This document shows positions 1 to 33,437 of a stretch of 33,437 bases of DNA, in pieces; position 1 is the stretch's first letter, and the number at the start of each line of letters is the position of its first letter. The notes beneath the pieces were generated by a model that had not been told where the DNA came from, searched no databases, and worked only from the letters and a program-made list of their open reading frames with translations. A program made the translations under genes and the position numbers. This DNA comes from an uncultured Eubacteriales bacterium (GTDB taxonomy: Bacteria; Bacillota; Clostridia; Lachnospirales; Lachnospiraceae): contig OMZX01000038.1 of NCBI GenBank assembly GCA_900315665.1, forward strand, positions 1 to 33,437, given 5' to 3'.

Positions 1-1
1 A

Positions 2-583
2 TGTAAGCATTGGACGAACGGAAATGTGCGGTTTGCGTTACTTGGAATAGAGAACCAGGCGACGATCGATGCCGATATGCCGCTTCGCATCATCGGATAT
101 GATGGGGCGGAGTATCGAGGGCAGTTGTTTACGATAAAGACTGAGGATGGAAGTATCCGGCGTAATAAAAATCCCAGGTATCCAGTGGTTAGTATCGTGG
201 TTTATTTTGGAAAGCAGGAGTGGAAAAGGCCGTTGCGTCTTTTAGAAGCGGTGGATGTGCCGAAGCGACTTGAAATCGTGCATGTGAAGGAAATCATGGA
301 TCTTTTTAAGTATGCTTTAAAGGACGATAGATTTAGCCTGGATAATATAACAAAGAGCGGAGAGGAGGTTCCGAATAATATGGCTTCAATCGTAGATGAG
401 TGGATTGAAAAAGGCGTGGTACAAGGTATGGAAAAAGGCAAGCGGGAAGGTGCGATACTTGAGAATATCGAGGTGAGTCATGAATTTGGACTTTCTGTAT
501 GTGAAATCAAGAGCAATATTATGAAGAAGTTTGGGCTCGATGCGACGACAGCGGACGAATACTTGAAACTGGCTGGTATGTGA
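2..583 (+). CDS. Rpn-family recombination-promoting nuclease / transposase-like protein, 5' truncated by window edge
   Basis: The reading frame is open from base 2, and the residues before the GTG at 26 (ending HWTNGN) still fit the family, so the gene starts outside the window. The visible part has the segment FALLGIENQ, followed by DADMPLRIIGYDGAEYR and PVVSIVVYFG. These belong to the PD-(D/E)XK Rpn/YhgA-like nucleases, in which an E or Q in the IENQ region is part of the nuclease core. The C-terminal third, with GMEKGKREGAI, is the charged helical tail usual in these proteins. Rpn proteins are DNA endonucleases linked to RecA-independent recombination and found in accessory DNA. A rho-independent terminator follows. 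Family assignment is firm; biological role is inferred. Confidence 0.8.
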   Translation, partial: CKHWTNGNVRFALLGIENQATIDADMPLRIIGYDGAEYRGQLFTIKTEDGSIRRNKNPRYPVVSIVVYFGKQEWKRPLRLLEAVDVPKRLEIVHVKEIMDLFKYALKDDRFSLDNITKSGEEVPNNMASIVDEWIEKGVVQGMEKGKREGAILENIEVSHEFGLSVCEIKSNIMKKFGLDATTADEYLKLAGM

Positions 584-601
584 GTTGAATACTATTTTGA
601 A

Positions 602-634
602 AGGCGGGGAGGCTTTATGCCTCTCTGCTTTTTT
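602..634 (+). terminator. Rho-independent terminator after the Rpn gene
   Basis: A GC-rich stem (GCGGGGAGGC pairing with GCCTCTCTGC, loop TTTA) is followed by a run of six T. It lies about 20 bases after the Rpn stop codon. Confidence 0.85.
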
Positions 635-750
635 GATATACTTTAAGGCAGATTTAACAAGAGCAGAATATAGCGAGATTAAGCATTTTCTGTCGTTATA
701 GATGGGGTATTAGTTCGTATTGTAATGTCCTGTTTCTCAGAGGTACGGCC

Positions 751-1274
751 ATGACGAATTTCGAGTTTTTGCTGGGGAAATCGGAATATGCGCTTTTTGC
801 ACAGGCAGCAGTGGAAGCGGAGAAGGTATATTATAGCTCCTATGCTATGTGCGCGATGTGCTGCCGATTTATAAGCTTACGCACAACAAGCCGCTTAGTG
901 AAGGAGATTATCAGGAGCTGAATCATGTACTCACATCCGAACTCGGAACAGAGGCGGACTACAAGCGGGAGTTCGGTGATACGCCTTTTGGCCTTCTCGT
1001 TCGGCGAATCGCGAAGCTCGATCATGGTGCGGCGATGGAGGCATTTTCGAGCTTCATCAATGATCAGAATCTCAATGATCGTCAGATTGATTTCGTGAAG
1101 AAGGTGATCGCCTACATCGAACAGAACGGCTATATCGAAGGCCCGGCGGAGCTTCTGAAGCCGCCCTTTGATAAGCCGGTGAGCTTCGTCCGGATGTTCC
1201 CGCCGGCAAAGCAGAAGGAGCTTCTCGACTCGATCAACGCGGTGAGGGACAACGCGGTGAAGATACAGGCATGA
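751..1274 (+). pseudogene. hsdR: hsdR remnant: type I restriction R subunit with large internal deletion and frameshift
   Basis: Two pieces of an EcoEI-type HsdR are fused. The ATG at 751 begins MTNFEFLLGKSEYALFAQAA, which resembles the DUF4145-type N-terminus of such R subunits. Homology to that end runs to about residue 35 (near base 850). After this the frame shifts, and the N-terminal frame stops at 921. From 849 in the third frame runs VRDVLPIYKLTHNKPLS to the stop at 1274, about 140 residues matching the R-subunit C-terminal domain, including LNDRQIDFVKKVI and INAVRDNAVKI. The nuclease and helicase motors (some 700 or more residues in the family) are missing. No hsdM or hsdS is visible. 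Without motor or nuclease it cannot restrict DNA. The C-terminal piece could still be translated from GTG 849, but I see no convincing ribosome binding site. Confidence 0.75.
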
Positions 1275-1288
1275 CACAGGTGTAGTAC

Positions 1289-1353
1289 ATCGCCGCAGAA
1301 GCGATCTGGCCAGTGACATTTGGAGGCCACCGGGTAGATCACTTCTGTGGCGA
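1289..1353. repeat. Imperfect palindrome, AACATTT-hairpin family, copy 1
   Basis: Arms 1289-1307 and 1335-1353 are complementary over 19 bases with two differences. Inside lies CTGGCCAGTGACATTT then GGAGGCCACCGG, which forms a second stem. The CTGGCCAGT-ACATTT core recurs at 31741-31770, and a related form at 6991-7022. No T-run follows, so a terminator role is doubtful. It sits just after the hsdR remnant. Confidence 0.7.
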
Positions 1354-1413
1354 TTTATGCTTTGAACAGGAAGCCCTGAGAAAAAGCTTTTGTACCAACA
1401 GTAAAGAGAAATA

Positions 1414-1422
1414 TGCTAAGAT
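1414..1422 (+). promoter_or_regulatory. Extended -10 promoter for the HAD-like gene
   Basis: TGCTAAGAT (TG-N-TAAGAT) lies 46 bases before the start codon at 1468. A good -35 at the normal spacing is not apparent, which fits an extended -10 promoter. Confidence 0.4.
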
Positions 1423-1467
1423 ACAGCCATATCTCAATAGATATAAGCGCAGTATACGGAGGATCGA

Positions 1468-2106
1468 ATGAACAGAGGAAACAGACTTTTTCTGAGTGAC
1501 TGGGGCGGTGTAGTTGAGCATTCTCCGCAGTGGGACATCAAATGGGCGAACATTGCAAAGAAGCTTAATGCCGGCGACCCGATGAAGCTTCGTCTCGCGT
1601 TTTATGCTGATGACGACCAGGTGGAAAAGGTAGGCGAAGAGGAGGCCAGAGCGTTCCTGGTGAAGGCATTTCGGAAAGCAGGATATACCTTCACCGCGGA
1701 TGAATTTATCAAGGCACATCGTGAGGAGATGAAGACCAATACCTATCGCGAGGATGTCGCGGCTTATCTTGAAAAACTGACTTCGGAGCATGATGTAGGC
1801 ATTTTTTCGGATGTCGGCTTCCTTGATTTGAACCGGCAGAATCGACAGATCGGCATCGGGAAGGTACCATACCGGTTTGTTTTTCAGTCACTTCGGGAAG
1901 GGTGCTGCAAGTATCATGGTATGGATGGGTTTCGGCATGTCGATGAGGTTGTCCGCGGGCAGGGCTATGAATACATCTTCTTTGCGGATGATAATCCGGC
2001 GAACCTTGAGAAGGCGGAGCGCGTCGGCTGGGAAACGCTTCTGTTTAATGACCGGGATGCGCTTACGAAGCTGGAAACAAAGATCCATGATTTTTTTGAT
2101 GAATGA
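1468..2106 (+). CDS. HAD-superfamily hydrolase-like protein
   Basis: A 212-residue protein with ATG after a clear GGAGG at 1457-1461. Motif I is LSDWGGVVEHS near residues 9-19, in the DxGGV form seen in YihX-like phosphatases, although the second Asp of the usual DxD is a Gly. Motif II is IFSD (about residue 112). Motif IV is FFADDNPANLEKAERVGW (about 172-189), with the paired Asp that binds magnesium. The order and spacing of the motifs support a HAD class I fold, which usually hydrolyses phosphate esters. The missing second Asp of motif I, normally the general acid, leaves phosphatase activity uncertain. The substrate cannot be told. It has its own promoter and no operon partner. Confidence 0.65.
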   Translation: MNRGNRLFLSDWGGVVEHSPQWDIKWANIAKKLNAGDPMKLRLAFYADDDQVEKVGEEEARAFLVKAFRKAGYTFTADEFIKAHREEMKTNTYREDVAAYLEKLTSEHDVGIFSDVGFLDLNRQNRQIGIGKVPYRFVFQSLREGCCKYHGMDGFRHVDEVVRGQGYEYIFFADDNPANLEKAERVGWETLLFNDRDALTKLETKIHDFFDE

Positions 2107-2214
2107 TTCTGTGAAAGCGTAATCGAAATAAATAAAAATAAATATGAATAAATATTCTTGCAAGAAATAAATACGTTTAAATAAGCTGGCAGAGGAAAGG
2201 AACAGGTTCAATTC

Positions 2215-2709
2215 TTGAAAATTGTCATTATCGCAAATGTCATTTCACTGATCGGCTCGCTCATGATGGTGGGCACCGGGCTAATCAAGCGGAAGCGGAA
2301 TGTGTTGATCGTGCAGAGCGCGCAGTTCGTGGTCATGGGCGTTTCGAATCTTATGCTCGGCGGCATCACCGGCTGCATCACAAATGCACTCAGCCTCATC
2401 CGGAATTTCGTCACGATGCGGTCACGCCTCACGATGCCCGTGAAGCTTGTCTTTATCGCAATATGGGTCGGAATGTGCCTCATCGTGAACCGTCAAGGAC
2501 TTCTCGGCTGGCTTCCGGTGATTTCCGCCTGCGTGTATACCTGGTTCCTCGATACGGACAGTGATGTATTTCTTAAGATCATCATTATTCTCACGACAAT
2601 CGAATGGGTGTTCTATGACTTCATCCTCATGAATTACAGCGCCTTCGCCTTCGATATCCTGACGCTCATTGCGAATGGTGTAGGCATTGTGCGGATCAAA
2701 CGGCAGTAG
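2215..2709 (+). CDS. YgjV-family integral membrane protein
   Basis: A 164-residue hydrophobic protein with about five membrane segments, among them VIIANVISLIGSLMMVGTGLI at the N-terminus and LVFIAIWVGMCLIV in the middle. The pattern, with GGITGCITNALSLIRNF, matches the YgjV family of bacterial inner membrane proteins, whose function is unknown. The start is a TTG at 2215. The nearest purine-rich sequence (GAGGAAAGGA, about 2192-2201) is unusually far upstream, so initiation may be weak or the start slightly different. The 100 bases before it are very AT-rich (repeated AATAAAT units). It has no clear neighbours in function. Confidence 0.65.
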   Translation: MKIVIIANVISLIGSLMMVGTGLIKRKRNVLIVQSAQFVVMGVSNLMLGGITGCITNALSLIRNFVTMRSRLTMPVKLVFIAIWVGMCLIVNRQGLLGWLPVISACVYTWFLDTDSDVFLKIIIILTTIEWVFYDFILMNYSAFAFDILTLIANGVGIVRIKRQ

Positions 2710-2819
2710 CTGCCAATTTTTGGTGGAACACGATTCGATTATTTTGCAAGACTTCCCACGCATGTACTTAAAAATGTACAATTTGCACTAAAGTTCATAA
2801 ATTATTTACAAAATATATG

Positions 2820-2848
2820 TTGAAAATAGTGCATGGCAATGCTATAAT
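2820..2848 (+). promoter_or_regulatory. Sigma-A promoter for the iron alcohol dehydrogenase
   Basis: TTGAAA at 2820-2825, a 17-base spacer, and a perfect TATAAT at 2843-2848. Transcription would begin near 2855, directly in front of the candidate Rex site. Confidence 0.75.
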
Positions 2849-2858
2849 GACGCAGGAA

Positions 2859-2888
2859 ACGTTAAAAAAATAACAAATGTTTTAACGT
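2859..2888 (+). promoter_or_regulatory. Candidate Rex operator and overlapping dyad
   Basis: ACGTTAAAAAAATAACAA at 2859-2876 matches 11 of the 14 defined bases of the Rex consensus TTGTTAA-N4-TTAACAA. It overlaps a longer perfect dyad of 9-base arms (ACGTTAAAA at 2859-2867 and TTTTAACGT at 2880-2888). Its position just after the start of transcription would let a repressor block elongation. Rex, an NADH-sensing repressor, commonly controls alcohol dehydrogenases in Firmicutes. This assignment is inference. Confidence 0.45.
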
Positions 2889-2947
2889 AGCACAACATAA
2901 CTTGAGCGCTTTGACGCTTCAGATAAAACACAAAGGAGATGTTCATT

Positions 2948-4165
2948 ATGGCAAGATTTACAGTACCAAGAGACATTTATCACGGTAAGGGCTCACTTGA
3001 GGAGCTGAAGAACCTGAAGGGCAAAAAGGCTATGATCTGCGTAGGCGGCGGATCCATGAAGAGATTCGGATTCCTGCAGAGAGCAGAAGATTATCTCAAG
3101 GAAGCCGGTTTCGAAGTTAAGCTCTATGAAGGTATCGAGTCCGATCCGTCCGTTGATACTGTTATGAAGGGCGCACAGGCTATGCTTGATTTCGGTCCGG
3201 ACTGGATCGTAGCCATCGGCGGCGGTTCACCGATCGATGCTGCAAAGGCAATGTGGATCAAGTATGAGTATCCGGATATCACCTTCGAAGATATGTGCAA
3301 GGTATTCGCACTTCCGGAGCTTCGTCATAAGGCTCACTTCTGTGCAGTATCTTCTACATCCGGTACCGCTACAGAGGTTACTGCATTCTCCATCATCACA
3401 GATTATAAGAAGGGCACGAAGTACCCGATCGCTGACTTCCAGATCACACCGGATGTCGCTATCGTAGATCCTGACCTTGCAGAGACGATGCCGAAGAAGC
3501 TCGTTGCACACACAGGTATGGATGCTATGACACATGCCATCGAGGCATATGTTTCTACAGCACACTGCGAGTATACAGACTCCCTTGCAATTCACGCAAT
3601 CGAGCTTATCCAGAAGACCCTTATCGATTCCTACAATGGCGATATGGCTGCAAGAGACACTATGCATGATGCACAGTGCCTTGCCGGTATGGCATTCTCC
3701 ACTGCTTCCCTTGGTATCGTACACTCCATGGCACACAAGACCGGTGCTGTATTCGCAGACTACGGCGCACACATTATCCACGGCGCAGCAAACGCTATGT
3801 ACCTTCCGAAGGTTATCGCTTACAACGCTAAGGACGAGACAGCAAAGGCAAGATATGCAGTCATCGCTGACTACATGCACCTCGCAGGCTCCACCGCTGA
3901 TGAGAAGGTAGCAGCCCTCATCAAGGAGCTCCGTCATATGAACGACGAACTCAACATCCCGCACTGCATCAAGAACTACGGCCCGGATTCCTTCCCGACC
4001 GAGCAGGGCTTCGTACCGGAAGAAGTCTTCAAGGAGAGACTTGCCGGTATCGCAGAAAGAGCAGTAGGCGACGCCTGCACACTCACGAACCCGAGAAAGA
4101 TCGATCCGGATCAGATGGCAAAGCTTCTCACAGCCTGCTACTACGACCAGGACGTTGATTTCTGA
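2948..4165 (+). CDS. Iron-containing alcohol dehydrogenase
   Basis: A 405-residue group III (iron-dependent) alcohol dehydrogenase, likely cytoplasmic, reducing an aldehyde or ketone with NAD(P)H during fermentation. The nucleotide-binding signature GGGSPIDAAKAM lies near residues 94-105. The metal ligands are visible as GMDAMTHAIEAY (Asp and His) and SMAHKTG...YGAHIIHGAANA (two His). The chosen ATG is 2948, nine bases after AAAGGAG; an in-frame ATG at 2939 overlaps that ribosome binding site and is unlikely. Upstream are a strong sigma-A promoter and a Rex-like site; downstream is a terminator, so it is transcribed alone. The C-terminus resembles butanol dehydrogenase-like clostridial enzymes, but the substrate cannot be fixed from sequence. 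Confidence 0.9.
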   Translation: MARFTVPRDIYHGKGSLEELKNLKGKKAMICVGGGSMKRFGFLQRAEDYLKEAGFEVKLYEGIESDPSVDTVMKGAQAMLDFGPDWIVAIGGGSPIDAAKAMWIKYEYPDITFEDMCKVFALPELRHKAHFCAVSSTSGTATEVTAFSIITDYKKGTKYPIADFQITPDVAIVDPDLAETMPKKLVAHTGMDAMTHAIEAYVSTAHCEYTDSLAIHAIELIQKTLIDSYNGDMAARDTMHDAQCLAGMAFSTASLGIVHSMAHKTGAVFADYGAHIIHGAANAMYLPKVIAYNAKDETAKARYAVIADYMHLAGSTADEKVAALIKELRHMNDELNIPHCIKNYGPDSFPTEQGFVPEEVFKERLAGIAERAVGDACTLTNPRKIDPDQMAKLLTACYYDQDVDF

Positions 4166-4184
4166 TTCAACCTTTGACTTACGC

Positions 4185-4216
4185 CGGGGACAGGTGAAAA
4201 CCTCTCCCCGATTTTT
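4185..4216 (+). terminator. Rho-independent terminator after Fe-ADH
   Basis: An 11-base stem CGGGGACAGGT / ACCTCTCCCCG with a GAAA loop and one mismatch, followed by a run of five T at 4212-4216. Confidence 0.85.
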
Positions 4217-4244
4217 CACTTCAATTTTATTGCATCGAAAAACA

Positions 4245-4515
4245 GGAGGCCAACGCAGTGGATGCCAGATGTCCGGTCGGGCGTGACAGAGGGGCACCCA
4301 TAGCGAGCCTAAAGCCGAAAGTCTCAGCTAGCCAGCCAGCACGGACAGGGTAGAAAATCCGGGTTACAACCCCGGATTTTCTAGGCCCATTGAAGGAAAA
4401 ATCCCTTCAAGGATTTTTCCTGAATTGGGCCGGCCCAGTTCGTTTTCGAGCAGCGAGTGAGGGTGCCCCTCTGTCACGCCCGACCGGACATCCGACATCC
4501 ACTGCGTTGGCCTCC
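4245..4515. repeat. 271-bp composite palindromic element with 55-bp terminal inverted repeats
   Basis: The 500-base gap between Fe-ADH and nfnA is mostly this element. Arms 4245-4299 and 4461-4515 are reverse complements at 53 of 55 positions. Between them lie two further hairpins: TAGAAAATCCGGG (4351-4363) with CCCGGATTTTCTA (4371-4383), and GGAAAAATCC (4395-4404) with GGATTTTTCC (4411-4420), the latter clasped by GGCCCA/TGGGCC. No transposase is encoded; an 86-codon open frame across it is a by-product of the palindrome. It resembles a MITE or a folded-RNA repeat. No target-site duplication was recognised. The rest of the gap holds the upstream terminator and the nfnA promoter. Confidence 0.75.
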
Positions 4516-4573
4516 GTCCGGGCTACGCCCGATGTAGACATTGGCAAAATGCACAGTGAAAGCGGATTCACAG

Positions 4574-4601
4574 TTGAAGGATTCCGTCAGAATGATATAA
4601 T
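4574..4601 (+). promoter_or_regulatory. Sigma-A promoter for nfnAB
   Basis: TTGAAG at 4574-4579, a 16-base spacer and TATAAT at 4596-4601, giving a leader of about 58 bases before nfnA. Confidence 0.65.
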
Positions 4602-4665
4602 AGTAACAGTGTGCCGCGGACGAACACGAAGCGGCAAGCAAAACTATTGAGACATGGAGGAGATC

Positions 4666-5550
4666 ATGTACAAAATTTTAAAGGCTGAGCACCTGGTAGG
4701 AAAAGACTTCCTCATGGTTGTCGAAGCACCATATGTTGCAAAGAAATGTGAACCCGGTCAGTTTATGATCGCACGTCTTGGTGAGCTTGGTGAGAGAATC
4801 CCATTCACCATCGCAGATTACGATAGAGAAGCCGGCACGATCACGATCGTGTTCCAGGTTGTCGGCGCATCCACCGAAAAGATGAGCCATCTTAAAACTG
4901 GTGACGAGTTCACCGATATTGTAGGACCGCTTGGTAAGCCGTCCGATCTCATTGCTACCCCGATCGAAGAGCTGAAGAAGACAAGCATCATCTTCATCGC
5001 CGGCGGCGTCGGTGCTGCACCGGTTTATCCGCAGGTCAAGTGGCTCCATGAGCATGGCGTCGAGGCAGATGTCATCCTCGGTGCGAGAAACAAGGATCTC
5101 CTCATCATGGAGGATGACCTTCGTAAGGTTGCGGCCAATGTCTATGTCTGCACGGATGATGGCTCCTACGGTGACAAGGGCGTCGTAACCGATATTCTTA
5201 AGAAGCTTGTGAACGAGCAGGGCAAGCACTATGACAAGTGCATTGCCATCGGCCCGGTTATCATGATGAAGTTTGCATGCCTTACCACAAAGGCGCTCAA
5301 TATCCCGACAGTCGTTTCCATGAACCCGATCATGATCGATGGTACCGGCATGTGCGGTGCCTGCCGTCTGATCGTCGGTGACGAGGTGAAGTTCGCCTGT
5401 GTAGACGGACCTGAGTTTGACGGACACCTCGTAGACTTCGATCTTGCGATGAAGCGTCAGAGACAGTACACAGACGAAGAGCATAGAGCGCTTCTTGAGC
5501 TTGAAGAGGGTGCAACCCATTCGGGCGGCTGTGAAGCAGACAAAAGATAA
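4666..5550 (+). CDS. nfnA: NfnA: FAD/[2Fe-2S] subunit of NADH-dependent ferredoxin:NADP+ oxidoreductase
   Basis: A 294-residue PyrK-like flavoprotein. The FAD-binding segment RIPFTIADY lies near residue 44-52, the NAD(P)-binding GGVGAAPVYPQ near 112-122, and a C-terminal [2Fe-2S] site in DGTGMCGACRLIVG followed by KFACVDGPEF. In the Nfn complex this subunit takes electrons from NADH. It pairs with the following gene, separated by only 15 bases, and the two form the electron-bifurcating transhydrogenase that couples reduced ferredoxin and NADH to NADP+ reduction. The ATG at 4666 follows GGAGGAG; an in-frame ATG at 4654 overlaps that site and is less likely. A lone gene of this type could be PyrK, but the adjacent GltA-like gene favours NfnA. 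Confidence 0.88.
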   Translation: MYKILKAEHLVGKDFLMVVEAPYVAKKCEPGQFMIARLGELGERIPFTIADYDREAGTITIVFQVVGASTEKMSHLKTGDEFTDIVGPLGKPSDLIATPIEELKKTSIIFIAGGVGAAPVYPQVKWLHEHGVEADVILGARNKDLLIMEDDLRKVAANVYVCTDDGSYGDKGVVTDILKKLVNEQGKHYDKCIAIGPVIMMKFACLTTKALNIPTVVSMNPIMIDGTGMCGACRLIVGDEVKFACVDGPEFDGHLVDFDLAMKRQRQYTDEEHRALLELEEGATHSGGCEADKR

Positions 5551-5565
5551 TCGGGGAGGACAATC

Positions 5566-6951
5566 ATGGATGCAATGAAGAGAGTACCTGTTCGTGAACA
5601 GGATCCGAAGGTAAGAGCGACGAACTTTGACGAGGTCTGCCTCGGTTATAATGATGAAGAAGCAAAGGCTGAGGCTGAGAGATGCCTGAACTGTAAGAAT
5701 CCGCGCTGCGTAGGCGGCTGCCCGGTATCGATTCACATTCCTGACTTTATTCAGAAGGTAAAAGCCGGAGATATCAAGGGTGCTGCGGATGTTATCGCAC
5801 TTTCCTCTGCACTGCCTGCAGTCTGCGGCCGTGTTTGCCCGCAGGAAACACAGTGTGAGGGCGTCTGCGTACGTGGTATCAAGGGTGAGCCGGTAGCCAT
5901 CGGTAAGCTCGAGAGATATGTTGCTGACTGGGCAAGAGAGAACAACTATGTGGCTGCGAAGCCGGGCACACCGAACGGTAAGCGTGTCGCTGTCGTAGGC
6001 TCCGGTCCTTCAGGCCTTACCTGTGCCGGTGACCTCGCAAAGCTTGGCTATGATGTGACGATCTTCGAAGCGTTCCATCAGGCCGGCGGCGTTCTTTCCT
6101 ACGGCATCCCGGAGTTCCGTCTTCCGAAAGACAGAGTCGTACAGCCGGAAATTGAGAACGTAAAGAAGCTCGGCGTCAAGATCGTGACCGATGTAGTCAT
6201 TGGCAGATCTCTGACGGTCGATGATCTTCTGAAGGAAGAGGGCTTCGATGCGGTATTTATCGGCTCGGGCGCAGGCCTTCCGAAGTTCATGAGCATCCCG
6301 GGCGAGACCGCAAACGGCTGCTATTCTGCAAATGAGTTCCTCACGAGAAACAACCTCATGAAGGCCTTCAGAAGTGATTCTGATACCCCGATCAAGGTCG
6401 GCAAGAAGGTGGTTGTCGTCGGCGGTGGTAACGTAGCGATGGATGCTGCGAGAACCGCACTTCGTCTCGGCGCTGAGGTACATATCGTCTACAGACGTTC
6501 CGAGGCAGAGCTTCCGGCAAGACGTGAGGAGGTTCACCACGCGATGGAGGAGGGCATCCACTTTGATCTTCTCCAGAATCCGGTTGAGATCCTTACGGAT
6601 GAGAATGACTGGGTAAAGGGCGTCAAGATCCAGCGCATGGAGCTCGGCGAGCCGGATGCTTCCGGAAGAAGAAAGCCGGTTCCGATTCCTGGTGATGTCT
6701 ATGAGCTCGACTGCGATATGGTGATCATGTCCCTTGGTACATCCCCGAACCCGCTCATCAAGTCCACAACCGAAGGCCTCGATACAAACAAGCACGGCTG
6801 CATCATCGCGAAGGAAGAAAACGGTGAGACAACCAAGCAGGGCGTATACGCCGGCGGTGATGCCGTAACAGGCGCTGCAACCGTCATCCTCGCAATGGGT
6901 GCCGGCAAGGCTGCCGCAAAGGGCATCGACGAATATCTGAGCAACAAGTAA
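5566..6951 (+). CDS. nfnB: NfnB: GltA-like subunit of NADH-dependent ferredoxin:NADP+ oxidoreductase
   Basis: A 461-residue glutamate-synthase-small-subunit-like protein. N-terminal cysteine motifs CLNCKNPRCVGGCP (about 41-54) and CGRVCPQETQCEGVC (about 88-102) would ligate two [4Fe-4S] clusters. A Rossmann FAD motif VVGSGPSGLTCAGDLAKLGY follows near 141-160, an NADPH-binding VVGGGNVAMDAARTALRLGA near 285-304, and the C-terminal AGGDAVTGAATVILAMGAGK closes the FAD site. It starts at ATG 5566 after GGGGAGGA. Annotation pipelines often call this gltA, but no large glutamate synthase subunit is nearby and its partner is nfnA, so a role in NADPH supply by flavin-based bifurcation is better supported. 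Confidence 0.9.
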   Translation: MDAMKRVPVREQDPKVRATNFDEVCLGYNDEEAKAEAERCLNCKNPRCVGGCPVSIHIPDFIQKVKAGDIKGAADVIALSSALPAVCGRVCPQETQCEGVCVRGIKGEPVAIGKLERYVADWARENNYVAAKPGTPNGKRVAVVGSGPSGLTCAGDLAKLGYDVTIFEAFHQAGGVLSYGIPEFRLPKDRVVQPEIENVKKLGVKIVTDVVIGRSLTVDDLLKEEGFDAVFIGSGAGLPKFMSIPGETANGCYSANEFLTRNNLMKAFRSDSDTPIKVGKKVVVVGGGNVAMDAARTALRLGAEVHIVYRRSEAELPARREEVHHAMEEGIHFDLLQNPVEILTDENDWVKGVKIQRMELGEPDASGRRKPVPIPGDVYELDCDMVIMSLGTSPNPLIKSTTEGLDTNKHGCIIAKEENGETTKQGVYAGGDAVTGAATVILAMGAGKAAAKGIDEYLSNK

Positions 6952-6971
6952 AATATATTCAGCTGACACAT

Positions 6972-7048
6972 AAAGTGAAGTGAAAGTGCCCCGGTCGTTA
7001 ACATTTGAATGCCAACGGCCGGGGCACTTTCACTTCACTTTTCTGTTT
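6972..7048 (+). terminator. Large terminator hairpin after nfnB; AACATTT-hairpin family, copy 2
   Basis: Arms 6972-6999 and 7014-7041 pair over 28 bases with one G-U wobble. The loop region GTTAACATTTGAATGCCAAC is shared in pattern with the palindromes at 1289 and 31716. T-rich DNA follows (TTTTCTGTTTT), so this copy can act as a terminator. Confidence 0.75.
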
Positions 7049-7100
7049 TGGCTATTATATTTGAAATTTTTGTGAAAAGTTAAACAATACCCTTGCAAGT

Positions 7101-7196
7101 TAGCCGGCTTTGTGGGAAAATAAACAAGGTTCGCGGGCTACGGTCAGAGCGCCTGCGGACGGTAAGTCTATTGGGTTCGTGCAGATGGCATGAACC
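7101..7196 (+). promoter_or_regulatory. Possibly structured mRNA leader of the NifU-like/GGGtGRT operon
   Basis: Stem TAGCC (7101-7105)/GGCTA (7136-7140) encloses a weaker stem CTTTGT/ACAAGG. Downstream a strong hairpin GGTTCGTGC (7174-7182)/GCATGAACC (7188-7196) with loop AGATG ends four bases before the AAAGGAG ribosome binding site. It matches no riboswitch consensus I recognise. Regulation by the hairpin is inference. Confidence 0.35.
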
Positions 7197-7213
7197 GTTG
7201 AAAGGAGATTTAT

Positions 7214-7906
7214 ATGACCTATACAAGTGAGGTTGAAAACATGTGCCCTGTAACACAGGGAGTACATCATGGTGCCGCTCCGATTCCTGAAGAAGGAAAG
7301 TGGATCGCTGCCAAGGAAGTCAAGGACATTTCCGGATTCACACACGGCGTCGGCTGGTGTGCGCCGCAGCAGGGTGCCTGCAAGCTTTCCCTGAATGTCA
7401 AGGAGGGCGTGATCCAGGAGTGCCTCATCGAGACGATCGGCTGCTCCGGTATGACACATTCTGCAGCGATGGCAGCAGAGGTTCTTCCGGGTCTGACGGT
7501 TCTGGAGGCATTGAACACTGACCTCGTTTGTGATGCTATTAATACAGCGATGAGAGAGCTCTTCCTGCAGATCGCTTATGGCCGTACACAGTCCGCTTTC
7601 TCGGATGACGGTCTCGCAGTCGGCGCAGGTCTTGAGGATCTCGGTAAGGGACTTCGTTCTCAGGTTGGTACGATGTACGGTACTCTTAAGAAAGGCCCGA
7701 GATACCTCGAGATGACAGAGGGCTATGTAACAGACCTCGCACTCGATAAGGATAACCAGATCATCGGTTATAAGTTCGTTTCCCTCGGCAAGATGACCGA
7801 CTTCATCAAGAAGGGTCTCACACCGAACGAGGCTTGGGAAAAGGCAAAGGGTCAGTATGGCCGCATCCAGGATGCAGTAAAGTTCATCGACCCGCGTAAG
7901 GAATAA
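7214..7906 (+). CDS. NifU/IscU-like iron-sulfur scaffold family protein, partner of GGGtGRT protein
   Basis: A 230-residue protein whose middle resembles the IscU/NifU scaffold fold: QQGACKLSLNV followed by IQECLIETIGCSGMTHSAAM parallels the scaffold pattern of a Cys-containing turn, a strand, then GCG or GCS before a helix. Cysteines stand at residues 11, 49, 56, 71, 77 and 105, enough for metal or cluster binding, but the exact three-Cys set of IscU is not clearly preserved. The C-terminal half has no recognisable domain. The start ATG follows AAAGGAG. The gene is separated by only 20 bases from the GGGtGRT gene; the pair recurs together in anaerobic Firmicutes and its function is not established. 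Confidence 0.7.
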   Translation: MTYTSEVENMCPVTQGVHHGAAPIPEEGKWIAAKEVKDISGFTHGVGWCAPQQGACKLSLNVKEGVIQECLIETIGCSGMTHSAAMAAEVLPGLTVLEALNTDLVCDAINTAMRELFLQIAYGRTQSAFSDDGLAVGAGLEDLGKGLRSQVGTMYGTLKKGPRYLEMTEGYVTDLALDKDNQIIGYKFVSLGKMTDFIKKGLTPNEAWEKAKGQYGRIQDAVKFIDPRKE

Positions 7907-7926
7907 TCGAGAAGGAGGACAAAAAC

Positions 7927-8937
7927 ATGGCATTATTTGAAGGATACGAGAGACGTATCAAGCAGATCAATGAAGCTTTAAATAAATATGGCATGAAGGA
8001 CATTTCGGAAGCCGAGAAGGTGACCAAGGATGCCGGCCTTGACGTTTACAACATGGTTAAGGGTATCCAGCCGATCTGCTTCGAGAACGCAGCATGGGCT
8101 TACACCGTAGGTGCAGCCATCGCAATCAAGAAGAACGCTAGAACCGCTGAGGCAGCTGCCGAAGCAATCGGTGAGGGACTTCAGTCCTTCTGTATCCCGG
8201 GCTCTGTAGCAGACAACCGTAAGGTTGGTCTCGGCCACGGCAACCTCGGTGCAAGACTTCTTTCCGAGGAGACAGAATGCTTCTGCTTCCTGGCTGGTCA
8301 TGAGTCCTTCGCAGCCGCTGAGGGTGCAATTGGTATCGCGAACAACGCGAACAAGGTTCGTCAGAAGCCGCTTCGTGTTATCTTAAATGGCCTTGGAAAG
8401 GATGCTGCCAAGATCATTTCCAGAGTTAACGGTTTCACTTATGTAGAGACCGAGTATGATCCGTATACCAACACCGTAAAGGAGCTCTCCAGAACTTCTT
8501 ACTCTGATGGTCCTAGAGCAAAGGTTAACTGCTACGGCGCTGATTCCGTACCGGAAGGTGTAGCCATCATGTGGAAGGAGAATGTAGATGTTTCCATCAC
8601 TGGTAACTCTACGAACCCGACCAGATTCCAGCACCCGGTTGCAGGTACCTATAAGAAGGAGAGACTCGAAGCCGGCAAGAAGTATTTCTCCGTTGCATCC
8701 GGCGGCGGCACGGGTCGTACACTTCACCCGGATAACATGGCAGCAGGTCCTGCTTCCTATGGTATGACCGATACGATGGGTCGTATGCATAGCGATGCAC
8801 AGTTCGCAGGTTCTTCCTCCGTTCCGGCACACGTAGAGATGATGGGTCTTATCGGCATGGGCAATAACCCTATGGTCGGTGCTACCGTTTCTGTCGCTGT
8901 CGCTGTCGCAGAGGCTGCTAAGGCTGGCAAGTTCTAA
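7927..8937 (+). CDS. GGGtGRT family protein of unknown function
   Basis: A 336-residue protein carrying the family's name motif SGGGTGRTLHPDNMAAG near residues 256-272. The protein is alanine- and glycine-rich, soluble, with no signal peptide. Other conserved-looking segments are VGLGHGNLGARLL, ILNGLGKDAAKI and the C-terminal GLIGMGNNPMVGATVSVAVA. It starts at ATG 7927 behind AAGGAGG and is followed by a terminator, forming a two-gene operon with the NifU-like gene. The glycine-rich loop could bind a nucleotide or cofactor, but this is speculation. Family membership is firm; the function is unknown. Confidence 0.85.
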   Translation: MALFEGYERRIKQINEALNKYGMKDISEAEKVTKDAGLDVYNMVKGIQPICFENAAWAYTVGAAIAIKKNARTAEAAAEAIGEGLQSFCIPGSVADNRKVGLGHGNLGARLLSEETECFCFLAGHESFAAAEGAIGIANNANKVRQKPLRVILNGLGKDAAKIISRVNGFTYVETEYDPYTNTVKELSRTSYSDGPRAKVNCYGADSVPEGVAIMWKENVDVSITGNSTNPTRFQHPVAGTYKKERLEAGKKYFSVASGGGTGRTLHPDNMAAGPASYGMTDTMGRMHSDAQFAGSSSVPAHVEMMGLIGMGNNPMVGATVSVAVAVAEAAKAGKF

Positions 8938-8955
8938 TTTCATATAAAACATGAC

Positions 8956-8984
8956 GGGGCTGTCGCAAAAGCGGCAGCCCCTTT
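8956..8984 (+). terminator. Rho-independent terminator after GGGtGRT gene
   Basis: Stem GGGGCTGTCGC/GCGGCAGCCCC with an AAAA loop and a short T tract. It also lies just past the end of the convergent AraC gene. Confidence 0.75.
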
Positions 8985-8996
8985 GTGTTGATAAAA

Positions 8997-9890
8997 TTAT
9001 GAATTATTGCGGAATTGCATGCGGTAATCGGTCGGAGATGCGCCGCGGGCGAGGCGGAAGGCCTTGGCGAAGTAGCTGATGTCGAGGAAGCCACAGCGGA
9101 CGGCGACGTCGACGATGCGGTCGTCGGTGGTCCGGAGAAAATAGGCTGCCTGCCGGATGCGGTAGCTCTTTAGGTATTGGATCGGGGTCGTGTTAAGCAT
9201 CGTGTGGAAGCAGCGGATGGCCTCGGCGGCGCTGACACCGGCGCTGTCGGCGATGCTGTCCGCGTCGATCTCATCGTGGAAGTTTTCGTCGATGAACCGG
9301 AGCATCGTCTTCATGTGATCATTGTCTCGCGCCTCTCTGGCAGAAGCCGGTGCCTGGGTGCCCTGACCGTTTGAATAAAGAAGGAAGATGGCCTGGCAGA
9401 GTGTGTCCCGGAGGGCCTGCAGCAGTGCGCTTTCGTCGGATTCCAATGCTGACAGCCGGCGCGGGAGTGGCGCTTCCTTTTTCTTTTGTTCCTCGGAAAG
9501 CTTTTCGAAGACCTGCTCCGTCAGACGGAGTACCTCCTTCTGCCACGGCGTATCGAGGTGAAGTGCTGTGCCCTTCTGCATGTTGTTCTTAATCAGCGGA
9601 GAAAGATAGGTCTCATAGAAAGGCTCGGTGGGCGCACTGATGTCCTCCGGACTGAATAGAATCGCGTGAAGGATGCAGCCGTCGGTCTCATCCGGGGAGG
9701 TCACAGAAAAGAAGGCACCCTGGTTCACGAAGAAGCCTTCCCCTTCGTCGATAGACAGCTTTTCACCGGGGAGCTGCACATCTGCACTTCCCTTTTCCAC
9801 GAAGCCGATAAAGAGCGCATCATCATGCCACTGAAAAGCGCTGTTCAGCTCGCGTCCTGTTTTTGTGAAAGCTCTAAAATGCTCCTTCAT
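8997..9890 (-). CDS. AraC-family transcriptional regulator with cupin-like sensor domain
   Basis: A 297-residue regulator. The first ~100 residues form a cupin-like sensing domain (GSADVQLPGEKLSIDEGEG). The C-terminal ~100 residues hold two helix-turn-helix units: SIADSAGVSAAEAIRCFHTM and VAVRCGFLDISYFAKAFRLA, then GASPTDYR, the hallmark of AraC proteins. It starts at the ATG complementary to 9888-9890 behind AGGAGG. It is divergent from the PfkB kinase, with a REP-like palindrome between them. AraC proteins of this shape usually respond to a sugar or other small molecule. The target is unknown; the divergent kinase gene is a candidate. Confidence 0.9.
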   Translation of the reverse strand: MKEHFRAFTKTGRELNSAFQWHDDALFIGFVEKGSADVQLPGEKLSIDEGEGFFVNQGAFFSVTSPDETDGCILHAILFSPEDISAPTEPFYETYLSPLIKNNMQKGTALHLDTPWQKEVLRLTEQVFEKLSEEQKKKEAPLPRRLSALESDESALLQALRDTLCQAIFLLYSNGQGTQAPASAREARDNDHMKTMLRFIDENFHDEIDADSIADSAGVSAAEAIRCFHTMLNTTPIQYLKSYRIRQAAYFLRTTDDRIVDVAVRCGFLDISYFAKAFRLARGASPTDYRMQFRNNS

Positions 9891-9964
9891 CGGGATCCTC
9901 CTGATAAGTGATATCTACATTTTAACATTTCTTTCAGATTTCTGCACGGAAATATCATTGACTT

Positions 9965-10076
9965 GCTGTGACACCGGGGACGGTTCTCACTGTCAGCTTT
10001 TTGGGAAAGTCACAGGCAGCCCCAGCAACATAAAAAGCTGACAGGGAGAACCGTCCCCGGTGTCACAGCCTTTTTT
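9965..10076. repeat. REP-like inverted pair containing two copies of a 34-nt unit
   Basis: Arms 9965-10002 and 10031-10069 are reverse complements with a single internal mismatch in the core. Each carries the sequence ACCGGGGACGGTTCTC or its complement GAGAACCGTCCCCGGT. The right arm from 10032 to 10065 is identical, over 34 bases, to 33246-33279. T6 follows the right arm, but the site is in the space between divergently transcribed genes, where a terminator is not needed. This looks like a dispersed REP/BIME-type element, of the kind mobilised by RAYT transposases; none is encoded here. Confidence 0.75.
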
Positions 10077-10080
10077 CTTC

Positions 10081-10108
10081 TTGTATTTCGCAGAGGTTTC
10101 GATATACT
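10081..10108 (+). promoter_or_regulatory. Possible promoter of PfkB kinase gene
   Basis: TTGTAT at 10081-10086, 16-base spacer, TATACT at 10103-10108. It starts immediately after the palindrome. Confidence 0.5.
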
Positions 10109-10155
10109 GTAGAACTTATAACATCTAGAGGGAAACCGGTGAAGGAGTTGATCGC

Positions 10156-11091
10156 ATGAAGAATGGAATCGTCGTGGTTGGAGCATCTTTTGTGGATATC
10201 AAGGGATATCCGCTTACGAATTATGTGCCGAACGGTCGTAATGCGGGGCGGGTGCTGGAGGTGCACGGTGGTGTGTCCCGGAATGTGGTCGAGGACATTG
10301 CCAATGTGGAGCTCCGGCCGACGTTTGTCTCGCTCGTCGATGATACCGGCACCGGTCAGGATGTGATTCATAAGCTGGACCGGCATCAGGTCAACACAAG
10401 CTATATCCGTACGACGAAGGATGGCCTGGGAACCTGGCTTGCCATCTTTGATAATGACGGTGATGTCGTCGCATCTATTTCGAAGAGGCCGGATCTCACA
10501 GAGATTGGCAATATACTCGATGAGAAGGGTGATGAAATCATTCGCGATTGCGATAGTGTTGCCGTGGAGATCGACATGGAGGCATTCATCTTAAAGAAGA
10601 TTTTCCGTCTGGCAGAGAAGTACGATAAGAAGGTCTATGCCGTCGTTTCGAATATGTCCATCGCGATGGAGCGACGTGATCTTATGCAGAAAACCGGCTG
10701 TCTGGTCTGCAATCTCGAAGAAGCGGGACTTCTGTTCTCGGATGATTACGAGCGTCTTTCGCCGGAGGAGTTTGCACCGGTTCTTTCGAAGAAGGTCATC
10801 TCTGCAAACATTCCGAAGATGGTCGTGACGATGGGACCGAAGGGTGCTGTCTTCGCAGAAATTGATGGAAATTATGGCATCTGTCCTTCCATCAATGTTG
10901 CCGTCATCGACACAACCGGCGCTGGCGATGGCTTCTTCGCCGGTATTGCAATCGGACTGACATACGGAAAGACACTCGCAGAAACCTGCCGTATCGCGAC
11001 GCGGCTTGCATCGAGCGTCATTTCGACAAAGGAAAATGTCTGTCCGCGATTCCTGCCGGAGGAGTTTGGACTGGAGGTAGACAAGTCCTGA
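10156..11091 (+). CDS. PfkB-family carbohydrate/nucleoside kinase
   Basis: A 311-residue ribokinase-fold kinase. The N-terminal half contains VVGASFVDIKGYP and VHGGVSRNVVEDIANV (the GG motif and substrate lid region). The C-terminal signature DTTGAGDGFFAGIAIGL near 253-269 has the catalytic Asp of GAGD and the anion hole. The N-terminal pattern (D-x-x-GY, N-x-G, GGV-x-RN) resembles pseudouridine kinase PsuK more than ribokinase, but no psuG-like gene is nearby, so the substrate is left open. It starts at ATG 10156 after AAGGAG. It is transcribed alone or with mntP, which begins 73 bases downstream. Confidence 0.85.
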   Translation: MKNGIVVVGASFVDIKGYPLTNYVPNGRNAGRVLEVHGGVSRNVVEDIANVELRPTFVSLVDDTGTGQDVIHKLDRHQVNTSYIRTTKDGLGTWLAIFDNDGDVVASISKRPDLTEIGNILDEKGDEIIRDCDSVAVEIDMEAFILKKIFRLAEKYDKKVYAVVSNMSIAMERRDLMQKTGCLVCNLEEAGLLFSDDYERLSPEEFAPVLSKKVISANIPKMVVTMGPKGAVFAEIDGNYGICPSINVAVIDTTGAGDGFFAGIAIGLTYGKTLAETCRIATRLASSVISTKENVCPRFLPEEFGLEVDKS

Positions 11092-11164
11092 CGATTTCCC
11101 TATTTGCAGTTATATGTCAATATAGTAGGATAAACAGAGTAGATAAATAGGAAGTATGTAGCGT

Positions 11165-11758
11165 ATGGGATTACACTTTGTCATTAATAGCATCTTGCTG
11201 GGCGTCGGCCTCGCGATGGATGCCTTTTCGGTGTCGATGGCAAACGGACTGGAGAATCCGTCGATGAAAAAGAGCGGTATGCTCCGGATCGCGGGGATGT
11301 TTGCCTTCTTCCAGTGGCTGATGCCGATGATCGGCTGGATCTGTGTTCACACGATCGTTACCTATTTTCATGCATTTGAGGCATTGATTCCCTGGATCGC
11401 ACTGCTGCTGCTCGGCTACATCGGTGGAAAGATGATCTATGAGGGTGTCACGGATAAGGGTGACGACGGGAAGGAAACGCTCGAAACAGAGGAGAAGGCG
11501 GTCGCCACCGGTACACTCATCATGCAGGCCATCGCGACCAGCATCGATGCCCTTTCGGTCGGCTTCACCATTGCGAATTATCAGCTGATGGAAGCCATGC
11601 TTGCCTCGGTCATCATCGCGATTGTCACGCTTTTCATCTGCCTCGCCGGCATCCGCATCGGCCGCTACTTTGGCATGAAGCTCGCCGGCAAAGCCTCGAT
11701 TTTCGGCGGGGTGATCCTCGTCGCCATCGGGCTGGAGATTTTCATCAGCCATATGTAA
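11165..11758 (+). CDS. mntP: MntP-type putative manganese efflux pump
   Basis: A 197-residue membrane protein with six predicted membrane helices arranged as two related halves. The hallmark acidic motifs of MntP are present: LAMDAFSVSMANG near residue 16-28 and IATSIDALSVGF near 121-132. A cytoplasmic charged loop (DKGDDGKETLETEEK) joins the halves. MntP exports Mn2+ from the cytoplasm. In many bacteria mntP is preceded by a yybP-ykoY manganese riboswitch; the 73-base gap here is too short for one and no such element is seen. The ATG at 11165 has only a weak purine stretch upstream (AGGAAG, about 11149-11154). Confidence 0.88.
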   Translation: MGLHFVINSILLGVGLAMDAFSVSMANGLENPSMKKSGMLRIAGMFAFFQWLMPMIGWICVHTIVTYFHAFEALIPWIALLLLGYIGGKMIYEGVTDKGDDGKETLETEEKAVATGTLIMQAIATSIDALSVGFTIANYQLMEAMLASVIIAIVTLFICLAGIRIGRYFGMKLAGKASIFGGVILVAIGLEIFISHM

Positions 11759-11764
11759 TTTTTT

Positions 11765-12907
11765 TTAAGATATCTTGCCAATATAATTCTTATAAATCGC
11801 AAAGGCAGATGGAATTGCATATTCTGTAGAGAGTTTTTCAAAGTGCACTGGCAGCAGAGACTGCAAAACCTGTTTTGCGGCGGGGACATTAATATGATCA
11901 GCTGCTTCTAAGTCGGATTCGAATTTCGCATGCTTTTTGGCTTTTTGCCACGCATCTAAAGAAGCTACAGTGATATCATATCCAATCATGTGCCATTCGA
12001 GGTGGGTGAAGATGTGCTTTGCATCCGGAGCCTTTCGGATGGATACAATCGGAAGCTTGAGCGCGGAGAGTGCTTCGGGCAATGCTTCCTCCGAGAGATG
12101 TCCCTCTACATTCGGAAATTCATAGAGTCCGGCGAGGAGGCCCTTCTCCGGCCGCTGGTCGATCAAAATATGAACTTTATCATGGATCAGGAGCACGGTG
12201 CGGTTTTCGACGCGCCGTGCCTTTTTTTCGGGCATCACCGGGTAGCTTCCCCAGGTTCCATTTTTCTTTGCGGCACAGAAATCTGCAAGTGGACAATGCG
12301 CACATTCGGGTGCTCCGTGCGGGAGACAGATGGTCGCGCCGATGTCCATGAGTGCCTGGTTGAAATCACCGGGCCGATTCTTCGGAATTCTTTCTTGATA
12401 CCAGGCGAAGGCGGCTTTTTTAGCGGCGCTGTCCTTGATGGAAGACGGATATTCCGTGAGTCGGGCAAAGATCCTAAGGAGGTTTCCGTCGACTGCGGGC
12501 ACAGCTTCTCCGAACGCGATCGATGCGATCGCAGCCGCGGTATAATCACCGATGCCGGGAAGCTCACGGAGAGCCGCATAGGTATCCGGGAGGTTCGCAT
12601 TATACTGATCGACCAGAAGGACGGCGGCATCGTGGAGGTGACGGACACGGGAATAATAGCCGAGGCCCTCCCAGAGCTTCATATAGGTGTCCTCGGACGC
12701 AGCGGCAAGGGAACGGATGTCCGGACATGCTTTCATGAAGCGGTCGTAATATCCGAGCACGGCTTCGACCCGGGTCTGCTGGAGCATAATCTCGGACACC
12801 CAGACATGGTACGCGGTCGGATCCTCGCGCCAGGGGAGATGCCGGCGATGCTGGTCGTACCAGTAGAGGAGGGCAGCGGAAAATTCAGTTTTATTGTGAT
12901 CGAACAT
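11765..12907 (-). CDS. mutY: A/G-specific adenine DNA glycosylase MutY
   Basis: A 380-residue base-excision repair enzyme that removes adenine mispaired with 8-oxoguanine. The catalytic Glu39 lies in VSEIMLQQTRV, the helix-hairpin-helix in LRELPGIGDYTAAAI (113-127), and catalytic Asp140 in PAVDGN. The [4Fe-4S] ligands are Cys194, 202, 205 and 211, giving spacing C-x7-C-x2-C-x5-C, one residue longer in the first gap than in E. coli. The C-terminal NUDIX-like domain (about 235-360), used to read 8-oxoG, is present. The start is behind AAAGGAGCTCCTG. It runs convergent with mntP (6 bases between stops) and divergent from the MocR-type regulator. Confidence 0.93.
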   Translation of the reverse strand: MFDHNKTEFSAALLYWYDQHRRHLPWREDPTAYHVWVSEIMLQQTRVEAVLGYYDRFMKACPDIRSLAAASEDTYMKLWEGLGYYSRVRHLHDAAVLLVDQYNANLPDTYAALRELPGIGDYTAAAIASIAFGEAVPAVDGNLLRIFARLTEYPSSIKDSAAKKAAFAWYQERIPKNRPGDFNQALMDIGATICLPHGAPECAHCPLADFCAAKKNGTWGSYPVMPEKKARRVENRTVLLIHDKVHILIDQRPEKGLLAGLYEFPNVEGHLSEEALPEALSALKLPIVSIRKAPDAKHIFTHLEWHMIGYDITVASLDAWQKAKKHAKFESDLEAADHINVPAAKQVLQSLLPVHFEKLSTEYAIPSAFAIYKNYIGKIS

Positions 12908-12969
12908 CAGGAGCTCCTTTGTAGACGAATGCGGGTCAAATATCTCTTTCGGCTAATCTTTTTTAATAG

Positions 12970-12975
12970 TATACT
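12970..12975 (+). promoter_or_regulatory. -10 element suggesting a leaderless transcript
   Basis: TATACT at 12970-12975 lies only seven bases before the ATG at 12982, so transcription would begin at or next to the start codon. There is no Shine-Dalgarno sequence in this gap. The -35 region is weak. Confidence 0.4.
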
Positions 12976-12981
12976 GTGTTT

Positions 12982-14103
12982 ATGACCTATCATATTGAAA
13001 AAAACGGAGAAAAGCCAGCATATCTCCAGCTGTACCATATCCTTCGGGAGGCCATCACCGGCGGAGAATATCCATATGGCGCGCGGCTCCCGTCGAAGCG
13101 GACGCTTGCCGATGATGCGGGTGTATCGGTCATCACGGTCGAGCACAGCTTCGATCTTCTCGTCGAAGAGGGCTATATCGAGGCGAGAGAGCGGAGCGGC
13201 TATTTCGTTTCGTATCAGGCAGCGGATCAGTTTCCGGTCGGTGAAGATATGAGTGACTTGGGGACGGAATCAGAAACGGGTCTGGACGCGGAGCGAGATG
13301 TGGCGACGGTCGACCGGTATGAAGCGAGTGTCGAGGAGTTTCCCTTCCCGGCGTTTGCACGCACGATGCGGCGGGTGCTTAGTGAGGAGGGCAGCAGGAT
13401 CCTCGAGAAATCACCGGATCAGGGGCTCCTTAGTCTTCGTCAGAGTATCGCGGAGTATTTACGAAGAAGTCGTGGCATGGAAGTGGGACCGCAGCAGATC
13501 GTCATCGGCGCCGGATCGGAGTATCTATACGGGCTCATCGTCCAAATGCTTGGCCGCGACCGGATATACGGTTTGGAAGATCCCTGCTATGAAAAGATCG
13601 AAAAGGTCTACCAGGCGAACGGCGCCCGATGTGAGCATTTGAAGCTTGGGACGGAGGGAATTCACAGAAGCGAGCTCAAGCGTTCACAGGCGACGGTGCT
13701 GCATGTGACACCGTTCTCCAGCTATCCGAGCGGTGTGACAGCTTCGGCGTCCCGGCGCCAGACCTATGTCCGGTGGGCACAGGAGCGGAATGCCTACATC
13801 ATCGAGGATGATTATGCGTCTGAGTTCTCCCCGTCGACGAAAGCGGAGGATACGCTTTTTTCGCTGGAGCCGGAGCGGACGGTGATATATCTTAATACCT
13901 TTACGAAGACGATCTCGAGCTCCGTCCGGACAGGCTATATGGTGCTGCCGCGGGAGAAGAGCGAGGTACTGCTTGAGAAGATCAACTTTTATGCCTGCAC
14001 GGTGCCGGTCTTTGACCAGATGGTCATCGCGGAGTTCATCCGGAGCGGTGACTTCGAGCGGCATATCAATCGGGTGCGGCGGAAGCTTCGGAAGAATAGA
14101 TGA
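12982..14103 (+). CDS. MocR/PdxR-type GntR regulator with aminotransferase-like domain, C-terminally short
   Basis: A 373-residue fusion of an N-terminal GntR winged helix (residues about 10-78, with LPSKRTLADDAGVSVITVEHS) and a fold-type I aminotransferase-like domain. PLP-site features are visible: IEDDYASEF and the presumptive Schiff-base Lys in NTFTKTISSSVRTGYMVLP. MocR proteins are usually about 450-490 residues; this one ends at RHINRVRRKLRKNR, roughly where a final ~90-100 residue domain should begin, so it is probably truncated. PdxR members use PLP as effector and control vitamin B6 or amino acid genes. ATG 12982 was preferred over an in-frame GTG at 12976, which overlaps the -10 box. 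It may be non-functional or altered. Confidence 0.75.
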   Translation: MTYHIEKNGEKPAYLQLYHILREAITGGEYPYGARLPSKRTLADDAGVSVITVEHSFDLLVEEGYIEARERSGYFVSYQAADQFPVGEDMSDLGTESETGLDAERDVATVDRYEASVEEFPFPAFARTMRRVLSEEGSRILEKSPDQGLLSLRQSIAEYLRRSRGMEVGPQQIVIGAGSEYLYGLIVQMLGRDRIYGLEDPCYEKIEKVYQANGARCEHLKLGTEGIHRSELKRSQATVLHVTPFSSYPSGVTASASRRQTYVRWAQERNAYIIEDDYASEFSPSTKAEDTLFSLEPERTVIYLNTFTKTISSSVRTGYMVLPREKSEVLLEKINFYACTVPVFDQMVIAEFIRSGDFERHINRVRRKLRKNR

Positions 14104-14188
14104 CTACAGGATAATAGACGTAGGAAAAATAAGCGGATGTAAAACCATTTCACGAAGTCGTGACTTTGATAAGTAAGGAGGCAGCAGA

Positions 14189-14719
14189 ATGAAAACCATG
14201 AAATATTTAGCGGGTGCAAGACATGTTTGGGGAAGCACCGGTGAATTCACGCATTACCTTGTGATCGCCGGGATCATTGCATCTCTCGATCAGATGCTGA
14301 AAAGCTCGATCGACTCCGAGCCGGTAGAGAATTTTCCACGCGATATGCCGAAGACGAAGGGTAAGGTCCGCATCATGCGGGCACATAATCCGGGCTTCAC
14401 ACGTGGACGTTTCGGACAGTTTCCGGAGGCCGTGAAGCTTGCGAGTACGGCAGCCGTTGCCTTCATTGCCGGCGGACTCCAGTTTTTAAGTACGTTCTAT
14501 CCGGGCCAGTATAAGCTCCGGAAGCTTAGCATGGCGACCGTCATGGGCGGCGCGCTCTCAAACACCATCGACCGCGTCGTAAACGGCAAGGTGACCGATT
14601 ATCTCAACATCCGCTTCGGCCCGCTGAAGTCGCTGATCGTCAACATCGGCGACCTCGCCATCTACACAGGTGGATTACTGTATGGTATATCTCTATTACT
14701 TCCTGATAAAGAGGAATAA
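14189..14719 (+). CDS. lspA: Signal peptidase II (LspA)-like membrane protein, divergent
   Basis: A 176-residue membrane protein. LspA cleaves the signal peptide of lipid-modified prolipoproteins in the membrane. Landmarks are LDQMLK (residues about 33-38), HNPGF replacing the usual N-x-GAAF box (about 66-70), GGALSNTIDRVVNGKVTDYLNI (catalytic Asp in TDYL) and NIGDLAIY (second catalytic Asp). Both Asp residues are present, but the surrounding boxes differ from the classical forms (NVAD is NIGD). The start is behind AAGGAGG with 8-base spacing. It may be a second, specialised paralogue rather than the main LspA. No partner lgt or lnt gene is adjacent. Confidence 0.75.
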   Translation: MKTMKYLAGARHVWGSTGEFTHYLVIAGIIASLDQMLKSSIDSEPVENFPRDMPKTKGKVRIMRAHNPGFTRGRFGQFPEAVKLASTAAVAFIAGGLQFLSTFYPGQYKLRKLSMATVMGGALSNTIDRVVNGKVTDYLNIRFGPLKSLIVNIGDLAIYTGGLLYGISLLLPDKEE

Positions 14720-14730
14720 AGACTGAAGGA

Positions 14731-14807
14731 CGGAGTGAGACAAAAACGACGGCGTCCCTTGCTTGCCTAGGGTGCCCTCCGGACACCGCCGTTTTTGCCT
14801 CACTCCG
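14731..14807. repeat. 77-bp palindrome after lspA, related to the 4245 element
   Basis: Arms 14731-14757 and 14781-14807 pair over 27 bases with three differences. The loop holds CTAGGGTGCCCTCC, which resembles the AGGGTGCCCCTC junction of the 4245-4515 element. It may terminate lspA transcription, though no T-run directly follows. Confidence 0.65.
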
Positions 14808-14832
14808 GTGTCAATCCATCTTGTTTTAAATA

Positions 14833-14861
14833 TTGCCATAGGCCGGCCCATTTGATATAAT
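14833..14861 (+). promoter_or_regulatory. Sigma-A promoter for secDF
   Basis: TTGCCA at 14833-14838, a 17-base spacer and TATAAT at 14856-14861. Confidence 0.7.
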
Positions 14862-14935
14862 ACTTTAGCTGTTGCCATCGGGCGTAGTCTGCCCGCGCAG
14901 CACAGTAAGTTTAGTAAGAAAAGGAAGATGTTCCA

Positions 14936-17158
14936 ATGAACAACAAAGTAAAGGGAGCACTGGCAGTGCTTCTGATTCTGGCACTCACAGCCGGCTTCTG
15001 CATCCTCGGTGTACACGGCGCAAAGGATATCAAGCTTGGCCTGGATCTGAACGGCGGTGTTTCCATCACCTATCAGACTGTCGAAGAAAACCCGACGGCG
15101 GAGGAAATGTCCGATACCGTTTATAAGCTCCAGCTGAAGGCCCAGAGCTACTCCACAGAATCCGCGGTATATCAGGAGGGCAACAACCGGATCAACATCG
15201 ATATTCCGGGTGCCACCGATGCAAACGCGATCCTCGAGGAGCTCGGTAAGCCGGGTACCCTCCAGTTCTGTGATTCGAACGGTGAAGTCCTTCTGACCGG
15301 TAACGACGTGAAGAACGCGACCGCCGGTATGACCGATGAAAACGGCACGAAGAAGTACATCATCGAGCTGACCTTCACAGATGAAGGTGCAAAGAAGTTC
15401 GAGAGTGCGACGGAAGCGAACGTCGGCAAGCCTCTTTACATCATTTATAATGACAACGTCATTTCCTATCCTACCGTCCAGGAGAAGATCTCCGGCGGTC
15501 AGGCATCCATCACAGGCCTCACGGACTATGACGAAGCGACGAGGATCGCTTCCACCATTCGTATCGGTGCCCTGCCGGTTGAGCTGACAGAGCTTCGTTC
15601 TAACGTAATCGGCGCTACACTCGGACAGGAAGCCATCTCGACATCCCTGAAGGCAGGCGCCATCGGTGTCGGCCTCGTGATGCTCTTCATGATCTGTGTC
15701 TACTATCTGCCGGGTCTTACAGCAGCCATCGGCCTCGTGATGTATATAGGCCTTGAGATGCTCCTGCTGCAGGCGTTTGAAGTTACACTTACCCTGCCGG
15801 GTATCGCCGGTATCATCCTTTCCATCGGTATGGCTGTTGATGCAAACGTCATCATCTTCACCCGTATCAAGGAGGAGATCGGCCTCGGCAATAGTGTAGG
15901 GAAGTCGATCAAGGCAGGCTATTCGAAGGCGCTGTCTGCCATCCTCGATGGTAATATCACGACCCTCATTGCAGCAGCAGTTCTCTATTTAAGAGGCTCC
16001 GGTACGGTTAAGGGCTTTGCGACGACCCTGGCGATCGGTATCGTGATCTCCCTGATCACTGCATTGTATGTTACACGTGCACTCCTTTGGGGCTTCTACC
16101 AGATGGGTCTCGATAACCCGAAGCTCTATGGCTCGAAGAAAAAGGCAAAGACCATCGACTTCATCAAGTTCCGGAAGATCGCTTATCCGGTTTCTCTTGC
16201 CATCATTGTAGCCGGCTTCATCTTCATGGGTATCAACAAGGCTTCCCTTGGAAACCTCTTTAACTATGATCTCGATTTCTCCGGTGGTTCTTCCACGAAC
16301 ATCACGTTCAATGAGAACATGACTCTTGAGGATATCGATGCAAAGGTAGCTCCGATCTTTAAGGAAGTTACCGGAGGCAACGCTTCGGTACAGGCTTCGA
16401 AGGTAGCCGGTACCAATGAAGTTATCATCAAGACCAGAACCCTTTCTACCGAAGAGAGAAAGGACCTCTATCAGAAGATTGCCGATAACTTCGGCGTTGA
16501 TGAAGATAAGATCACGACAGAGAACATCTCCGGTGCTGTATCGAATCAGATGAAGGCAGATGCTGTGTATGCATTTATCATTGCCATTATCTGCATGCTG
16601 ATCTACATTTGGGTGCGGTTCCGCGACATCAAATTTGCCGGTGCATCGGTACTGGCACTCGTTCATGACTGTCTCGTGACGATTACCTTCTATGCCGGCC
16701 TTCGTTGGGCAGTCGGTTCCACCTTTATCGCCTGCATCCTGACGATCGTCGGTTATTCGATCAATGCCACCATCGTCGTGTTCGACCGTATTCGTGAGAA
16801 CCTCGCCGATCCGTCGAAGAGAAAGGATCTTGCCCTTTGTGTCAATGATGCCATCTCCCAGACCCTCACGAGATCCATCAATACCTCTCTCACGACCTTC
16901 ATCACCGTCCTGATGCTTTACATCCTAGGTGTATCCTCCATCCGTGACTTTACGATGCCGCTGATGGTTGGTATCATCTCCGGCGCATGGTCCTCCGTAT
17001 GTATCGCCGGACCGCTCTGGTATGACTTCACCCGCATGGCAAAGGGTAAGGCTGAATCAAAGAAGGCGCAGGAAAAGGCAGCAAAGGCTGCACAGAAGGC
17101 CGCAAAGAAGAAGGCCATCGAAGAAGCAAAGAGAAGAAATGACGGCGCAGTGGTTTAA
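14936..17158 (+). CDS. secDF: SecDF fused protein-export membrane protein
   Basis: A 740-residue fusion of SecD and SecF, which assist SecYEG by using the proton motive force to pull exported proteins. The SecD half has one N-terminal helix, the GLDLNGGVSITYQ motif (about 35-47), a large external domain, then helices with SIGMAVDANVIIFTRIKEE, whose Asp is needed for proton coupling. The SecF half starts about residue 410 with a helix, the DLDFSGGSSTNITF motif, another external domain, and GYSINATIVVFDRIREN. The highly charged KAAKAAQKAAKKKA-type tail is cytoplasmic. The start follows AAGGAAG. It is followed by tgt, a common genomic neighbourhood, though yajC and queA are absent here. Confidence 0.93.
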   Translation: MNNKVKGALAVLLILALTAGFCILGVHGAKDIKLGLDLNGGVSITYQTVEENPTAEEMSDTVYKLQLKAQSYSTESAVYQEGNNRINIDIPGATDANAILEELGKPGTLQFCDSNGEVLLTGNDVKNATAGMTDENGTKKYIIELTFTDEGAKKFESATEANVGKPLYIIYNDNVISYPTVQEKISGGQASITGLTDYDEATRIASTIRIGALPVELTELRSNVIGATLGQEAISTSLKAGAIGVGLVMLFMICVYYLPGLTAAIGLVMYIGLEMLLLQAFEVTLTLPGIAGIILSIGMAVDANVIIFTRIKEEIGLGNSVGKSIKAGYSKALSAILDGNITTLIAAAVLYLRGSGTVKGFATTLAIGIVISLITALYVTRALLWGFYQMGLDNPKLYGSKKKAKTIDFIKFRKIAYPVSLAIIVAGFIFMGINKASLGNLFNYDLDFSGGSSTNITFNENMTLEDIDAKVAPIFKEVTGGNASVQASKVAGTNEVIIKTRTLSTEERKDLYQKIADNFGVDEDKITTENISGAVSNQMKADAVYAFIIAIICMLIYIWVRFRDIKFAGASVLALVHDCLVTITFYAGLRWAVGSTFIACILTIVGYSINATIVVFDRIRENLADPSKRKDLALCVNDAISQTLTRSINTSLTTFITVLMLYILGVSSIRDFTMPLMVGIISGAWSSVCIAGPLWYDFTRMAKGKAESKKAQEKAAKAAQKAAKKKAIEEAKRRNDGAVV

Positions 17159-17183
17159 CTTCGGTCTGTCATGATATAATGGG

Positions 17184-17217
17184 GCTGCCGCACGAATGTG
17201 CGGCAGCCTTTTTCAGA
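17184..17217 (+). terminator. Terminator between secDF and tgt
   Basis: A hairpin GGCTGCCGCAC/GTGCGGCAGCC with loop GAAT is followed by TTTTTC. It ends just before tgt's ribosome binding site, so some read-through or a separate promoter must supply tgt. Confidence 0.7.
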
Positions 17218-17229
17218 AAGAGGAATAAT

Positions 17230-18408
17230 ATGAAATATGAAATTATAGCGACACAGGGCCGTGCGAAATCAGCCCACGTGGAGACCGTGCATGGAAGCAT
17301 TGAGACACCGGTATTTATGAATGTCGGCACCGTCGGCGCGATCAAGGGTGCGGTATCGACCGATGACCTTCACGTCATCGGGACACAGGTCGAGCTTTCA
17401 AATACCTATCACCTGCATGTACGGACCGGCGATGAGCTCATCAAAAAAATGGGTGGGCTTCACAAGTTCATGAAGTGGGATCGTCCCATTCTGACCGATT
17501 CCGGTGGATTTCAGGTTTTCAGCCTTGCCGGTACGGGTCGAAAGATCAAAGAAGAAGGCGTTACGTTCCATTCCCATATCGATGGCCGCGTGATTTTCAT
17601 GGGACCGGAGGAATCGATGCAGATTCAGTCGAACCTGGGCTCGACGATTGCTATGGCCTTTGACGAATGCCCGCCGGCGCTTGCAGACCGGAGCTATATT
17701 CTCCCGTCTGTCGAGCGGACGACCCGCTGGCTCGAGCGCTGTAAGACAGAGATGGCACGGCTGAACAGTCTGCCGGATACGGTAAATCCGCACCAGCTTC
17801 TCTTCGGCATCAACCAGGGCGGCATCCTCGAAGACATCCGGATACAGCACGCCGATACGATTTCTCAAATGAATCTCGATGGCTATGCCGTCGGCGGACT
17901 CGCGGTCGGTGAGACACATGAGCAGATGTATCATATCCTCGATGTCGTCGTACCGCATCTTCCGAAGGAAAAGCCGACCTATCTTATGGGCGTCGGCACA
18001 CCGGCAAACATCATCGAGAGCGTTGACCGCGGTATCGATTTCTTTGACTGCGTTTACCCGACGAGAAACGGCCGCCATGGTCATGTCTATACCCACAAGG
18101 GTAAGATGAACCTCTTTAATCTTAAGTATGAGATGGATGACCGTCCGATCGAGGAGGGCTGTCAGTGTCCGGTCTGCGCCGGCATGATGCGTCCTGACGG
18201 CACACGAAGCGGCGGCTATTCCCGCGCCTACATCCGTCATCTCCTGAAGGCAAAGGAAATGCTCGGTATGCGCCTCTGTGTACTCCATAACCTGTATTTC
18301 TACAACCACCTGACCGAAGAAATCCGGACAGTCATTCGTGGAGGAAATTGGGATGATTGGAAGCAGGAGGCATTGGACAAGCTACAGACCTATGACAGAG
18401 AGGAATGA
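17230..18408 (+). CDS. tgt: Queuine tRNA-ribosyltransferase (Tgt)
   Basis: A 392-residue enzyme that exchanges guanine-34 for preQ1 in tRNAs with GUN anticodons. It has the substrate loop ILTDSGGFQVFSL (about 86-98), FGINQGG (about 196-202) and FFDCVYPTRNGRHGHVY with the nucleophilic Asp (about 276-292). The zinc site is CQCPVC (about 314-319) with a His in CVLHNLYFYN (about 345). The ATG at 17230 follows AAAGAGGAATA; an in-frame ATG at 17179 lies within the upstream terminator stem and would add 17 unrelated residues. It is 20 bases from the cardiolipin synthase gene, suggesting co-transcription. Confidence 0.95.
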   Translation: MKYEIIATQGRAKSAHVETVHGSIETPVFMNVGTVGAIKGAVSTDDLHVIGTQVELSNTYHLHVRTGDELIKKMGGLHKFMKWDRPILTDSGGFQVFSLAGTGRKIKEEGVTFHSHIDGRVIFMGPEESMQIQSNLGSTIAMAFDECPPALADRSYILPSVERTTRWLERCKTEMARLNSLPDTVNPHQLLFGINQGGILEDIRIQHADTISQMNLDGYAVGGLAVGETHEQMYHILDVVVPHLPKEKPTYLMGVGTPANIIESVDRGIDFFDCVYPTRNGRHGHVYTHKGKMNLFNLKYEMDDRPIEEGCQCPVCAGMMRPDGTRSGGYSRAYIRHLLKAKEMLGMRLCVLHNLYFYNHLTEEIRTVIRGGNWDDWKQEALDKLQTYDREE

Positions 18409-18428
18409 TTTTTTGAGGAGGTGAGAGT

Positions 18429-20021
18429 ATGCAGCAAAAGATGCACAAAGAGGATATCAAGGATTCAGTCGGCAGATTGATCTTCGTGGGACTTGCGGTA
18501 TTGGCGCAGGTCGGCTGGTTCGTGCTGACGATCATGAAGCTGACGGAAAATTACGCAGCCGTTTCAGCAGTGGCCAGGTTGATTTCTGCGTTTTGTGTAC
18601 TGACCATTTTCGGAAAGCATATCATGCCGGATGTGAAGCTAAGCTGGATCATTCTGATCTTAATGTTTCCACTATTCGGCATGATACTTTATCTTCTGTC
18701 GACCCGATCGAACTTCGTGCATACCATGCACGACCGCTTAAAGGTTATTGACAGTGATCTCGCTCCGCTGTATCCGGAAAATAAGGAAATTTATGAGAAG
18801 TTGAAGAAAGAAGACCCATGGATCGCACATCATGCGTATTTTCTCAAGCATGAGTCCGGCTTCCCGGTTTATGACGGGACAAAGGTCAGTTATTATAAGG
18901 ATGCCTCGGATGGCTTAACAGCACAGCTTGAGGATCTCAGGAAGGCAGAGCATTTCATCTTCATGGAATACCACGCGATCCAGGACAAGCAGTCCTTCCA
19001 GGAACTAAAGGACGTGCTCCACGAAAGAGCCGAAGCCGGCGTCGAGGTGCGACTCTTCTATGATGACATCGGCTCCATCGGCTTCATCAATACAAAATTC
19101 ATCCGGGAAATGAAAGAGCTCGGCATCCAGTGCCGCGTCTTCAATCCAATCGTTCCCATCGTCAATGTCTTTATGAACAATCGCGATCATCGTAAGATCA
19201 CCGTGATCGACGGAAAAGTAGGTTTCACCGGCGGCTACAACCTTGCCGATGAATATTTCAACATCACACATCCCTTCGGCCACTGGAAGGACACCGGCAT
19301 CCGACTTGAGGGCCCGGCTGTTAAGACACTGACGCTACTGTTCCTCGAAATGTGGAACGCCATGAAAAAGTCAGAGACTGAAGATTACAAGAAGTACATG
19401 GTTGATGTAGCACCAGCACCCGATGCCACCGGCTACGTCATCCCCTTCGGCGATTCCCCGCTCGACGAGATTCATACCGCAAAAGACGTTTACCAGAACA
19501 TCCTGAAAAACGCAAACACGCAGGCCTGGATCATCACACCATACCTCATCCTGACCGATGACTTTTCAAGGGAACTTCAGCTTGCTGCTCGCCGCGGTAT
19601 CGACGTTCGTATCATCACACCGGGCATCCCGGACAAAAAGCTGATCTATCAGATGACCCGCTCCTATTATGCAGCCCTTGCCAGTGCCGGCGTCCGCATC
19701 TACGAATACACACCGGGCTTCTGCCACGCGAAGATGCTCCTCTCGGACAAGGTCGCCGTCGTCGGTACTGCAAACTTCGACTACCGAAGCTTCTTCCACC
19801 ACTTCGAGAACGCCGTCTACATGTATAATTGCGACTGCCTCGATGAAATCCGTCAGGATTTCGAGGCCACCTTCCCAAAGTGCCGCGAAGTCACCGAAAA
19901 ATACAGCACCGGCCGCTCCACCTCCCTCCGCATCTGGCAGTGCATCCTGCGTAAGGCCAATACAAGTCTTTCAAAAATGAAAAATATCCTGATATCTATC
20001 TTGTTCATTCAGCATAAATAA
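18429..20021 (+). CDS. cls: Cardiolipin synthase (phospholipase D family)
   Basis: A 530-residue membrane enzyme that joins two phosphatidylglycerols into cardiolipin. Two N-terminal membrane segments (about 17-36 and 70-92) precede the catalytic domain. The first HKD motif is NRDHRKITVIDGKVGFTGG and the second is FCHAKMLLSDKVAVVGTANFD; both are intact. It starts behind GAGGAGGTGAG. The last ~20 residues (RKANTSLSKMKNILISILFIQHK) do not look like the family's end and are encoded by one arm of a hairpin at 19981-20048, so the C-terminus appears to have been replaced or extended by that sequence. The catalytic part is complete. Confidence 0.9.
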   Translation: MQQKMHKEDIKDSVGRLIFVGLAVLAQVGWFVLTIMKLTENYAAVSAVARLISAFCVLTIFGKHIMPDVKLSWIILILMFPLFGMILYLLSTRSNFVHTMHDRLKVIDSDLAPLYPENKEIYEKLKKEDPWIAHHAYFLKHESGFPVYDGTKVSYYKDASDGLTAQLEDLRKAEHFIFMEYHAIQDKQSFQELKDVLHERAEAGVEVRLFYDDIGSIGFINTKFIREMKELGIQCRVFNPIVPIVNVFMNNRDHRKITVIDGKVGFTGGYNLADEYFNITHPFGHWKDTGIRLEGPAVKTLTLLFLEMWNAMKKSETEDYKKYMVDVAPAPDATGYVIPFGDSPLDEIHTAKDVYQNILKNANTQAWIITPYLILTDDFSRELQLAARRGIDVRIITPGIPDKKLIYQMTRSYYAALASAGVRIYEYTPGFCHAKMLLSDKVAVVGTANFDYRSFFHHFENAVYMYNCDCLDEIRQDFEATFPKCREVTEKYSTGRSTSLRIWQCILRKANTSLSKMKNILISILFIQHK

Positions 20022-20048
20022 TGCGAAAGATAGATGTCAGGATATTTT
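19981..20048. repeat. Long hairpin overlapping the 3' end of cls
   Basis: Arms 19981-20002 and 20027-20048 pair over 22 bases with one mismatch. The cls stop codon lies in the 24-base loop. No T-run follows. It stands between convergent cls and the cupin gene and could stop transcription from one or both sides. Confidence 0.6.
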
Positions 20049-20131
20049 GAATCTGAGAGATATTGCTACCTCAACTTAAAAGGAGATGTGTCTTAGGCAT
20101 ACTGCTTTTGGAAAGCTTTCGGGAAAGCGAC

Positions 20132-20500
20132 TTATGCCTTGTTGTTCGGGTCATAGGTGTAGTCATCGACCTCAACCTTATCAACCTGCTGATGAGGGCC
20201 GAGTACAGAAACCATCTTTACGGGCTCTGAATAATTATTGATGCAGAAGTGAATCTCCTTCGGCTCTATATGGATCATATCACCCTCGGCAAGCGTATGG
20301 ACAACACCATCTACGACAATATCAATCTTGCCGTTGAGGATATAGAAATTTTCCTCCATGATATTATGATAGTGCGCCTTGAAGCTCTGTCCCGGCATGA
20401 ACTGTACCAGGGCAAAGTTGAGACGGGGACCCTTCATGAGATACTTGGGACCATTATCTCCATAACGATATTCAAAATCCTTTTCATTAACCTTAAACAT
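20132..20500 (-). CDS. Small single-domain cupin protein in the lsr operon
   Basis: A 122-residue cupin. Motif 1 is intact as GQSFKAHYHNIMEENFYILNG: His43, His45 and Glu50 are the expected metal ligands. Motif 2 contributes His84 in EPKEIHFCIN. Such proteins bind a divalent metal and act as isomerases, dioxygenases or sugar-binding proteins. The gene starts 14 bases after lsrK stops, in the same orientation, so it is the third gene of lsrR-lsrK-cupin. LsrG, which isomerises phospho-DPD before LsrF, is missing from this locus; the cupin is a plausible functional substitute, by inference only. The ATG at 20500 was preferred over an in-frame upstream ATG at 20536 inside lsrK because AAGAAGG lies just before it. 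Confidence 0.8.
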   Translation of the reverse strand: MFKVNEKDFEYRYGDNGPKYLMKGPRLNFALVQFMPGQSFKAHYHNIMEENFYILNGKIDIVVDGVVHTLAEGDMIHIEPKEIHFCINNYSEPVKMVSVLGPHQQVDKVEVDDYTYDPNNKA

Positions 20501-20514
20501 AGTAACCTTCTTTC

Positions 20515-22077
20515 TCAGACACCGGGTGCTGCCCACATATGCTTTGTCAAGCCTTCATTTGCCAGGTCGAGCTGTACCTTATATACTTTTCTCCATGTAT
20601 CATACATTTCCATATAAACCTTATGATTTTCTGGATTTGGCTGATAAACATGAACGATATGTACCAGCTTCTTAGAGGTTTCCGAAATATCCTTATAAAT
20701 GCCGACACCGTGTCCTGCGAGGATGGCAGCGCCGAGCGCAGTGGCTTCCTTAACGGCAGGAACCTTCACCGGAATACCGAGAACATCGGCAAGAATCTGG
20801 CTCCAGAGTGGACTCTTCGAAGCGCCGGATGCGAAGACAACCTCTGATGGCATATTGCCGGTAGATTCCCGGACGAGATCCATATGGCCCTTTGTCACAA
20901 GAGCTGTGTTTTCAAGTATAGCCTTATAAAATGTATATCTTGAGAACTTCTCCGGGTCGAGTTCGAAATTTGTAAACGTCGGGGCTGCATGCTTCCAGGA
21001 TATAAAATTCATGACATCTGAAAATGTGCACATCATGCCATAGCAGCCGGCGGGAATATCCTTCGCTTTTTCATTCATGAGATCATAAGGATCTCTGCCG
21101 GTTTTTTGAGCCTCTTCCTTTTCCAACTGGCAGAAGCCATCACGGAACCAACGCATGACTAGACCTGGCTTGAATGCAAGGGCTTCATACTGCCATACAT
21201 TCGGGACTGCATGACAGTTCACACGAACACGACACTGATCGTCGGTTTTTGCTTCTCCGGTATTGTATTCATATTGCCAGAAGCTGCCACCGAAGATTGC
21301 CGCTTCATTCGGATTTACAACGCCAACACCGATACAACCAAGCTGTGCGTCACCGCCGCCTACAACAACCGTCGTTCCCTCGGTAAGACCGGTTTCCTTT
21401 GCTGCTTTTTCAGTCACTTTTCCGGCAATCGTGCCTGATTCCCGTACTTCAGGAAAGATATCTGTTTTTAATCCGCATCGCTCAAGAATAGAAGGATCCC
21501 AGCTTCTTGTTTTCAAATCCATAAGTCCTGATGTGGAGCCATTGGATGGTTCTACTGCCAGGATGCCTGTCAGTTTATAAATCAGCCAGTCATTGAACAT
21601 GCCGATATGGGCTACTCTTTCATAGACATCCGGGAGCTTGTTCTTTACCCAGAGAAGACGAGGGAGCGCATCGAGTGCATAGGATTGGCCGCTTTCGAGG
21701 TAAAGCTCCTTTTCGAGCCCGGGGAACTTATGAATCAGCTCGACAACCTCATCGTTTGAACGGGCGTCTACATTGGCACATGCCCAGATTTCCTTGCCTT
21801 CGCGATCATACAGGACGATGCCTTCTCGCATACAAGTTGTCGAAATTGCTGCGATTTCAGAAGATTCAATACCACTTTCTTTAATTGCGCCTGCGATACA
21901 TTGCTTTGCGAGCTTCCAGTCATTGACCCAGTCGAAGTTCATACTTCCCGGGTATTTCGGGTCTTCGATGTGAGACCACTCCTGCTGTGAACAAGCAATC
22001 TGATTGCCTTCAAGATCGAACAGCACCGCGCGGATGCTTCCGGTTCCGGCATCAATTGCCATAAGATACTTTGCCAT
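20515..22077 (-). CDS. lsrK: Autoinducer-2 kinase LsrK
   Basis: A 520-residue FGGY-family kinase, close to the length of E. coli LsrK. It phosphorylates imported AI-2 (DPD) in the cytoplasm, trapping it and making the LsrR inducer. The N-terminal phosphate loop is MAIDAGTGSIRAVLFD, the substrate region carries CANVDARSNDEVVEL, and the ATP site has VVGGGDAQLGCIGVG (about 238-252) and FASGASKSPLWSQILADVLG near 430. The start follows AAGGAGGT. It lies between lsrR and a cupin gene with 14-base gaps on both sides. General FGGY membership is certain; the AI-2 specificity is supported by lsrR, lsrACDB and lsrF next door. Confidence 0.92.
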   Translation of the reverse strand: MAKYLMAIDAGTGSIRAVLFDLEGNQIACSQQEWSHIEDPKYPGSMNFDWVNDWKLAKQCIAGAIKESGIESSEIAAISTTCMREGIVLYDREGKEIWACANVDARSNDEVVELIHKFPGLEKELYLESGQSYALDALPRLLWVKNKLPDVYERVAHIGMFNDWLIYKLTGILAVEPSNGSTSGLMDLKTRSWDPSILERCGLKTDIFPEVRESGTIAGKVTEKAAKETGLTEGTTVVVGGGDAQLGCIGVGVVNPNEAAIFGGSFWQYEYNTGEAKTDDQCRVRVNCHAVPNVWQYEALAFKPGLVMRWFRDGFCQLEKEEAQKTGRDPYDLMNEKAKDIPAGCYGMMCTFSDVMNFISWKHAAPTFTNFELDPEKFSRYTFYKAILENTALVTKGHMDLVRESTGNMPSEVVFASGASKSPLWSQILADVLGIPVKVPAVKEATALGAAILAGHGVGIYKDISETSKKLVHIVHVYQPNPENHKVYMEMYDTWRKVYKVQLDLANEGLTKHMWAAPGV

Positions 22078-22091
22078 AATACCTCCTTATA

Positions 22092-22997
22092 TTATAGGAT
22101 CTGCTTTGCTGTTTCTTCGTCCGTAATTAATGCATCCAAATATCCGCCACGAAGGGCTGCCCGGATGATATTGATTTTGTTCGGACCACCGGCAATGCCG
22201 ATCACATTTTTTAATGTTTTTAATGTTTCTAGCGATGTGCTGACGAGACGGTTATCCAGGTCGGTTTTTACCGACTCACCATTTTCGTCGATAAAGTGTG
22301 TTAAAATATCTCCGACTGCGTTCTGCATCTGGAGATACGTGAAATCATTTTTGTTCATAATGCCGTTTGTAATGATCGTGGCATCAGGATTCATACCGCC
22401 GAGTCCTACAATTGACAAGGAAGAGAGCTGAATCATTCGACGAATTTCCTGAACACTCGGCTCCTGCAGAATCGCTTTGCAGGCTTCTTCAGAAGAAATG
22501 ACCAGTGGCGTTGGAAACAAGTGAAGACGCGCATTGAAAATGGATGAAACTGCATTTGGAAGATAGTAGTTCACGCCACCGGTCAGGGAGACAACTGATA
22601 TCGGGACATCTGTCATTGCTGCAAGATGGTTCAGCACTCTGGAAGGCGTATCGCCGTAACCCATGTTAATAAACGCATTCTCTCCGATGATATCTTCTAT
22701 ATAATTGGCACTTGCCAGAGCAAGAAGCTCATTTAATGTGGAAGGATCCGACGGAGTTGGGATCACCAAAACCTTCTTTAAGCCCCATTTTTCTCCGATT
22801 TTCTCTTCCAGGGAAATATCCATACCTTTTCCGGTGGAAATTCTGAACTGAATCACCCCAGTTTCCTTCGCGGTATCAAGAATGCGGATTACTTTCATTC
22901 GCGAGAGGCCAAGCTTATCAGAGATGGCCTGCTGGGTCATCCCTTCTATATAGTAATACCATGCAATTTTCAGGACGAGTTCATTTTCATATTTCAT
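22092..22997 (-). CDS. lsrR: LsrR-type SorC/DeoR-family repressor of the AI-2 locus
   Basis: A 301-residue regulator. Residues about 5-55 hold the helix-turn-helix (YYIEGMTQQAISDKLGLSRM then VIRILDTAKETG). The rest is the sugar-phosphate-binding domain of SorC proteins, with SLTGGVNYY, GLGGMNPDA and IGIAGGPNKINIIRAALRGG near the C-terminus, the region that contacts phosphorylated ligand. In E. coli LsrR represses the lsr genes until phospho-AI-2 binds. Its position, divergent from lsrA and followed by lsrK, is as in the enteric system. A canonical ribosome binding site is not evident (only GGGG about 12 bases upstream), which suits low-level expression. The start coordinate may be off by one base. 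Confidence 0.92.
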   Translation of the reverse strand: MKYENELVLKIAWYYYIEGMTQQAISDKLGLSRMKVIRILDTAKETGVIQFRISTGKGMDISLEEKIGEKWGLKKVLVIPTPSDPSTLNELLALASANYIEDIIGENAFINMGYGDTPSRVLNHLAAMTDVPISVVSLTGGVNYYLPNAVSSIFNARLHLFPTPLVISSEEACKAILQEPSVQEIRRMIQLSSLSIVGLGGMNPDATIITNGIMNKNDFTYLQMQNAVGDILTHFIDENGESVKTDLDNRLVSTSLETLKTLKNVIGIAGGPNKINIIRAALRGGYLDALITDEETAKQIL

Positions 22998-23016
22998 ACA
23001 TAAAACCCCGAACGCA

Positions 23017-23085
23017 CAAATGTATCATATGGTAAACAAATATAATTATTTCATAATTTGAACATTTGTCAAGGATCCGAACAAA
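23017..23085 (-). promoter_or_regulatory. lsrR promoter region with repeated ACAAAT/ATTTGT half-sites
   Basis: On the minus strand TTGACA (complement of 23067-23072) can serve as the lsrR -35 and runs straight into ACAAATGTTCA (complement of 23059-23069). That 11-mer also lies in the lsrB promoter. Further related units are ACAAATGT (from 23017) and ACAAAT (about 23036-23041). The -10 is not clear. These are candidate LsrR sites giving autoregulation; coordinates are good to about one base. Confidence 0.4.
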
Positions 23086-23174
23086 ATCCTAACAAGAATC
23101 ATATAAAATATATAATACAAGCTTAGAAAAATCAATAATATTATTCAAATTCACAATAAAAGTTCACATCGAGC

Positions 23175-23202
23175 TTGACATTGACACAACACATGATATA
23201 CT
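23175..23202 (+). promoter_or_regulatory. Sigma-A promoter of lsrACD
   Basis: A perfect TTGACA at 23175-23180, a 16-base spacer and TATACT at 23197-23202. A second TTGACA follows directly at 23181-23186. Confidence 0.8.
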
Positions 23203-23212
23203 GAAAATGCTA

Positions 23213-23237
23213 AAAATGTTCGTGACATAAACATTTT
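23213..23237 (+). promoter_or_regulatory. Candidate LsrR operator at lsrA
   Basis: Dyad AAAATGTT (23213-23220), 9-base spacer, AACATTTT (23230-23237), placed just after the expected transcription start. The arm length and spacer equal those of the dyad at the lsrB promoter, and it contains ATGTTC, part of the shared 11-mer. Confidence 0.45.
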
Positions 23238-23293
23238 ATTCAATATTTGAATAGAGATCTGCGAATAAATATATGATAGGAAAGGAGAACAGC

Positions 23294-24808
23294 ATGAGCC
23301 AAAAGGCAGAATCAGAGAAGCTGCTTGTTGTAAAAGACATCAAAAAGCAATTTGGCTTGAATGTTGTGCTGAAGGGGATTGACCTTTCGGTCGCTTCAGG
23401 AGAAGTTCTAGCGCTGGTCGGCGGAAACGGCGCCGGCAAGTCGACACTGATGAAGATCATCATGGGTATCTATCAGCCGGATTATGGAGAAGTTTATATC
23501 GGGGGAGACCGTATCACATCGTTTAAGCCGATTGTTTCACTGGAAAAAGGAATATACATGGTTCCGCAGGAGCCGATGCTTTTTCCGAATATGACTGTCG
23601 AAGAGAATATCCTGATAGGCTTCAAGGAAAGCCATGCATCATTGGACGAGAGACTTCGCAAAATTATGGCGGATATTGGTTGGAATCTGGACCTTACCAG
23701 AAAGGCACTTAGCCTTACGATCGCAGAACAGCAGATCGTTGAGCTTTTACGAGGCCTTATGCGTAACGCAAGACTTCTGATCCTGGATGAGCCGACATCT
23801 TCACTGACCTTTGATGAGGTTCTTTCACTTTTTAAGGTTATCAAGGGACTGAAGGAAAAAGGCATCGGTATCATTTACATCACGCACAGGCTGAGTGAGG
23901 TATTTGTCATTGGCACACATGTAGCCATTATGAGAGACGGCCATATTACTTTACAGGGACCGATTGCGGATTTTAACCGTGACATGCTGGTAAAGGGACT
24001 TTTGCCAGATAACATGCAGGATATCGAAAAAGAAGATGTCGCATATGAGAAGGTTGATTATGAAGGCAAGAAACCTGTTCTCACGCTGGATCATTTTTCA
24101 GGATATGGCTTTAAGGATGTTTCCTTCGATGTATATCCGGGAGAGATCCTTGGCCTGGCAGGCCTGGTTGGCGCTGGCCGTACGGAACTTGCGACGACGA
24201 TATTCGGAAGGGAAAAGCCTTTAGGCGGAAAGGTCTTTCTGAACGGACAGGATGTTACCGGCCTCAGCACGAGAAAAATCATTGATGCAGGTATCAATTA
24301 TGTACCGGAGGATCGTCATCTGAATGGACTTTTCGGTATGGATTCCGTCGCAGCTAATACAACATCGTCTTTCCTCCATAACAGGGCTATGGGCAATGCG
24401 TTCCTGGACCGGAAGAAGGAATATGAGATTACCGAAAAATATATCAAGGATTTTAGAACGAAGGTGACGGGACAGGATCAGGAGGCAGGCAGCCTCTCTG
24501 GCGGTAACCAGCAGAAGATCGTCATCAGCCGCTGCCTCGCGACAAATCCGAAGGTTGTTATCCTGGATGAACCGACAAGAGGTATCGATGCGGCAGCCAG
24601 AGGAGATGTTTATTCTATCATCCTTGAGCTTAAGAAACAGGGCGTGGCGATCATCCTGATCTCTTCCGATATGGAAGAAATCGTAGAGCTGTCTGACCGG
24701 GCTGTTGTTATGTACCAGGGATATAAAAAGGATGAGTTTAAGAAGGAAGAGATTACACAGCCTGCCCTCATGAACGCTTCCTTTAATATCACGGAGAAGG
24801 AGGCCTGA
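23294..24808 (+). CDS. lsrA: LsrA: AI-2 ABC importer ATP-binding protein
   Basis: A 504-residue protein with two ABC domains, as in sugar importers of the CUT2 type. Domain 1 has Walker A GGNGAGKST at residues 43-51 and Walker B LLILDEPTSSL; its signature is the loose LSLTIAEQQ. Domain 2 has the relaxed Walker A GLVGAGRTEL, the family segment YVPEDRHLNGLFG, signature LSGGNQQKIVISR and Walker B VVILDEPTRGID. It powers import of AI-2 through LsrC and LsrD. ATG 23294 is used because AAAGGAG precedes it; the in-frame ATG at 23273 lies before that site. It is divergent from lsrR and 4 bases from lsrC. Confidence 0.93.
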   Translation: MSQKAESEKLLVVKDIKKQFGLNVVLKGIDLSVASGEVLALVGGNGAGKSTLMKIIMGIYQPDYGEVYIGGDRITSFKPIVSLEKGIYMVPQEPMLFPNMTVEENILIGFKESHASLDERLRKIMADIGWNLDLTRKALSLTIAEQQIVELLRGLMRNARLLILDEPTSSLTFDEVLSLFKVIKGLKEKGIGIIYITHRLSEVFVIGTHVAIMRDGHITLQGPIADFNRDMLVKGLLPDNMQDIEKEDVAYEKVDYEGKKPVLTLDHFSGYGFKDVSFDVYPGEILGLAGLVGAGRTELATTIFGREKPLGGKVFLNGQDVTGLSTRKIIDAGINYVPEDRHLNGLFGMDSVAANTTSSFLHNRAMGNAFLDRKKEYEITEKYIKDFRTKVTGQDQEAGSLSGGNQQKIVISRCLATNPKVVILDEPTRGIDAAARGDVYSIILELKKQGVAIILISSDMEEIVELSDRAVVMYQGYKKDEFKKEEITQPALMNASFNITEKEA

Positions 24809-24812
24809 CCCG

Positions 24813-25832
24813 ATGAACGGACTTAAAAAATTTCTAAAAGCGCGTGAGGCCGGAAGTATTATTTTCCTGATTCTTCTGTTCTTTATCGTAGGATGCATGA
24901 ATCCGGCGTTCCTGAAGCCGGCCAGCCTGCTGGCCTGCCTTAATGATTCTGTTGTATTTACGCTTTTGGCAGCGGGCATCGCGTTTGTGATTCTGACCGG
25001 TGAAATCGATGTATCGATCGGCGCTACACTTGGCATGTCGGCTGCGATTGCAGCGACGATTCTTCGGGATGGTGGAAACTGGGGCATCGCACTCGTTGCA
25101 GCACTGATTACCGGCGCGTTGATCGGCCTTGTCAATGGATGGGGCGTTTCTGTGATGAACATTCCATCCCTGATTTTCACACTCGGTGTAAATGGCGTTG
25201 TTCGAGGCATGATTTATGTGTTTACCAAGGGCGCTTGGGTTGAAAATCTTCCTGGCGAATTCACAAAGCTTGCGAATGTGATGCTGGTTGGCCAGCTGAC
25301 GGTTTTCTATGTTATTGCCATTGTGATCGTTTTAATCTGTAATTACATTACGAAGAAAACAAAACGCGGCAGATATTTTACTGCAGTTGGTGATAATATT
25401 TCCGGCGCGGCACTTGTCGGTATTCCGACAACAAAGACGAAGATTCTTGCTTACGTTCTGTGTGGTGTATTTGCTTCTCTTGCGGGTATGGCATATACAT
25501 CAAGAATCGGATTTGTCACACCGATCGCCGGCAATGGCTATGAAATGAAAGCAATCGCTGCATGCGTACTTGGTGGTGTAGCACTGACCGGCGGCCAGGG
25601 ATCACTCTTCGGCGCAGCGATAGGCGCTATCATTATGTCTTCCATCAGCCGTATCCTCATCTTCATGGGCTTCTCATCGGATTATGATAATACGATAACC
25701 GGTGTCATGCTGATTGTTATCGTAGTGGTTACTACAGTTATGCAGAACCGTGAGATCGTTAGAAACCATCACGACATGCTTCTTGCGAGAACTAATAAGG
25801 AAGAAGTGAAGAAGGAGGTGGCAGAGGCATGA
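24813..25832 (+). CDS. lsrC: LsrC: AI-2 ABC importer permease
   Basis: A 339-residue CUT2-type permease with about nine or ten membrane helices. The family pattern is clear: ILTGEIDVSIGATLGMSAAIAA (helices 2-3), then LINGW-like VNGWGVSVMNIPSLIFTLGV, and the C-terminal AACVLGGVALTGGQGSLFGAAIGA that contacts the ATPase. It forms the membrane channel with LsrD. It starts 4 bases after lsrA ends, and its stop overlaps the lsrD start (ATGA), so the three are translationally coupled. The sequence alone would fit ribose or other sugar permeases; the AI-2 assignment rests on lsrB, lsrK, lsrR and lsrF. Confidence 0.9.
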   Translation: MNGLKKFLKAREAGSIIFLILLFFIVGCMNPAFLKPASLLACLNDSVVFTLLAAGIAFVILTGEIDVSIGATLGMSAAIAATILRDGGNWGIALVAALITGALIGLVNGWGVSVMNIPSLIFTLGVNGVVRGMIYVFTKGAWVENLPGEFTKLANVMLVGQLTVFYVIAIVIVLICNYITKKTKRGRYFTAVGDNISGAALVGIPTTKTKILAYVLCGVFASLAGMAYTSRIGFVTPIAGNGYEMKAIAACVLGGVALTGGQGSLFGAAIGAIIMSSISRILIFMGFSSDYDNTITGVMLIVIVVVTTVMQNREIVRNHHDMLLARTNKEEVKKEVAEA

Positions 25833-26839
25833 ACAAGTCCTTTTCGGAGAAATTTAAGGGGTTCTTAAAGAGCTGGGAATTTGTTCTCATTATGATTCTC
25901 CTTCTGGAAGTGGTTGTATTTGCCACAAAGAATCCGAAATTTTTGAAGCCGGCTGTTTTGCTGGGCAGTATCAATGATATCATTTCCATCTGTATCATTT
26001 CGGTATTTGTTACATTCTGTATGATTACAGGCGGTATCGATATCCAGGTTGGTTCGATCGTCGGCCTGACATCCATCATTATCGGCGTTTCATGGCAGGA
26101 TTTTGGATTTAATATCTGGGGCGCTGCAGTCATGGGCATCATTGTTGCAGCACTTTGCGGTGCACTTTCTGGTTTCTTCGTCGCATATTGCGATGTACAG
26201 CCGATGGTTGTCACACTGGGCGGCAGCTTCCTGTATTCAGGCATCGCACTTTTAATCTCAAATCTGTCAGCGACAGCGAGCTATAAGGGTATCAGCGGAT
26301 TCCCGGACAGCTTCAAATTCATTTCAAAATTTCGTTTCTTTGGCGTTTTACCTTTGCAGGTGGTAATTTTTGTTGTATTAACGATTATTGCGTATATTCT
26401 TCTCAATAAAACGAAATATGGCAGGATGCTCTTCCTGGTTGGCGCGAATCGTCAGGCAGCAGAATATTCCGGTATTAATGCAAGACTTGTTACGATGGTA
26501 ACCTATATCCTTTCTGCCATGTCTGCATCAATCGCCGGCATCATCCTGACCTCCTATCTCGGAACCGCAAAGTCTGATCTTGGTTCTACCTTTACATTGC
26601 AGATCATTACAGCATGCGTTCTCGGCGGTACACTCTCCACCGGCGGCAAGGGTTCTGCAGTTGGTACTGCACTGGCGGCTGTCGTAATCGGCGTTCTGAA
26701 GTTTGGATTACCACTTGCCTTCGGCGTAAACCAGCAGTACATGGATATTCCGGTTGGTGCGCTGCTTCTGATCGTTGTAATCGTGAGAGCAGCATTAAAT
26801 AACCAGAAGGTTATTGCATTTTTTCACAAAAAGAAGTAA
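25829..26839 (+). CDS. lsrD: LsrD: AI-2 ABC importer permease
   Basis: A 336-residue permease paired with LsrC, with about ten membrane helices. Family segments include MITGGIDIQVGSIVGLTSII, GALSGFFVAYCDVQPMVVTLGG and the coupling region ITACVLGGTLSTGGKGSAVGTALAA. It overlaps lsrC by four bases (ATGA). The start follows AAGGAGGTGG inside lsrC. It is separated from lsrB by 177 bases that carry a second promoter, so the binding protein can be expressed independently of the membrane components. Confidence 0.9.
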   Translation: MNKSFSEKFKGFLKSWEFVLIMILLLEVVVFATKNPKFLKPAVLLGSINDIISICIISVFVTFCMITGGIDIQVGSIVGLTSIIIGVSWQDFGFNIWGAAVMGIIVAALCGALSGFFVAYCDVQPMVVTLGGSFLYSGIALLISNLSATASYKGISGFPDSFKFISKFRFFGVLPLQVVIFVVLTIIAYILLNKTKYGRMLFLVGANRQAAEYSGINARLVTMVTYILSAMSASIAGIILTSYLGTAKSDLGSTFTLQIITACVLGGTLSTGGKGSAVGTALAAVVIGVLKFGLPLAFGVNQQYMDIPVGALLLIVVIVRAALNNQKVIAFFHKKK

Positions 26840-26878
26840 TATCCTTACGGATGATTAAAATAACCAAAAAAAATCAGA

Positions 26879-26907
26879 TTGAAAAGCGAATATTTGTACA
26901 TTTTAAT
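26879..26907 (+). promoter_or_regulatory. Internal promoter for lsrB
   Basis: TTGAAA at 26879-26884, a 17-base spacer and TTTAAT at 26902-26907, giving a leader of about 100 bases. Confidence 0.6.
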
Positions 26908-26921
26908 GGTACAAATGTTCA
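26892..26921 (+). promoter_or_regulatory. Candidate LsrR operator over the lsrB promoter
   Basis: A perfect dyad ATTTGTAC (26892-26899), 9-base spacer, GTACAAAT (26909-26916) brackets the -10 box. The right half continues into ACAAATGTTCA (26911-26921), which is also found in the lsrR-lsrA spacer. A bound repressor would exclude RNA polymerase. The identity of the repressor is inferred from context. Confidence 0.55.
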
Positions 26922-27016
26922 GGGTTTTCTTAGAAAGCATTAAAAGTGCACAATAAAAACTGTAATTTATGCATCAAAAATATACAAAACGATGCATGCA
27001 ATATAAGGAGGTTTAT

Positions 27017-28213
27017 ATGAAAAAAAGAATTGTAGCTATGGCACTGGCTGCCACTATGGTGGCATCCCTCGCAGCGTGCGGATCTTCTTCTTCGGGATCT
27101 GCCGAGACAACGAAGGCAGCCGAGACAACAAAGGCAGCTGAGACAACAGCAGCACCCGCAGCGACAGAAGCCGCTAAGGAAACGACGGCAGCGGCAGCCG
27201 AAGCATCCGGTGATGTAAAGTCTGTAGAAGGCATGACGATTGCATTTATTCCGAAGGTAACTGGTAACGCATTCTTCGAGTCTGCAAACAAGGGCGCTCA
27301 GAAATATGCTGAGAAGTGGGGCATCACAGTAAATTATACTGGTTCACCGAACGCGGCTGTAGCGGATGAGGTACAGGTTGTTAACCAGGCAGCTGCTTCC
27401 GGCGCTGATGGTATCTGCCTTTCCTCTGTAGATGCTACTGGTCTTGATGATGCATTAAAGAGTGCAACGGATGCCGGCGTTGTTGTAGGAACATGGGATT
27501 CCGACGTTTCTACAGATGCAAGAACATTGATGGTATCCCAGGGTACTCCGGAGATTCTTGGCAAGATGCTCGTTGATATGGGTGCTGATGCTCTTACAAA
27601 GCGCGGCAAGGATATCGCGAAGGATCCGATCAAGTATTGCTGGCATTATTCAAACGCAACAGTAACCGACCAGAATTCATGGCAGGTTGCTGGTGAGAAG
27701 TATATCAAGGAAACCTATCCGAACTGGGAAAATGTTGCTCCGGATAACTATTATTCCGAGCAGGATGCAGAGAAGGCAGTTACTGTAGGTGCTTCTGTCC
27801 TTGATGCACATTCTGACATCGATCTGATCATCTGCAACGACTCTACAGCACTTCCGGGCCAGGCTAAGGCTGCCCAGAACAAGGGTCTTACAAAGAACGA
27901 TGTTACAATCACTGGCTTTGCTTCTCCGCAGTCCATGAAGGAATATGCAGAGGCTGATGTCCTTGAAGAGTGGGGACTCTGGGATTGTGGCGTACAGGGC
28001 GCTATGGGATGCTATCTGACAGCTTATATCGCTGCAGGCAATACCGTTCATGTAGGCGACAAGATCAACATTCCGGAAATCGGTGAGGTTGAGGTTCTTG
28101 CCAATGACTCCATCTCCGAGGGTGCAACGACTGCTGATGAGAACAATGGTGTTGTTCTTCTTCCGGAAAGACTTACCTTCAATAAGGACAATGTAAATGA
28201 TTATGATTTCTAA
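27017..28213 (+). CDS. lsrB: LsrB: AI-2-binding lipoprotein
   Basis: A 398-residue lipoprotein. The signal peptide ends in the lipobox LAAC at Cys21; a low-complexity Thr/Ala/Glu linker with TTKAAE repeats runs to about residue 66. The binding domain follows. Ligand residues known from Salmonella LsrB can be placed: Lys80 in AFIPKVTGNAFF, Asp in GTWDSDV, the Asp-Gln pair in VTDQNSW, and Pro in STALPGQAKA. The position matching the last Ala ligand seems to be Gln, depending on alignment. It captures AI-2 outside the cell for LsrACD. The start ATG follows AAGGAGG; an upstream in-frame ATG at 26969 lacks one. It has its own promoter. Confidence 0.9.
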   Translation: MKKRIVAMALAATMVASLAACGSSSSGSAETTKAAETTKAAETTAAPAATEAAKETTAAAAEASGDVKSVEGMTIAFIPKVTGNAFFESANKGAQKYAEKWGITVNYTGSPNAAVADEVQVVNQAAASGADGICLSSVDATGLDDALKSATDAGVVVGTWDSDVSTDARTLMVSQGTPEILGKMLVDMGADALTKRGKDIAKDPIKYCWHYSNATVTDQNSWQVAGEKYIKETYPNWENVAPDNYYSEQDAEKAVTVGASVLDAHSDIDLIICNDSTALPGQAKAAQNKGLTKNDVTITGFASPQSMKEYAEADVLEEWGLWDCGVQGAMGCYLTAYIAAGNTVHVGDKINIPEIGEVEVLANDSISEGATTADENNGVVLLPERLTFNKDNVNDYDF

Positions 28214-28235
28214 CTTTTAAGCTAGAATCGATATA

Positions 28236-28287
28236 CTGCTCCGGTGGGTCAGACCCCAGAGCAGCTTTAGAACCGAGGTTGTCGGTT
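28236..28287 (+). promoter_or_regulatory. Two hairpins between lsrB and lsrF
   Basis: Stem CTGCTC...GAGCAG (28236-28264) with inner GGGT/ACCC, then AACCG (28271-28275)/CGGTT (28283-28287). There is no T-run. They probably stabilise the lsrB end of the message or damp read-through to lsrF rather than terminate it fully. Confidence 0.4.
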
Positions 28288-28333
28288 CGCAGGAAAAGTA
28301 AAAATGGATCTACAGCTTTGAAAGGAGAAAATT

Positions 28334-29227
28334 ATGGCAGATCTTGATGGCTTAAAGGTAGCACACAATTATTATGTGGATGTTCCTTTTCAGAATAATA
28401 AAGGATTTTATGTGAAGGGTGCGAACGCACTGGACTGGGGCATGAAGAAGCATCTTGCCCATATTTTTAATCCAAAGAGCGGAAATACGGTTATGTTTGC
28501 CTTTGATCATGGCTATTTCATGGGTGCAGCAGCGGGACTTGAAAGACTGGATATCGAGATTCCGAAGCTGATTCCGAATATCGACGTTCTGATGGCAACA
28601 AGGGGCGGACTTCGGAGCTGCATCGATCCGGCACTGATCGGCGATAAGGGCATTGCACTTCGTGCAACATCAGGATCGTCTATGCTGGATGAGGATCTGT
28701 CACATGAAGCACTCGCTGTTGATGCTATGGAAGCAAGCAGAATGAATGCAGATTGCCTTGCAATCCAGACGTTCATTGGTGCAGATGGTGAACTTTCCTC
28801 TCTTGATAATCTTGCAAAGGCTGTAAATTTCGGACAGCAGTATTCGATTCCGATTCTTGGCGTTGTTGCTGTTGGTAAGCAGATGGAAAGAACACCGAGA
28901 TTCTTCAAGCTGGCAACACGTATTCTTGCAGAACTTGGTGCAAACATTGTAAAAACCTATAATTGTGAAAACTTCGATGAGGTTGCTGCGGCTTGTCCGG
29001 TTCCGATTGTTGTAGCCGGCGGTAAGAAGGTTCCTGAGAAGGAAGCGCTTGAGATGGCTTATAGTGTCATTCAGAATGGGGCACATGGCGTTGATATGGG
29101 ACGTAATATCTTCCAGTCGCTTCATCCGGTTGAGATGAGCAAGGCAGTTCGCATGATCGTTCATGAGAAGGCAACTGCAAAGGAAGCATATGAGTTCTAC
29201 GAGGATGCGATTCATCCTGTTCAGTAA
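28334..29227 (+). CDS. lsrF: LsrF: 3-hydroxy-5-phosphonooxypentane-2,4-dione thiolase
   Basis: A 297-residue class I aldolase-fold protein, near the 291 residues of E. coli LsrF and similar throughout. Shared features include MADLD at the start, KGANALDWGMKKHLAHIFNP, MFAFDHGYFMGA, the VKTY segment carrying the active-site Lys, CPVPIVVAGGKKVPEKEAL and GAHGVDMGRNIFQSLHPV. It transfers an acetyl group from the isomerised AI-2 phosphate to CoA, giving acetyl-CoA and dihydroxyacetone phosphate. It starts behind AAAGGAG and follows lsrB, as in enterics. The lsrG gene that normally follows is replaced by a mutarotase-like gene. Confidence 0.95.
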   Translation: MADLDGLKVAHNYYVDVPFQNNKGFYVKGANALDWGMKKHLAHIFNPKSGNTVMFAFDHGYFMGAAAGLERLDIEIPKLIPNIDVLMATRGGLRSCIDPALIGDKGIALRATSGSSMLDEDLSHEALAVDAMEASRMNADCLAIQTFIGADGELSSLDNLAKAVNFGQQYSIPILGVVAVGKQMERTPRFFKLATRILAELGANIVKTYNCENFDEVAAACPVPIVVAGGKKVPEKEALEMAYSVIQNGAHGVDMGRNIFQSLHPVEMSKAVRMIVHEKATAKEAYEFYEDAIHPVQ

Positions 29228-29345
29228 CTGGTATATTGGAAAGACAGTAGGGAGCACTTTCAGATATGAGAGTGCTCTTTGCTGATTTAAAGCTATTTAT
29301 GCGGTATGATTTATAAAACCGTGCGTATGTACGAAGGAAGTAGCT

Positions 29346-29774
29346 ATGTTAAAAGGAATTCCGAAACTTTTGAGTCCCGAGCTTTTGAAAGTGCTGAGTG
29401 AAATGGGACATGGGGATCGGCTGGTGATTGCAGACGGTAATTTTCCGTGCGAAAGCATCGGTAAGGATGCGATCGTGATTCGCTGTGACGGCCATGGAGT
29501 CAATGAAATATTGGATGCCGTGCTGAAGGTGATGCCGCTGGATCAGTTTGTCGAGAAATCAGCATTTCTCATGAATCCGCCGGAGAAGGATGCAAAGGAG
29601 CCGGAAGTATGGGCTTCTTACAAGGAGACAATCAAAAAGACAGAGGATATTAATCGACTTTCTGTCATTGAAAAACCGGATTTTATGGCTGAGGCGAGAA
29701 AAGCATATTGCATTATTGCCTCTTCAGAGACGGCTCTTTATGCAAATATTATGCTCCAAAAGGGATGTGTCTAA
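29346..29774 (+). CDS. FucU/RbsD-family mutarotase in the lsr locus
   Basis: A 142-residue protein with the family's N-terminal signature LKGIPKLLSPELLKVLSEMG, then HGD with the catalytic His22, ADGNFP, and IRCDGHGVNEILDAVLKVMPLD. FucU and RbsD speed anomer interconversion of free sugars and form ring-shaped oligomers. No fucose or ribose genes are near. It lies 118 bases after lsrF, with a GAAGGA ribosome binding site. AI-2 precursor DPD exists in open and cyclic anomeric forms, so a mutarotase could supply the form used by LsrK or LsrF, or replace LsrG; this is inference. The family call is firm. Confidence 0.85.
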   Translation: MLKGIPKLLSPELLKVLSEMGHGDRLVIADGNFPCESIGKDAIVIRCDGHGVNEILDAVLKVMPLDQFVEKSAFLMNPPEKDAKEPEVWASYKETIKKTEDINRLSVIEKPDFMAEARKAYCIIASSETALYANIMLQKGCV

Positions 29775-29791
29775 AAGTATTTCTATAGGGA

Positions 29792-29820
29792 TGGAAATTT
29801 AACATATAACGTGTTAAAAT
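29792..29820 (+). promoter_or_regulatory. Possible fba promoter with dyad
   Basis: TGGAAA at 29792-29797, 17-base spacer and TAAAAT at 29815-29820. Between and over the -10 lies the dyad TTTAACA (29798-29804)/TGTTAAA (29812-29818), a possible operator of unknown factor. Its orientation is opposite to a Rex site. Confidence 0.4.
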
Positions 29821-29876
29821 ATAAACAATCTCTGTAGAGAGGGACCTTTCATCACGTTTATGTAGGAGGAAACAGA

Positions 29877-30746
29877 ATGTTAGTCAATGCAAAAGAAATG
29901 CTGGACAAGGCACTTGCCGGCCATTATGCAGTGCCGCACTTCAATATCAATGACCTCGAGTGGACAAAGGCTGTTTTAACAGCAAGTGAGGAGATGAAGT
30001 CCCCGGTTATCGTTGGTGTTTCTACCGGTGCCGGTAAGTATATGACAGGCTTTAAGACCGTTGCCGCTATGGTACGCGCGATGCATGATTCTCTCGGCAT
30101 CACAGTACCGGTTGCCCTCCATCTGGATCATGGTACCTATGAAGCATGCTATGATTGTATCGATGCTGGTTTCACATCGATCATGTTTGATGGCTCTCAT
30201 TTCGATATAGACGAGAATGTTGCGAAGACAAAGGAGCTTGTTGCTGCTGCTCACAAGGCAGGACTTTCGATCGAGGCAGAGGTAGGCGGTATCGGCGGAA
30301 CCGAGGATGGTGTTACCTCCGCGGGTGAAAAGGCAGATCCGAAGCAGTGCAAGATGATCGCTGACCTTGGCGTGGATTTCCTCGCTGCAGGCATCGGAAA
30401 CATTCATGGTATTTATCCGGCTGACTGGCAGGGACTTGATTTTAACGTTCTTGCAGAGATTAAGAAGGAAATCGGTGAGCTTCCGATGGTTCTTCACGGT
30501 GGTACTGGTATCCCGGAGGATCAGATCAAGAAAGCTATCTCTCTTGGTGTTTCCAAGATCAATGTAAACACAGAGCTTCAGCTTGTATTTGCTAAGGCTA
30601 CGAGAGAGTACATCGAGGCCGGTAAAGATAAAGAGGGTAAGGGCTATGATCCTCGTAAGCTCTTAAAGCCGGGCTATGAGGCTATGGTAGAAGAGTGCAA
30701 GTATAAGATTAAGGAATTTGGCTCTGAAGGCAAGGCAAACGCATAA
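29877..30746 (+). CDS. fba: Class II fructose-bisphosphate aldolase
   Basis: A 289-residue zinc aldolase, joining DHAP and glyceraldehyde 3-phosphate or the reverse. Zinc and substrate residues lie in ALHLDHGTYEACYDCIDAGF (about 80-100), EAEVGGIGGTEDG, GNIHGIYP (His ligand), VLHGGTGIPEDQI and SKINVNTELQ. It starts behind AGGAGGAAACAG. Placed after lsrF, it can consume the DHAP made from AI-2, although it may simply be the cell's glycolytic enzyme: it has its own promoter and a strong terminator. Tagatose-bisphosphate aldolases share this fold; the sequence reads more like the glycolytic type. Confidence 0.88.
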   Translation: MLVNAKEMLDKALAGHYAVPHFNINDLEWTKAVLTASEEMKSPVIVGVSTGAGKYMTGFKTVAAMVRAMHDSLGITVPVALHLDHGTYEACYDCIDAGFTSIMFDGSHFDIDENVAKTKELVAAAHKAGLSIEAEVGGIGGTEDGVTSAGEKADPKQCKMIADLGVDFLAAGIGNIHGIYPADWQGLDFNVLAEIKKEIGELPMVLHGGTGIPEDQIKKAISLGVSKINVNTELQLVFAKATREYIEAGKDKEGKGYDPRKLLKPGYEAMVEECKYKIKEFGSEGKANA

Positions 30747-30757
30747 GGCGCGTCGCT

Positions 30758-30816
30758 TTTTGAAAAACTTCCGATTTTGAGAACTCTGTTCTTCAAATCG
30801 GAAGTTTTTCTTTTAC
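30758..30816 (+). terminator. Rho-independent terminator after fba
   Basis: Stem AAAAACTTCCGATTT with its near-perfect complement AAATCGGAAGTTTTT, followed by CTTTT. It marks the end of the lsr region and can serve convergent coaX as well. Confidence 0.75.
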
Positions 30817-30875
30817 TTATTTGGAAATCATCGATAGATTGACGAGACTTCTGATATTTGAATCCGCTAATATTC

Positions 30876-31652
30876 CTATTTTCCGCGGTTCAGCCTGAAA
30901 ATTTCGCCGAGTCCCTCCATCTGGAGATTTTCATTGAGAAGAATTTTATGTCGGCAGTAGCGGATAACAGTGCCTGCGAGACCGCCCGTGGCAATGATTG
31001 AAGCGGCAGGACGACCGAGCTCGTGATCGAAACGGTCTATCACGCCATCGATCGCTCCGGCAGCACCATAGAGGAGTCCCGCCTTCATGGAATCGGCTGT
31101 CGAAGTGCAGATCACCTTCTTCGGGTTACTGATCTCGATGGATGGCAGAAGGGAGGTTTCTCTTGCAAGTGCGTGCATGGAAATACTGACACCAGGCATG
31201 ATCACACCGCCGATGTATGCGCCTGCTTCATTAACGACAGTAATGGTAGTGGCTGTTCCCATGCTGACGATGATCGCCGGCAGAGGACAGCTTTTTTTTG
31301 CACCGACTGCCGCAGTGACCAGATCGGCTGCGACCGTACCCGGATCGTCGATCTGCAGCTTCAGTCCTGTTTTCGTACCGACACCGACGACGAGCGCATG
31401 CTTCCCTGTGATGAGATGCAACGCGTCCGATAGGATATCCGTGAGTGGCGGCACAACACTCGATAACACGACACCCTCGGTCGAATGAACCGGAATCTTC
31501 AGAAGCCGTAGGATCCGGTCGATATCCGAAGCATATTCATACATCGTTTTGTTGAGACTAGTTTCTACCCGGATGATCGGCGCCACGACCTTTCCATCCT
31601 CGAGACAACCGATTTTAATGAGCGTATTACCACAGTCGACACATAAAATCAT
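30876..31652 (-). CDS. coaX: Type III pantothenate kinase
   Basis: A 258-residue ASKHA-fold kinase catalysing the first step of coenzyme A synthesis. The phosphate loop is MILCVDCGNTLIKIG (residues 1-15), where DxGNT is the type III hallmark. DDPGTVAADLVTAAVG (about 102-117) matches the GADR region but has Asp-Leu where most have Asp-Arg. SMGTATTITVV (about 130-140) and IIATGGLAGTV complete the ATP site. It starts behind CGGAGGT and has a strong own promoter. No coaBC, birA or ftsH partner is in view. The altered DR position is notable but common anaerobe variants exist. Confidence 0.88.
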   Translation of the reverse strand: MILCVDCGNTLIKIGCLEDGKVVAPIIRVETSLNKTMYEYASDIDRILRLLKIPVHSTEGVVLSSVVPPLTDILSDALHLITGKHALVVGVGTKTGLKLQIDDPGTVAADLVTAAVGAKKSCPLPAIIVSMGTATTITVVNEAGAYIGGVIMPGVSISMHALARETSLLPSIEISNPKKVICTSTADSMKAGLLYGAAGAIDGVIDRFDHELGRPAASIIATGGLAGTVIRYCRHKILLNENLQMEGLGEIFRLNRGK

Positions 31653-31673
31653 ACCATTACCTCCGTTTTTTAC

Positions 31674-31701
31674 AGTATAGCATTCTACAAAAGGCTGTCA
31701 A
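31674..31701 (-). promoter_or_regulatory. Sigma-A promoter for coaX
   Basis: On the minus strand a perfect TTGACA (complement of 31696-31701), 16-base spacer and TATACT (complement of 31674-31679). Confidence 0.75.
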
Positions 31702-31715
31702 TTTTGGACCATGAA

Positions 31716-31797
31716 CATCGTATGGCGCATAAGAAGTGACCTGGCCAGTAACATTTAAATGTCTCTGGCCGGGCAACCTCTGCTACACCATACGATG
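31716..31797. repeat. Imperfect palindrome, AACATTT-hairpin family, copy 3
   Basis: Arms 31716-31748 and 31765-31797 match over 33 bases with eight differences; the outer ten bases (CATCGTATGG) pair perfectly. The core CTGGCCAGTAACATTTAAAT is shared with copy 1. It is between divergent coaX and araC, so it is not a terminator for either. The rest of this 324-base gap holds the coaX promoter and the araC promoter. Confidence 0.7.
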
Positions 31798-31876
31798 AAA
31801 TGGAGATTTACAACATAAAAGCATCTATTTCTGTCTTTTTTTGATGTGAAAACGGGTTTAAGGGACAGAAAAAGTA

Positions 31877-31885
31877 TGGTATACT
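31877..31885 (+). promoter_or_regulatory. Extended -10 promoter for araC-hicB
   Basis: TGGTATACT (TG-N-TATACT) gives a start near 31892 and an 85-base leader. The -35 is weak. Confidence 0.5.
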
Positions 31886-31976
31886 GACTTTGTTTTGGAG
31901 GCAGCATAAGAGGGAGGCATTGACCGGCCTAAGGTTTTCGACGGCGCCATTCTCTTCAGTAAGACAGGGTGATGCG

Positions 31977-32945
31977 ATGAGACTGTACGAATCCATCAGT
32001 GATGATAAGGAGCGGCTTCAGGTTGGATTGAACTGGCATGACGATCCTGAGCTTCTGTATTTTAAAAGCGGACAGTTTCGGCTTACTTTGAACCTGAAGG
32101 AATATGAAATCACAGATGAACGCATCTGCCTGATTAATGCCGGCCAGATCCGGAAGCTTGAAGCAGAAAGCCGGAAAGCTGTCGAGTATGCCATCCGTAT
32201 CCCTGTTTCCGAGCTTCTGTTCCAGGATTCGTCTGATCCTGTCAATGAAAAATTGCTGGTTCCTCTGATGGAAGGCCGGCTTCTTTTTAACACGTTCCTT
32301 ACGGTTTCTGATATTGGCTTCCTTGAAGTCCTACAGGTTTTTAATGAGACGATCCGTCACTTCCGGCGTGTAGCGGCGCGGGAGAAGACCGAGACAGAAA
32401 GCTCTCGGGTTTTCGCGGCTTCTTCGGTTTCTGACCAGATGTATCTTCGGGGAACGATGCTGGAGATCATTTCTCTTGCAGATGCCTATGGCATGCTTCG
32501 CTTACGGTCAGGACAGGATGTGGAGAAGCAGACAGAGGCTGTTAAGGCTGCAATCCGGTATATACGGGAAAACTACATGAATAAGATCTATATTCATGAC
32601 TTATCAAATATTGCAGGCCTCAATGAACAATATTTCATACGCTTTTTCGGTAATGTGACCGGCATTTCACCACTTGATTACATTAATCGCTACCGCATCA
32701 AAAAGGCAGCGGAGCTCCTGAGAACCACAGATATCAAGGTCTATGAGGTAGCTGAAATGTCCGGCTTCCATAATGTCGGAAACTTTATGAAAATCTTCCG
32801 GTCCCAGATCGGGCAAACCCCGATGGTTTACCGGAAAAGCTTTAACCAGACAATTGCCGATACAAAGAATGAGGAACCTTCGATAGTCTATCGGAAAAGC
32901 GCTAACCATACCATTGTCGATACAAAGAACAAGGAGAAAAAATGA
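31977..32945 (+). CDS. AraC-family transcriptional regulator with duplicated C-terminal tail
   Basis: A 322-residue regulator. The N-terminal half is a cupin-like sensor (LYFKSGQFRLTLNLKEYEI). The C-terminal DNA-binding domain (about 195-295) has IYIHDLSNIAGLNEQYFIRF and VYEVAEMSGFHNVGNFMKIF, then GQTPMVYRKS. After this normal end it carries a 20-residue tandem repeat: VYRKSFNQTIADTKNEEPS followed by VYRKSANHTIVDTKNKEKK. ATG 31977 is preferred because the sensor domain begins there, though its ribosome binding site is weak (AGGGTGAT); a TTG at 31920 near GGGAGG is an alternative. Its stop overlaps the start of the HicB-like gene. The ligand and targets are unknown. Confidence 0.85.
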   Translation: MRLYESISDDKERLQVGLNWHDDPELLYFKSGQFRLTLNLKEYEITDERICLINAGQIRKLEAESRKAVEYAIRIPVSELLFQDSSDPVNEKLLVPLMEGRLLFNTFLTVSDIGFLEVLQVFNETIRHFRRVAAREKTETESSRVFAASSVSDQMYLRGTMLEIISLADAYGMLRLRSGQDVEKQTEAVKAAIRYIRENYMNKIYIHDLSNIAGLNEQYFIRFFGNVTGISPLDYINRYRIKKAAELLRTTDIKVYEVAEMSGFHNVGNFMKIFRSQIGQTPMVYRKSFNQTIADTKNEEPSIVYRKSANHTIVDTKNKEKK

Positions 32946-33214
32946 CCTTTTACTATCCCGCAGTGATCAGAAAACACGAGCCCGGTAAAAACTACCATGT
33001 CGATTTCCTGGATCTCGACGGCTGCTACGGTGAAGGCGAAACCGAATCAGAAGCCCTCCAGGATGCCCGCGAAGCCGCCCTTGAATGGATCCACATTGAA
33101 CAGTCCGAAGGAAACGACCTCCCATTACAAACTGTCATGGCCGATTACAACAAACAGCCCGGAGAAAAAGTTACATTAATTCAGATCATCATGCATAATG
33201 ACTGGCTGGAATAA
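32942..33214 (+). CDS. HicB-like antitoxin-domain protein, orphan
   Basis: A 90-residue protein with the HicB partial RNase-H fold: YYPAVIRKHEPGKNYHVDF, then LDGCYGEGETESEALQDA followed by REAALEWI. HicB antitoxins neutralise HicA mRNA interferases. Here no HicA-like small gene is present on either side, and the C-terminal ribbon-helix-helix found in many HicB proteins is absent; the protein ends QIIMHNDWLE. The ATGA overlap with araC indicates translational coupling, so it may be expressed with the regulator. Solitary HicB-like proteins are frequent in Firmicutes; whether this one is an antitoxin is unknown. Confidence 0.75.
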   Translation: MTFYYPAVIRKHEPGKNYHVDFLDLDGCYGEGETESEALQDAREAALEWIHIEQSEGNDLPLQTVMADYNKQPGEKVTLIQIIMHNDWLE

Positions 33215-33245
33215 AGGCTTAAGAAAAACAGGAGGCGGCACCACC

Positions 33246-33283
33246 AAAAAGCTGACAGGGAGAACCGTCCCCGGTGTCAGCTT
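33246..33283 (+). repeat. REP-like unit, third copy of the 34-nt repeat
   Basis: Bases 33246-33279 are identical to 10032-10065. Here the unit closes on itself: AAGCTGACA pairs with TGTCAGCTT, and GGGA with TCCC inside. It lies between hicB and the next gene. Confidence 0.75.
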
Positions 33284-33303
33284 GTCCGCTCTGCGAAAAC
33301 CTC

Positions 33304-33332
33304 TTGATTCCACCCGCCCGCTATGATATAGT
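33304..33332 (+). promoter_or_regulatory. Promoter of the gene at the right edge
   Basis: TTGATT at 33304-33309, 17-base spacer, TATAGT at 33327-33332. Confidence 0.6.
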
Positions 33333-33370
33333 ATCGAAGACTTAGGACGGCGTTTGAAAAGGAGGCAGCG

Positions 33371-33437
33371 TTGAGGACACTTCTTAAAAATGCATCGGTT
33401 TTCACAAGAGACGGCTTCATAAGGCATGATATTCTCA
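33371..33437 (+). CDS. Probable dihydroorotase/amidohydrolase, 5' end only
   Basis: A TTG start at 33371 behind AAAGGAGG opens a frame that runs off the window: (M)RTLLKNASVFTRDG then FIRHDIL. The opening LLKNA-V-T-x-x-G is typical of the first strand of dihydroorotases and related amidohydrolases, which act on cyclic amides, for dihydroorotase in pyrimidine synthesis. Only 22 residues are visible, so the metal-binding HxH is outside the window and the name is tentative. Confidence 0.45.
   Translation, partial: MRTLLKNASVFTRDGFIRHDIL

Follow-up and report, generated by a model that had tools for sequence, protein, structure and literature searches.

How does a bacterium that carries an lsr locus without lsrG get from the product of the autoinducer 2 (AI-2) kinase LsrK to the substrate of the thiolase LsrF? 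Isomerization of phosphorylated AI-2 (P-DPD) is the role of LsrG, a protein of the ABM family. The question is raised by a 33,437-nucleotide stretch of DNA (the window) from an uncultured Eubacteriales bacterium of the Lachnospiraceae. With modest confidence, we read this stretch as containing a complete locus for AI-2 import and degradation, with a metal-dependent candidate enzyme, a cupin, probably taking the place of LsrG between LsrK and LsrF. LsrACDB would import AI-2; LsrK, judged from its family, would phosphorylate it to P-DPD; the cupin would isomerize P-DPD, probably through a metal-held enediol as in the cupin sugar-phosphate isomerases; and LsrF, again judged from its family, would use CoA to split the product into acetyl-CoA and DHAP.

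The locus

The cupin-lsrK-lsrR genes (minus strand) diverge from lsrACDBF-fucU-fba (plus strand), and all are present in the window (Table 1). Open reading frames and family matches agree with the gene list in a preliminary description of this DNA (lsrR-lsrK-cupin, minus; lsrA-C-D-B-F, a FucU-like gene and fba, plus). One gene call is corrected: the cupin likely begins with the ATG of position 20500, in place of the GTG of position 20536.

Membership in the lsr group is indicated by LsrK and LsrF, which both pass their equivalog cut-offs, and by the presence of LsrACDB and a divergent LsrR, ordered as in Escherichia coli. For these other five proteins the corresponding models are the best matches, each below its cut-off, and the names LsrR, LsrA, LsrC, LsrD, and LsrB are supported by synteny. 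Identities to the E. coli K-12 proteins are 50.5% (LsrK), 52.4% (LsrF), 40.4% (LsrB), 42.3% (LsrA), and 33.0% (LsrR).

Table 1. Features of the lsr locus, in window coordinates
Feature	Position	Strand	Remarks
cupin (Cupin_2, 122 aa), candidate phospho-DPD isomerase	20132..20500	-	14 nt after lsrK
lsrK, AI-2 kinase	20515..22077	-	NF008187, 773 bits (cut-off 528 exceeded)
lsrR-like repressor	22092..22997	-	Sugar-bind PF04198; best NCBIfam match LsrR, 207.7 bits (under cut-off 486)
lsrR/lsrA divergent intergenic region	22998..23272		promoter-like sites, both strands
lsrA, transporter ATPase	23273..24808	+	best NCBIfam match LsrA, 549 bits (under cut-off 586)
lsrC, permease	24813..25832	+	best NCBIfam match LsrC, 232.8 bits (under cut-off 388)
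lsrD, permease	25829..26839	+	best NCBIfam match LsrD, 247.9 bits (under cut-off 500)
lsrB, AI-2 binding protein	26969..28213	+	best NCBIfam match LsrB, 298.7 bits (under cut-off 384)
lsrF, 3-hydroxy-5-phosphonooxypentane-2,4-dione thiolase	28334..29227	+	NF006081, 386 bits (over cut-off 297)
18-bp hairpin 3' of lsrF, possible terminator or processing site	29245..29284	+	fold -28 kcal/mol, weak T tract
FucU/RbsD-family mutarotase, patchy accessory	29346..29774	+	PF05025, 140 bits
fba, class II fructose-bisphosphate aldolase	29877..30746	+	376 bits (cut-off 343)

The divergent intergenic region contains one promoter-like site for each direction (23175-23202, plus; 23072-23045, minus), with 11 of 12 positions matching in each, by pattern match only; the scan returned 30 sites in the region covered versus 20.3 expected. 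The hairpin that follows lsrF is not among the predictions of a terminator scan of the region.

The locus had been described as rearranged. However, E. coli K-12 displays the same divergent order, lsrK-lsrR (minus) and lsrACDBFG (plus), and shares LsrK, R, A, C, D, B, and F with the window. The true differences are the absence of lsrG, the cupin gene after lsrK, and the fucU and fba genes after lsrF.

Search for LsrG

A PF03992 (ABM) search of the 97.6%-complete genome gave a best score of 11.6 bits (E 0.65), below the cut-off, and a profile made from eight LsrG proteins retrieved nothing from the same genome at E 0.01. Both searches bear out the earlier statement that the locus lacks lsrG, and also answer whether a homologue lies elsewhere in this genome: none was detected. 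LsrG likewise was found in none of 80 named LsrF loci and in none of 15 LsrF stretches at the level of the order. Weak ABM matches are present in four other genomes of the order (five matches, 24.6-38.1 bits), on contigs other than those with lsrF; two were tested as LsrG candidates and rejected, since their scores of 40.5 and 43.8 bits do not reach the cut-off for LsrG (135).

Linkage of the cupin to lsrK and lsrF

The cupin gene lies directly after lsrK, on the same strand, in all 63 named LsrF loci with an intact lsrK, as found by a locus scan that favors relatives of the window; contig ends cut the lsrK side of the remaining 17. It also follows lsrK in 12/12 intact-lsrK LsrF loci from the 295 genomes of the order. 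The cupin family occurs in 12 of these 295 genomes (E≤1e-20), at an lsr locus every time, and no member outside lsr loci was found in them at this threshold; it is present in none of the 280 genomes that lack an over-cut-off LsrF (Fisher 6e-19, relatedness ignored). Six loci (L037, L038, L071, L075, L084, and L087) contain the cupin, lsrK, and lsrF with no transporter or LsrR in the stretch, and occupy four positions in the LsrK tree; in one of them, L038, the genes form a co-directional lsrK-cupin-lsrF group. Distance correlations (cupin/LsrK, 0.68; cupin/LsrF, 0.72) add little, since they do not exceed that of LsrK and LsrA (0.72).

The arrangement had been termed clostridial, a label that proved too narrow: the cupin form also is found on contigs that bear the labels Actinomycetota, Spirochaetota, Fusobacteriota, and Succinivibrio. 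In Rhizobiaceae, and in other loci borne on plasmids, the slot directly after lsrK is occupied by an LsrG homologue. The Sinorhizobium-type locus resembles the window in having a small gene directly after lsrK, but there the gene encodes an LsrG (ABM) homologue instead of a cupin; its annotation includes a class II aldolase, and lsrF is absent from the stretch.

Other contexts also were encountered. LsrF is encoded without lsrK in two loci (L027 and L040), and beside dhaK/dhaL on Bacteroidota plasmids. Weak cupin matches on Pantoea and Rhizobium plasmids are located away from lsr genes, and viral contigs gave no match when scanned with the cupin.

Cupin sequence and structure

The protein (Cupin_2, 61.1 bits; cut-off 27.2) is a cupin superfamily barrel with a metal site of the 3-His/1-Glu type predicted from sequence. 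Residues H43, H45, E50, and H84, which from the cupin motif we take to be the metal ligands, are invariant in 43/43 cupins. The predicted model (pLDDT 90) resembles the phosphomannose isomerases 7zvy and 7zvm (activity as given in the entry titles), with which it has in common the cupin barrel, in those entries a sugar-phosphate isomerase fold. The Foldseek probability is 1.00, but identity is about 21-26%; the cupin profile matches these entries, which rank among its closest relatives of solved structure, at E 3e-15 to 3e-14. The motif HYHxxxxExFY is common to the window cupin and 7zvy. The conserved N-terminal residues 12-26 lie outside this alignment, because the match begins at profile position 30. 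By sequence, quercetinase is the better match: the top PDB entry is a quercetin 2,3-dioxygenase, which has the same HYHxxxxExFY motif, so fold and motif leave the reaction unfixed.

Two further positions are conserved in the main cupin set: E49 (40/40) and R26 (39/40). Both are altered in the two cupins sampled from LsrG-bearing loci, and both are retained in Deinococcus, for which LsrG was not observed. K108 and M48 are altered in the enteric cupins and also in Deinococcus, so part of this residue contrast is plain divergence.

Roles considered for the cupin

Replacement of LsrG by the cupin is made plausible by the linkage to lsrK, the failure to detect LsrG, the retention of the cupin with lsrK and lsrF in loci that have no transporter in the stretch, the Rhizobiaceae slot, the invariant ligands, and the isomerase relatives. 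A broader proposal appears finely balanced, and is advanced only tentatively: the cupin family might be a widespread, perhaps ancestral, phospho-AI-2 isomerase of lsr systems, analogous to LsrG through non-orthologous replacement; enteric bacteria then would have taken up LsrG, and the cupin would have diverged in the enterics that retained it.

Replacement is not a strict rule, since cupin and LsrG occur together in two Salmonella loci (L145 and L146) and in E. coli MS 196-1 (L154); these loci rule out strict mutual exclusion. The Salmonella locus is like the window in that lsrK is directly followed by a cupin of the same family (tblastn, 44.5%), which from the order of the locus tags probably is STM4071; unlike the window, it contains lsrG and an epimerase, and its cupin differs at R26, M48, E49, and K108. 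In enteric lsrG mutants, lsr transcription is raised, according to excerpts of two reports (PMC2728841, PMC8016206). This phenotype and the coexistence show that the divergent enteric cupin is not a full substitute for LsrG. Nor does this cupin follow every LsrK: the E. coli K-12, Klebsiella, and Enterobacter loci have LsrG only, and at L153 (G556) an over-cut-off LsrK (589 bits) is followed by a different cupin, on a 6.8-kb contig in which neither LsrF nor LsrG was seen. Excerpts of two older papers imply lsrG in Gram-positive carriers of lsrB (PMC2561040) and in Bacillus cereus (PMC3420918).

The loci with both proteins, along with a Deinococcus lsrK-cupin pair that lacks a nearby lsrF, would fit a cupin that acts on AI-2 or phospho-AI-2 in another manner (epimerizing, hydrating, or detoxifying a side form), with isomerization occurring spontaneously or through LsrF. 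We consider this unlikely, though worth serious attention: the cupin is present in every LsrG-less, intact-lsrK LsrF locus examined among the named and order-level sets, an LsrG homologue fills the same slot in Rhizobiaceae, and the cupins that coexist with LsrG are those that differ at R26 and E49.

The close pairing with lsrK, maintained even where lsrF is not nearby, also might reflect a non-catalytic binder or sensor of AI-2 or its phosphate that tunes LsrK or LsrR. This is improbable, given the invariance of the putative metal ligands and the presence of the cupin in loci with no LsrR in the stretch. Less probable again is a quercetinase-like dioxygenase that cleaves AI-2-derived diketones: quercetin 2,3-dioxygenase entries are the best PDB profile matches, but the family here comes mainly from gut Clostridia, which mostly are anaerobes. 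Moreover, the cupin travels with LsrF, whose substrate is given in a review section as a five-carbon phosphate.

The FucU-like gene and fba

The FucU-like protein, although its gene adjoins lsrF here and likewise in Lachnospiraceae bacterium JC7 (L050, 11 nt gap), is hardly credible as the missing isomerase, being too patchy (at least 7 of the 67 named loci with at least 2.5 kb after lsrF; 0/15 order loci) while LsrG is in 0/80. It misses the FucU equivalog cut-off (106.5 versus 141) and exceeds that of RbsD_FucU (PF05025; cut-off 25); where present, it may aid AI-2 ring opening. The preliminary description had proposed a non-homologous protein for the LsrG step, and had made the conservation of both cupin and mutarotase a check. 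Genomic context favors the cupin on both counts, and the FucU-like protein on neither.

The fba gene had been viewed as a member that drains DHAP. It is absent from all 107 other loci counted, and a paralogue that is 82% identical lies elsewhere in the genome (G000:C113); fba is therefore rejected as part of the system, and most likely is a neighbor. Outside this count, locus L137 has an LsrF-like gene (275 bits, below cut-off), a distant kinase, and a class II aldolase (141 bits).

Implications

AI-2 is a signal common to different species, and one survey (PMC12503165) predicts LsrB-type receptors for 43 human gut species of Firmicutes. As outlined in a review, the account of what follows AI-2 phosphorylation is based on studies of LsrG in enteric bacteria. 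Context-based naming of an AI-2-operon cupin by annotators is already known: an excerpt on Bacillus sp. B87 (PMC8876208) gives the RAST name "Cupin domain protein in autoinducer 2 (AI-2)-related operon." This protein shares the annotated AI-2 context with the window cupin, a likeness by name only, and the name gives no function.

Should the cupin prove to be the isomerase, bacteria of this kind would be able to clear AI-2 fully to acetyl-CoA and DHAP without LsrG, and scoring of lsr function by LsrG would overlook those that carry the cupin. The Salmonella cupin, a hypothetical protein if it is indeed STM4071, then would gain a candidate role.

The locus and its gene order

The window is contig C23 of a Lachnospiraceae-type genome (G000) that also encodes LuxS. 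According to ORFs and family scans, the minus strand encodes cupin-lsrK-lsrR and the plus strand encodes lsrA-C-D-B-F, followed by a FucU/RbsD gene and a class II fba. LsrK, LsrF and Fba pass their curated equivalog cut-offs; for LsrR, A, C, D and B an Lsr model is the top match, each under its cut-off. The closest named LsrF loci are those of Lachnospiraceae bacterium JC7 and Oribacterium sp. C9 (LsrF 84% identical in both). The preliminary description called the locus rearranged, but its gene order is that of E. coli K-12, so it is not. The reported lack of lsrG stands: two different searches detected no LsrG in the window's genome.

Between lsrF and fucU lies a strong 18-bp hairpin with a weak T tract, missing from the terminator scan output, which may be an end or processing point of the lsr transcript.

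Coordinates of the features discussed (L numbers denote the loci or stretches compared)
Feature	Coordinates	Remarks
Cupin gene	window, 20132-20500	minus strand
Hairpin between lsrF and fucU	window, 29245-29284	
Class II fba beside lsr	window, 29877-30746	plus strand
Class II fba paralogue	G000:C113:34315-35169	
PF03547 permease between lsrF and fucU	L055:10957-11895; L102:11207-12139	
lsr locus, L. paracasei plasmid	L138:2002-14626	
LsrF after dihydroxyacetone kinase genes	L139:9291-11873; L142:9224-11894	Parabacteroides and Aureibacter plasmids
Small Cupin_2 protein after lsrK	L153:1391-1804	genome G556
Sinorhizobium-type class II aldolases	L155:2914-4164; L156:2910-4163; L157:2912-4165	from annotation

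Linkage of the cupin to lsrK

Scanning genome contigs with the window LsrF identified 236 relatives, and the best 80 form the named set, which consequently favors near kin of the window. The cupin lies beyond lsrK in all 63 named loci with an intact lsrK (an ORF scoring above 300 bits and followed by 400 bases or more); in the remaining 17, a contig end cuts the lsrK side. A phmmer search with E. coli LsrG found LsrG in none of the 80 stretches around these loci. Within the order, 15 of 295 genomes encode an LsrF over the cut-off. Twelve of these encode the cupin, in every case at their lsr loci; the other order genomes scanned give no match at E ≤ 1e-20. Of the three that lack it, two have an LsrF gene with no lsrK in the stretch read (19.9 and 13.5 kb), and in the third LsrF sits on a contig of 3.3 kb. 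With the LsrG profile, 11 of the 15 gave no match at E 0.01 and four gave weak matches. Among 398 genomes of the phylum, the window's alone has the cupin at E ≤ 1e-15.

All 80 cupins compared (the window and 79 other loci, including near-identical or duplicate loci such as L033/L034, L036/L127 and L145/L146) lie on the strand of lsrK, 9 to 297 nt away from it when gene starts are set by rule. Six loci (L037, L038, L071, L075, L084 and L087) contain lsrK, cupin and lsrF without LsrA, LsrB or LsrR in the stretch, although the L037 contig stops 0.75 kb past the cupin. On the LsrK tree these loci occupy four positions, one of them in Succinivibrio; L038, an lsrK-cupin-lsrF array in a single direction, is a flagged long branch. 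Hence the cupin travels with the processing enzymes, not with the transporter.

The cupin search of a plasmid collection returned nine records, two of them weak and distant from lsr. A plasmid of L. paracasei, classified as conjugative, has an lsr locus in which rbsD follows the cupin, flanked on both sides by transposase genes. Plasmids of Parabacteroides and Aureibacter have LsrF after dihydroxyacetone kinase genes; lsrK annotation is absent from both stretches.

FucU and Fba

Seven of the 67 named loci having 2.5 kb of room carry a FucU-family gene no more than about 1.5 kb beyond lsrF, a lower bound because the phmmer query scored L. paracasei RbsD at only 19 bits; none of the 15 order loci carries one. 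(L097, a short contig outside the 67, also has one.) In L050, lsrF and fucU are 11 nt apart, and L055 and L102 have a permease gene between the two, possibly a further AI-2-linked transporter. A role for FucU in AI-2 ring opening would fit, but is a guess. The window fba begins 102 nt after fucU, and fba is absent from the 107 further loci counted, of which 80 are named, 15 come from the order and 12 are annotated ones. The genome's two class II paralogues share 82% protein identity.

LsrG and cupin elsewhere

In some other loci, the slot that the cupin takes in the window is filled by a relative of LsrG. An ABM/LsrG homologue (42-44% identity to E. coli LsrG) directly follows lsrK in S. meliloti pSymB, Rhizobium sp. 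WL3, and a plasmid labelled Roseateles. Coordinates indicate the same arrangement in Shinella, Ensifer, Alloyangia, Tritonibacter and Paracoccus records; in Roseicitreum, the homologue lies about 6.6 kb from lsrK on the opposite strand. The first three loci have an annotated class II aldolase and no annotated lsrF in the stretch; the S. meliloti aldolase matches PF00596. LsrG is the commoner lsrK partner in the plasmid collection because 53 of its 79 records with LsrK are Sinorhizobium.

Other loci run counter to a simple replacement of LsrG. Salmonella loci L145 and L146 carry both cupin and lsrG. A cupin about 70% DNA-identical to Salmonella's is encoded by 125 of 5,426 E. coli genomes; the one neighborhood read (L154) contains lsrR, lsrK, cupin, lsrG and an epimerase. 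We take STM4071 to be the Salmonella cupin, from tag order beside STM4072 lsrK. In excerpted sources, STM4071 appears with lsr genes, annotated as hypothetical, in the profile of a fabR mutant (PMC4804515), and the lsr group is given as STM4071-80 (PMC11000858). Raised lsr transcription in lsrG mutants, as excerpted (PMC2728841), argues that the enteric cupin is no simple stand-in for LsrG there.

In the phylum, two of 398 genomes have an LsrK over the cut-off: the window's and G556. The latter's 6.8-kb contig (LsrK 589 bits, adjoining transporter-like genes) has in the slot after lsrK a small Cupin_2 protein that the window cupin does not match in phmmer; neither LsrF nor LsrG was seen on it, and this system may have a different substrate. 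A Deinococcus stretch has lsrK-cupin, with neither lsrF nor LsrG seen. Passages from two papers, one stating that lsrB-positive strains (some Bacilli and Clostridia included) were verified by presence of lsrDCARKG (PMC2561040), the other a figure legend placing lsrG at the end of the Bacillus cereus system (PMC3420918), are evidence against a Gram-positive rule of cupin without LsrG.

The neighborhood is already known to annotators: the excerpted RAST table for Bacillus sp. B87 lists a "Cupin domain protein in autoinducer 2 (AI-2)-related operon" and a thiolase, with LsrG unmentioned in that excerpt (PMC8876208). In the open literature searched, no paper combines lsrK, lsrF and cupin, the Bacillus sp. 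B87 paper alone combines cupin and lsrK, and the excerpts assign this cupin no function; specialised papers on LsrB in Clostridia, on LsrG and on LsrF may mention it.

Residues, fold and chemistry

The set H43, H45, E50 and H84 (three His, one Glu) is invariant in 43 of 43 cupins; from the cupin motif, these are presumably metal ligands. The main set has 38 conserved positions, each kept in at least 38 of 40 cupins. Thirteen of these are changed in one or both cupins from LsrG-bearing enteric loci, including R26, M48, E49, I76, L100 and K108. The Deinococcus cupin retains R26 and E49 while M48, I76, L100, K108 and K19 are changed, which leaves R26 and E49 as the only positions that distinguish cupins of LsrG-bearing loci, a contrast drawn from two related enteric sequences.

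Profile matches are led by quercetinase (9e-18), with cupin phosphomannose isomerases next (3e-15); both share HYHxxxxExFY. The structure model (pLDDT 90.3) has the uncharacterised cupin 3h8u, Thermus cupin 1v70 and these phosphomannose isomerases among its top matches, along with TM1459 and KdgF. According to an excerpted review, LsrG isomerises P-DPD (phospho-DPD), and LsrF then yields DHAP and acetyl-CoA (PMC8016206). As candidate for the isomerase step, the cupin would act via a metal-held enediol.
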